DNA of 38,827 bases. It comes from Oscillospiraceae bacterium. Lineage in GTDB: Bacteria; Bacillota; Clostridia; Oscillospirales; CAG-272. This document shows, in pieces, positions 1 to 38,827 of the stretch. The notes under the pieces were generated by a model, which saw only the letters and a program-made list of their open reading frames with translations, ran no database searches and had not been told where the DNA came from. The stretch lies in assembly GCA_015065135.1 (NCBI GenBank), contig SVQY01000020.1, positions 1 through 38,827 on the forward strand. The letters run 5' to 3'. Position 1 is the first letter of the stretch; each line of letters begins with the position of its first letter. Made by a program: the position numbers and the translations under genes.

Positions 1-2
1 CT

Positions 3-830
3 CTTGTGTACGGCATAAGGGCAGATGCATTCACCCCCACCGTCAACGCAGCAACCAATGGCAATCGCCTGCTTTCCGCGTTGACCGGCACCGAAACCGC
101 CGCTTTTCTGCCGTTGCAGACAGGCAGCACCCTGTTTGGCGGCTGCAACGCCTATACCTCGGCCGAAAATACTTTGGTCTATCTTCCCAAATCGTCAGAT
201 AGCGTGGCTTTTGTGACCCTGATCACCACGGCCAGTGCCAACGGCGCACTCTTCTTTACGCTCCCCGCCCCCATTACCGCTCCCGTCTACCTTTACATCA
301 ACGACGTATATGCCGGCGTGCATTTTGACACCTCTTGCTCTTATATGCTGTATCTGGGTCACTTTCGGGCAGGTGATACGGTACGCGTGCGTATGGTGAT
401 GGCCGACAATGACAGGCCGCTGCAGATATACCGTGGCGAAGATTTCTTCTATTTTTACGATGAGGCCGCCGCCAATGCCGCACTGACCTCTTTGGCCCAA
501 ACACAGCTGCAGATCGATGCAGCGCCGAGCCACGCACGCCTGAGCGGCAATCTGATCACCACCGAGCCGCAGCAAAAAATGCTATTCACCGTTCCCTTTG
601 ACCCCAATTGGCACATTTTTGTGGACGGTCACCGTGTTGAGACCGCAAAGGCTCTCGGCGCGCTGGTCTCCTTTACCGTTGACACCCCCGGCACACACCG
701 TATTGAGCTGAAATACCGCTCACCGCAGCTGGCTTGGGGTACGGTTATCAGTCTGCTTGGTATTGCCGCTTTGATCGGCACCTGCGTGATCGAGCGCAAA
801 AAAAGATTTTTTGAAAAGGATTTCACCTGA
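3..830 (+). CDS. YfhO-family membrane protein, C-terminal part (5' end outside window)
   Basis: The reading frame is open at the left edge and ends at 830, so only about 275 C-terminal residues are seen. The region looks like the extracytoplasmic C-terminal domain of YfhO-type (GT-C-like) membrane proteins: a beta-rich stretch with 'RGEDFFYFYDEA', then 'FTVPFDPNWHIFVDGH', 'GTHRIELKYRSP', and a final transmembrane helix (about residues 240-262) followed by a basic tail (ERKKRFF). Family members are large multi-pass proteins linked to decoration of cell-wall polymers or lipoteichoic acid in Firmicutes; the exact substrate here is unknown. It lies 14 nt upstream of ruvA and is probably co-transcribed. 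The catalytic membrane part is not visible, so the assignment rests on the tail. Confidence 0.72.
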   Translation, partial: LVYGIRADAFTPTVNAATNGNRLLSALTGTETAAFLPLQTGSTLFGGCNAYTSAENTLVYLPKSSDSVAFVTLITTASANGALFFTLPAPITAPVYLYINDVYAGVHFDTSCSYMLYLGHFRAGDTVRVRMVMADNDRPLQIYRGEDFFYFYDEAAANAALTSLAQTQLQIDAAPSHARLSGNLITTEPQQKMLFTVPFDPNWHIFVDGHRVETAKALGALVSFTVDTPGTHRIELKYRSPQLAWGTVISLLGIAALIGTCVIERKKRFFEKDFT

Positions 831-844
831 AACGGAGGTTTTTT

Positions 845-1474
845 ATGTTTTATTTCATCAGCGGAAAGCTGGCGCTGCTGCGCCCCGGCTTTGCCGTGAT
901 CGATGCAGGAGGTGTTGGCTTCAAGCTGACAGTCAGCGATCGCACCTATGACGCGCTTTCCCCCTCCGCTGCTGCCAACGGCACCGTAAAGCTTTTTACT
1001 CATATGGCAGTACGCGAGGACGATATGGAGCTTTTCGGCTTTTGCGACGAGCAGGAGCTGAACACCTTCAAGCTGCTGACCACCGTTTCCGGCGTGGGTC
1101 CTAAGGCGGCAATGGCCATTCTTTCCTGCTTCACCCCCGAAAAATTCGCCCTTGCCGTTTGCACCGAGGATCGCAAGGCCATCGCCAAAGCCAACGGCAT
1201 CGGCCCCAAGACCGCTGCGCGCATCATTCTGGAGCTACGCGACAAGATGATGGCGGAGGGTGCATTGCCCGACACGGTTTCCGCTGCCTCGCTTTCCGCC
1301 CCTGCTCCTATCGGTGGTGCTTCTGCCTCGAACGGCAAGCTAAATGAGGCACAGGAGGCGCTGCTGGTACTGGGCTACAGCCGCTCTGAGGTGCTGAACG
1401 TGCTGCACACCATCGACACCACAAGCCTTGAGGTCGAGGGCATTATCCGGGCGGCACTCAAAAAACTGATGTAA
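845..1474 (+). CDS. ruvA: Holliday junction DNA helicase subunit RuvA
   Basis: RuvA binds four-way Holliday junctions as a tetramer and loads the RuvB motor for branch migration during recombination repair. The 209-aa product has the normal length. An N-terminal OB-fold (residues 1-62) begins MFYFISGKLA. Two helix-hairpin-helix motifs follow (GVGPKAAMAIL near 80 and GIGPKTAARIILEL near 115), then a linker rich in Ala/Ser/Pro, and the C-terminal RuvB-binding domain (NEAQEALLVLGYSRSEV). The ATG at 845 has a strong ribosome site (ACGGAGG). Its stop is 15 nt before ruvB, the classic ruvAB pairing. No ruvC is visible in the window. Confidence 0.97.
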   Translation: MFYFISGKLALLRPGFAVIDAGGVGFKLTVSDRTYDALSPSAAANGTVKLFTHMAVREDDMELFGFCDEQELNTFKLLTTVSGVGPKAAMAILSCFTPEKFALAVCTEDRKAIAKANGIGPKTAARIILELRDKMMAEGALPDTVSAASLSAPAPIGGASASNGKLNEAQEALLVLGYSRSEVLNVLHTIDTTSLEVEGIIRAALKKLM

Positions 1475-1489
1475 TAGGAGGATCAGATC

Positions 1490-2590
1490 TTGGACAGAAA
1501 TTTTAACTTGGACGATAATGATCTGGACTTTGACTTTGAAAACCGTATTCTCTCTACCTCTGCCACCAACGAGGACAGAGAAAATGCTGAAAATCCGCTA
1601 AGACCGCAAAAATTAGAGGATTACGTAGGACAAGAGAAGGTCAAGGAAAATCTGAAGGTCTACATTGATGCCGCAAAAAAACGCGGCGACGCCCTGGATC
1701 ACGTGCTGCTCTACGGCCCTCCCGGCCTTGGCAAGACCACTCTTTCCAATATCATTGCCAACGAAATGGGCGTGAACATCCGTGTGACCTCCGGCCCCGC
1801 CATTGAAAAGCCCGGCGACCTTGCCGCGCTGCTGACCAATCTCGGTGACGGCGATGTGCTCTTTATCGATGAGATCCACCGTCTTTCCCGCGTGGTGGAG
1901 GAGGTGCTTTACCCCGCCATGGAGGACTATGCCATCGATATCATCATTGGCAAGGGTCCTGCAGCGCGCAGCATCCGCATCGACCTACCCAAATTCACCC
2001 TGATCGGTGCCACCACCAGAGCCGGTCAGCTCTCCACTCCTCTGCGCGACCGCTTCGGCGTGCTTTTGAAGCTGGAGCTCTACACGCCCGAGGAGCTGGC
2101 AACCATCGTCAAGCGCAGCGCGGGCATCCTGGATATGGATATCACCGAGGACGGTGCCATTGAGATCGCCTCTCGTTCCCGCGGCACCCCCCGTATCGCC
2201 AACCGACTGCTGAAGCGCGTGCGCGACTTTGCCCAGATCAAGGGCGATGGCTCCATCTCCTCCGAGATCGCCAACTATGCCCTACAGCAGCTGGATATTG
2301 ACGGCTTGGGGCTGGATCACATTGACCGCCGCATGCTTTCTACTATCATTAAATTCTACGACGGCGGTCCTGTCGGTCTGGAGACCCTTGCCGCCACCAT
2401 CGGCGAGGAGGCCATTACGCTGGAGGATGTTTACGAGCCGTATCTGATGCAGATCGGCTTCCTTTCCCGTACACCGCGCGGAAGATGCGTCACAAGACTT
2501 GCTTACGAGCATTTGGGGCTCCCCTACCGCAATCAGACCAAAAACGGAGAGCAAATGAATTTTTTTGATCATCTGGAGGGACAAAAATGA
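1490..2590 (+). CDS. ruvB: Holliday junction branch migration ATPase RuvB
   Basis: RuvB is the hexameric AAA+ motor that, with RuvA, drives branch migration of Holliday junctions. The 366-aa protein shows Walker [10 protein letters not shown], Walker B FIDEIHRL, sensor 1 GATTRAG, the arginine-finger segment TPLRDRFG, and the C-terminal winged-helix domain ([22 protein letters not shown]). It starts with TTG at 1490 behind AGGAGG. The first 35 or so residues are acidic and precede the conserved '[12 protein letters not shown]', a modestly extended N-terminus. Its stop overlaps the start of the next gene (ATGA at 2587-2590), which indicates translational coupling. Confidence 0.97.
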
Positions 2591-3462
2591 TTTATACGCT
2601 AAAAAACGATTTTTTGAAGGTTGAAATTGCCGACATGGGGGCTGAGCTGATGTCGGTGCGTAGCAAGGACGGCTGCGAATATCTCTGGCAGGGAGATGAC
2701 CGCTACTGGGCAAGTCGTGCTCCCTGGATGTTCCCTGTCTGCGGCAGATTGCCCGGCGGCAGGTACACCCACGACGGCAAGGAATACGAGCTGCCCAACC
2801 ACGGCTTTGCCCGCCGCTCCCTCTTTGCGTTGACCGCCCAAAGCGAGGAGGCACTCACCCTCACGCTGAATGCAGACGAGCAAACAAGGGCGCAGTATCC
2901 CTTTGATTTTTCCTTTTCCGTTACCTACACGCTAAAGGATGATCAGATCCTTATCAAGCTCTCTGTCCAAAATACGGGCGACTGCGTGCTGCCCTTTGCC
3001 TTCGGCGCCCATCCCGGCTTCTGCGCACCTCTTGAAGGTATCGGCAGCTTTTCGGACTCCTATCTGGAGTTTGCCGAGGCACACGTGCCAAATAAGATCC
3101 TTTTCACCGAAAATCTGCTGATCAACGGCAAACGCACCCCCTACCCTATGCGCGACGGCCGTTTTATTGACCTTGACCGTGACTTTTTCGCGGAGGATGC
3201 CACCTTCCTTGCCAACACCTGCGGCAGGGTGACCCTGCGCTCACGCAAGAGCGATCGCTTTGTGACGGTGGAATATCCCGAATTTTCCTACGTGGGCATC
3301 TGGACCAAAACCGATGCCGATGCTGATTACGTTTGCATCGAGCCCTGGTGCGGTCTGCCTGATCTGGATGGCGATCCCCATGAGATCTGCGACAGAGCCG
3401 ACCTCACCCATCTGCAGCCGAACGAAGTGAAATCTGCTTCGCTTTGTATCACCTTTGGATAA
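2587..3462 (+). CDS. Aldose 1-epimerase-like protein (LacX/YeaD-type, galactose mutarotase superfamily)
   Basis: A 291-aa protein of the galactose-mutarotase-like superfamily. Members interconvert alpha and beta anomers of aldoses or of sugar phosphates. Visible family features are the N-terminal '[20 protein letters not shown]', '[15 protein letters not shown]', 'NHGFARRS' with a conserved His, 'AFGAHPGFC' with the second His, and a late '[13 protein letters not shown]' containing the probable catalytic Glu. This pattern fits the LacX-like cytoplasmic subgroup better than classical GalM, which is encoded separately at 9799-10869. It is coupled to ruvB by an ATGA overlap and has GGAGGG upstream. 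The true sugar substrate cannot be read from sequence. Confidence 0.88.
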
Positions 3463-3473
3463 AAACAGCATCT

Positions 3474-3515
3474 AAAAGCAAAAGGAACGGATTTTCATCC
3501 GTTCCTTTTGCTTTT
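3474..3515. terminator. Intrinsic terminator, perfect 19-bp stem (bidirectional)
   Basis: An inverted repeat with 19-nt arms (3474-3492 and 3497-3515) and a TTTC loop, flanked by A and T runs. It sits between the convergent aldose-epimerase-like gene (+) and the M14-like gene (-), so it can stop transcription from both sides. Confidence 0.9.
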
Positions 3516-3579
3516 ATCCGGTTGTACGTTTGATGCCGGTTTGCCATCGTTCGATCCGAATATCATAGCTGTCAAAAGT

Positions 3580-4467
3580 CTATACAATGCAAGAAAAGGA
3601 AAAAAGCATTCTCCGCAGCCGCTCATAGACCGCAGCATATTGCTGTGCCTCCAGGTCGCATTTGACGGTAAAAGCAGGACGGCAGAGCGCCCTGATGCAC
3701 CAATCCGAAAGACTGCCAATGCTGCTGATCTGCTCCGGCCGCACCAGCTGATATCCGGTAAAGCGCGACAGCACGCGCCCCACCGACATCGTTTTTGCGG
3801 TCAGATTATCGTCGCAATCGCAATAAATAGCTCCACCTCCGCATTGCAGCGACAAAACGCCCCGTATTGCCTCCCGATCCCCACGCAAAAAACGACAAAG
3901 CGCCGCCGTTTCCGGCTCGGATTCCGGGTATTCCCCACCGTATCCGCCGGGCGCGCCGCCTCTGATCCCGTTTTCTGCCTCACGCTGCTTATTCTCCAGG
4001 AACCCCGCATCAAAATTATGGCAAAGATCCACGCCACGGGCGTTGGCCTGCCAGGCCGAAAGCTCCTCGCTGCCGCCATTCATGCGCAATACACGCTCAC
4101 GCAACGGATTGTCCGCGCCGATGCCATTGATCACATAAGAAATTCCGTCCGGGTCCAGCATCGGCACCAGATAGATGCTTCGCTCAGCAACAAGATACCG
4201 CATCGGATAGTCAAAAACGGTGGCGTTTTTCTCCTGCTGGCGCTTATAATCCAGCGCAAAATCGATCAATAGCGAGGAGATCACCCCCTCAGTACCGCGA
4301 ATGCCACCCACGTAAAGCACCGCATGCTCTCCCTTACCCAGGCGGATCAGCGGCAGCTCGCGCCCCAAAATGCTCTTGCCCAATGTTGTCACGGTGATCA
4401 TAGGATTCTTGGCAAGCTCTGTCAGCGCAGCTTCTGTTTTCCGATCATCAAATATGTGTTTGCTCAC
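3580..4467 (-). CDS. M14 carboxypeptidase-fold protein, predicted catalytically inactive
   Basis: The 295-aa product follows the M14 zinc carboxypeptidase plan closely: 'LGKSILGRELPLIRLG', 'VLYVGGIRGTEG', 'SIYLVPMLDPDGISYV', 'WQANARGVDLCHNF', 'ESEPETAAL', 'VLSLQCGGGAIY', 'GSLSDWCIRALCRPAFTVKCD'. At the catalytic positions it differs from active members. The HxxE zinc motif reads RGTE (Arg57, Glu60). The third ligand His of 'LHxQGE' is Gln208. The NRNF substrate-binding motif is CHNF. The catalytic Glu of 'FTVELG' is Lys269. It is therefore a likely pseudoenzyme, perhaps a binder of peptide or peptidoglycan stems. The start is set at GTG 4467, preceded by AGAGGTGAT; an upstream ATG at 4509 lacks a ribosome site. 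No signal peptide is visible. Single gene with an intact frame. Confidence 0.83.
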   Translation of the reverse strand: MSKHIFDDRKTEAALTELAKNPMITVTTLGKSILGRELPLIRLGKGEHAVLYVGGIRGTEGVISSLLIDFALDYKRQQEKNATVFDYPMRYLVAERSIYLVPMLDPDGISYVINGIGADNPLRERVLRMNGGSEELSAWQANARGVDLCHNFDAGFLENKQREAENGIRGGAPGGYGGEYPESEPETAALCRFLRGDREAIRGVLSLQCGGGAIYCDCDDNLTAKTMSVGRVLSRFTGYQLVRPEQISSIGSLSDWCIRALCRPAFTVKCDLEAQQYAAVYERLRRMLFSFSCIV

Positions 4468-4517
4468 GGTATCACCTCTGTTTTCTTTCATCCTATGCGA
4501 AGGGCGCAATTTTTATG

Positions 4518-4546
4518 TTGCCTTTTGCAAAAGAGTGTGTTATAAT
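4518..4546 (+). promoter_or_regulatory. Sigma-A-type promoter for the 4576 gene
   Basis: TTGCCT (4518-4523), 17-nt spacer, TATAAT (4541-4546). The predicted start site is about 4553, with an AGGAG ribosome site before the ATG at 4576. Confidence 0.75.
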
Positions 4547-4575
4547 AATAGTATTGTTGTGAGAGGAGTGTTTCT

Positions 4576-5352
4576 ATGCCCCGAAAAGCGCTGCGCCTGC
4601 CCGCCATCTTTCTGTTTGGTCTGATGGTTCTGTATAGCTGCGTGATCATGCCGCTATATCAATATATTTCCTTTGATGCTGTACTCAGCAATTCGGTTCT
4701 GTTGGATCTGATCGATTTTCTGGCCAATCTTCTGGAGCCGCTGCTGATCGCCACCGTTTTCGGCTTTCTCATTCACGGTGTTTACGAATATGGGCTTGGC
4801 CGTTGCCGCCCCCTGCTGATCCTGACCGGTGTTGCTCTTTTGCTCAAATACATTTTGGGCGTCTTTACCGTAGGCTGGATGGGCGGCAGCTTCTATTTCC
4901 CGGATGACCTCTGGTCATTGCTCGTTTCTCTGCTGATCGAATGTGCCGAGATCGCTCTTGTCGCATTTCTGGCCCACAAGCTGATCTCTCCTGCCAAAGA
5001 GGAAAACCGCATACTCAAAAATGCCTCTGAAACGCTTGGCAAAGAATACCAGCCTAAAACCGTATTTTTCCCTATCAAAAGGCCACTCAGCCGTAAAAAT
5101 CCCCTGTTGCGCACCGCCTTTTGGGGTATGATCGCCGTGCTCAGCCTATTGACACTGACCTACGCGATCGACGAGATCCTGTTTTCTGTCTCCGGCGCAT
5201 TCTTTACCTTTGCAGACCTTCCCATCGTGCTGCTTTACTGGTTGCTTATGGTGCTTGTCCCATCGATCTCCGGTTATTTTATGGCACTGGGGTGCATTCT
5301 GCTGGCTCACAAGAAGTCCACTCATAACGCAGATGCTTCTGCGATCGTATAA
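4576..5352 (+). CDS. Polytopic membrane protein of unknown function
   Basis: A 258-aa hydrophobic protein with about six predicted membrane segments: roughly residues 8-31, 48-70, 78-100, 111-135, 183-206 and 216-243. A hydrophilic cytoplasmic loop of about 45 residues (140-182, Lys/Arg-rich) lies in the middle, and the C-terminus is polar. I do not recognise a family. It is a single-gene unit with its own promoter and a strong terminator. It faces the M14-like gene divergently, so shared control is possible but unproven. The codon pattern looks like that of its neighbours and the frame is intact, so the gene is real even though its role is unknown. Confidence 0.75.
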   Translation: MPRKALRLPAIFLFGLMVLYSCVIMPLYQYISFDAVLSNSVLLDLIDFLANLLEPLLIATVFGFLIHGVYEYGLGRCRPLLILTGVALLLKYILGVFTVGWMGGSFYFPDDLWSLLVSLLIECAEIALVAFLAHKLISPAKEENRILKNASETLGKEYQPKTVFFPIKRPLSRKNPLLRTAFWGMIAVLSLLTLTYAIDEILFSVSGAFFTFADLPIVLLYWLLMVLVPSISGYFMALGCILLAHKKSTHNADASAIV

Positions 5353-5354
5353 CA

Positions 5355-5390
5355 AAAACCGCCACGGACAAGCCGTGGCGGTTTTACTTT
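5355..5390 (+). terminator. Intrinsic terminator
   Basis: 13-bp stem (5355-5367 with 5373-5385), loop ACAAG, followed by a T-rich tail. It ends the 4576-5352 transcript and, with its A-rich left flank, may also stop the converging 5404-5811 gene. Confidence 0.88.
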
Positions 5391-5403
5391 TTACACGATG
5401 CTA

Positions 5404-5811
5404 TCAAAAGAACTTCTTGATACCGTCGGTAGCATCCTCAACAGGCATAGAAGCGGTCATGAAGAGATTCACGTCGTGATTCTTCAGCAGCGCCTCCACC
5501 TCGGTAAGCAGTGCCTCAAAGGCAGCAATATTACCATTGCAGATCTTCAAGGTATTGTCAACAAACAGATCGGTCACGTCGTAGTTGCTGGCAAGAATGC
5601 CTGCAATAAAGCCATACAGCGCATCTGCATCGTGAACCAGATACTCCTCGGTGTTGATCAAACGAACCTTCGATTTAATATCAAAGCGCAGGCCGGTACC
5701 CTTTTCGATGCAAACCACATCACCGTGAGATGCAGCAGAAGCCGCATTCACCTTCTCAATCAGGGTCTTGGTCTTACCGGTTCCCTTTACGCCAATCATT
5801 ACTTTCAGCAT
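5404..5811 (-). CDS. Small P-loop NTP-binding protein, function unknown
   Basis: A 135-aa protein beginning MLKVMIGVKGTGKTKTLIE, with a Walker A motif at residues 7-14 (GVKGTGKT). A possible Walker B is 'VTDLFVDNTLKI'. Similar short proteins are common in Clostridia and are often labelled as PilT-like ATPases, but at this length it cannot be a complete PilT motor and no pilus genes are nearby. I infer an ATP- or GTP-binding protein of unknown role. The start at ATG 5811 has GGAGGTACAAGGCT upstream, and the gene has its own promoter. It is probably monocistronic. Confidence 0.8.
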   Translation of the reverse strand: MLKVMIGVKGTGKTKTLIEKVNAASAASHGDVVCIEKGTGLRFDIKSKVRLINTEEYLVHDADALYGFIAGILASNYDVTDLFVDNTLKICNGNIAAFEALLTEVEALLKNHDVNLFMTASMPVEDATDGIKKFF

Positions 5812-5868
5812 AGCCTTGTACCTCCAAACTATGAATTGCTAAACGGTACGATTTCCGTCTACATCCTC

Positions 5869-5897
5869 ATTATACACGAAATGGCAAGGATTTTCAA
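5869..5897 (-). promoter_or_regulatory. Sigma-A-type promoter for the P-loop gene
   Basis: On the minus strand TTGAAA (5897-5892), 17-nt spacer, TATAAT (5874-5869). The leader is about 50 nt. Confidence 0.75.
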
Positions 5898-5911
5898 GGG
5901 GTTTTTTATAA

Positions 5912-5959
5912 AAAATGCAGTAAATTTCGGCACTTTTTTGCCAAAATTTACTGCATTTT
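5912..5959 (-). terminator. Intrinsic terminator of pgi
   Basis: 16-nt inverted arms (5912-5927 and 5944-5959) with an additional inner GGC/GCC pairing and A/T-rich flanks, 24 nt past the pgi stop. It separates pgi from the downstream P-loop gene. Confidence 0.85.
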
Positions 5960-5982
5960 GTTCTTTTATTCGGGAAGCACTA

Positions 5983-7326
5983 TCAAAGAGCCGCAATGCG
6001 GGCATCCAGAGCTGCCTTCTGCTCCTCATAGCCGGGCTTACCAAGCAGGGCGAACATATTCTTCTTGTACGCCTCTACGCCGGGCTGATCGAAGGGATTA
6101 ACGCCCAGCAGGTAGCCGGAAATGGCGCAAGCCTTCTCGAAGAAATAGATCATGTAGCCGAGAGACTTGGCGGAGCGATCCTCCAGCTCCAGCAGGATGT
6201 TGGGAACGCCACCGTCCACATGCGCGAACAGAGTGCCCTGCTGCGCCATATCGTTGACATAGTTCAGATCCTTACCGGAAAGGAAGTTCAGACCGTCAAT
6301 GTTCTCGGGATCGTTGGGGATCAGCTGGGTCACGCCGGTGTTGCGGACGGAAACGACCGTCTCAAACAGGTTGCGCATGCCGTCCTGCACATACTGACCG
6401 AGAGAGTGCAGATCGGTGGAGAAGATCACGGAAGAGGGATAAATGCCCTTCTTATCCTTGCCCTCGCTCTCGCCAAAGAGCTGCTTCCACCACTCGCAGA
6501 ACATCTGCATAAAGGGCTCGTAGCCAACCAGGATCTCGGTGACCTTGCCCTGTCTGTACAGGATGTTACGAAGAGCGGCATATTTGTAGCAATCATTCTT
6601 CTTCAGATCGGGATCGGCAAAGGCAACGCGTGCCTCATCAGCACCCTTCATCAGATCATCAATATTGATGCCTGCAACGGCGATGGGCAGAAGGCCCACG
6701 GCAGACAGCACCGAGAAACGACCGCCCACGTCGTCCGGAACAACAAAGGTCTCATAGCCAACCTTATCGGCAAAGCCCTTCAGGGTGCCCTTTGCGCGGT
6801 CGGTGGTCACAAAGATATGATCCTTGGCACCGTCAGCGCCGTACTTCTTCTCCAGCAGCTCGCGGAAGATGCGGAAGGCTACGGCAGGCTCGGTAGTGGT
6901 GCCGGACTTGGAGATCACGTTGATGCAGACGTCACGACCCTCGCAGATCTGCAGCAGCTCCTGCATATTGGTAGCGCTGATGTTGCAGCCCGAGAAGTAG
7001 ATGTCGGGACCGTCCTTCTTCAGATTATTGTAGAGCGGAGAGTTCAGAAACTCTACCACAGCGCGTGCGCCCAGGTAAGAGCCGCCGATGCCGATGACGA
7101 TGAACACGTCGCAGGACTTGCGTATCTTCGCAGCTGCCGCCTTGATACGGGCGTACTCCTCCTTGTCATAATCGCGGGGCAGATCCAGCCAACCGAGGAA
7201 GGCATTTCCCTGACCGCTCTTTTCGTGCAGCATAGTGTGCGCGGCAGTCACGGCAGACTGCATATAATCATACTCATGCTCCGCAACAAAGGGTGCAACG
7301 TAAGAATCTACAAGACGAATCGACAT
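5983..7326 (-). CDS. pgi: Glucose-6-phosphate isomerase
   Basis: Converts glucose 6-phosphate to fructose 6-phosphate in glycolysis and gluconeogenesis. At 447 aa it is the short Firmicutes form. Signature stretches are present: '[17 protein letters not shown]' (phosphate-binding SIS fold), '[14 protein letters not shown]', '[17 protein letters not shown]' (PGI signature region), '[16 protein letters not shown]', and the C-terminal '[16 protein letters not shown]' with the catalytic Lys. The ATG at 7326 has AGTAGG just upstream. The gene is monocistronic, with its own promoter inside a large dyad (7341-7403) and a terminator. Confidence 0.97.
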
Positions 7327-7340
7327 TTTTTACCTACTTT

Positions 7341-7403
7341 CTGTGGCTATATAGTATAAAGTCACGCATTATTTGTTAAACATTATACTATATATTTCCA
7401 CAG
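7341..7403. repeat. Interrupted inverted repeat spanning the pgi promoter
   Basis: Left arm 7341-7359 and right arm 7383-7403 share CTGTGG plus TATATAGTATAA in inverted orientation, with a 2-nt length difference between them, around a 23-nt centre. The right arm covers the pgi promoter spacer and -10 box and the left arm lies in the leader. This is compatible with a two-site operator or a leader hairpin. Confidence 0.65.
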
Positions 7404-7410
7404 AATGCAA
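7382..7410 (-). promoter_or_regulatory. Sigma-A-type promoter for pgi
   Basis: Minus strand: TTGCAT, 17-nt spacer, TATAAT, with the -10 at about 7387-7382. The start site would lie near 7375, giving a leader of about 50 nt that contains the distal arm of the dyad. Confidence 0.75.
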
Positions 7411-7439
7411 CGGCTTTTGCAGATTTTTTATTTATTTTT

Positions 7440-8603
7440 TTATATTAAAAGGAATTGCGACAGCAAGCGACAAAATAATGTGGAAAAACCGATTCTCTCT
7501 ACCGTCTCGCACGCAAGAAGGGGCGTAGAGCCGATTTCTGCTCCGTCAAGCCGATAAACCACATGTCCAACCGTATCCCCTGCTGCCACAGGGGCCTGCA
7601 GCGCCTCAGGCAGCTCGACCGTGCGCTCCACCGCACCGCTCTTGCCCTTTGGCACGACGGCACAAAATTCCTCACAGCCAACGCGGACGAGAGGTGACAC
7701 ACCACCCCTTACGGCAAGTGCAGTCTCTTCCCCCTTTGCCCGATAGGCTGCATAGGTTGCAAAGCCGTAATCCAACAGCTTGCTTGCCGCCGCATTGCGG
7801 ATATCCCGCGTTTCCGCGGCCATGATCACACAGATGAGTGAAAGTCCGTCGCGCTCAGCGGTAGCGCTGATGCAAAATTTCGCCTTGGCGGTAGAGCCGG
7901 TCTTAAGCCCGGTGCAGCCGGGATAAAACCGCACCAAACGGTTGGTGTTCGTCAGTCCGAAGGTCCCGTCCCTGACGGTATCCATCCAGATGCCGCTGTA
8001 CTCCAGTATCTTTTCGTGAGAGATCAATGCGCGCGACATAATGGCAATATCCCTTGCGGAGGTCACGTGGTTCCTGGCGGTATCGTCAAGACCGTTCGTG
8101 TTTTCGAAATGCGTATTCTTCATACCGAGCGCGGCAGCGCGCTCGTTCATAGCACGCACAAAGCCCTCCTCGCTGCCCGAAACAAATTCCGCCAGCGCCA
8201 CGGCGCAGTCGTTGGCCGATGCGATCACCACGCATTTGAGCATCTCCTCCACGCTCATCTGCTCACCTTCCTTTAAAAAGACCTGTGAGCCGCCCATAGA
8301 AGCTGCCCGCGCACTGACCGTTACGAGATCTGTGAGCGCGATCCTTCCGTCATCCACTGCCTCCATCACAAGCAAAAGCGTCATGATCTTGGTCACCGAT
8401 GCCGGAGGCAACGCCTGATCGGCATTCTGCTCATACAGCACCTGCCCCGTGGCAGCATCCATCAGAATAGCCGAGGCGCACGGCAGTGCAAGCTCCACGG
8501 TATCAACCGTCTCAACCCTTTCTGCGCCAGCGGTCGGGATCATCCAAACGACACAAAGCAGCGCCAGAAAAAAGGATAAAAAATGCTTCGCTCTCAATTT
8601 CAT
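7440..8603 (-). CDS. D-alanyl-D-alanine carboxypeptidase, S11 family (DacF/PBP5-like)
   Basis: Removes the terminal D-Ala from peptidoglycan pentapeptides outside the membrane. The 387-aa product has a signal peptide (residues 1-27, cleavage near TAGA|ERV). All three penicillin-binding motifs are present: SVTK (69-72, catalytic Ser69), SAN (129-131) and KTG (234-236). A PBP5-C-like beta domain follows, and the C-terminal hydrophobic/amphipathic segment (IGFSTLFCRLLSQFLLI) probably anchors it to the membrane. The ATG at 8603 follows GGGGGTGAT; the upstream in-frame ATG at 8645 lies before that site and would translate through it. DacF-type enzymes are often sporulation-linked, but that is not shown here. 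It lies 51 nt after the sugar kinase gene, with a hairpin between them. I see no clear terminator after it. Confidence 0.93.
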   Translation of the reverse strand: MKLRAKHFLSFFLALLCVVWMIPTAGAERVETVDTVELALPCASAILMDAATGQVLYEQNADQALPPASVTKIMTLLLVMEAVDDGRIALTDLVTVSARAASMGGSQVFLKEGEQMSVEEMLKCVVIASANDCAVALAEFVSGSEEGFVRAMNERAAALGMKNTHFENTNGLDDTARNHVTSARDIAIMSRALISHEKILEYSGIWMDTVRDGTFGLTNTNRLVRFYPGCTGLKTGSTAKAKFCISATAERDGLSLICVIMAAETRDIRNAAASKLLDYGFATYAAYRAKGEETALAVRGGVSPLVRVGCEEFCAVVPKGKSGAVERTVELPEALQAPVAAGDTVGHVVYRLDGAEIGSTPLLACETVERIGFSTLFCRLLSQFLLI

Positions 8604-8613
8604 AAAAAAATCA

Positions 8614-8642
8614 CCCCCAAGCAACCTTATGTTGCTCGGGGG
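8614..8642 (-). promoter_or_regulatory. Intercistronic hairpin that contains the DD-carboxypeptidase ribosome site
   Basis: In minus-strand RNA a 12-bp stem (8642-8631 with 8625-8614, one G-U pair) with an ATAAG loop has GGGGG of the ribosome site as its descending arm. It is followed by TGA, seven T and then the ATG at 8603. It resembles both an intrinsic terminator and a ribosome-site sequestering hairpin. The stop of the upstream gene is only 13 nt before the stem. Confidence 0.7.
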
Positions 8643-8654
8643 CAAAAGATGCCG

Positions 8655-9743
8655 TCAGATCAGCTTCATTTCATTTTCTTTTCGTTCCATATCGGCCACC
8701 AGCGCGAACTGGCAACGGCAGCGATCCAGATTGTGCGAGGGTCTGGCGATACGGAAATAGGTATCACCCTCAATATAGTCGGTAAGGAAACGCATGCCAC
8801 ACTCCAGCGTCATCATGCGCGCACCAATGGGCATCAGTGCGACCTCATTCTCGGTCAGCTTACCATTGCAACCGCGCAAAAAGCCCTCCGCATAGGAGCG
8901 GTAAAGTCCCAGATCCAACGAGACCTTACCGAGATCGGTCTCATCCTCGGCGGCGGTATTGGCGCCAAAGCGAATAGAATCGCCAAAATCATTGACCGAA
9001 TAACCCGGCATGACGGTATCCAGATCGATCACGCAGACCGGCTTGCCGGTAGCGGCATCAAATAAAATGTTATTGAGCTTGGTATCATTGTGAGTTACGC
9101 GCAGCGGCAGCGTACCTGCCTCGCGGGCGTTCTCCAGAGTCTTGACAAACTCCGCACGCGCCTTGACGAAAGCGATCTCCTCCGCGACCTCGGCAACACG
9201 ACCGAGGGGGTCCTTCTCAATGGCGCGCATCAGATTTTCATAGCGCACAGGTGTGTTATGAAAATTTACAATGGGCTCGTGCAGCACCGATGCATCAAAA
9301 TCCGAAAGCCAGCCCTGAAAGCGGCCAAAGGCCTCGGCGCAGTCGGTAAACATCTGTATACTCTCGGCTCTGTCGTGTGCCACGGTGCCTTCGGTAAATT
9401 CATACATCCGCCAGAAGCTGCCGATGCTATCCTTGTAGTATGCCGCACCCGCATCGGTCGGCACCACCACCAGCGTAGAGCGTGCAGCGTCCCCGCCCTC
9501 GGCGGCCACACGCCCACGGATGTGCTCGGTCACGGCGGTGATATTCTCCATCACCTCATCGGGATGCGGAAATACCGTATGGTTGATCCGCTGGAAAATA
9601 TAGCGCTTACCGCTCTCCGAAACGGTCAAAAAGGTATCGTTGATATGTCCGTTGCCGTATCTCTCGCAGCTGACAACGGCGCCGATGTGAGAATAGGCGT
9701 TCAGCGCCTCTTCTCTTTTTGCGCAAAGCTCTTCTCTTGTCAT
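8655..9743 (-). CDS. Sugar kinase of the aminoglycoside-phosphotransferase fold (N-acetylhexosamine 1-kinase-like)
   Basis: A 362-aa protein of the APH/choline-kinase fold. The beginning 'YGNGHINDTFLTV' with 'RYIFQRINHTVF' is typical of NahK-type anomeric kinases, which phosphorylate GlcNAc/GalNAc at C1. The catalytic loop is HNDTKLNNILFD (His218-Asp220, with the metal-binding Asn downstream) and the DFG-equivalent is 'VIDLDTVMPG' (Asp240/Asp242). The neighbouring galM supplies an anomerase, which suits a kinase acting on the anomeric hydroxyl. The ATG at 9743 has GAGGAGG upstream. Substrate identity is inferred from family resemblance; homologues are often mislabelled as desulfatase or choline kinase. 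Confidence 0.82.
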   Translation of the reverse strand: MTREELCAKREEALNAYSHIGAVVSCERYGNGHINDTFLTVSESGKRYIFQRINHTVFPHPDEVMENITAVTEHIRGRVAAEGGDAARSTLVVVPTDAGAAYYKDSIGSFWRMYEFTEGTVAHDRAESIQMFTDCAEAFGRFQGWLSDFDASVLHEPIVNFHNTPVRYENLMRAIEKDPLGRVAEVAEEIAFVKARAEFVKTLENAREAGTLPLRVTHNDTKLNNILFDAATGKPVCVIDLDTVMPGYSVNDFGDSIRFGANTAAEDETDLGKVSLDLGLYRSYAEGFLRGCNGKLTENEVALMPIGARMMTLECGMRFLTDYIEGDTYFRIARPSHNLDRCRCQFALVADMERKENEMKLI

Positions 9744-9760
9744 AATTGCCTCCTCAAAGG

Positions 9761-9791
9761 AAACGGCTGATCCGACGGATCAGCCGTTTTT
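9761..9791 (-). promoter_or_regulatory. Intercistronic hairpin between galM and the sugar kinase gene
   Basis: 13-bp perfect stem (9761-9773 with 9777-9789), 3-nt loop. In the minus-strand direction the T run is weak (TTTCCTTT), so it may be a partial terminator or an RNA-stability element. The T run is strong only on the plus strand, where no gene is read. Confidence 0.65.
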
Positions 9792-9798
9792 CATCCGA

Positions 9799-10869
9799 TC
9801 AGTCCTCGCGTACCGAGAAAGCGTATTCGGTGGTGTAATCGTAGGTCTCGCCGGGGCACAGCACTACGTTGGTGAAGTTCTCGTGATTCATGGCATCGGG
9901 CATATGCTGGGTCTCCAGGCACATGGCGTTGCGCTGCGCCTGAGGATAGCCGCCCTTAAAGGGATGCTCCTCATTGGTGAGGAAGTTGCCGCTGTAGAAC
10001 TGCACGCAGGGCTGGTTGGTGTAGACCTTCATCTCTCTGCCGCTCTTGGGGTCAAAGAGAGTCGCGCGGAGCACAGGCTCCTTGGTCTCGCCACCCACAA
10101 AGTTGAAGCAATGGTCATAGCCGCCACCCAGCTTCAGATCCGCATCATCGGCATAGAAATCCTTGCCCACAGCCTTGGGGGTACGGAAATCAAAGGGGGT
10201 TCCCTCCACGCTCTTGATCTCGCCCGTGGGGATCAGGGTCTCATCGGTGGGCAGATAGGTATCCGCATCGATCTGCAGGATATGGTCGTAAACCTTGCCG
10301 GAGGCAAAGCCGCCCAGATTGAAGTAGCAATGGTTGGTCAGGTTCAGCACCGTTTTTTTGTCGGTGGTGGCCACGTAGCGGATAGAAAGCGCATTGGTCG
10401 CCTTCAGCGTATATGTAACGGTCACATCCAGCGTGCCGGGATAGCCCTCCTCGCCGTCGACCGATACGTAATGCAGCACCAGCTGAGGCTCGTCGCCATC
10501 CACGGGGGTGGCATCCCAGATCTTATGGGAAAAGCCCACCTTGCCACCGTGCAGGTGGTTTACGCCGTTATTGATGTAAAGATTATCGTAGGTCACGCCG
10601 TCCAACACGAACTTGCCGCGGCAGATGCGGTTGCCCCAGCGACCGATCAGTGCGCCCTGATAGCCGTCGCCGTAATAATAATCCAGAATATTATCATAGC
10701 CGCCCACAACGTCGCTCATTCTGCCCTTCTTATCGGGCACGAGGATCTGCTGAATGGCACCGCCGAAGTCCAGCAGATTGACGGTCATACCGTTTGCGTT
10801 CTGCAGAGTGAAGCGGCTGACGGTGCGACCGTCCGGCAGCTTGCCGAAAAATTGCTTTTGAATGCTCAT
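9799..10869 (-). CDS. galM: Aldose 1-epimerase (galactose mutarotase)
   Basis: Interconverts alpha and beta anomers of galactose/glucose in the cytoplasm. The 356-aa protein has the usual length and motifs: 'LLDFGGAIQQILVPDK', 'GRWGNRICRGKF', 'NNGVNHLHGGKVGF' (His), 'LTNHCYFNLGG' (catalytic His), 'GGYDHCFNF' and late 'LETQHMPDAMNH' with the general-base Glu. The start is taken at ATG 10869, 8 nt after GGAG; the ATG two codons upstream is too close to the ribosome site. It begins the galM-kinase-DD-carboxypeptidase series and has its own promoter. Confidence 0.95.
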   Translation of the reverse strand: MSIQKQFFGKLPDGRTVSRFTLQNANGMTVNLLDFGGAIQQILVPDKKGRMSDVVGGYDNILDYYYGDGYQGALIGRWGNRICRGKFVLDGVTYDNLYINNGVNHLHGGKVGFSHKIWDATPVDGDEPQLVLHYVSVDGEEGYPGTLDVTVTYTLKATNALSIRYVATTDKKTVLNLTNHCYFNLGGFASGKVYDHILQIDADTYLPTDETLIPTGEIKSVEGTPFDFRTPKAVGKDFYADDADLKLGGGYDHCFNFVGGETKEPVLRATLFDPKSGREMKVYTNQPCVQFYSGNFLTNEEHPFKGGYPQAQRNAMCLETQHMPDAMNHENFTNVVLCPGETYDYTTEYAFSVRED

Positions 10870-10908
10870 ATTCATTTCTCCTTTACACGGAAATCGTGGG
10901 ATGCTTTT

Positions 10909-10937
10909 ATTATACAATCATTTTGAGCGAAAGTAAA
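10909..10937 (-). promoter_or_regulatory. Sigma-A-type promoter for galM
   Basis: Minus strand TTTACT (10937-10932), 17-nt spacer, TATAAT (10914-10909), about 40 nt before the start codon. Confidence 0.65.
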
Positions 10938-11019
10938 GAGGTTTTTGGTCACAAAAACTCAAAAATCGGCCACTCGCACATGAATTTCGTATATATCAGA
11001 GAAAATAGCTATGATAATA

Positions 11020-11048
11020 TTGACATTCTATGGCTTTTCCTTTATAAT
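11020..11048 (+). promoter_or_regulatory. Consensus sigma-A promoter for the Crp/Fnr-ABC operon
   Basis: TTGACA (11020-11025), exactly 17 nt, TATAAT (11043-11048): a perfect match to consensus in both boxes. The expected start site is about 11055. Confidence 0.9.
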
Positions 11049-11052
11049 ATAA

Positions 11053-11070
11053 TTGTCTCATATGAGACAA
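11053..11070 (+). promoter_or_regulatory. 18-bp perfect palindrome at the transcription start, probable Crp/Fnr operator
   Basis: TTGTCTCATATGAGACAA is perfectly self-complementary. Its TGTCT-N6-AGACA core has the 5-6-5 geometry of Crp-family sites (TGTGA-N6-TCACA). It overlaps the predicted start site and sits just ahead of the ribosome site of the regulator gene itself. Confidence 0.78.
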
Positions 11071-11081
11071 AAGGAGGACTT

Positions 11082-11744
11082 ATGAAGGAAATTGACCTAC
11101 TCGCTGCACTAAGGGCACTGCCCCTGTTTTCCAAGACCGACGAGCGGCAGCTTGCGGATTGGATGGCACGGCATCAGCTGCCGCTGCAAAGCATTCCAAA
11201 GGGCAAACGCATCAATCGCCTTCGCAAGCGCGATCTTGGCGTTGTGCTGCAGGGCTGTGCCGAGATCCAGTCAGCAGACCGCGGCCGTCACGTGATCCTG
11301 CGCGAGCTGCAGGCTCCCGGCATCTTTGGCGCGGCGGCAATGTTTTGCGAAAAGGATTTCCCCGTGTCGCGCATTATGGCCAGAAGCGATTCTCTCGTTC
11401 TGTACATTCCGGCCGAGGCTGTGGATGATCTGATGCGCACCGATGACGGTTTTCGTGCCGCTTACCTCGCCTTCCTCTCCGACCGCATTCGTTTTCTCAA
11501 CCGCAAGATCCTTTGCTACACCGCAGGAAACACCGACCGCCGTCTGGCACTCTGGCTCATTTCCGAGGAAAACAGAAGGATCATACTCCCTGCCTCTGTC
11601 ACAGCATTCGCCAATATGCTGGATATGAGCAGAGCCTCTGTCTACCGTGGGCTTGATAAGCTGGAAAGCGAGGATCTGATCCGCCGTAACGGGCGGGAGA
11701 TCATCGTGATCTCGCCCAAAGAGCTTGTAGAAAAATATCAATAA
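11082..11744 (+). CDS. Crp/Fnr-family transcriptional regulator
   Basis: A 220-aa protein with a cyclic-nucleotide-binding-like beta roll (about residues 12-120), a long dimerisation helix (125-150) and a C-terminal winged helix. The recognition segment 'FANMLDMSRASVYRGLDKLESEDLIRRNGREIIV' aligns with the SRETVGR helix of E. coli Crp: both Arg are kept but Glu is replaced by Ala, consistent with a different half-site. There is no N-terminal Cys cluster as in Fnr, so an Fe-S oxygen sensor of the Fnr type is unlikely; the ligand is unknown. The ATG at 11082 follows AAGGAGG. It is the first gene of a four-gene operon with an ABC importer, which it probably controls together with its own expression. 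Confidence 0.92.
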   Translation: MKEIDLLAALRALPLFSKTDERQLADWMARHQLPLQSIPKGKRINRLRKRDLGVVLQGCAEIQSADRGRHVILRELQAPGIFGAAAMFCEKDFPVSRIMARSDSLVLYIPAEAVDDLMRTDDGFRAAYLAFLSDRIRFLNRKILCYTAGNTDRRLALWLISEENRRIILPASVTAFANMLDMSRASVYRGLDKLESEDLIRRNGREIIVISPKELVEKYQ

Positions 11745-11763
11745 CCCAAGAAAGGAAAAAACC

Positions 11764-12750
11764 ATGAAAAAAACGATCGCACTCATTCTTGCTCTTACTC
11801 TGCTCGTTGCCCTGCCCCTTTTTGCCGGCTGCAACAAGCTGGATAAGGATCTGGAGATCCGCGTTTGGACGCTGAACGGCACCACCGGCTTCGGCATGGC
11901 ACAGCTGATCGATGCCGATAAAAACGGTACTGCCGCCCTCAATTATACCTTTACCGTTGAGACCGCCGCCACCAACGTGCGCGATGCGCTGATCAACGGC
12001 ACCGCCGACATCGGCGCCGTACCCACCAATATGGCCTCTGCCCTTTACAACGCCACAAACGGCGAGATCCTGCTGCTGGCGCTGAACACCCGCGGCGTGC
12101 TGTATCTGGTCGCCAACACGGGCAAGGTCGAGGCCCCTGCCTCTCTTGCAGATCTTGCGGGCAAAACCGTTTTTGTTCCGGCACAGAACCCCACCTTTAT
12201 CACCAAGGCGCTGCTGGATAAGGCCGCCGTTGCAAACGTAACGATCGACAGTGCCACCTATGCCGAGCCCGCCGCGCTGCAGGCTGCCGTTGCTCAGGGA
12301 CTTGTTGACTATGCCGTACTGCCCGAGCCGATGGTCACCATTGCCAAGACCAAGGCTGCACAAAATAGCATTACACTTTCCGAATCTCCCTTGAACCTCA
12401 CCGCTGAGTGGGATAAGCACTTCACCGAGGGCTCTCTGGTTCAGGGCTGCGTGGTCGTGCGCAAGGGCTTTGCCGAGGATCACCCTGCCGAGGTCGCCAA
12501 GTTCCTGGAGGAATACGAGGCTTCGATCAATTTTGTGACCGGCAACCCCGCCGAGGCGGCTACGATGATCGTAGATGCCGGCATTTTCGCGCAGGCCCCC
12601 GTTGCACAAAAGGCGATCCCCAACTGCAACCTCTGCTTTGTGGCAGGGGCCGATATGCAGAGCGCTATGAGCGCATTTCTCGCCGCAATGCCCGTCGCCT
12701 CCATTGGCGGTAAAGTTCCTGACGAGGGCTTCTACTACGTGGCAAAATGA
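11764..12750 (+). CDS. ABC importer substrate-binding lipoprotein (SsuA/TauA/NMT1-like)
   Basis: A 328-aa extracytoplasmic solute-binding protein. The lipoprotein signal peptide ends in a lipobox LFAGC with the lipidated Cys23. The mature part resembles the nitrate/sulfonate/taurine and thiamine-precursor binding families: 'IRVWTLNGTTGFGMAQL', 'ALINGTADIGAVPTNMASAL', 'LADLAGKTVFVPAQNPTF', 'GLVDYAVLPEPMVT', and a helical C-terminal 'VAKFLEEYEASINFV'. These families bind small organic or anionic ligands, and the ligand here cannot be named. It is 19 nt after the regulator gene and its stop overlaps the permease start (ATGA). Confidence 0.9.
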   Translation: MKKTIALILALTLLVALPLFAGCNKLDKDLEIRVWTLNGTTGFGMAQLIDADKNGTAALNYTFTVETAATNVRDALINGTADIGAVPTNMASALYNATNGEILLLALNTRGVLYLVANTGKVEAPASLADLAGKTVFVPAQNPTFITKALLDKAAVANVTIDSATYAEPAALQAAVAQGLVDYAVLPEPMVTIAKTKAAQNSITLSESPLNLTAEWDKHFTEGSLVQGCVVVRKGFAEDHPAEVAKFLEEYEASINFVTGNPAEAATMIVDAGIFAQAPVAQKAIPNCNLCFVAGADMQSAMSAFLAAMPVASIGGKVPDEGFYYVAK

Positions 12751-13517
12751 TCAAAAAACACCGATTGCTCGGCTATTGTTACCCGATCCTCGCCCTGCTT
12801 TTCTGGGTGGGGGTCTGGTGGTTGATCGCTGCCATTCTCAGAAAGCCGCTGATCCTACCGGCGCCGCCTGCGGTACTGCGGACCCTTGGTGAGCTCGCTA
12901 TTACGTGGCCTTTTTGGAGGACCGTTCTGCTCTCGCTGCTGCGCATTTCGGGCGGCATCCTGCTGGCTCTGCTCTCCGGCTCGCTTCTGGCGCTGCTAAC
13001 AGTAAAAAGCCGCTTCATTCACCATCTTTTCTCCCCTCTGCTCACACTATTCAAGGCCACACCGGTCGCATCGGTCATCTTTCTGGTCCTGCTTTGGGTC
13101 GGAAGAGATAACGTGCCGCTGCTGATCGCTTACGTAATGGCCCTCCCCATTGTGTGGAGCAATGTGCGCGAGGGCTTCTTGCAGACCGACCGCAAGCTGC
13201 TGGAGATGGCAACAGTATTCGGCCTTTCCAAAAAACAGCAGCTGTTTTCGATCCGCATCCCCTCGCTTTATCCTTATTTTCTTGCCGCCTGCCGCTCTGC
13301 CATCGCTTTGGCTTGGAAGGCCGGGATCGCCGCCGAGGTGCTTTGCTCCCCCAAAAACGCCATTGGCTCCGCCATCTACGAAAGCAAGCAATACCTGATG
13401 ACCGAGGAGCTGTTTGCCTGGACCCTGGTGGTGATCGTGATCAGCGCAGCGATCGAGTGGGGCGCCCTTGCCCTGCTGCAGCGCTCACAACGCAAATGGG
13501 AGGTGCAAAAATCATGA
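12747..13517 (+). CDS. ABC importer permease (SsuC/TauC-type)
   Basis: A 256-aa inner-membrane permease with about six transmembrane helices. It carries the BPD_transp_1 fold, with the EAA-type loop 'LLEMATVFGLSKKQQLFSIRIPSLYPYFLAACRSAIALAWKAGIAAEVL', which contacts the ATPase. Members of this subgroup work with NMT1-type binding proteins, as found immediately upstream. It starts at 12747 with a 4-nt overlap and ends with a 4-nt overlap into the ATPase gene. No conflicting features were seen. Confidence 0.93.
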   Translation: MIKKHRLLGYCYPILALLFWVGVWWLIAAILRKPLILPAPPAVLRTLGELAITWPFWRTVLLSLLRISGGILLALLSGSLLALLTVKSRFIHHLFSPLLTLFKATPVASVIFLVLLWVGRDNVPLLIAYVMALPIVWSNVREGFLQTDRKLLEMATVFGLSKKQQLFSIRIPSLYPYFLAACRSAIALAWKAGIAAEVLCSPKNAIGSAIYESKQYLMTEELFAWTLVVIVISAAIEWGALALLQRSQRKWEVQKS

Positions 13518-14119
13518 CAAAGCTCTCTCAAGTCTCTCTTGTATTTGACGGCAAGCCCGTGATCGATCAGCTCTCCTACAGCTTTCCTGACAAAGGCATT
13601 TTTGCCATTATGGGCCCCTCCGGCTGCGGCAAGACCTCGCTGCTGCGCTTGCTTGCGGGGTTAGAGCAGCCTAGCACGGGAAACGTGATGCGAAGCCACC
13701 ACCGCGTGGCGGTTGCATTTCAGGAGCCGCGCCTGTTACCCTGGTTGAATTGCGAAGAAAACTTAAAATTGGTTCTATCAGAAGTTGAAAATATGCCTAA
13801 AACAGTTTCCTACTGGTTGGAGGCATTGGAGCTGACCGAAGCAGCGAAGCAGCTGCCGAACACCCTTTCGGGCGGTATGCAGCAACGCCTTTCGCTGGCA
13901 AGAGCCCTTGCCTTTGGCGGCGATCTGCTGCTTTTGGACGAGCCCTTTTCTGCATTGGATCGCCCCTTGAAGGAGCGGATCGCGCCACGGATCAAAGCAG
14001 TTGCGCAGCAGGCGCTCGTCATTCTTGTCACCCACGACCGCGAGGAAGCCGAGCTGCTCTCCGCTACAGTTCTGAACTGCATCGGCACGCCTCTGCGTGC
14101 CCTTGAAAAAGACGAATGA
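13514..14119 (+). CDS. ABC importer ATP-binding subunit (SsuB/TauB-type), short
   Basis: A 201-aa ATPase that powers the importer. It has Walker A GPSGCGKTS, Q-loop FQEPRLLPW, signature LSGGMQQR, Walker B LLLLDEP and H-loop THD. It is shorter than the usual 240-260 aa because the C-terminal extension is missing, while the nucleotide-binding core is complete. The reading frame is open upstream, but the start is ATG 13514, which follows GGGAGGTG and overlaps the permease stop (ATGA). Last gene of the regulator-importer operon, followed by a strong terminator. Confidence 0.93.
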   Translation: MTKLSQVSLVFDGKPVIDQLSYSFPDKGIFAIMGPSGCGKTSLLRLLAGLEQPSTGNVMRSHHRVAVAFQEPRLLPWLNCEENLKLVLSEVENMPKTVSYWLEALELTEAAKQLPNTLSGGMQQRLSLARALAFGGDLLLLDEPFSALDRPLKERIAPRIKAVAQQALVILVTHDREEAELLSATVLNCIGTPLRALEKDE

Positions 14120-14127
14120 TCCAAGCA

Positions 14128-14158
14128 AAAAGGCCTTCCGGCAAGCGGAAGGCCTTTT
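14128..14158. terminator. Bidirectional intrinsic terminator
   Basis: 13-bp stem (14128-14140 with 14146-14158), GCAAG loop, A run before and T run after. It lies between the importer operon (+) and the converging ABC-2 exporter genes (-). Confidence 0.92.
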
Positions 14159-14159
14159 A

Positions 14160-15056
14160 TCATTTTTCCTTTTTTCTCAAAGCGTTCATCAGCACATATA
14201 TGCCGATCAGCGCGACTACTGTAACGGCAAGCACGGCATACATCGCGCCGGGCTCTACCTTGTTTCCGAAAAAGTCCAGGCGACAATCCAGAACCTCGCG
14301 TAAGGCATCCATTGCTTCGGCGGGAACGCCCTCCCCTTCCATTTCGGCCAATGCACCGCGCATAGCGTGATTGCGCACAAGCGACGTGCCGTAGGTACCG
14401 GGCAGCAGCATGATCACCTTTTGCAGTCCTTCCCCAAAGGAGGAGATCGGCATATAAGCGCCGCAGATAAATCCGTAACCGGAGCTGATCACCGTTCCCA
14501 CCGCCGAGATCTGCCCCTGTGTGGAAAGAAAAAAATTGATGATAGAGGAAAGCGCCGTACCAAACAGCACCAACAGCAAAATATCAAGACAAAGCAGGAA
14601 CACATCTGCCACCGACAGATACCAACCCACAATGGCGACATATACAAGGCAAAGTGCCATAGCTGCATAGCAGATCACCAACGTGGAGCAAAGCGTTGCC
14701 ACATAATAGCTGAGCGAAAGCACAGACGGGCGAACCGGTGAGATACGCAGATCGTTTACCGTACCGTTTGCCTTATCCTGCACCATCAAAAAATTGGAGC
14801 AAAAGGACACAGTTACGCAAGAAACTGCCAAGATCGAGGAAATCAGCTGGCCTCCTACCAGCCCATTTATCAGCTGATCCGAAAGCTGCAAGCCTGCAGG
14901 CAGGCTTGCGGTAAAGCTATCCCGATAAACATTGCCGAGAAAGGTAGCGTAAAGCACCAGCAGGATCGCCGGCGTGATCAGCGAGGTCAGGAACATTCCC
15001 TTATCCTTAAAGAACAGCTTAATGTGACGCTTGATCAAGAGCAATGCGGTCTTCAT
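14160..15056 (-). CDS. ABC-2 type exporter permease (DrrB-like)
   Basis: A 298-aa permease of the ABC-2 family. It has an N-terminal cytoplasmic segment (KTALLLIKRHIKLFFKDKG) followed by six predicted membrane helices, and a large extracytoplasmic loop between the first two (about residues 42-68). A conserved ABC-2 region is 'GFICGAYMPISSFGEGLQKVIMLLPGTYGTSLVR'. A second outside loop before the last helix holds two Cys-free acidic stretches. It pairs with the ATPase encoded just upstream (start overlaps that gene's stop, ATGA). Members export drugs, lipids or polymers; the substrate is unknown. Confidence 0.92.
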   Translation of the reverse strand: MKTALLLIKRHIKLFFKDKGMFLTSLITPAILLVLYATFLGNVYRDSFTASLPAGLQLSDQLINGLVGGQLISSILAVSCVTVSFCSNFLMVQDKANGTVNDLRISPVRPSVLSLSYYVATLCSTLVICYAAMALCLVYVAIVGWYLSVADVFLLCLDILLLVLFGTALSSIINFFLSTQGQISAVGTVISSGYGFICGAYMPISSFGEGLQKVIMLLPGTYGTSLVRNHAMRGALAEMEGEGVPAEAMDALREVLDCRLDFFGNKVEPGAMYAVLAVTVVALIGIYVLMNALRKKEK

Positions 15057-15967
15057 TTCTCGTCACCTCCCGTCAGCTTCTTACCCGTTACCGACAAAAA
15101 TACATCGTCCATTTTACCCTTGGTCACCTCATAATCCCGAAAGAGTGACGGACTTTGCAGGATCAGCTCTGTCGCCGCCGCCGTGCTTGGCACCTGCAGC
15201 CGAAAGGCATCGCGCAAGGGCTCATAGGGCACCTGCAAAGCCTTGATCTCCGTCTCGGTTGCGCCATAGACAGTGATAAAATCACCGGTGTACGCGTTTT
15301 TCAGCTCCAGCGGCGTACCCTTGGCCGCGATCTGCCCGTTATCCAGAATGACCACGTAATCCGCGTCTGCCGCCTCCTCCATATAGTGCGTTGTCAAAAA
15401 GACGGTCAAGCCCTCGGTCTCGCGCAGCTGCGCGATCACCGACCAAAGCAGCCGCCGCGTTTGCGGATCCAACCCGGTGGTGGGCTCGTCAAGGATCAGG
15501 ATACGCGGACGGTGTAAAAGGGCACGCGCAATATCGATGCGCCGCCGCTGACCGCCCGAAAGCTTGCCAAGCGGACGCTTTAGTAGGTCTTCAAATTGCA
15601 GCAGACGACAAAGCTCCTGCAATCTCTCCCGAAAGGCGGCACCCGTGATGCCGTATAAAGCCGCGCGGCTTTCCAGATTATCATAAACCGAGAGCGCCGC
15701 ATCCAGCACAGAGCCTTGAAAAACAACGCCCAACTGCCGCTTGACGCCGACAGGATCCTTATCCAGATCCTTGCCGTCCACCGTCACGCTGCCGCCGTCC
15801 TTTTCCAGCTGTCCGCAAAGGATGTGGATGGTGGTGGACTTTCCCGCACCGTTGACACCGAGAAAGGCGAACAACTCCCCTTCCTTCACGCAAAAGCTGA
15901 GGTCCTGCACCGCCTTGATCTCTCCAAAGCTTTTGCAAAGATGCTCGATCTCAATGATATTTTTCAT
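15053..15967 (-). CDS. ABC exporter ATP-binding subunit (DrrA-like)
   Basis: A 304-aa ATPase with Walker A GVNGAGKSTT, Q-loop VVFQGSVLD, signature LSGGQRRR, Walker B ILILDEPTTG, and H-loop TTHYMEEA. The roughly 80-residue C-terminal DrrA-type extension (from about residue 220) is present. The start is ATG 15967, preceded by AGGGGAGGG; upstream codons of the same frame precede the ribosome site and overlap the promoter. It is followed directly by the permease gene, forming a two-gene export system with its own promoter. Confidence 0.93.
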   Translation of the reverse strand: MKNIIEIEHLCKSFGEIKAVQDLSFCVKEGELFAFLGVNGAGKSTTIHILCGQLEKDGGSVTVDGKDLDKDPVGVKRQLGVVFQGSVLDAALSVYDNLESRAALYGITGAAFRERLQELCRLLQFEDLLKRPLGKLSGGQRRRIDIARALLHRPRILILDEPTTGLDPQTRRLLWSVIAQLRETEGLTVFLTTHYMEEAADADYVVILDNGQIAAKGTPLELKNAYTGDFITVYGATETEIKALQVPYEPLRDAFRLQVPSTAAATELILQSPSLFRDYEVTKGKMDDVFLSVTGKKLTGGDEK

Positions 15968-15998
15968 ATGTCCCTCCCCTTTCAGTTCTTCTGCCTTT

Positions 15999-16027
15999 AT
16001 TGTACACAAAATCCGCCCAAAGTGCAA
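15999..16027 (-). promoter_or_regulatory. Sigma-A-type promoter for the ABC-2 exporter genes
   Basis: Minus strand TTGCAC (16027-16022), 17-nt spacer, TACAAT (16004-15999), about 30 nt before the start codon. Confidence 0.7.
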
Positions 16028-16155
16028 GCACCTTCGATCATTCGGTTATTTTTTTCGGTTATCTGGCTCATACGGTCAGCTTTTCCACTTGCAACAAGGA
16101 AGCAAATGTCTAAAGCATCTCATTCCACCACCTTAGTCGGCTTGTTTTGGCTAAA

Positions 16156-16202
16156 AACACAAAAAATGGCCCCCTTTTTGGGGAGGCCATCTTTTTTGTG
16201 TT
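16156..16202 (-). terminator. Intrinsic terminator of the SipW-type secreted gene pair
   Basis: Long A/T-flanked hairpin with a GC core (TGGCC plus CCCC against GGGG plus GGCCA, one bulge), preceded and followed by A/T runs that extend the pairing. Confidence 0.8.
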
Positions 16203-16278
16203 GATAAATACATTTTCGGCTATAAAGCGCTCTGCGCAAAAGACGATCGGATCATAGCCGAAGCTTGTGCGCTTTCAT

Positions 16279-16311
16279 TGCCGCCCAAGCCCCGAGGGGC
16301 TTGGGTGGCGG
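16279..16311. repeat. GC-rich imperfect palindrome (REP-like candidate)
   Basis: Arms of about 14 nt, roughly GCCGCCCAAGCCCC against GGGGCTTGGGTGGC with one G-T mismatch, around a GAG loop. No T run follows in either direction. It resembles short interspersed palindromes rather than a terminator. Confidence 0.45.
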
Positions 16312-16332
16312 GGGTGCGTCAGAGACGGCAAA

Positions 16333-19300
16333 TCAGTCGTTCTGATTGATCACGTAATGGAGACAAGAGCTGTAAAGCTCGCCGAGTGCACGCATAGAGG
16401 ACGCGCAGTAGTGTGCCCAGTCGGTGTTGTCGCTTTCGTTTCCGTAGTCCTCGTACAGCGGATCGCTCGGATCAAGCTCGTGAGCCGTTTTCTTCGAAAG
16501 CAGATGGCTCGTGTCGATGTAGATCGAGTTCGCGATCGCACCGCTCTGATCGGGGTTCGCAATCGTAGGAACGTTAAGTCCGAACACGTAACCCTCGAGC
16601 GGTCCCTCCGTCAACGCGGAATCACTCGATGCGCCGATAATCGAGCAGAGCCACTGGCTGTTGCTGATCTTGCCACGGTTGACCTCAAGCGAGTAAATCC
16701 AGTCGTTCGGACCGGTACCGCCGGTTGCAGGCTGCTTGCTATCATTGTTCGCAATACCAGCATTAATGAAGGAAATACCCGAGCCGGGAACCTGCAGAGC
16801 CGAGGTCGCTCTCGTTGCGTAGGCAGCAAAGGTGTTGCGGACGCGATTGACTAGCGCTTCCTCAAGCGCTGCATAGTTTTTCGCAGTAGCCTCGGTTGCA
16901 GCATCGGATTCACCCTGCATCCACATGAAGCTGCGGATTCGAACGTCGTAGCCCTCTTCCTCAAGACTGTCGAGTGCATCTTGTACGTAAGCAAGCATAT
17001 CGTCGGTCAGATTCGTGTTCTTTCCGTCGATCGTGCAACCCGATGTCCACTGACTGCCAAGTGCCGTTCCTGCCGCAGCATATTTGATAATATACCAGTT
17101 TTCTCCGTTCAGGGCAGTATTCGTTGCAAGCGAGTATGCAAGCGCAAGTTCGGGACCGAAGTAGGTCGTGCCCTGTGCACCGATACCGACACGATACTTC
17201 TCAAAGTCGCCGTTCGAGAAGATCGTGCTGAGCGAGCCGGGGATCGATTCGTTGGGAGCAACGTCAAAGTTGATATTCGCGTACTTGATAAAGACGTTTG
17301 AATAATCAAAGCTTGCATAATTATCGATAATATCCTGCGTCAGCGGTGCGGGACCGAACATATTCGACTGACCTGCCATAATGATCACATTTGCGTTCGG
17401 CTTCTCGGTATCAATAAAGGTCGCGTCGTTTTCGGACACCTCTGCCATATTGACCGTCCAGTCAGCAAGCGGAGACATACCGTCCTCAAAGACGAGCACC
17501 CAGTGTACCGTATAGCTCTCACCGGGCTGGAAGGTGCCGCAGTTCATCTCGAGCAGCGAGTGACCGTTGTTCCAACCGAAGCTATTATACATGTCGCCCT
17601 CGGTATATACGATCGCAGGAGCAGTCCACTGCAGGGTCGAGAGATCGTCGCCAATGTAGTAGCCGAAGCCCTTCAGCTGCGGAGCATCCTCCAAGCAACC
17701 AACCACGCAGTTGATACCAAGCGTCGTATAAGGCTTTGCGTTATCGATCGTCAATCCGTAATATCCTTCCGAATATTTACCTTCGACGAAATTACCCCAG
17801 TAGGTATTGCCCCATTCACCGTACTCGTTATTAAATCCATAGACGAGCTCGCCGTTCGGCGCGGTATAGGTCAGGTTGTTATTAGCAAAATGATCGTAGG
17901 TATATGCGCTATTGACCAAATGTGCCCAACCGGAAACGTTAAAGCCACCAGTGGCGAAGAAAGGAGCCTTTACAGCAGTGTTGTTAGGATCCGCGATGGG
18001 CAATCTGATACGATCCTCCAAAAGCGTAAGGCTATGGATTGAAACCGTACAGGTTGCGGTCATAACATTGCCGAAATCGTCGGTATAGGAGATCGTAAAC
18101 GTCTTGCTGTCGGCGGTTTCTGCCGCCTCAACGAAGGTAAAGCTCGTAATCTTTCCGCTACTACCATTCTTGCTCGTTGCATAGACGACAAAATCGTCGT
18201 TCGTAAAGACATGATCCTTGTCGTAAACGCCCTTGAGCGGCTTTGCCGAGATCGAGATGATATTCATAATGACCTTGTACCATGTCTTATAGCTCACACC
18301 GTCGATCGTGACCGGGGTAACAAGATCGGTTTCCGCAATCTCGCAATCTTTTGCCAGCTTAATGGACGAATTATCCATAATACCCTCGTCGGTCGGTTTA
18401 GCATCGGGATGTTCCTTGAGGATATTTTTGAATTCGCTAGTATGTGTGGGATCCTGGCGATACGCTTTATCGATCAGCATAACGCCTTCGTGTATGGTGA
18501 TGAAAGGTCTGTCGCCCTCATATCCATTGGTAGCGTTGAACGCACCGTTGTTACGGTTAAGAACGTCATTGGGGGTATTATTATAAAGGAAATAACCGCC
18601 GTAGATGTTCATATTACCGCCCTTACCTGCGTAAATGAGAGCACGGTTGCTGTTCTCGTGCTTCATGTCACCGTTTGCGGGGTCGAAATTGCCGTTACCG
18701 TCAACAGATGTACCGATGGGATCGCCTGCATAGGAGTCTGCGATAAACGCGCCGCTGTAAATATCTACGTAGGAGGGAGTATCGTAAGGTGCCCAGACCA
18801 TATAGATAGAGCTTGCCATCTTGATAAAGCCGGTTCCGACTCTGTCGATAATGTTCAGGCTGCCCTCTTTGTCAACAAAGAACAGAGCGCCAACGTCCTG
18901 ATTGCCGGTAGCAGTATCGCTGCACTTGACGGTGATCTTGTGACCGTTCAGATCAATGGCAACGTTCTGACCGATGATATTGACCGCATTATGGTAGGTT
19001 TTACTACCGCTTACCAGAACGTGCTCACTGCTGCGGTCTGCGCTGCCTGCAGTCAGATCAATGGTAAAATCAGCCGTCAGCTTGATCTCTACGTCGCTTT
19101 GCTTAACGGCATCACGCAGAGCTGCAAGAGTTTCAACCTCGATCTCTTCATACTCAAACGCATAAGGGCTGAAGCTGCCGGTCTTGAAGGTGAGAGTACC
19201 TTCTACCTCATCATAAACCGCATCCTCGATCAGAACACCGTTATGATAGGCGTTCATCGCTGCCAAAGCATTGGGAGCGGCGACCGCAACGGTGACCAGC

Positions 19301-20214
19301 TGATCGCCGGAAAGGTTCTCCTTCAGGTTGGTAACAGAAATATCAAATGCGTATGCCTTGGTATTCTCACCGACGGTAATGGTCTGAGAAGGATCGATAC
19401 CGTCAAAGGTAACGGTTACGGGCTGGGTGGGATCTGCAATGGCGCTTGCGGGAACGGTGACCGTTGCAATGGTCAAGCCATCGTGAACAAGCTCAAAGTC
19501 CACAGACCCGGCACCATCTGCAAGGGTCTTGCTTTCCGTTGCCAGGATAGAGGTATCCGACAGATCGTCAAAGGTAGCATCCTTATCGTACTGATCGTCA
19601 AAGCTATCAAACTCGGCCGTGTACTGCGTTGCGTAAATGCGGATATCGAAGGCGCCGCCGAGTGACAGGCCCTGATACTCGTTGCCTGCATCCTCACGCA
19701 TTCTCAGCGCAATGCCGAGATAGGCACACTCCCCTGCCTCCAACGTACCGTAGGTGGTCTCCTCAATGGAGTTGATGAACTTGCGCAGGTTGCCAACGCA
19801 TGTGTAACCGTCAAGGTTGCGATCGGCAGGATAAGCAAGCTCGCTCTCACTGGGATAAACGTAAACGTCGATCACGTCGGCGAGAATGGAAAGCTCCTTC
19901 TCAGAGTAGAGCTTGGCGACCCACTTCAATGCGAGCGTTCCCTCATTCTCTACCTTTAATACTTTAACGTCAACGTAACCGGGCTCCCACTTGTCATAAT
20001 CGAAAATTGGATCCTGACTTTTCTTCAGAGAGCTCCAAACACCCGTCTCCTTGTCAAGCAGCTCCAGATCAAGCTTCAAAGTACCGGACTGGATCTTGTT
20101 ACCCGAGCTGGTCACCGAATCGGTGAACCAGGCCCACGTCGTACCGAGGAGCATAGATATACACAGGAGCAATGAAACAACGCTCATCAATAATGATTTT
20201 TTAGTGTTTTTCAT
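16333..20214 (-). CDS. Large secreted protein: SipW-type/TasA-like N-terminus, beta-helix and Ig-like regions, C-terminal SGNH acetylesterase domain
   Basis: A 1293-aa protein. Residues 1-30 form a SipW-type signal peptide (SLLLCISMLLGTTWAWFTD), followed by a TasA/camelysin-like module to about 215 ('SGTLKLDLELLD', 'GTLALKWVAKLY', 'GGAFDIRIYATQYT'). A beta-sandwich-like segment covers about 225-350, a right-handed beta-helix-like region about 355-640 ('VAIDLNGHKITV', 'NMNIYGGYFLYNN'), and a Big_3-type Ig repeat about 645-720. After an unrecognised region comes a SGNH hydrolase domain from about 940: GQSNM with Ser950, WMQGESDA with Glu1102, and DTSH with Asp1234/His1237. These fit the CE6/sialate-O-acetylesterase group, which removes acetyl groups from sugars. 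No LPxTG anchor is visible. The start is ATG 20214 after AAGGAG. It lies 18 nt downstream of a paralogous gene in the same operon. Confidence 0.85.
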   Translation of the reverse strand: MKNTKKSLLMSVVSLLLCISMLLGTTWAWFTDSVTSSGNKIQSGTLKLDLELLDKETGVWSSLKKSQDPIFDYDKWEPGYVDVKVLKVENEGTLALKWVAKLYSEKELSILADVIDVYVYPSESELAYPADRNLDGYTCVGNLRKFINSIEETTYGTLEAGECAYLGIALRMREDAGNEYQGLSLGGAFDIRIYATQYTAEFDSFDDQYDKDATFDDLSDTSILATESKTLADGAGSVDFELVHDGLTIATVTVPASAIADPTQPVTVTFDGIDPSQTITVGENTKAYAFDISVTNLKENLSGDQLVTVAVAAPNALAAMNAYHNGVLIEDAVYDEVEGTLTFKTGSFSPYAFEYEEIEVETLAALRDAVKQSDVEIKLTADFTIDLTAGSADRSSEHVLVSGSKTYHNAVNIIGQNVAIDLNGHKITVKCSDTATGNQDVGALFFVDKEGSLNIIDRVGTGFIKMASSIYMVWAPYDTPSYVDIYSGAFIADSYAGDPIGTSVDGNGNFDPANGDMKHENSNRALIYAGKGGNMNIYGGYFLYNNTPNDVLNRNNGAFNATNGYEGDRPFITIHEGVMLIDKAYRQDPTHTSEFKNILKEHPDAKPTDEGIMDNSSIKLAKDCEIAETDLVTPVTIDGVSYKTWYKVIMNIISISAKPLKGVYDKDHVFTNDDFVVYATSKNGSSGKITSFTFVEAAETADSKTFTISYTDDFGNVMTATCTVSIHSLTLLEDRIRLPIADPNNTAVKAPFFATGGFNVSGWAHLVNSAYTYDHFANNNLTYTAPNGELVYGFNNEYGEWGNTYWGNFVEGKYSEGYYGLTIDNAKPYTTLGINCVVGCLEDAPQLKGFGYYIGDDLSTLQWTAPAIVYTEGDMYNSFGWNNGHSLLEMNCGTFQPGESYTVHWVLVFEDGMSPLADWTVNMAEVSENDATFIDTEKPNANVIIMAGQSNMFGPAPLTQDIIDNYASFDYSNVFIKYANINFDVAPNESIPGSLSTIFSNGDFEKYRVGIGAQGTTYFGPELALAYSLATNTALNGENWYIIKYAAAGTALGSQWTSGCTIDGKNTNLTDDMLAYVQDALDSLEEEGYDVRIRSFMWMQGESDAATEATAKNYAALEEALVNRVRNTFAAYATRATSALQVPGSGISFINAGIANNDSKQPATGGTGPNDWIYSLEVNRGKISNSQWLCSIIGASSDSALTEGPLEGYVFGLNVPTIANPDQSGAIANSIYIDTSHLLSKKTAHELDPSDPLYEDYGNESDNTDWAHYCASSMRALGELYSSCLHYVINQND

Positions 20215-20232
20215 AGCCAAATCTCCTTAATA

Positions 20233-21798
20233 TCACTGAGGGAGCTTTTGATATACCTGTTCACCGTCAATGATAATCGTTGCGGTAGCAGATACCTTAC
20301 CCGTGGTACCGATATTTCCTGTGTAGGTGATAGTTTCAGCCTCAATAGTGCCGCCAGTACCAAGGATTAGAAGAGCATATCCTCCTTCAGCTTCGATAGA
20401 GGAGTTTTTAACATAGGCGCAAGAGCCATTGCCTACTGCAACGCCGTATGTAGCTTTGATTGTGCAGTTCTCTACCCAAACGCCAACGGTCTCGGAGTGA
20501 GTAGAGTACTGCGCGCCGATTGCTACATGCTGATTCGATGTACCGGTGACAACGATCTCCGCATTCTCAATCACCGCATAGCCAACACGGAAGCCTCTAT
20601 TCGACTCATAATAACCTCCGTCGATCTCAAGCGAGAACTGATCTCCGGTGTAGTGATAAGCATCAACTATCCACGATCCGTTAGTGGAACCGTCAATCGT
20701 TACAACATTATTCATTGTAATTGCAATTGCACCGTCTCCACGGGGCTTAATAAACGAGCCGTTATCGGTGGAACCAATGTACTTACCGCCATTAAGAGTA
20801 ACGGTCGCGTCGTTGCCTGCGGGAATGTTAACAAGACCGTAAGCTCCTACAAGTACAACTTCTTGATTCTCTACATTAGTAGTCGTATCACTATTAACGG
20901 TACCGTTAATGGTATAGTCTACCTCGTCAGCAAGCTCGAACGGACGACCCTTCAACGCAGAAGCATCAATATCATATCCATTCAAATGAACGATCAAATC
21001 TTTTTCAATCATTATCGCAGTATCTGCTGCTGTAAATACAATGTCAGCTGTAAGGTAGTATTCTCCACCAATCTTTGCTGCCTTTCTAAATTCGTCCAAA
21101 CTATTGATCGTGCCGAATCCGGTCTCTGCATCATACAGATCATCGAAGCTGTCTTCCTCGTAGGTGTGCTGGGTGGCCACGATCTTGAGGTCAAATTTGC
21201 CGCCAAGATCAAGGTTCTGATACTCGTTTCCTGCCGTGGGATCCATGCGAAGCACGATGCCAAGATAGGATTCCTGGCCGGCCTCAAGCGTTCCCTTGGT
21301 CATGGCCGTCAGGTTCTCAATGAAGTCACGAAGAGTAAACTTCTTGAACTGACCCTGCTCGGCAAGGGTATCAAACTGTGCGCGATCGGTAACACCGTCA
21401 ATGTAATCCCTTACGGTGTCGCTGCGGTCATCGCTTCTGACGTAGACGAAAATGGCGTCGGCAAGAATAGAAAGACTCTCCTCTGTCATAATGACGGCCT
21501 GCCACTTCAGCGCGAGCGTACCAAGATTCACAACACGAAGATTGACGACCTCGGTATAGCCGGGCTCCCATTTCGTGTAATTGAAAATCGGATCGCTCGA
21601 AGCATCGACCCACTTTTCGCCATCAACGTCCCACTTTTCAAGTGCGATGTCTAACGTACCCGTTTGAATGAGGTTACCGGAAGAGGAAACCTGATCGGTA
21701 AACCAAGCATACGTGGTTCCAAGGAGCATGGAAATACACATAAGCATGGCGATCACGCTCATCAAAAGGGCACGCTTGGTGCTTTTTTTGCTTGTCAT
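20233..21798 (-). CDS. Secreted SipW-type/TasA-like protein with beta-helix C-terminus
   Basis: A 521-aa protein whose first 230 residues are clearly paralogous to the next gene's product: SipW-type signal peptide (SMLLGTTYAWFTD), 'SSGNLIQTGTLDIALE', 'YTKWEPGY', 'GTLALKW', 'SLSILADAI', 'GTLEAGQESYLGIVLRM', 'LGGKFDLKIVATQHT'. The rest, from about 250, enters with 'LDEFRKAAKIGGEYYLTADI' and continues with Asn/Gly-rich short strands typical of a right-handed beta-helix ('VTLNGGKYIGS', 'SLEIDGGYYES', 'VWVENCTIKATYGVAV'). No catalytic motif was found. Proteins of this kind are usually processed by a SipW-like signal peptidase and form cell-surface or matrix material; none is encoded in the window. 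The start is ATG 21798, 11 nt after AGGAGG; the upstream ATG at 21837 precedes that ribosome site. Confidence 0.83.
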   Translation of the reverse strand: MTSKKSTKRALLMSVIAMLMCISMLLGTTYAWFTDQVSSSGNLIQTGTLDIALEKWDVDGEKWVDASSDPIFNYTKWEPGYTEVVNLRVVNLGTLALKWQAVIMTEESLSILADAIFVYVRSDDRSDTVRDYIDGVTDRAQFDTLAEQGQFKKFTLRDFIENLTAMTKGTLEAGQESYLGIVLRMDPTAGNEYQNLDLGGKFDLKIVATQHTYEEDSFDDLYDAETGFGTINSLDEFRKAAKIGGEYYLTADIVFTAADTAIMIEKDLIVHLNGYDIDASALKGRPFELADEVDYTINGTVNSDTTTNVENQEVVLVGAYGLVNIPAGNDATVTLNGGKYIGSTDNGSFIKPRGDGAIAITMNNVVTIDGSTNGSWIVDAYHYTGDQFSLEIDGGYYESNRGFRVGYAVIENAEIVVTGTSNQHVAIGAQYSTHSETVGVWVENCTIKATYGVAVGNGSCAYVKNSSIEAEGGYALLILGTGGTIEAETITYTGNIGTTGKVSATATIIIDGEQVYQKLPQ

Positions 21799-22104
21799 AT
21801 TGTCTATGACCTCCTTTTTTGATCGGCGCGGGATCAAAACCGCACTCAGTCTGCGCCACTTCTACCGAGTGCCGTTATGGCCTTTCTTACATGTATAAAC
21901 CCGATGCTCAATAAAGCCATATCAATTCAGCCCGGGCCTTGCTTTGCAATCAGCATTCACACAGTTGACAAGCTCCTGATTGTCACGTGCCTGTTTTGCA
22001 TTTGCGGCTTTGCCATCTGAAGCGGCGCAGCATAAAAATGCGGTGCCGCTTCGGATATTCTAAAATCTTATACATATGTATTTTGTATAGATATGCAACA
22101 TTTC
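21799..22104 (-). promoter_or_regulatory. Long structured 5' leader of the SipW-type operon (candidate cis-regulatory RNA)
   Basis: About 300 nt lie between the likely promoter and the start codon, without a credible gene. In the RNA direction hairpins can form at 22052-22019 (8-bp GAAGCGGC stem plus inner GCAT/ATGC), 21985-21966 (TGACAA stem), 21872-21842 (9-bp stem with a G-U pair) and 21839-21817 (TTTTGATC stem immediately before the AGGAGG). A GCAAAGC motif occurs near 21945. I could not match it securely to a known riboswitch class. Confidence 0.45.
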
Positions 22105-22110
22105 GGATAT

Positions 22111-22138
22111 ATTCTATAACAAAAAAAAAAAAACACAA
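22111..22138 (-). promoter_or_regulatory. Candidate promoter for the SipW-type operon
   Basis: Minus strand TTGTGT (22138-22133), 16-nt spacer that is mostly a run of T, TAGAAT (22116-22111). It is the best match found upstream of the leader but is not close to consensus. Confidence 0.35.
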
Positions 22139-22245
22139 CTACTTAGGCGCATTTTCTTTGCAATTTAACAGTTTTTTTACATTTATCCATAAATTTTGCC
22201 CGTTAAAAGGCTCTATCTGTGCCTCCGTGCCTCTTGAAAAACCAC

Positions 22246-22285
22246 AAAAAAAGATGAGCAAGAAGCTTCTTGCTCATCTTTTTTT
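22246..22285 (-). terminator. 40-bp perfect palindrome, intrinsic terminator of the GH3 gene
   Basis: Two 20-nt arms (22246-22265 and 22266-22285) are perfect complements with no spacer, bounded by seven A on the left and seven T on the right. It is able to terminate in either direction. Confidence 0.85.
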
Positions 22286-22342
22286 GAGTTACACAGAAAA
22301 CTACCCGCAATGCAAGTGGGCAACAAAGGTTATACCCCAAAT

Positions 22343-22366
22343 GGCCTTCCCCAACGGGGGAAGGCC
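22343..22366. repeat. GC-rich hairpin, CCTTCCCC...GGGGAAGG (REP-like candidate)
   Basis: 10-bp stem (22343-22352 with 22357-22366) around AACG, with no T run. It may be an interspersed palindrome or an mRNA-stability hairpin after the GH3 gene. Confidence 0.45.
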
Positions 22367-22427
22367 AACGTAGTGCCCGCTTTAGCGAAAACATGCACAA
22401 AGGCGAGGAATAAGCAAGTACTTATCA

Positions 22428-24710
22428 TTATTCGGCATCCACACGGACATAAACGGCATCCTCCGCCTCTGTCGTCAGTTCTGCTTCCAGGGGCAGCACG
22501 GGATTGGAACCGATCATCACCCGAACGGTTGCCGCCTCCACCTCATATCTCTCGTGGATCGAATATACGCAAAGCTCCTCTTTTCCCAACAGAAAGCTGA
22601 CTCGCTTCGTTTCGCCGGGCATCAGATACACTCTTTCGTAGCCACGCAGCTCTTTGGCGCGCCTTCTGACCGAATTTCCGCTGCCGCTGATATATAGCTG
22701 CACCACCTCTGCTCCCCCGATCTCCGATTCGTTTTTTACGATAGCGGATATCCGAAAGCTGTTTTTGCCCAAGCGCTCCACCTGTAGATCCGCATAGGAA
22801 AAGGTGGCGTAGGAAAGGCCGTAGCCGAATGGGTAAAGCACGGGATGCAAATGATCCAGATACGTCCGATTGTATGCCTTGCGCTTGGCATTCTCTTTTG
22901 TTTTTTCGTAGCGATTGTAATAGACGGGCAGACAGGCGGCAGAGGCAGGCATGGAAACGGACAGCTTGCCCGATGGGTTGACACGACCGATCAGAATATC
23001 ACCGATAGCCTCGCCGCCCCGCAAGCCCGGATACCAGGCCGTCAGCACCGCATCGGCAAGCTCGTTTTCCTCTGCGATCGCATAGGGCCTACCCGCGATC
23101 ATCAAAAGGACGACGGGGATTCCCTCAGCCTTCAGACATCGTATCAGCTCGGTCTGATTTCCGGGCAGGTGCAGGTCAGCCACGTCGCACCCTTCGCCGC
23201 AGTCCAAAAACATCTCGGAGCCGGATGCTGCGCCGGTGTGACGGTCATACGTTGCCTCTGCCAGCGCTCGCGCAGAGCTCCCCCCGACCGTAACCACAGC
23301 CACGTCGCAGCTGCGTGCCAGCGCCAGAGCTTGCTCTATGCTCTTGTCATCCCCTTCAAAATCCCAGCCGGCCGCATAATGCAGCTCCTCGAACCGCTCC
23401 TCCAGAGCCTCCAGCAGCGTGTTATGCTCCTCCTCGCTTTGTAAAGACGTATAATCTCCCAACATATAATATACGTTTGCCGCATGAGCACCAAGCAGCG
23501 CCACGCGCTTTTGAGGGGATAACGGCAGAACACCGTTATTTTTCAAGAGCACCACAGACTCACACGCGGCCTCATAGGCCAGCTTCTTTTGTTCACCGCT
23601 CTGCAAATAAGCCACCAACGAGCCGTCATCCTCGGTGTAGGGTTGATCGAACAGCCCAAGCTCATACTTCTTTTTCAGAATGCGCAGCACCGCCTCATCT
23701 ATCAACGATTCCTCGACCAATCCTTTTTCGCAGGCACCGATCAGATGCAAAAACGCCCCGTGATCTGCCAAACTCAGATCGATTCCCGCACGTAGCACCG
23801 CGGCGGCTCCTCGCTCCGCATCCATTCCCATTTGTTCAACAGCCCTTGTTACGCCCCAACCGTCGGAAAGCAGAATTCCCCCAAAGCCAAGCTCGTCGCG
23901 CAACACGTCCCGCAGCAAGTATTTGTTCAGATGACAGGGCACGCCGTCCACGGTGTTGTAGGCAGCCATCACAACGTCTGCACCTGCACGAACCGCTGCT
24001 CTCGCTCCCGACAAATGGATATCGTGCAGCTCCCGTCTCCCCACATTCACCTCCGCTGTATTCAGTCCTCCAAAGGCGTCCCCCGCAGCGCAAAAATGCT
24101 TACAGCACAACAACGCATTGGAGACTTTAAAACCCTTGACGCCGCTTTGTGCATAACGTCCGATCAGATATGGGTCCTCCGAGAAGCACTCTTCGGTACG
24201 CCCCCAACGTGGGTCGCGCGCTACGTCCAGCATAGAGGTAAATCCCATTTGAGTGGCGGAAAGCGAGATCTCTCTGCCCACGCTTGTCATAATTCTACCG
24301 TACAGCTCGTCGTGGAACATACATCCAAGGCCCAAATTGGTTGGAAAGACCTCGCTGCCCAAGGCCATAACGCCATGATTCGCCTCAACCTCTATCAATA
24401 CGGGAATGGGTACTCTCGATCTGTCAAGCACCTCTTTTTGCAGCTGATTCGCTACCTTTACACGGTGTCGCGGCTCAATCCCATCCGCAAAGCTCTCCAC
24501 CGCAAAGGGATCGGCACGCAGAAGATTACTGATGGCACCCATCGCCCCATATTCCTCCAAAAAAGAATAAAAGGCGGGTTGGAAAAAGAAATTCTCTCCC
24601 TTTCGGCAAAAGCCGCGGTATCCTGCCACGGTTTGGGAAAGCTGAGCAACCTTTTCACGCAGATTCAAACGCTTCAAAAGCTGGCGTGCATAGAGCTCAT
24701 GATTTTTCAT
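22428..24710 (-). CDS. Glycoside hydrolase family 3 beta-glycosidase
   Basis: A 760-aa retaining exo-glycosidase. The N-terminal TIM-barrel contains 'VARDPRWGRTEECFSEDPYLIG', the substrate-site 'CCKHFCAAG', and the nucleophile segment 'GILLSDGWGV' with Asp283. A second alpha/beta domain includes 'VALLGAHAANVYYMLGDY' and 'GEGCDVADLHLPGNQTELI', and a C-terminal Fn3-like domain starts near 640. No signal peptide is seen, so it probably acts in the cytoplasm on imported oligosaccharides. Family members cleave beta-glucosides, xylosides or N-acetylglucosaminides; the pattern fits the beta-glucosidase/xylosidase side. The start is ATG 24710, 6 nt after AAGGTG; a GTG 9 nt earlier lies inside that site. 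Single gene with its own likely promoter and terminator. Confidence 0.93.
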   Translation of the reverse strand: MKNHELYARQLLKRLNLREKVAQLSQTVAGYRGFCRKGENFFFQPAFYSFLEEYGAMGAISNLLRADPFAVESFADGIEPRHRVKVANQLQKEVLDRSRVPIPVLIEVEANHGVMALGSEVFPTNLGLGCMFHDELYGRIMTSVGREISLSATQMGFTSMLDVARDPRWGRTEECFSEDPYLIGRYAQSGVKGFKVSNALLCCKHFCAAGDAFGGLNTAEVNVGRRELHDIHLSGARAAVRAGADVVMAAYNTVDGVPCHLNKYLLRDVLRDELGFGGILLSDGWGVTRAVEQMGMDAERGAAAVLRAGIDLSLADHGAFLHLIGACEKGLVEESLIDEAVLRILKKKYELGLFDQPYTEDDGSLVAYLQSGEQKKLAYEAACESVVLLKNNGVLPLSPQKRVALLGAHAANVYYMLGDYTSLQSEEEHNTLLEALEERFEELHYAAGWDFEGDDKSIEQALALARSCDVAVVTVGGSSARALAEATYDRHTGAASGSEMFLDCGEGCDVADLHLPGNQTELIRCLKAEGIPVVLLMIAGRPYAIAEENELADAVLTAWYPGLRGGEAIGDILIGRVNPSGKLSVSMPASAACLPVYYNRYEKTKENAKRKAYNRTYLDHLHPVLYPFGYGLSYATFSYADLQVERLGKNSFRISAIVKNESEIGGAEVVQLYISGSGNSVRRRAKELRGYERVYLMPGETKRVSFLLGKEELCVYSIHERYEVEAATVRVMIGSNPVLPLEAELTTEAEDAVYVRVDAE

Positions 24711-24739
24711 ATTGATCACCTTCGTTTCCGCGTTTTTTA

Positions 24740-24772
24740 TATTTTATCATATTTCCTCACGCCAACGCAAGG
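24740..24772 (-). promoter_or_regulatory. Candidate promoter for the GH3 gene
   Basis: Minus strand TTGCGT, 18-nt spacer, TAAAAT, about 30-60 nt upstream of the start codon. Moderate match only. Confidence 0.4.
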
Positions 24773-24802
24773 CACATACGTAAGTTTTTACAAAAAGCAC
24801 GC

Positions 24803-24828
24803 AAAAAGGCCGCCAATGGCGGCCTTTC
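24803..24828 (-). terminator. Intrinsic terminator of sigG
   Basis: 10-bp stem AAAGGCCGCC/GGCGGCCTTT (24805-24814 with 24818-24827) followed in minus-strand direction by five T, just after the sigG stop. Confidence 0.88.
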
Positions 24829-24832
24829 GGTA

Positions 24833-25606
24833 TTACAATTGTCCGCGCATCCGCTCCAGAGCACCCTTTTCCAGGCGTGAGACCTGCGCTTGCGAGATGC
24901 CGATGCTCTCGGCGATCTCCATTTGCGTCTTACTCTGATAATAGCGCATCTCGATGATCTTACGCTCCCGCTCACTAAGGGTCCGCATGGCATCCCGCAA
25001 CGCAATGCTTTCCAGCCAATGCTCGTCCCCGGCCGAGGTATCGCTCAGCTGATCCATTACGTAGATGGAGTCCCCGTTTTCGCTGTAGACCGGTTCATAG
25101 AGCGAGATCGGCTCAATGATCGCCTCCATAGCGCGCAGCACCGGCTCGCGCTCCTCGCCAAGCTTTTGCGCGATCTCGTCCACGGTAGGCTCCCTTTCCT
25201 TTTCTCTGGTCAGATCCTCTCTTGCCTGCAACGCGCGATAGGCGAGATCACGCACCGAGCGGCTGATACGGATGGAATTATTATCCCGCAGATAACGGCG
25301 GATCTCGCCGATGATCATCGGCACGGCGTAGGTGGAAAATTTGACGTCAAGCTCGGTGTTGAAGTTGTCCACCGCCTTGATCAGTCCGATGCACCCTACC
25401 TGAAAGAGATCATCGGGGTTTTCCTTCCGTCCCGAAAAGCGCTGAATGATAGAAAGCACCAGGCGCAGATTGCCGTAGATCAGCTCCTCTCTGGCGCTCT
25501 CATCCCCCTCCTTCGCCTTGATCAATAGCACTCTTTTTTCTTCATCGGTCAAAGTCTTCAGCTTCGAAGTGTTTACACCGCAAATTTCAACCTTATTCCA
25601 ATACAT
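24833..25606 (-). CDS. sigG: RNA polymerase sporulation sigma factor SigG (forespore-specific)
   Basis: Late forespore sigma factor that turns on spore-protection and germination genes. The 257-aa protein keeps the distinctive SigG N-terminus 'NKVEICGVNTSKL', region 2 with 'DDLFQVGCIGLIKAVDNFN' and 'VKFSTYAVPMIIGEIRRYLRDNN', region 3 'EPTVDEIAQKLGEE', and region 4 'KTQMEIAESIGISQAQVSRLEK'. This pattern separates it from SigF, SigE and SigB. The ATG at 25606 follows AAAAGGGGAAG. In B. subtilis sigG follows spoIIGA-sigE, but here it stands alone after a metabolic operon and ahead of a GH3 gene. A sigma-F-type promoter lies directly upstream. Confidence 0.95.
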   Translation of the reverse strand: MYWNKVEICGVNTSKLKTLTDEEKRVLLIKAKEGDESAREELIYGNLRLVLSIIQRFSGRKENPDDLFQVGCIGLIKAVDNFNTELDVKFSTYAVPMIIGEIRRYLRDNNSIRISRSVRDLAYRALQAREDLTREKEREPTVDEIAQKLGEEREPVLRAMEAIIEPISLYEPVYSENGDSIYVMDQLSDTSAGDEHWLESIALRDAMRTLSERERKIIEMRYYQSKTQMEIAESIGISQAQVSRLEKGALERMRGQL

Positions 25607-25632
25607 TTTCTTCCCCTTTTCTGGAGTAAGAA

Positions 25633-25662
25633 AAGTATTGCCGCCGCTGCATTTGGTTATGC
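25633..25662 (-). promoter_or_regulatory. Sigma-F-type promoter for sigG
   Basis: Minus strand GCATA (25662-25658), 15-nt spacer, GGCAATACTT (25642-25633). Both boxes fit the B. subtilis sigma-F consensus as I know it (GYWTA, 15-16 nt, GGNRANANTW). The start site would be about 25626, only 20 nt before the ATG. It overlaps the hairpin at 25639-25672. Confidence 0.72.
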
Positions 25663-25672
25663 AGCGGCGGCA
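25639..25672 (-). terminator. GC-rich hairpin between the dehydrogenase gene and sigG (terminator-like)
   Basis: 14-bp perfect stem (25639-25652 with 25659-25672) and a 6-nt loop, beginning 25 nt after the dehydrogenase stop. In minus-strand direction it is followed by ATACTTTTC, a weak T run, so termination may be incomplete. Confidence 0.7.
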
Positions 25673-25696
25673 TTTCTAAAATATGTCAAATTGTGT

Positions 25697-26788
25697 TCAG
25701 TCGTTTTTAAAGCGGTACAGCTCACCGGTCTTGGCGGACTCGTAGATACCCTCCAGAATACGGGTCACGCAATAAGCCTGCTCGGGCAGGGTCACGGGAT
25801 CGGTGTCGTTGCGGACAGCCTCGATCCACAGTCTCTCCTCCTTGTCGGCGGCGGATTCGCCCTTTGAGCCCTTGTTGAACGCCACACCGCCCGCCTCAAA
25901 GCTGGGCTTGAGGATATACTGGCGGCCGTTGCGGATGCCGTTGATGCGCAGGCCGTCGTTCATATCGGCACCGCCCTTGGTTCCGCAGATGGTGGTCACC
26001 GCCTCACGGGGATCGGCATAATTCAGCGCCCAGGAGGACTCCAGCACGATGGTGGCGCCGTTCTCCATAACCACAAAGCCGAAGGCAGAATCCTCCACGG
26101 TGAACTTGTCGGGATCCCAGTTGCCCCACATATTGCCCTGCTCGGTATCCTTGTTGAGCTTGTGGAAGGTGGTGCCGACGCAGTACTTGGGCTTGTAGTT
26201 GTTCATCATGTAAAGGGTCAGATCCAGCGCGTGAGTGCCGATGTCGATCAGAGGACCGCCACCCTGCTCGTATTCGTTCAGGAATACGCCCCAGGTGGGT
26301 ACGGCACGGCGACGGATAGCGGTCGCCTTGGCATAGTAGATCTCACCAAAGGTGCCCTGCTCCGCCTCTTCTTTCATATAGATCGCATCGTCACGGAAGC
26401 GGCTCTGATAACCGATGGAAAGCTTCTTGCCGGTGCGCTTGGCGGCATCCAGCATCTTCTTTGCCTCAGCCGAATTGATCGCCATGGGCTTTTCACACAT
26501 AACGTGCTTGCCTGCCTCCAGAGCATCCACGGTGATGAAGCTATGGGAACGGTTGGGGGTGCAGACGTGAACCACGTCGATGCTCTCGTCCTTCAAAAGC
26601 TCCTTGTAATCGGTATAGGTCTTGGCGCCCTCAGCACCGTACTTTGCAGCAGCCTCGACGGCGCGCTCGGGAATGATGTCGCAGAATGCGACCATTTCAC
26701 AGTCCGCTACCTTCTTAAGGGCGGGCATGTGCTTGCCGTTGGCGATACCGCCACAGCCGATGATACCTACTCTGATCAGCTTTGCCAT
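25697..26788 (-). CDS. Gfo/Idh/MocA-family sugar dehydrogenase
   Basis: A 363-aa NAD(P)-dependent oxidoreductase. The N-terminal Rossmann fold has 'RVGIIGCGGIANGKHMPAL', followed by 'HVCTPNRSHSFITVDALEAGKHVMCEKPMA', which contains the catalytic-site EKP motif. The C-terminal alpha/beta domain has 'GGGPLIDIGTHALDLTLYMM', with the Asp/His pair of the active site. Such enzymes oxidise or reduce sugars and cyclitols, often at C3. Its partner upstream is a ThuA-like gene 15 nt away; the Agrobacterium/Sinorhizobium thuAB pair has the same composition. The ATG at 26788 follows AAAGGAGG. Confidence 0.93.
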   Translation of the reverse strand: MAKLIRVGIIGCGGIANGKHMPALKKVADCEMVAFCDIIPERAVEAAAKYGAEGAKTYTDYKELLKDESIDVVHVCTPNRSHSFITVDALEAGKHVMCEKPMAINSAEAKKMLDAAKRTGKKLSIGYQSRFRDDAIYMKEEAEQGTFGEIYYAKATAIRRRAVPTWGVFLNEYEQGGGPLIDIGTHALDLTLYMMNNYKPKYCVGTTFHKLNKDTEQGNMWGNWDPDKFTVEDSAFGFVVMENGATIVLESSWALNYADPREAVTTICGTKGGADMNDGLRINGIRNGRQYILKPSFEAGGVAFNKGSKGESAADKEERLWIEAVRNDTDPVTLPEQAYCVTRILEGIYESAKTGELYRFKND

Positions 26789-26803
26789 GATCCTTTTCCT
26801 CCT

Positions 26804-27544
26804 TTATGCCTTCTTTACGCGCACATAGCCCTCGGGGTGACCGAAGTGATGCACGTGGGGACACTTGATCTCTGCGCGATAGCGGGGTGCCACAAAGCGC
26901 ACCGCGTTGCGGATGACCGTCTGTACCTCGGGGATATAGTAGGTCGGGAAGGTCTCGTGACCGGGCTGGAAGTAGAAGATCTGACCGTTGCCGCGCTGGA
27001 ACAGACAGCCGGAACGGAAGGCCTCACCGCCGGAATAGCTGCCGATGAACAGTACCTTATCGGGGTTGGGGATGGAGAAGGGCTCGCCATAGGTCTCCTC
27101 GTGCGGGAGAGAGATGGCGTAATCGATGCCCTGGGTGATGGGATGGGAGGGATCGGTGACCCAGACCAGCTCGCTGTCACCGCTCTCACGCCAGGTCAGG
27201 CTGCAGGGAGTGCCCATCAGCTTCTTGAAGGGCTTGGAATGGTGAGCCGAGTGCAGGAAGATCGCGCCCATACCGCTATGTACGGCATCACGTACCAGAG
27301 AAGCGACCTCGTCCGGCACCTTGTTGTGCGCCATATGTCCCCACCAGATCAGAACATCGGTCTCATCCAGGATCTCCTTGGAAATACCGCAGTTCTCATC
27401 ATCCAGCGTAGCCGTTTTCACCTCGATATCATCGCAGCGCAGAAAATCGGCAATGGCATTGTGAATGCCGTTCGGGTAGATGGCCTTGACCTCTTCCTTG
27501 GTCTTTTCATGATGGAATTCATTCCAAACCAATACACGAATCAT
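26804..27544 (-). CDS. ThuA-like protein (trehalose-utilisation family)
   Basis: A 246-aa protein of the ThuA family (class I glutamine amidotransferase-like fold). Typical features are 'IRVLVWNEFHHEKT', 'DVLIWWGHMAHNKVPDEVASLV', 'GMGAIFLHSAHHSKPFKKLMG', 'HPITQGID', 'GEAFRSGCLFQRGNGQIFYFQPGHETFPTY'. In rhizobia ThuA works with a Gfo/Idh dehydrogenase (ThuB) in utilisation of trehalose and related disaccharides through 3-keto intermediates. The same gene pair here suggests an analogous keto-sugar step, but the substrate is unknown. First gene of a two-gene operon with a promoter and a palindrome at its start site. The ATG at 27544 follows AAAGGAG. Confidence 0.9.
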   Translation of the reverse strand: MIRVLVWNEFHHEKTKEEVKAIYPNGIHNAIADFLRCDDIEVKTATLDDENCGISKEILDETDVLIWWGHMAHNKVPDEVASLVRDAVHSGMGAIFLHSAHHSKPFKKLMGTPCSLTWRESGDSELVWVTDPSHPITQGIDYAISLPHEETYGEPFSIPNPDKVLFIGSYSGGEAFRSGCLFQRGNGQIFYFQPGHETFPTYYIPEVQTVIRNAVRFVAPRYRAEIKCPHVHHFGHPEGYVRVKKA

Positions 27545-27562
27545 ATTGTATCTCCTTTTTTC

Positions 27563-27576
27563 TCCGATAGATCGGA
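27563..27576 (-). promoter_or_regulatory. 14-bp palindrome near the thuA-like start site, operator candidate
   Basis: TCCGAT-AG-ATCGGA, perfect 6-nt half-sites, at about +6 to +19 of the predicted transcript. Possible repressor-binding site; no regulator gene is adjacent. Confidence 0.4.
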
Positions 27577-27588
27577 TTTGTTGATTTC

Positions 27589-27617
27589 AGTATAACATAT
27601 TGAGCGGCAATATGCAA
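27589..27617 (-). promoter_or_regulatory. Sigma-A-type promoter for the thuA-like/dehydrogenase operon
   Basis: Minus strand TTGCAT (27617-27612), 17-nt spacer, TATACT (27594-27589). Confidence 0.7.
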
Positions 27618-27638
27618 GAAAGAAAGCAAACTTTTTCT

Positions 27639-28463
27639 TTAAATACAAGCAATAAAATCGTCCATATTGCGCAAGGTGCAGACCACGGTGTGCGCATCGT
27701 GCCCCAAAAGCTCGTCCGCGAGGAAGTTTGCCTCGTATCCACGCTTTAACCGCCCTGCAAGATACTTCGCGGCATCTTCAACGCGCTTGAAGGATACCTG
27801 AAGCTCGGCAGGAAAACGCAAAGGCCGATGATCCCCTTCAACGCGCACCGCCTCCACGATCCGTTCAGCGATCTCGTCGTATAGGTCGTCATCGCGGAAG
27901 ATCGCCTCGTTCATGCCAAGCTCCTTTTTGGTTTCAACGCAAACAATGCCGGGCACCGTCCTTCTCGCCTGTACGCAGGCAATATCTCCGCCGGCAAAGA
28001 AGCGGCAAGGAATGCCGTGCGAGGCGGCAATGGCAACGTCCATATCCAGCTCGCCGATATAACGACCGTTCAGCTTATAAAACTGGATTGTATTGGAATT
28101 CATCGTGTGCGACAAGACGCCGCCAAGCGTCCCTTCCATCGAATGATAGCCAAAAAAGCACAGGCAATCGTATTGCCCCTTGGCAAATCCCATACGCGGA
28201 AATTTCGGATCGTGCGAGATCAGCCCAACACGGGCATCCAGATGCTCAGGGCGCAGATTGTTGCCGTTGTTGTGCGTATCCCACACGTCAACCCGCTCGG
28301 CACCTGCATCAAGCAACGCCTTTGCCGCAGCGTTCAGCTCGCGCGCCGCATCCTCCACGGCGATCGCCCATTGCTCGCTCCCCTTGAAAAGCCAGGAATA
28401 AGGCTCGCCTACCACGCGGTTGACCCCCTCCAGATCCAAGGCTAAAAGAATACGCTTATACAT
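27639..28463 (-). CDS. M55-family D-aminopeptidase (DppA-like)
   Basis: A 274-aa metallopeptidase of the DppA family, which hydrolyses D-Ala-D-Ala and related D-amino-acid peptides. The dizinc ligand pattern is intact: Asp10/Glu12 (LDLEG), His64 (WDTHNNGNNL), His107 (FFGYHSMEG) and Glu138 (IGELD). The catalytic His region 'GVLSHTM' (His119) is also present. It therefore looks active, and could recycle cell-wall peptides. The ATG at 28463 follows AAAGGAGG. It is the last gene of a three-gene operon with a metallophosphoesterase and a DUF1653 gene. No hairpin terminator is clear behind it. Confidence 0.9.
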   Translation of the reverse strand: MYKRILLALDLEGVNRVVGEPYSWLFKGSEQWAIAVEDAARELNAAAKALLDAGAERVDVWDTHNNGNNLRPEHLDARVGLISHDPKFPRMGFAKGQYDCLCFFGYHSMEGTLGGVLSHTMNSNTIQFYKLNGRYIGELDMDVAIAASHGIPCRFFAGGDIACVQARRTVPGIVCVETKKELGMNEAIFRDDDLYDEIAERIVEAVRVEGDHRPLRFPAELQVSFKRVEDAAKYLAGRLKRGYEANFLADELLGHDAHTVVCTLRNMDDFIACI

Positions 28464-28482
28464 CGTACGGTTCCTCCTTTAT

Positions 28483-29559
28483 TCAAAGATAGCTTTTCCC
28501 CAGCACGTCACCGTTGCTGTCGGTAAAGGTCACCTTGATCGCATCCTTGCCGAAGGTAAAGCCGCAGCCGATCCAGCGCTCCTTTTCGGGGCGGGCGCCC
28601 ACCACCACGGTGCAGGGCTGCCCAAAGCTATCCTTGGCACCTCCCTGCTCCCACACGCCGATCTGATGCACGTGGCCGCAGATCATGACATGGGGCTTGA
28701 TCTCCTCGCGCAGCAGCCGCGCCCATTCGGTGTAGGTATCCTCTTCAATATTAAAGGGCTCAGCAAAACGGGTGGTAAAGGGCACGTGTGAGATCACCAG
28801 ACGGTGGGTGATACCCTCGGCGGCGTATTCCCTTTCCTTATTCTCTATCACACGGCGCAGGAAGGCAGTCTGCCGCCGACGGAATTGGTGGCAACAGATG
28901 GTATGACCATAAGACTCACAGGCATCCACCTTATCCTCCCCACAATCCAAGAGAATGCCCCAGATCCCGCCCACGCGGAAGGTATAATAGGTGTTGCCAC
29001 GCGCATTAGGGGTAAATTCGGCAAATTTTTCGGCATAATTGCCGCGCATATCGTGGTTGCCTCTGGAAAAGACCACGGGCTTGTTACCGCCCGTCAGCCG
29101 CTCGCAGATATCATAAATATTGTCGAATTTTGTGGGATCGCCGCTGTGGTCGATCACGTCGCCGTTCAGGATCAGCAGATCGATCTCCCCGAACGCCCTT
29201 GCCGCAGCGGTGGGCCAGGTGCGGCGGTTATGGGCATCCGCAATGTGATAGACGCGCACGTTTTCGGAGGGCAACGGATCAAAGCGGAAGGTCTGCTCAA
29301 AGAGGGGCTCAGTCTCGGTAAAATAGGGCTTGCGCTCGATGATGGGGCGCACGCAAACGGTGTATGCCCTTGCCGCATCCAGCGCCGCCATGGGCACCGT
29401 CACACGGTGCAGATCTGAAAGTGAGCGCATGATGCCGTTGGACTCGTCAAAATATTCCTCATCCCCCACGCGCACCGAAAAAAGCGCGGCGCGCGCGGTG
29501 CTGACCATGATCTGATAATTCTGCTCCACCACAAAAACGGCAGGTGTTGTTTTCAGCAT
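28483..29559 (-). CDS. Calcineurin-like metallophosphoesterase with N-terminal Fn3-like domain
   Basis: A 358-aa dimetal phosphoesterase. The five metal-binding blocks are present: DAH (Asp108/His110), GDVID (Asp134), GNHD (Asn168/His169), a lone His258 (VISHVP) and GHVH (His296/His298). Residues 1-95 form a beta-sandwich-like region as in purple acid phosphatases. No signal peptide is seen, so a cytoplasmic phosphodiesterase or phosphatase is likely; the substrate is unknown. It starts 2 nt after the DUF1653 stop, with its ribosome site inside that gene, so the two are translationally coupled. Confidence 0.9.
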   Translation of the reverse strand: MLKTTPAVFVVEQNYQIMVSTARAALFSVRVGDEEYFDESNGIMRSLSDLHRVTVPMAALDAARAYTVCVRPIIERKPYFTETEPLFEQTFRFDPLPSENVRVYHIADAHNRRTWPTAAARAFGEIDLLILNGDVIDHSGDPTKFDNIYDICERLTGGNKPVVFSRGNHDMRGNYAEKFAEFTPNARGNTYYTFRVGGIWGILLDCGEDKVDACESYGHTICCHQFRRRQTAFLRRVIENKEREYAAEGITHRLVISHVPFTTRFAEPFNIEEDTYTEWARLLREEIKPHVMICGHVHQIGVWEQGGAKDSFGQPCTVVVGARPEKERWIGCGFTFGKDAIKVTFTDSNGDVLGKSYL

Positions 29560-29561
29560 AT

Positions 29562-29777
29562 TCAGTCCTCCCCAATATAGGTAAATCTTTGATAGGTCTT
29601 GCCGTCCCGCTCTACCGTTTCATTCCACATGGCGGCAGGGCGCACCCAAAGACCGCCGTCGCCGTACAGCGCGCGGTAAACGACCATTTTCTCCAGCGTT
29701 TCCGAGTGCTTGGCAACGCCGATGACCTCATATTCCATTCCCTTGAAATGGCGGTATTTGCCCATTTTGATATCCAT
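29562..29777 (-). CDS. DUF1653-family small protein
   Basis: A 71-aa protein starting MDIKMGKYRHFKGMEYEVIGVAKHSETLEKMVVYRALYGDGGLWVRP, the typical compact DUF1653 fold of unknown function. The start is ATG 29777, 7 nt after GGAGG; the longer upstream frame has no ribosome site and crosses the promoter. First gene of the operon with the phosphoesterase and M55 peptidase. Confidence 0.88.
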   Translation of the reverse strand: MDIKMGKYRHFKGMEYEVIGVAKHSETLEKMVVYRALYGDGGLWVRPAAMWNETVERDGKTYQRFTYIGED

Positions 29778-29805
29778 TGCAATTCCTCCGCAGGGCTTTT
29801 TCTTT

Positions 29806-29834
29806 ATTGTAACACAGAAACGGCGCGACGGCAA
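29806..29834 (-). promoter_or_regulatory. Sigma-A-type promoter for the DUF1653 operon
   Basis: Minus strand TTGCCG (29834-29829), 17-nt spacer, TACAAT (29811-29806), about 30 nt before the start codon. Confidence 0.7.
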
Positions 29835-29854
29835 CCGTTTTTTTGCGATCGGAA

Positions 29855-29886
29855 CAAAAAAACGCCCTCGGACGATCGTCCGAGGG
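29855..29886 (-). terminator. Intrinsic terminator of the yfmF-yfmH-lgt-folD operon
   Basis: A 22-bp perfect palindrome (29865-29886) followed on the minus strand by CG and seven T. It lies 12 nt after the folD stop. Confidence 0.92.
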
Positions 29887-29898
29887 AACTTTTCGTTA

Positions 29899-30756
29899 TT
29901 ATTTCGCGCCCATTTTGGCGGCTGCGGTAAAGGTGTTCTGCATCAGCATGGCGATGGTCATGGGGCCAACGCCGCCGGGGACGGGGGTGATATAGGAGGT
30001 GTGGGGGGCGACCTTGGCATAATCCACGTCGCCGCAGAGCTTGCCGTCGGTGGGGCGGCGATTCATGCCCACGTCAATGACCACGGCACCCTCCTTGATA
30101 TAGCTTTCATCAAAGAACTCGGGCTTGCCGATGGCGGCCACCAGAATGTCGGCGCGCTTGCAAACGTCCTTCAGATCCTTGGTGCGGCTATGGCAGACGG
30201 TCACGGTACCGTTTGCCTGCAAAAGCAGCATGGCCTGGGGCTTGCCCACGATATTGGAGCGGCCGACCACCACGCATTCCTTGCCCTGGATCTCGATATT
30301 GCTGCGCTTCAGCAGCTCCATCACGCCTGCGGGGGTGCAAGGAAGGAAGTCGTAATTGCCGATCATGATCTTGCCCACGTTGTAGGGGTGGAAGGCATCC
30401 ACGTCCTTACGGGGATCGATGGTCAGCAGCACCTTCTCCTCGTCCAGATGGCGCGGCAGGGGCAGCTGCACCAGAATGCCGTGCACGCTTTCGTCGGCGT
30501 TCAGCTTCTTCACCAGCGCGATCAGCTCCTCCTCGGTGGTCTCGGCAGGCAGCTCGTAGCCAAGAGAGGTGAATCCGATCTCCTCGCAAGCCTTGTGCTT
30601 GTTGCGCACGTAGACCTTGGAGGCGGGATCCTCACCCACAATGATCACGGCCAGGCAGGGCGCAAAGCCGTTTCTTTCCTTAAAATCAGCGGTCTTCTCC
30701 GCAAGCTCACGGCGGATCTCGGCAGAGATCGCCTTTCCGTCAATGATATTCGGCAT
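29899..30756 (-). CDS. folD: Bifunctional methylene-THF dehydrogenase / methenyl-THF cyclohydrolase
   Basis: Interconverts 5,10-methylene-, methenyl- and 10-formyl-tetrahydrofolate in one-carbon metabolism. The 285-aa protein has the normal length and motifs: 'VGEDPASKVYVRNKHKACEEIG' with the catalytic Lys, 'HGILVQLPLPRHLDE', 'PRKDVDAFHPYNVGK', 'VVVGRSNIVGKPQAMLL' (NADP site) and 'YITPVPGGVGPMTIAML'. The start is ATG 30756 after AAGGAG, one base past the lgt stop. The longer open frame lies inside lgt. Confidence 0.97.
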   Translation of the reverse strand: MPNIIDGKAISAEIRRELAEKTADFKERNGFAPCLAVIIVGEDPASKVYVRNKHKACEEIGFTSLGYELPAETTEEELIALVKKLNADESVHGILVQLPLPRHLDEEKVLLTIDPRKDVDAFHPYNVGKIMIGNYDFLPCTPAGVMELLKRSNIEIQGKECVVVGRSNIVGKPQAMLLLQANGTVTVCHSRTKDLKDVCKRADILVAAIGKPEFFDESYIKEGAVVIDVGMNRRPTDGKLCGDVDYAKVAPHTSYITPVPGGVGPMTIAMLMQNTFTAAAKMGAK

Positions 30757-30757
30757 C

Positions 30758-31813
30758 TTACTTCTCCTTTTCTCCGCCCTCGGCGGCATCGTCGTTGCAA
30801 TTTTCCGGGGATGCTTCCCCGCCTTCTGCTTCAGTCGCTTCCTCGCTTGCCAAAACCTCCTCAACCAAGGAGGCTGCCTGCGTTTCGTGCTTTTCCATCA
30901 CACGACGGCTGGAGGTGCCGCGCAGCTTATCATATACAGTATCATACCCTTCTGCATCCTTTTTGGCTCGGTGCTCGCGCACAAGAAAGAATACCAGAAG
31001 CCCTGTACAGATCAGGAAGCACAAAAATCCTACGACCTGGGATACGCGGAACACGCCGATATACAGACTGTCGGTGCGCAGACCCTCGATCAGCATACGG
31101 CCAAAGCCATACCAAGCCAGATACATCAGCATGACCTGACCGTCAAATTTCTTCTTTTTATAGAAAATATTGATCAATACAAAACCAACTAAATTCCAGA
31201 GAGACTCGTACAAAAAGGTAGGATGATAAAAGATCGTTCTGTTGGGATAGGGCGTATCCGCACCGTAGCCGCTAAGCCCCATACGCAGGAAGAAGCGCTC
31301 TGAGGTCTCTACACCGTGCGCCTCACCATTACAGAAGTTGCCCCAGCGACCGATCAGCTGACCCAGCATCACACCGGGCGAGACCACATCAAACACCTTC
31401 AATATCTGATTCTTTTTGAACTTTTTTACAAGGCTCACCACCACAATGGCAATGGCGCCTGCGATCACACCGCCGTAGATGGCAAGTCCGCCCTCCCAAA
31501 CGGCGATCACATCGCGGAAGCTGTGATAATTCCAATGGCCGTAATCATCCTTCAGCGTCGTCAACACGTAGTAGAGGCGAGCACCCACAATGGCAGCCAA
31601 TACCACCCAGAGCGCGTAATCCAGAATATCATCCACCTTCAGCCCCTCGTGACGGGAGCGGTACATCGCATAGCCTACGCCGGCCAGAATGCCCAACGTG
31701 ATGATAATGCCGTACCAATGCACATCCAGACTGCCTATGCTGAAGGCAACCTTGTTTATGGTCATTTCTCCGATCCCGATCCCGGGAAAGGATACGATCA
31801 CTTCATTACCCAT
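30758..31813 (-). CDS. lgt: Prolipoprotein diacylglyceryl transferase
   Basis: Transfers diacylglyceryl from phosphatidylglycerol to the lipobox Cys of prelipoproteins at the membrane. The 351-aa protein has about seven membrane helices and the Lgt signatures 'VHWYGIIITLGILAG', 'GRWGNFCNGEAHG' with the essential Arg/Asn/Glu, 'YHPTFLYESLWNL' and 'YGFGRMLIEGLR'. It carries a C-terminal tail of about 70 residues, strongly acidic (many Glu/Asp), absent from the core family. The ATG at 31813 follows AAGGAG, 10 nt after the yfmH stop; upstream in-frame codons lie within yfmH. Confidence 0.95.
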   Translation of the reverse strand: MGNEVIVSFPGIGIGEMTINKVAFSIGSLDVHWYGIIITLGILAGVGYAMYRSRHEGLKVDDILDYALWVVLAAIVGARLYYVLTTLKDDYGHWNYHSFRDVIAVWEGGLAIYGGVIAGAIAIVVVSLVKKFKKNQILKVFDVVSPGVMLGQLIGRWGNFCNGEAHGVETSERFFLRMGLSGYGADTPYPNRTIFYHPTFLYESLWNLVGFVLINIFYKKKKFDGQVMLMYLAWYGFGRMLIEGLRTDSLYIGVFRVSQVVGFLCFLICTGLLVFFLVREHRAKKDAEGYDTVYDKLRGTSSRRVMEKHETQAASLVEEVLASEEATEAEGGEASPENCNDDAAEGGEKEK

Positions 31814-31823
31814 ACAATTCTCC

Positions 31824-33119
31824 TTATCTCTCGTTATCCCGCATTGGTCGCACCACAGAAAGCGTGAACCGTTGCGGATCAAAAAATTCTGCAAACAGCG
31901 CTTGCACGTAGTCAAACTCCATATTTTTCAAAAGCTCCACGTATGTAAAAAGCTCTGCTTCCTCAAAAACGAAGGAAAGCAGATTGTTGGCGATCTCCTC
32001 GGTAGAATCAAAGCCCTTGATGCTTTCAGCGTATTCTACCCTGCGCGTACGCTCAAAATCCGCCTCGGAAAGGCCATTTTGGCGCTGCTTTTCCAGAAAA
32101 TCGAGGATCTCGCGTAATACTGCCTCGGGGTCATCCGCCTCGCCCGAGATCTGCAGAAATCCAAAATCACGGGTAAGCGCATAATCGGCAGAAAACTCCG
32201 GAGAGATCAGGCCGCGATCCAGCAGCGAATGATACAACTCACCGGACTCAGAAAACAGCATTTCGGAAAGGATCGCCATGGCGGCATCCCGACGGAGACG
32301 AGCGTCGCCGTCAAGGGGAATATGCACGTCCTTTACACCGATAGAAAAGATCGGCTTGCCCACCTGACCATGATCGATCATGCGCTCGCGGTGAATAGTG
32401 GAGGGCTCGTTTACCGTTGCGCGCGGAGGCTTTTGCCAAGGGCCTGTCTTGGGCAGGCGCTCGTTCACGATATGCATGACCTCATCCACAGTCACGTTGC
32501 CACACACCACGACCGCCATATTCTCGGGATGGTAATGCGTGCTGTAGCAATCGTAAAGCATCCCGGCAGTGATCTTTGAAACAGAACGGATGCTGCCGCA
32601 GATCTCGGTCTTGATGGGGTGACAGTAATACAAGCCCTCCAGCATATTGTAATAGCAGCGATCGTACGGATTATCCCTGCACATCCGGATCTCCTCTGCA
32701 ATGATCCCCTGCTCTTTCTTTACCGAGGCTTCGGTAAAATAGGGATGGGACACAAAGTCGATCAGCTCACCGAAGGACTCGCCAAAGTGGTCGGTAGCAG
32801 TAAACATATATACCGTTTTGGTGTGGGAGGTATACGCATTGGCATCCGCGCCGTAGGCAGAAAATCGCTCAAAAGAATCGCTTCCATCCTCATTAGAAAA
32901 AAGCTTATGCTCCAGGAAATGGGCGATGCCGGCAGGAAAGGACTGCTCCCCTTCTGCGTTTGCGGCATTGTCTACCTCACCGAAATTCACGGCGAACAGA
33001 GCGTATGTCGCCGTCATCTCCTTTGGGAAAACGTAAACAGGCAGACCGGAGGTATGAACGACACGGTAATAGTGCTCTCTGAGCCATTCGCTTTCAAAGG
33101 TTTGCATTTTTTCGTTCAT
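31824..33119 (-). CDS. yfmH: M16-family peptidase with intact HxxEH (YfmH-like)
   Basis: A 431-aa cytoplasmic M16 (insulinase-type) metallopeptidase. The inverted zinc motif is HFLEH at residues 67-71, with the distal Glu in 'KKEQGIIAEEIRM' downstream. It is the active half of the YfmF/YfmH pair (ymfF/ymfH in B. subtilis), a name attached in databases to EF-P modification, although that link is unproven. Its start overlaps the yfmF stop (ATGA 33119-33116), as expected for obligate partners. Confidence 0.93.
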   Translation of the reverse strand: MNEKMQTFESEWLREHYYRVVHTSGLPVYVFPKEMTATYALFAVNFGEVDNAANAEGEQSFPAGIAHFLEHKLFSNEDGSDSFERFSAYGADANAYTSHTKTVYMFTATDHFGESFGELIDFVSHPYFTEASVKKEQGIIAEEIRMCRDNPYDRCYYNMLEGLYYCHPIKTEICGSIRSVSKITAGMLYDCYSTHYHPENMAVVVCGNVTVDEVMHIVNERLPKTGPWQKPPRATVNEPSTIHRERMIDHGQVGKPIFSIGVKDVHIPLDGDARLRRDAAMAILSEMLFSESGELYHSLLDRGLISPEFSADYALTRDFGFLQISGEADDPEAVLREILDFLEKQRQNGLSEADFERTRRVEYAESIKGFDSTEEIANNLLSFVFEEAELFTYVELLKNMEFDYVQALFAEFFDPQRFTLSVVRPMRDNER

Positions 33120-34396
33120 TCCTCATCCTCCTCTCCCTCAAGCGTTCCGTTCAGGAAGAAGGTGGCACCCACGTCAAGACGTGCGGCTACCTCTACCACG
33201 TCGCTTGCCGTTACTACGGAAAGGCTGCGGCGGAAATCCTCCGGGCTCTCGTTTTTACCGATCATGTCACGTCCAAGATAGAAGGCGGAGATCGCAGCGG
33301 GATTATCCTGTACCTGACGGCACATATGATCCAAGGAACGCTTGGCAGCCTCCAGCTCGATGTCAGAGATCTCTCCTCTCTTGACAGCATCCAGCTCGGT
33401 CAGTATCGCCTCCTCGGCGATACTGCGATTTTCCGGCTTCATTCCCGCCCGCACGAACATCAATCCCTTGAACAGATGCGCTTGAGAGCTGCAGGAATAG
33501 CATAGACTGCGCTTTTCGCGCACGTTCAAAAAGAGCTTGGAGGCAGGAGAGCCGCCGAACAGCTCGTTGAGCACCAGCAAGGCGGGCGCTTCAGAATCGA
33601 CCGCCGAAATATCGGTGCGAAGTCCGATAGCAAGATTGCCCTGACAAAAGGGCATCGCTTCTTCTGCTCTTTTCGGCGCTCCCATCACGCGCTTGATCTC
33701 GGCGCGGTAAGGCGCATTTCTACCGTGAAAAGTGGGAAAGGCGTTTGTAATCATGGCGGCGACCTCATCAGCAGACGTACTGCCAACATAGCAAAAGATG
33801 GGGGTCGCGTTCTCCAACAGAAAGCGATAGTGTTCGTAAAGCTTCTCGGGGGTAATCGCTCTGACCACCGCCTCCTTATCGATCAGGCTCAGCGCAAAGG
33901 GCTCCCCCTCACAAAGCATCTGACGGCATCTGTGAGAAGCATAGCCGCGCGGATTATTGACCGACGCGCGAATGGAGTCGCACAGCGTATTTTTTTCGAT
34001 CTCAACGTACTCGGGGCAAAAGCAACCGTTATCCAGACGAGGTCTGTAAACGATCTCTGCCACCGTATCAATCACCTGCGGCAGGATACTTCCGCCATCC
34101 ACATATCTGCTCCCCAAGAAATCCGCCGAAACACCGATGCATCGCATATCGCCCATCCGTTTATTGGGAGTACTGACCGTGGTGGAATACAACTCATCCA
34201 GATATCGGTTGATAGAAAGAAGGTTGGGATGCGTGACAGTTCCTCTGCTGAGTACGGGCAGCAGCATAGTGGTCAGATGATTATTCGCCTCATTCAGTTC
34301 AAGGGCAAAACGAAGCGAAAAATACTCGCTTTTGAACTTGTCGGTGGGAATGCAAAAAAGCTTTGCACCACCGATCTCCCTGATGATCGGTTGCAT
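33116..34396 (-). CDS. yfmF: M16-family inactive partner (YfmF-like)
   Basis: A 426-aa M16-fold protein. At the place where HxxEH should be it has 'LPVLSRGTVTHPNLLSINRYLDELY', so the zinc site is missing. It keeps the M16 C-domain arginine/tyrosine-type segment 'LNVREKRSLCYSCSSQAHLFKG'. This is the regulatory or substrate-holding half that pairs with the active YfmH encoded next. The ATG at 34396 follows GAAAGGAGC. First gene of the yfmF-yfmH-lgt-folD operon. Confidence 0.92.
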   Translation of the reverse strand: MQPIIREIGGAKLFCIPTDKFKSEYFSLRFALELNEANNHLTTMLLPVLSRGTVTHPNLLSINRYLDELYSTTVSTPNKRMGDMRCIGVSADFLGSRYVDGGSILPQVIDTVAEIVYRPRLDNGCFCPEYVEIEKNTLCDSIRASVNNPRGYASHRCRQMLCEGEPFALSLIDKEAVVRAITPEKLYEHYRFLLENATPIFCYVGSTSADEVAAMITNAFPTFHGRNAPYRAEIKRVMGAPKRAEEAMPFCQGNLAIGLRTDISAVDSEAPALLVLNELFGGSPASKLFLNVREKRSLCYSCSSQAHLFKGLMFVRAGMKPENRSIAEEAILTELDAVKRGEISDIELEAAKRSLDHMCRQVQDNPAAISAFYLGRDMIGKNESPEDFRRSLSVVTASDVVEVAARLDVGATFFLNGTLEGEEDEE

Positions 34397-34431
34397 TTTT
34401 CGCTCCTTTCAAAAAATTAAAGATATATTAT

Positions 34432-34460
34432 ATCATACACTAAAACCAAAAAATTTGCAA
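34432..34460 (-). promoter_or_regulatory. Promoter for the yfmF operon
   Basis: Minus strand TTGCAA (34460-34455), 17-nt spacer, TATGAT (34437-34432), followed by TATAAT-like sequence. Confidence 0.65.
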
Positions 34461-34493
34461 GTGCTCTTGAAAAAATGCTCTCTCTCAGCAAAT

Positions 34494-34553
34494 AAAAAGC
34501 CGTACCGTGAGGAATTCTTTGACTCAAAGCGGTCAAAATTCACGGTACGGCGC
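34494..34553 (-). terminator. Intrinsic terminator of mrp
   Basis: 12-bp stem (34499-34510 with 34541-34552) with a 30-nt loop that contains a further small TTTGA/TCAAA pairing, followed on the minus strand by five T. Confidence 0.75.
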
Positions 34554-34564
34554 AGTTTTTCGGC

Positions 34565-35395
34565 TTATTTCAGGGTTTTCTCCAAAGTGTCTACCGCCTC
34601 TGCGAGGGGATTTTCCTCCAGATGCTCGATGCGACCTGCATCCACCAGCGCGGCAAGAGCGGGATCGATCGGAATGCGGGCAAGCACGGGATAACCAAAC
34701 TTTTTGGCTACCTCCTCGATGTGACTATCACCGAAAATGCGGATCTCCTTGCCGCAATCGGGGCACTTCACGTAGCTCATATTTTCCACAAGACCGAGCA
34801 CGGGGATCTTCATCATATCCGCCATGTTTGCCGCCTTGGAAACGATCATAGCCACCAGGTCCTGAGGGCTGCTGACGATCACGATGCCATCCAGCTTAAT
34901 AGACTGGAAGATGGTCAGCGGCACGTCACCGGTGCCGGGAGGGCAGTCGATGAGCAGATAGTCCAGATCATCCCAGATCACATCGGTATAAAACTGCTTA
35001 ACAGTACCTGCAATAACGGGGCCGCGCCAGATCACGGGGCTGGTCTCGTCCTGCAGCATCAGATTGAGGGACATGATATCAATGCCGTTATCGCTCTTGG
35101 GAGGATACAGACCGTTCTCATCCCCCTCCACGGGATCCACCACGCCAAATGCCTTGGGGATGGAGGGACCGGTAATATCCGCGTCCAGAATGCCCACACG
35201 ATAGCCCTTCTTGGAAAGCGCTACGGCCAGCATGGAGGTCACGATGGATTTACCGACACCGCCCTTACCGCTCACCACGGCGAGGGTGTGCTTGATCTTA
35301 CTTTTTGCATGGGGCTGCTCAAATTGGATCGCGTTACGGGAGGCGCAGTCGCCTGCCGAGCAGTTGGAGCAGTCATGGGTACAATTCTCAGCCAT
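34565..35395 (-). CDS. mrp: Mrp/NBP35-family iron-sulfur cluster carrier ATPase
   Basis: A P-loop ATPase that carries and transfers 4Fe-4S clusters. The 276-aa protein has an N-terminal Cys cluster (Cys5, Cys9, Cys12, Cys17), as in Nbp35-type members, Walker A 'SGKGGVGKS', 'DADITGPSIPKAFG', 'LLIDCPPGTGD', and the cluster-bridging CPDC motif. The start is set at ATG 35395, 8 nt after GGAAAGG; another ATG two codons earlier is only 2 nt from that site. A GC-rich hairpin lies in its leader. Confidence 0.93.
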   Translation of the reverse strand: MAENCTHDCSNCSAGDCASRNAIQFEQPHAKSKIKHTLAVVSGKGGVGKSIVTSMLAVALSKKGYRVGILDADITGPSIPKAFGVVDPVEGDENGLYPPKSDNGIDIMSLNLMLQDETSPVIWRGPVIAGTVKQFYTDVIWDDLDYLLIDCPPGTGDVPLTIFQSIKLDGIVIVSSPQDLVAMIVSKAANMADMMKIPVLGLVENMSYVKCPDCGKEIRIFGDSHIEEVAKKFGYPVLARIPIDPALAALVDAGRIEHLEENPLAEAVDTLEKTLK

Positions 35396-35410
35396 TTTCA
35401 TAACCTTTCC

Positions 35411-35426
35411 GCCGCCCGAGGGCGGC
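35411..35426 (-). promoter_or_regulatory. GC-rich hairpin in the mrp leader
   Basis: GCCGCC/GGCGGC stem (6-7 bp) with CTCG tetraloop in the RNA, immediately before the GGAAAGG ribosome site. It may modulate translation start. Confidence 0.45.
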
Positions 35427-35446
35427 TTTTGAAACTATTCCTCTTT

Positions 35447-35474
35447 ATTATACTCCCTTTTGCCGAAAAATCAA
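35447..35474 (-). promoter_or_regulatory. Sigma-A-type promoter for mrp
   Basis: Minus strand TTGATT (35474-35469), 16-nt spacer, TATAAT (35452-35447). Confidence 0.75.
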
Positions 35475-35515
35475 GCCCTTTACAGGAAATTTAGTATTCA
35501 TATTTTGCCAATCTA

Positions 35516-35543
35516 TTGCCAAAAACATCTATATGTGCTATAA
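35516..35543 (+). promoter_or_regulatory. Promoter for the heterodimeric ABC exporter genes
   Basis: TTGCCA (35516-35521), 16-nt spacer, TATAAT (35538-35543) with a TGC extended -10 element. Divergent from the mrp promoter about 70 nt away. Confidence 0.8.
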
Positions 35544-35584
35544 TAGTTGTATATTTGTTCAAGATATGGAGGTGTTGCCCTCAT

Positions 35585-37321
35585 ATGCGCAAGCTTCTTC
35601 GTTTTCTGAAGCCATACCGCGTACAAGCCGTTCTCGGCCCTCTTTTCAAAATGCTGGAGGCACTGTTTGAGCTGTTTATCCCACTGGTGGTGGCAGACAT
35701 CATCGATGTCGGCATCAAAAACGGCGATACAGCTTTCATCTGGCAGCGATGCGGCATTATGGTAGCGCTCGGTGTGGTCGGACTCGTCTGCTCGATCACC
35801 GCGCAGTATTTTTCCGCCAAAGCGGCTGTCGGCATGGCCGCAGGCATGCGCCACGCGCTCTTTGCACACATCGGCAAGCTTTCCTACGCCGAGACCGATC
35901 GCATCGGCACCGCTACCCTGCTCTCCCGCACCACAGCTGATGTCAATCAGATCCAAAATACCGTCAATCTGGTGCTTCGCCTCTTTTTGCGCTCTCCCTT
36001 CATTGTATTCGGCGCTATGATCATGGCATTTACCGTTTCTGCCAATGCGGCGCTGACCTTTGTAGTCACCATCCCTGCTCTGTCGGTGGTCATCTTCGGC
36101 ATCATGCTCATCAGCATCCCTATGTTCCGCAAGGTACAGGGCAAGCTGGACCGCGTGTTGGGGCTGACCCGTGAAAATCTGACCGGTGCCCGTGTGGTGC
36201 GCGCCTTCGTCCGCGAGGAGGAGTCGGTCCGCGAGTTTGCGGATGCCAACCAAGCGCTGACCAAGCTGCAGCGCTTTACCGGCCGCTTTTCCGCCCTGCT
36301 CAATCCCTTGACCTACGTGATCATCAATCTTTCCATTTTAGTGATCATCTATCGCGGCGGTGTGCAGGTCAATCTCGGCAATCTGGAGACCGGAGACGTG
36401 GTCGCCCTTTACAACTATATGTCTCAGATCCTGGTAGAACTGATCAAATTAGCGAATTTCATTATCCTGATCACCAAGGCGTGTGCCTCTGCGATGCGCA
36501 TCAACGAGGTGTTTGAAACGCCGCAAGGTATGACAAAATCCGACATTTCAAATGCCAATCAAATTCTCGTCAAAAACGGCAACGTGACCTTTGAAAATGT
36601 TTCTCTCTCTTATCACAAAAGCAGCGATACCGTACTGGAGGAGATCAGCTTTCACGCCCCTGCCGGCAGCACCGTCGGCATCATCGGCGGCACCGGCTCG
36701 GGCAAAAGCTCATTGGTCAATCTCATCCCACGCTTTTATGATGCCAGTAGCGGCAGCATTCTGGTAGACGGCCACAACGTAAAGGAATATGGTGATCCCG
36801 AAGCCCTGCGCGAGCAGATCGGCATCGTGCCGCAAAAGGCAGAGCTTTTTGCAGGCACCATTCGTGAAAATCTGCAGTGGGGGCGTGCCAACGCAACCGA
36901 CGAGGAGCTATTCCGCGCCCTTGCCGACGCACAAGCCGCCGATTTTGTAAAAGCCAAAAAGGGAGGCCTTGATTTCGTGCTCGAGCAGGGTGGCCGAAAT
37001 CTTTCCGGCGGTCAGCGCCAACGCTTGACCATCGCTCGCGCACTGGTGCGTCGCCCCAAGATCCTGATCCTGGACGATAGCTCCTCCGCCCTTGACTTCA
37101 CCACCGACGCCGCCCTGCGCCGCTCCATCGCTGCGCTGGATCACCACCCCACCACATTCATTGTGTCTCAGCGCACCGCATCCATCAAAGAGGCGGATCT
37201 GATCCTTGTCCTGGACGATGGTCGGATCGCGGATCAAGGTACCCATGACGAGCTACTTGAGCGCTGCGCCGTTTACCGTGAGATCTACGACTCCCAATTC
37301 AAGGAGGTGACGGCAGAATGA
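35585..37321 (+). CDS. ABC exporter half-transporter, degenerate-site subunit
   Basis: A 578-aa half-transporter with six membrane helices (about residues 15-300) and a C-terminal ATPase. Walker A GGTGSGKSS (Lys374) and the signature LSGGQRQR are normal. The catalytic Glu after Walker B is Asp498 (LDDSSSALD) and the switch His is Gln529 (VSQRTAS). These changes mark the non-catalytic site of heterodimeric exporters such as BmrC/BmrD or TM287/288. The likely role is drug or lipid export. The start is ATG 35585 after GGAGGTG. It ends with ATGA overlap into its partner. Confidence 0.94.
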   Translation: MRKLLRFLKPYRVQAVLGPLFKMLEALFELFIPLVVADIIDVGIKNGDTAFIWQRCGIMVALGVVGLVCSITAQYFSAKAAVGMAAGMRHALFAHIGKLSYAETDRIGTATLLSRTTADVNQIQNTVNLVLRLFLRSPFIVFGAMIMAFTVSANAALTFVVTIPALSVVIFGIMLISIPMFRKVQGKLDRVLGLTRENLTGARVVRAFVREEESVREFADANQALTKLQRFTGRFSALLNPLTYVIINLSILVIIYRGGVQVNLGNLETGDVVALYNYMSQILVELIKLANFIILITKACASAMRINEVFETPQGMTKSDISNANQILVKNGNVTFENVSLSYHKSSDTVLEEISFHAPAGSTVGIIGGTGSGKSSLVNLIPRFYDASSGSILVDGHNVKEYGDPEALREQIGIVPQKAELFAGTIRENLQWGRANATDEELFRALADAQAADFVKAKKGGLDFVLEQGGRNLSGGQRQRLTIARALVRRPKILILDDSSSALDFTTDAALRRSIAALDHHPTTFIVSQRTASIKEADLILVLDDGRIADQGTHDELLERCAVYREIYDSQFKEVTAE

Positions 37322-38827
37322 GCAAAAAAGCTCGTGCCCCCCGTGGCACTCTGAAACGCGTTCTCACCTATCTGAAGGGATACCGCATCTATCTGTTTCT
37401 CTCGCTACTGCTCGCCTTTGCCTCGGTGGTGCTGACCCTCTATCTCCCCGTTCTGATCGGTGAAGCGATCGACTGTATCATCGGGCCAAATAACGTAAAT
37501 TTTGATACCATTGGGGCACTTTTTGTGCAAGCGGTGATCATTATCTGTGCTACCGCACTTTTCCAATGGCTGATGAACGTGTGCAACAACAAAATGACCT
37601 TCGGCATCGTACGCAACATCCGAAACGACGCCTTCCGCCATCTGCAAAAGCTCCCTCTTTCCTATCTGGACACCCACAAAACAGGTGATATCGTCAGCCG
37701 ACTGATCGCCGACGTGGATCAGTTCTCTGACGGTCTGCTGCTCGGCTTCACTCAGCTTTTCACCGGCGTTCTGACCATTCTCGGCACCGTGACCTTTATG
37801 CTGGTCATTCATCCCGGCATCACCCTTGTGGTCATTCTGGTCACACCGCTTTCTCTCTTCGTAGCAGCCTTCATTGCCAAGCGCACCCACAGTATGTTCA
37901 AGCTGCAATCCGAGATCCGCGGCAAGCAGACCGCTTTAATGGAGGAAGCCATCGGCTCTCACAAGGTCGTGGTCGCTTTTTCGCAGGAGGATGAGCTGCT
38001 GGAACGCTTTGACGATCTAAACGGGCAGCTGCAAAAGGCCTCGCTGCAGGCGACCTTCTTCTCCTCTATCACCAACCCCTCCACCCGCTTTGTCAACAGC
38101 CTCGTTTACACAGGTGTCGCTTTGGTCGGTGCCCTGGTCGTGATCGGCTCTTCAGGCTCAGCACTCAGCATTGGCATGCTTTCCACCTTCCTTGCCTACG
38201 CCAACCAATACACCAAGCCCTTCAATGAGATTTCCGGCGTGGTGACCGAGCTGCAGGGCGCGCTTGCCTGCGCGGCGCGAATCCTTGAGGTGCTGGACGC
38301 AAAAGTGGAAATATCCGACAAAGAGGATGCAGCTATTCTGACTGCTCCGAAAGGCAAGGTCGAGTTTTGCAATGTATCCTTCTCCTATTCCCCCGATCGC
38401 CCCTTGATCCAAAATATGAATCTGACCGTCCAGCCCGGCCAGCAGATCGCCATCGTCGGCCCCACCGGCTGCGGCAAGACCACGGTGATCAATCTGCTCA
38501 TGCGCTTTTATGATGTAAATGAAGGAGCTATCCTCATCGACGGCACCGACATCCGGGATATGACTCGCAAGAGCCTGCGTGCCTCCCTCGGCATGGTGCT
38601 GCAGGAAACATGGCTTCGTCGCGGCACCATTCGTGACAACATTGCCTTTGGTAAGCCGGACGCCACCGATGAGGAGATCATCGCCGCCGCCAAGGCCGCT
38701 CACGCCCATAGCTTTATCAAGCGCCTGCCCGACGGCTACAACACCCACATCGGCGAGGATGGCGGTTCCCTTTCCCAAGGCCAACGCCAGCTGCTGTGCA
38801 TCACACGTCTGATGCTCTCCCCGCCTC
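37318..38827 (+). CDS. ABC exporter half-transporter, partner subunit (3' end outside window)
   Basis: Only the first 503 residues are in the window; the frame is open to the edge. It begins MSKKARAPRGTLKRVLTYLKGYR, followed by six membrane helices and an ATPase domain with Walker A GPTGCGKTT (Lys387), Q-loop MVLQETWLRRG and signature LSQGQRQLL. Walker B and the switch His lie beyond the edge. It should carry the canonical residues that its degenerate partner lacks. It starts inside the partner's stop (ATGA), behind AGGAGGTGACGG, so the two are made together. Confidence 0.93.
   Translation, partial: MSKKARAPRGTLKRVLTYLKGYRIYLFLSLLLAFASVVLTLYLPVLIGEAIDCIIGPNNVNFDTIGALFVQAVIIICATALFQWLMNVCNNKMTFGIVRNIRNDAFRHLQKLPLSYLDTHKTGDIVSRLIADVDQFSDGLLLGFTQLFTGVLTILGTVTFMLVIHPGITLVVILVTPLSLFVAAFIAKRTHSMFKLQSEIRGKQTALMEEAIGSHKVVVAFSQEDELLERFDDLNGQLQKASLQATFFSSITNPSTRFVNSLVYTGVALVGALVVIGSSGSALSIGMLSTFLAYANQYTKPFNEISGVVTELQGALACAARILEVLDAKVEISDKEDAAILTAPKGKVEFCNVSFSYSPDRPLIQNMNLTVQPGQQIAIVGPTGCGKTTVINLLMRFYDVNEGAILIDGTDIRDMTRKSLRASLGMVLQETWLRRGTIRDNIAFGKPDATDEEIIAAAKAAHAHSFIKRLPDGYNTHIGEDGGSLSQGQRQLLCITRLMLSPP

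Follow-up and report, generated by a model that had tools for sequence, protein, structure and literature searches.

Two adjacent genes of an Oscillospiraceae bacterium appear to form an operon of SipW-processed proteins, the second of which probably presents a SASA-type esterase on a TasA-like subunit. They lie on the 38,827-nt stretch of DNA analysed here (the window), which is contig C66 of a draft genome (2.37 Mb, 88 contigs, 84% complete). The features of this cassette are as follows (window coordinates; residues are those of the 1293-aa protein, denoted the chimaera; roles of motif residues are taken from an excerpt of PMC9487903 where indicated):

20233..21798, minus strand: gene of the 521-aa partner, with SipW signal, TasA-like module and repeat-rich C-terminus
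16333..20214, minus strand: gene of the 1293-aa chimaera, ATG at 20214 (start given by the ORF caller: TTG at 20220)
19585..20214, minus strand: residues 1-210, SipW-type signal and TasA/camelysin-like module (profile matches, structure model)
Residues 30-41: candidate donor-strand segment (conservation, fold similarity)
19135..19584, minus strand: residues 211-360, beta-rich linking domain, 70% identical to a relative in genome G085
18259..19134, minus strand: residues 361-652, beta-helix-like region, 62% identical to the G085 relative; homology weakens about here
17755..18258, minus strand: residues 653-820, Ig-like stretch and linker, poorly modelled
17416..17754, minus strand: residues 821-933, beta-rich accessory region beside the esterase, common to the lipoprotein-like L071
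16336..17415, minus strand: residues 934-1293, SASA-kind SGNH esterase domain (Pfam, alignment, profile search, fold)
17362..17373, minus strand: Block I GQSN, Gly948-Gln949-Ser950-Asn951 (alignment; Gln and Ser roles from PMC9487903)
16909..16917, minus strand: Block III QGE, residues 1100-1102 (alignment; role from PMC9487903)
16411..16422, minus strand: Block V DWAH, Asp1265-His1268, likely catalytic pair (alignment and profile search)
22245..22286, minus strand: terminator-like hairpin of 19 pairs in the gap between the GH3 gene and the cassette
16161..16195, minus strand: terminator-like hairpin after the cassette

The stop of the 521-aa gene and the ATG of the 1293-aa gene are separated by 18 bases on the minus strand, with AAGGAG 8 nt 5' of this ATG, and we infer a small two-gene operon. 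The cassette is flanked by a GH3 gene on one side and by an ABC transporter pair on the other. A transcript shared with the GH3 neighbour seems unlikely because a terminator-like hairpin separates the two; the stretch has 9 terminator-like sites against 6.7 expected in shuffles, an excess that is not clear. Upstream of both the GH3 gene and the cassette is a gene for a SigG-kind sporulation sigma factor (24833-25606; above the PRK08215 cut-off and below that of TIGR02850), and an Rfam search found no RNA families in the window.

Both proteins carry a SipW-type signal peptide (TIGR04088, above cut-off) and match Pfam Peptidase_M73 with 33.1 and 32.4 bits (gathering cut-off 22.5), the match spanning only about positions 3-82 of 196. 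In a predicted model, the N-terminal module of the chimaera has the TasA jelly-roll fold, and its best and second-best fold matches are both filament subunits. The profile matches and the fold comparison thus bear out the TasA-like N-terminus proposed in the initial annotation. TasA proper (NCBIfam NF046066) gave no match up to E 1 on either protein, and the window's contig, in a draft that is 84% complete, carries no sipW, the gene with which TasA proper shares an operon.

Three SipW-like peptidases are encoded in the same genome, one on contig C30 and two on C37. They score 80.5, 54.1 and 76.0 bits with the SipW model, all below its 190-bit cut-off; the one on C30 passes the signal peptidase I cut-off (68.7 versus 51.85), and contig C1 has a weak partial signal-peptidase match. 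Small TasA-like genes are found near the SipW-like genes on C30 and C37, and a further C37 product, 669 aa long, belongs to the same module subfamily. The C37 cluster (L052) combines two SipW-like peptidases and small TasA-like proteins with two longer proteins that have beta-rich C-termini. We propose that both signals would be cleaved in trans by a SipW whose gene lies elsewhere in the genome, and that the TasA/camelysin-type jelly-roll module would serve the two exported proteins as a common export and assembly end, with the beta-rich repeat region next to it.

In the TasA fibre the donor strand comprises residues 28-38, with hydrophobic contacts by Phe29, Ile32 and Phe39 (excerpt of PMC9674648). 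In our model of the module, confidence is low over residues 31-41, and strand formation begins at residue 48; the structure alignment to TasA opens at model residue 42 versus TasA residue 40. If this offset of two is carried N-terminally, an extension of our own that lies outside the structural alignment, Val34 and Ile41 would stand opposite Ile32 and Phe39, with Phe30 one off Phe29. Phe30 is found in all 48 aligned modules, Val34 in 41 and Ile41 in 45 (alignment A2, where they are numbered 32, 36 and 43; 2 of the 50 listed N-modules were omitted). Such conservation is compatible with a donor strand and is no proof of one. It bears on a rival reading, which we consider possible but distinctly the less probable, in which the module serves SipW-dependent export and surface location only and does not polymerise, the chimaera being a monomeric esterase near the wall or membrane. 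Module carriers of up to 2105 aa, which would be bulky as fibre subunits, speak for that reading, whereas the two filament subunits at the head of the structural matches and the conservation of the candidate donor segment in 48 modules speak for a subunit that assembles.

The module is widespread. A whole-protein search matched at least 101 of 295 genomes of the GTDB family, via either end of the chimaera, and the module profile matched at least 63 of the 295 (36 of 71 genera), at least 51 of 345 genomes in a draw from the order and at least 25 of 341 in a draw from the class, the draws partly overlapping. These counts are lower bounds because few candidates were scored per genome (up to 2 in the whole-protein search, 10 with the family profile, 8 in the order and class draws); 40 stretches were examined from the order and class matches. 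Tandem module pairs are common, as 138 of 258 module ORF rows (some doubled by overlapping stretches) have a same-strand module neighbour less than 500 bases away. At each of four loci (L082, L063, L058 and L214), several module proteins that differ greatly in length are arrayed together in a single genome. A phage origin was rejected, with matches in 2 of 50,697 phage records, both over the N-terminal module, and in viral contigs (one with the module, seven with weak esterase matches); so was a plasmid origin, as no plasmid record matched.

We scanned 199 module proteins of at least about 300 aa with Pfam (sets of 48, 45, 44 and 62, both window proteins included; a few are truncated at contig ends or overlap one another, and a redundancy filter removed 2 of 137). 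SASA was found in one of them, the chimaera, and no other clear catalytic family was found among the 199; the 521-aa partner has no recognised enzyme domain. M73 matched 38, 38, 32 and 54 members of the four sets. All other families together gave 102 matches, so that at least 97 proteins show nothing beyond M73 (E 1e-3). Per set, LRR_5 occurs in 5, 3, 5 and 5 proteins and Beta_helix in 4, 3, 4 and 8, and C-type lectin, Laminin_G_3 and MucBP_2 in one module protein each; names suggestive of an enzyme or of self-processing are Peptidase_M26_N, Pectate_lyase_5, Pect-lyase_RHGA_epim, Nucleoporin2 and Hint. A search for the same domain order in other genomes, which the initial annotation had recommended, found it only in the window protein: among the loci scanned, HMM searches of ORFs of at least 80 aa gave no second ORF with both domains (the short loci L001-L043 were omitted, as were L099-L103 from one scan, and one esterase match in genome G093 was missed). 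To the initial annotation no case of TasA and an esterase being joined was known, which agrees with the single case among 199 proteins and with a limited open-access literature search, where we found neither a report of a TasA/SipW-type module fused to an acetylesterase nor a paper describing this set of module proteins.

There is also a broader reading, which we offer tentatively and consider possible though not probable. In this group of gut Clostridia, the TasA-type module might act as a standard plug. Surface proteins of many kinds that share it would join, through donor-strand exchange, in filaments that depend on SipW, and each would bring its own interchangeable cargo, be it a beta-helix, leucine-rich repeats, a lectin-type domain or, in the chimaera, an esterase. 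Such a fibre would parallel an enzyme scaffold but need neither sortase nor cohesin.

We return to the favoured reading of an esterase on a TasA-like subunit. The C-terminal domain matches Pfam SASA with 57.5 bits (gathering cut-off 24.8) and has the SGNH fold in a predicted model; together with profile search these results uphold the SGNH assignment made earlier. According to an excerpt of PMC9487903, SASA enzymes have a Block I serine, an adjacent glutamine in the oxyanion hole, and a Block III (H)QGE motif by which this glutamine is held in place; a Block V DXXH is characteristic of SGNH enzymes generally. In an alignment of 11 esterase domains (A4, window row included; 2 of the 13 listed domains omitted), GQSN and QGE are invariant, His1268 is present in all rows and Asp1265 in 10. 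A profile search aligns the DXXH of the chimaera with that of 2apj; this part of the match scores low. The catalytic pair first assigned as Asp1234/His1237 is accordingly corrected to Asp1265/His1268: His1237 is present in 1 of 11 rows (two others have a His one column earlier), versus His1268 in all 11, and Asp1234, found in 8, may have a structural role. Ser950, already named there, is the Block I serine, while Glu1102, listed beside it, belongs to the QGE motif holding Gln949. Most likely, Ser950 would attack the acetyl ester, His1268 and Asp1265 would act as base and acid, and Gln949 would lie in the oxyanion hole, positioned by QGE.

The domain could instead be catalytically dead or a glycan-binding part. 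QGC replaces QGE in one SASA lipoprotein of this genome, so drift at these sites does occur, but Gln949, Ser950, QGE, Asp1265 and His1268 are all present in the chimaera and, save for Asp1265 in one row, invariant in the alignment, which makes a dead domain improbable.

Relatives of the esterase sit in diverse settings. In the order draw, 20 of 394 genomes had a match to the esterase profile at E 1e-10, and by a simple pattern 16 of 36 distinct esterase ORFs (viral contigs included; the 16 omit one cut ORF) have a lipobox-like motif near the start. The closest domains found, 37-42% identical, come from related bacteria (L071, L047 and L048). L071 has a lipoprotein-like carrier where the chimaera has a TasA-like module; L047 and L048 have ordinary signals and no such module, and L047 carries a type I dockerin. 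An esterase ORF of genome G093 also begins with an ordinary signal. A 2279-aa ORF matching the esterase profile (L187, genome G281) was set aside, as its matched part has no GQSN; another ORF precedes it, so its annotated N-terminus is uncertain.

Two more SASA ORFs are found in the same genome, on contigs C9 and C86. That on C86 (L105:6765-7901) is the lipoprotein-like protein with QGC in place of QGE, and has a lipobox-like start. That on C9 is cut at the contig edge at its 5' end and has its SASA domain within beta-helix-like sequence; it is probably not a second module fusion, because its relative in G265 starts with an ordinary Sec-type signal. This relative, from the same genus (L185:3-14705 and L186:4643-6625), is a surface protein at least 4,901 residues long that apparently continues on another contig with a SASA domain. 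Since lipobox, dockerin, beta-helix-like and module carriers are all seen, the group seems, to judge from the signals, to have several routes for placing SASA enzymes outside the cell, one of them the TasA-like module. As substrate we favour, by analogy, acetylated plant polysaccharides, given that L047 carries a dockerin and that several relatives come from ruminant gut samples; sialic acid is also possible.

Both modules are confirmed to lie in one protein, as first described, and in a single ORF. The G085 relative (L053) is 45% identical to the chimaera over residues 1-210, 70% over 211-360 and 62% over 361-652, dropping to 34% over 653-720 and 23% beyond; a leucine-rich-repeat match lies near its C-terminus. 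Residues 821-1288 are 30% identical to L071 (genome G222, lipobox-like start). The chimaera has no Pfam beta-helix match, and the GC content is even along its gene (0.47-0.56 per 100 codons). With one relative sharing the front, another the back, and GC even, the pattern fits a natural fusion of the kind that domain shuffling yields, on the sequence evidence of one genome, and we propose that the second protein gained its esterase in this way. An assembly artefact is highly improbable: the genome is a draft of 88 contigs, 84% complete, and no second genome with the fusion was seen among the loci scanned, but the ORF is unbroken for 1293 codons within a 38.8-kb contig, its GC content is even, and the G085 relative, alike over residues 1-652, ends in a C-terminus of another kind.

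The known role of TasA-like proteins is that of fibre subunits; in the proteins described here such a module bears long and varied cargo, in one case a predicted enzyme. On the favoured reading, the TasA-like subunit would display a carbohydrate O-acetylesterase on the cell surface or within a matrix. The combination, uncommon and apparently natural, hints at enzymes on biofilm-type fibres; if the module polymerises, matrix fibres could serve gut Clostridia as a support for enzymes and binding domains, and the module common to these proteins offers a direct handle for testing this.

The chimaera shares with TasA of Bacillus subtilis (PDB 8aur) the SipW-type signal, the jelly-roll fold and a conserved segment at the donor-strand position. 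TasA ends at residue 261, whereas more than 1000 further residues follow in the chimaera, and its operon encodes TapA and SipW (excerpt of PMC9674648), whereas the window's contig is without sipW. The second-best fold match of the module, the archaeal bundling pilus of Pyrobaculum calidifontis (PDB 7ueg), is distant (11% identity, rmsd 7.3 A). At the other end, At4g34215 (2apj), 1zmb and NanS (3pt5) share the Pfam family, GQSN, QGE and DXXH with the chimaera, and 2apj and 3pt5 also the fold; in contrast to these three, the esterase of the chimaera sits behind a TasA-like module.

What the first reader, a model, noticed from the sequence alone, without database searches (positions are those of the whole stretch)
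16333..21798. Two-gene cassette of SipW-type secreted proteins, one fused to an SGNH acetylesterase
Both products share a closely similar TasA/camelysin-like N-terminal module of about 230 residues and continue into beta-helix-like sequence. The second adds an Ig-like repeat and a C-terminal SGNH domain with Ser950, Glu1102 and Asp1234/His1237. I know of TasA-type proteins as fibre or matrix components, and of CE6/sialate-O-acetylesterases as free enzymes or modules on glycosidases; I do not recall the two being joined. The inference is a surface-displayed matrix protein that deacetylates host or plant glycans.
Basis: partly seen in the sequence, partly recalled or inferred. Interest (0 to 1): 0.72.

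Follow-up and report, generated by a model that had tools for sequence, protein, structure and literature searches.

The report
Fibre-protein head joined to sugar esterase
A gut bacterium encodes a secreted protein whose front resembles a biofilm-fibre building block and whose end looks like an enzyme that removes acetyl groups from sugars; comparison with relatives suggests that such heads and tails have been swapped during evolution, which would make the fibre head a general carrier for different tools.

The parts
20233..21798 (-). Gene B: SipW-type TasA-like protein with C-terminal beta-helix-like part, 521 aa, first gene of the pair
   Evidence: TIGR04088 and PF12389 over cut-off
21706..21798 (-). 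Gene B signal peptide, residues 1-31 (cleavage inferred before WFTD)
   Evidence: TIGR04088; cleavage site inferred
16333..20214 (-). Gene A: TasA - ZU5-like - beta-helix - Ig-like - beta domain - SASA, 1293 aa
20131..20214 (-). Gene A signal peptide, residues 1-28 (cleavage inferred before WFTD)
   Evidence: TIGR04088; cleavage site inferred
20080..20130 (-). Candidate donor strand, residues 29-45
   Evidence: A28 W29 F30 S36 N39 I41 G44 L46 invariant in 36 rows; pLDDT under 50 at 26-43; TasA donor strand is 28-38 (PMC9674648 passages)
19570..20130 (-). TasA-like module, residues 29-215
19144..19545 (-). ZU5/GAIN-like domain, residues 224-357
19168..19173 (-). Phe348-Ser349, candidate self-cleavage site (with His324 at 19243-19245)
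   Evidence: H324, F348, S349, P350 98/98; rat NLRP1 autocleavage F968/S969 with catalytic H942 (PMC8081665 passages)
18250..19143 (-). Right-handed beta-helix, residues 358-655
18016..18246 (-). Ig-like domain, residues 657-733
   Evidence: strands in model; PF07523 (name Big_3 recalled) in some relatives; no Pfam hit in gene A itself; not fold-searched alone
17416..18012 (-). Beta-rich domain preceding the esterase, residues 735-933
   Evidence: evolves with SASA (r 0.88 and 0.85)
16336..17409 (-). SASA/SGNH esterase domain, residues 936-1293
17365..17367 (-). Nucleophile Ser950 in GQSN
   Evidence: 90/90
16909..16917 (-). QGE motif, residues 1100-1102
   Evidence: 90/90; motif of SASA/CE6 (PMC9487903 passages)
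16411..16422 (-). Block V Asp1265-W-A-His1268
   Evidence: D and H 90/90
22245..22286 (-). Terminator-like perfect hairpin between the upstream GH3 gene and gene B
16161..16195 (-). Terminator-like hairpin downstream of gene A

Best explanation
Genes B and A form one two-gene transcription unit for secreted matrix-type proteins. A SipW-like peptidase encoded elsewhere in the genome removes the signal peptides. The freed N-terminal segment of each TasA-like head acts as a donor strand, so that gene A is built into, or caps, a TasA-type fibre, perhaps together with gene B. Gene A's fibre head carries an arm (ZU5-like, beta-helix, Ig-like, beta domain) ending in an SGNH/SASA acetylesterase (Ser950, Asp1265, His1268) that removes O-acetyl groups from glycans near the cell. 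The head is a general carrier: in relatives near-identical heads bear other esterase variants or other tails, joined by past recombination near domain borders. The ZU5-like domain may cut itself at Phe348-Ser349, leaving the arm held non-covalently or releasable. Shown by computation: anatomy, folds, conserved active-site residues, module discordance. Inferred: transcription unit, secretion route, polymerisation, self-cleavage, esterase activity, substrate.
Confidence: 0.58

Rival explanations
1. The TasA-like module is only a secretion/adhesion domain and does not polymerise; gene A is a large soluble or loosely bound extracellular esterase.
For: Large arm; the TasA head occurs on very many different proteins (1532 hits at E<=1e-10). 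No TapA-like partner is known here (none was searched for).
Against: The donor-strand segment is among the most conserved parts; the fold match is to the fibre form 8AUR.
Confidence: 0.27
2. The esterase acts on the bacterium's own matrix polysaccharide or wall rather than on dietary or host glycans.
For: TasA-type proteins are matrix components; some SGNH enzymes act on bacterial exopolysaccharides and wall polymers (family knowledge; PMC9487903 seen in passages only).
Against: Closest solved folds are NanS, a putative acetylxylan esterase and a plant esterase; the genome encodes GH10, GH43 and BNR_2 proteins, so external acetylated substrates are likely to be met.
Confidence: 0.25
3. The head/tail discordance among relatives reflects chimeric metagenome contigs, or concerted evolution of heads among paralogs in one genome, rather than swapping of tails between genes.
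For: The proteins come largely from metagenome-type sources and the database is clustered at 90%, which removes pairs alike throughout; heads with 100% identity could be paralogs of one species.
Against: The same filter leaves the C-terminal block linked at r 0.85-0.89; discordance occurs in both directions; clusters P0003, P0004, P0005 stand for 2, 4 and 3 contigs. In one genome (G749) the heads at 10 of its 14 matched places were compared: 16 of 45 pairs exceed 55% identity and the highest is 77%, so its heads are not homogenised (one of the ten was cut too long).
Confidence: 0.3
4. The window's own fusion is an assembly artefact.
For: The window's exact gene A protein was not returned, whereas gene B's was returned (15 contigs).
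Against: Open frame without stops; relatives P0003 and P0004 have all five segments in the same order.
Confidence: 0.03

Closest known systems
TasA / CalY (camelysin) SipW-dependent matrix fibre proteins of Bacillus
   Same: Signal type, PF12389 match, TasA fibre fold, donor-strand segment
   Different: TasA is a single domain; here about 1070 further residues with an enzyme follow; no signal peptidase gene beside it
BsaA SipW-dependent matrix proteins (Clostridium perfringens)
   Same: SipW-dependent matrix family; a BsaA-like gene lies in the same genome (TIGR04090 at 39.4 bits, below its cut-off of 60)
   Different: Genes A and B do not match TIGR04090; different architecture
SASA / CE6 and NanS-type SGNH acetylesterases
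   Different: Here a C-terminal module of a SipW/TasA-headed protein
ZU5 / FIIND / GAIN autoproteolytic domains; bacterial ZU5 autopeptidases proposed in polymorphic toxins (PMC3482391 passages)
   Same: Fold and invariant His...Phe-Ser, the Phe-Ser lying between the last two strands
   Different: No Pfam ZU5 match; spacing His-Ser 25 rather than 27; joined to a TasA head; cleavage not shown
Polymorphic surface or toxin proteins with constant heads and exchanged C-terminal domains
   Same: Near-constant N-terminal carrier, varied C-terminal parts, breaks near domain borders
   Different: Tails are an enzyme or presumed adhesins; immunity genes were not looked for; exchange is read from sequence discordance only

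Membership tests
SipW-dependent secreted proteins (TIGR04088) | Signal peptide model above curated cut-off | tested here: met
   28.0 and 22.9 bits vs 19
TasA fibre proteins | TasA beta-sandwich fold | tested here: met
TasA fibre proteins | Donor strand after the signal peptidase site | tested here: inconclusive
   Conserved flexible segment 29-45; exchange not shown
TasA fibre proteins | Polymerises into fibres | not testable with these tools
   needs protein
TasA fibre proteins | sipW in the same operon (as in tapA-sipW-tasA) | tested here: not met
   No signal peptidase family in 30 window ORFs scanned with Pfam; SipW-like genes lie on contigs C30 and C37. TapA was not searched for
SASA/SGNH esterase (PF03629) | Model above curated cut-off | tested here: met
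   57.5 bits vs 24.8
SASA/SGNH esterase (PF03629) | GQSN serine, QGE motif, block V D-x-x-H | tested here: met
   all present in gene A; 90/90 in the aligned set
SASA/SGNH esterase (PF03629) | O-acetylesterase activity | not testable with these tools
   needs assay
ZU5/GAIN autoproteolytic domain | Fold | tested here: met
ZU5/GAIN autoproteolytic domain | Sequence model (Pfam) | tested here: not met
   no ZU5 or GPS hit at E<=1
ZU5/GAIN autoproteolytic domain | Catalytic His and Phe-Ser cleavage site | tested here: inconclusive
   H324, F348, S349 in 98/98 proteins selected by similarity to this region; 3D geometry not examined
ZU5/GAIN autoproteolytic domain | Self-cleavage | not testable with these tools
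   needs protein

The most novel reading that the evidence does not exclude
Uncultured gut Clostridia use TasA-type fibres as a chassis with interchangeable, self-cleaving arms: a near-constant fibre head is joined through a ZU5-type autoprocessing domain to swappable effectors (acetylesterases, leucine-rich-repeat proteins), giving an enzyme-bearing, re-toolable matrix fibre whose arms can be shed.
Probability: 0.26. Interest if true: 0.8.

Novelty: new variant of a known kind. Interest (0 to 1): 0.57.

Why it matters
TasA-type proteins are studied mainly as single-domain fibre subunits. Here their fold heads a family of large modular proteins, one class of which ends in a carbohydrate acetylesterase, with heads and tails that assort independently. 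If the head still polymerises, gut Clostridia would carry enzyme-decorated fibres, an alternative to cellulosomes for placing enzymes around the cell. The invariant His...Phe-Ser in the ZU5-like domain makes self-cleavage in a matrix-type protein directly testable.

Tried and rejected
Catalytic pair Asp1234/His1237: rejected by conservation. PDB sequence search with gene A found nothing and with the N-half profile nothing; the C-half profile found 2APJ only. Viral contigs: 3 pattern matches, none a relative. DNA repeats in 15800-22600: three direct families of 25-38 nt, 72-81% alike, and two inverted pairs, so no mechanism for swapping is visible in the window. Substrate from genome content: 3 BNR_2 matches (one over cut-off only with its neighbours), 1 GH10 and 3 GH43, so undecided.

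Fused genes in other whole genomes: (98 genomes with own; at most 6 candidates scored per genome) gave no row spanning both modules outside the window's genome, and no listed open frame with both; SASA matches in 10 of 20 other genus genomes, none of them read with a TasA match in the same frame (loci with 1.5 kb flanks); SASA at E<=1e-15 in 30 of 394 other family genomes, of which four stretches with five SASA frames in G361 and G275 were read and show no TasA match (one of these frames is cut by a contig end), the rest judged only by their open-frame lengths; 0 of 393 other order genomes, but at the strict limit of 1e-28. None of the seven genome-contig loci has both modules in one frame.

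Gene A's Ig-like and beta domains were not searched alone. TapA, immunity genes and the taxon of the window were not searched for. Literature: searches (listings) showed no paper on a TasA-esterase fusion; the library holds open papers only.

Rows dropped before counts: P0059 (a fragment with 41 SASA residues) is not among the 45; the SASA alignment of 90 takes domains with over 180 matched residues; 17 of the 45 fused proteins lack one of the four segments and are out of the linkage table of 28; P0021's short head is out of the TasA tree (44 rows) and.

Full report
Position and anatomy. Gene B comes first (21798 to 20233), then 18 bp, then gene A (20214 to 16333) with AAGGAG before its ATG. 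Terminator-like hairpins lie at 22286-22245, between the upstream GH3 gene and gene B, and at 16195-16161 after gene A. Such patterns are not in excess in the region (13 found, shuffled mean 10.9), but the first, with 19 pairs, has the most pairs of the 13. So the pair is probably its own transcription unit (inference). Neighbours are a GH3 enzyme and a sigma-70-family factor upstream and an ABC-2-type exporter pair downstream.

Families. Both proteins pass the curated cut-offs for the SipW-type signal (TIGR04088) and for PF12389; gene A also passes PF03629. The heads are 53% identical over 226 aligned positions.

Active site. In 90 aligned SASA domains (45 on TasA-headed proteins, the window's included, and 45 not), Gly948-Gln-Ser950-Asn, Gln1100-Gly-Glu1102, Asp1265 and His1268 are kept in all; Asp1234 is Asp in 81 of 90, His1237 is His in 19 of 45 and 3 of 45. 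SGNH enzymes present Asp and His three residues apart in block V, and SASA/CE6 enzymes have an (H)QGE motif that orients a Gln towards the active site (PMC9487903, passages).

Donor strand. In TasA the mature N-terminal residues 28-38 are the donor strand (PMC9674648, passages). In gene A, residues 26-43 have pLDDT under 50 while A28, W29, F30, S36, N39, I41, G44 and L46 are invariant in 36 aligned proteins: flexible but conserved, as a donor strand should be. This is an inference, not a demonstration. The genome has two SipW-like peptidase genes, on contigs C37 and C30, each near TasA- or BsaA-like genes (one is above the TIGR02228 cut-off, the other slightly below; both are below the cut-off of the Bacillus SipW equivalog). 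None of 30 window ORFs scanned with Pfam is a signal peptidase.

How common. Searching with the SASA region returned 90 proteins; searching with the TasA region returned 1532, 120 listed. Of the 307 proteins held after three searches (the window's two and 305 returned, one of which repeats gene B), 45 have both modules, the window's own included. Among the 120 listed, by hand count, 24 carry PF03629 and 34 carry PF13306 (LRR_5; name recalled). So the esterase is one of several tails on this head. In whole genomes held, the fusion is rare: no row outside the window's genome spans both modules, within the limits told under Tried and rejected. Six named genomes with a relative of one module or the other are uncultured Clostridia or Oscillospiraceae; four records name goat, sheep, yak or water deer gut. 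Matching contig lengths suggest that some relatives also have a B-type gene beside an A-type gene (P0134/P0197 15735; P0036/P0203 20482; P0140/P0283 7270); this is indirect.

Module exchange. Among the 45 fused proteins (990 pairs) TasA identity and SASA identity are unrelated (r 0.03, permutation p 0.23). Of 32 pairs with TasA at 90% or more, 26 have SASA under 55%; of 13 pairs with SASA at 90% or more, 6 have TasA under 65%. Examples: P0008/P0037, first 250 residues identical, SASA 49%; P0003/P0005, SASA 99%, TasA 42%. In the 28 proteins with all four segments, the C-terminal beta domain and the two SASA halves correlate at 0.85-0.89; TasA with the next segment at 0.33; the two middle segments at 0.52; the second middle segment with the C-terminal block at 0.16-0.23; TasA with the SASA halves at -0.09 and -0.04 (1000 permutations). 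The coherent C-terminal block serves as the control for the database's 90% clustering. AU tests on the two modules' trees reject the other module's group (p 4e-20 and 2e-6); the groups were picked from the identity tables, so these are not blind tests. Heads at 90% or more identity to a fused protein's head also occur on 7 of 208 non-SASA proteins, 4 of the 7 carrying PF13306. For gene B the sign is weak: head and tail identities of six relatives do not run together (P0197 head 74%, tail 52%; P0198 head 42%, tail 63%). Chimeric contigs or concerted evolution of heads remain possible for some pairs.

ZU5-like domain. In all 98 aligned proteins that match this region, His324, Tyr334, Gly339, Phe348, Ser349 and Pro350 are invariant while several residues beside them vary; the set was chosen by similarity to gene A. 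Phe348-Ser349 lies between predicted strands 340-345 and 351-360. In rat NLRP1 the FIIND (ZU5-UPA) is cut between Phe968 and Ser969 with His942 as catalytic residue, 27 residues before the Ser (PMC8081665, passages); here the distance is 25. ZU5 autopeptidases at the N-terminal side of bacterial polymorphic toxins have been proposed (PMC3482391, passages). The His...Phe-Ser-Pro pattern occurs in 34 of 45 fused proteins, 101 of 255 TasA-headed proteins and 0 of 52 others; shuffled TasA-headed sequences give 0.2 on average. Against it: no Pfam match, 11 of 45 fused proteins lack it, and the 3D distance could not be measured.

Verdict. The finding is real and its core is right; the catalytic pair needs correction and the fusion is a recurrent architecture. 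The more surprising parts are the independent assortment of heads and tails and the candidate self-cleaving domain. Function is inferred throughout.

Noticed in passing
window 19144-19545 (gene A residues 224-357): ZU5/GAIN-like domain with invariant His...Phe-Ser-Pro in 98 of 98 proteins matched to it; possible self-cleaving domain without a Pfam hit.
   Followed up: partly
gene A 16333-20214 versus gene B 20233-21798: Gene B's exact protein is in the protein database on 15 contigs, while gene A's exact protein was not returned. Unexplained; it could mean that gene A varies where gene B does not, or be an effect of the search by region.
   Followed up: no
L075 8143-17765 (G000 contig C30) and L076 4375-9468 (contig C37): Two further SipW/TasA-type clusters in the same genome, each with a SipW-like peptidase; the first also holds a BsaA-like gene and a 1774-aa protein.
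   Followed up: partly
G019 contig C8 28385-44566: Six TasA-type matches within 16 kb in a same-genus genome: gene arrays of this family.
   Followed up: no
P0020, P0022-P0028: Eight shorter proteins (753-786 aa) with the same C-terminal beta domain and SASA but a different N-terminus without TasA; the six scanned (P0020, P0022, P0023, P0024, P0027, P0028) have no TIGR04088 match.
   Followed up: partly
L071-L074 (G361, G275): SASA domains at 37-43% identity sit on long frames without a TasA match, some with lipoprotein-like N-termini by eye: the esterase is carried in another way in another genus of the family.
   Followed up: partly
window 10896-14119: Crp-type regulator followed by an ABC uptake system with an NMT1/THI5-like binding protein.
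   Followed up: no
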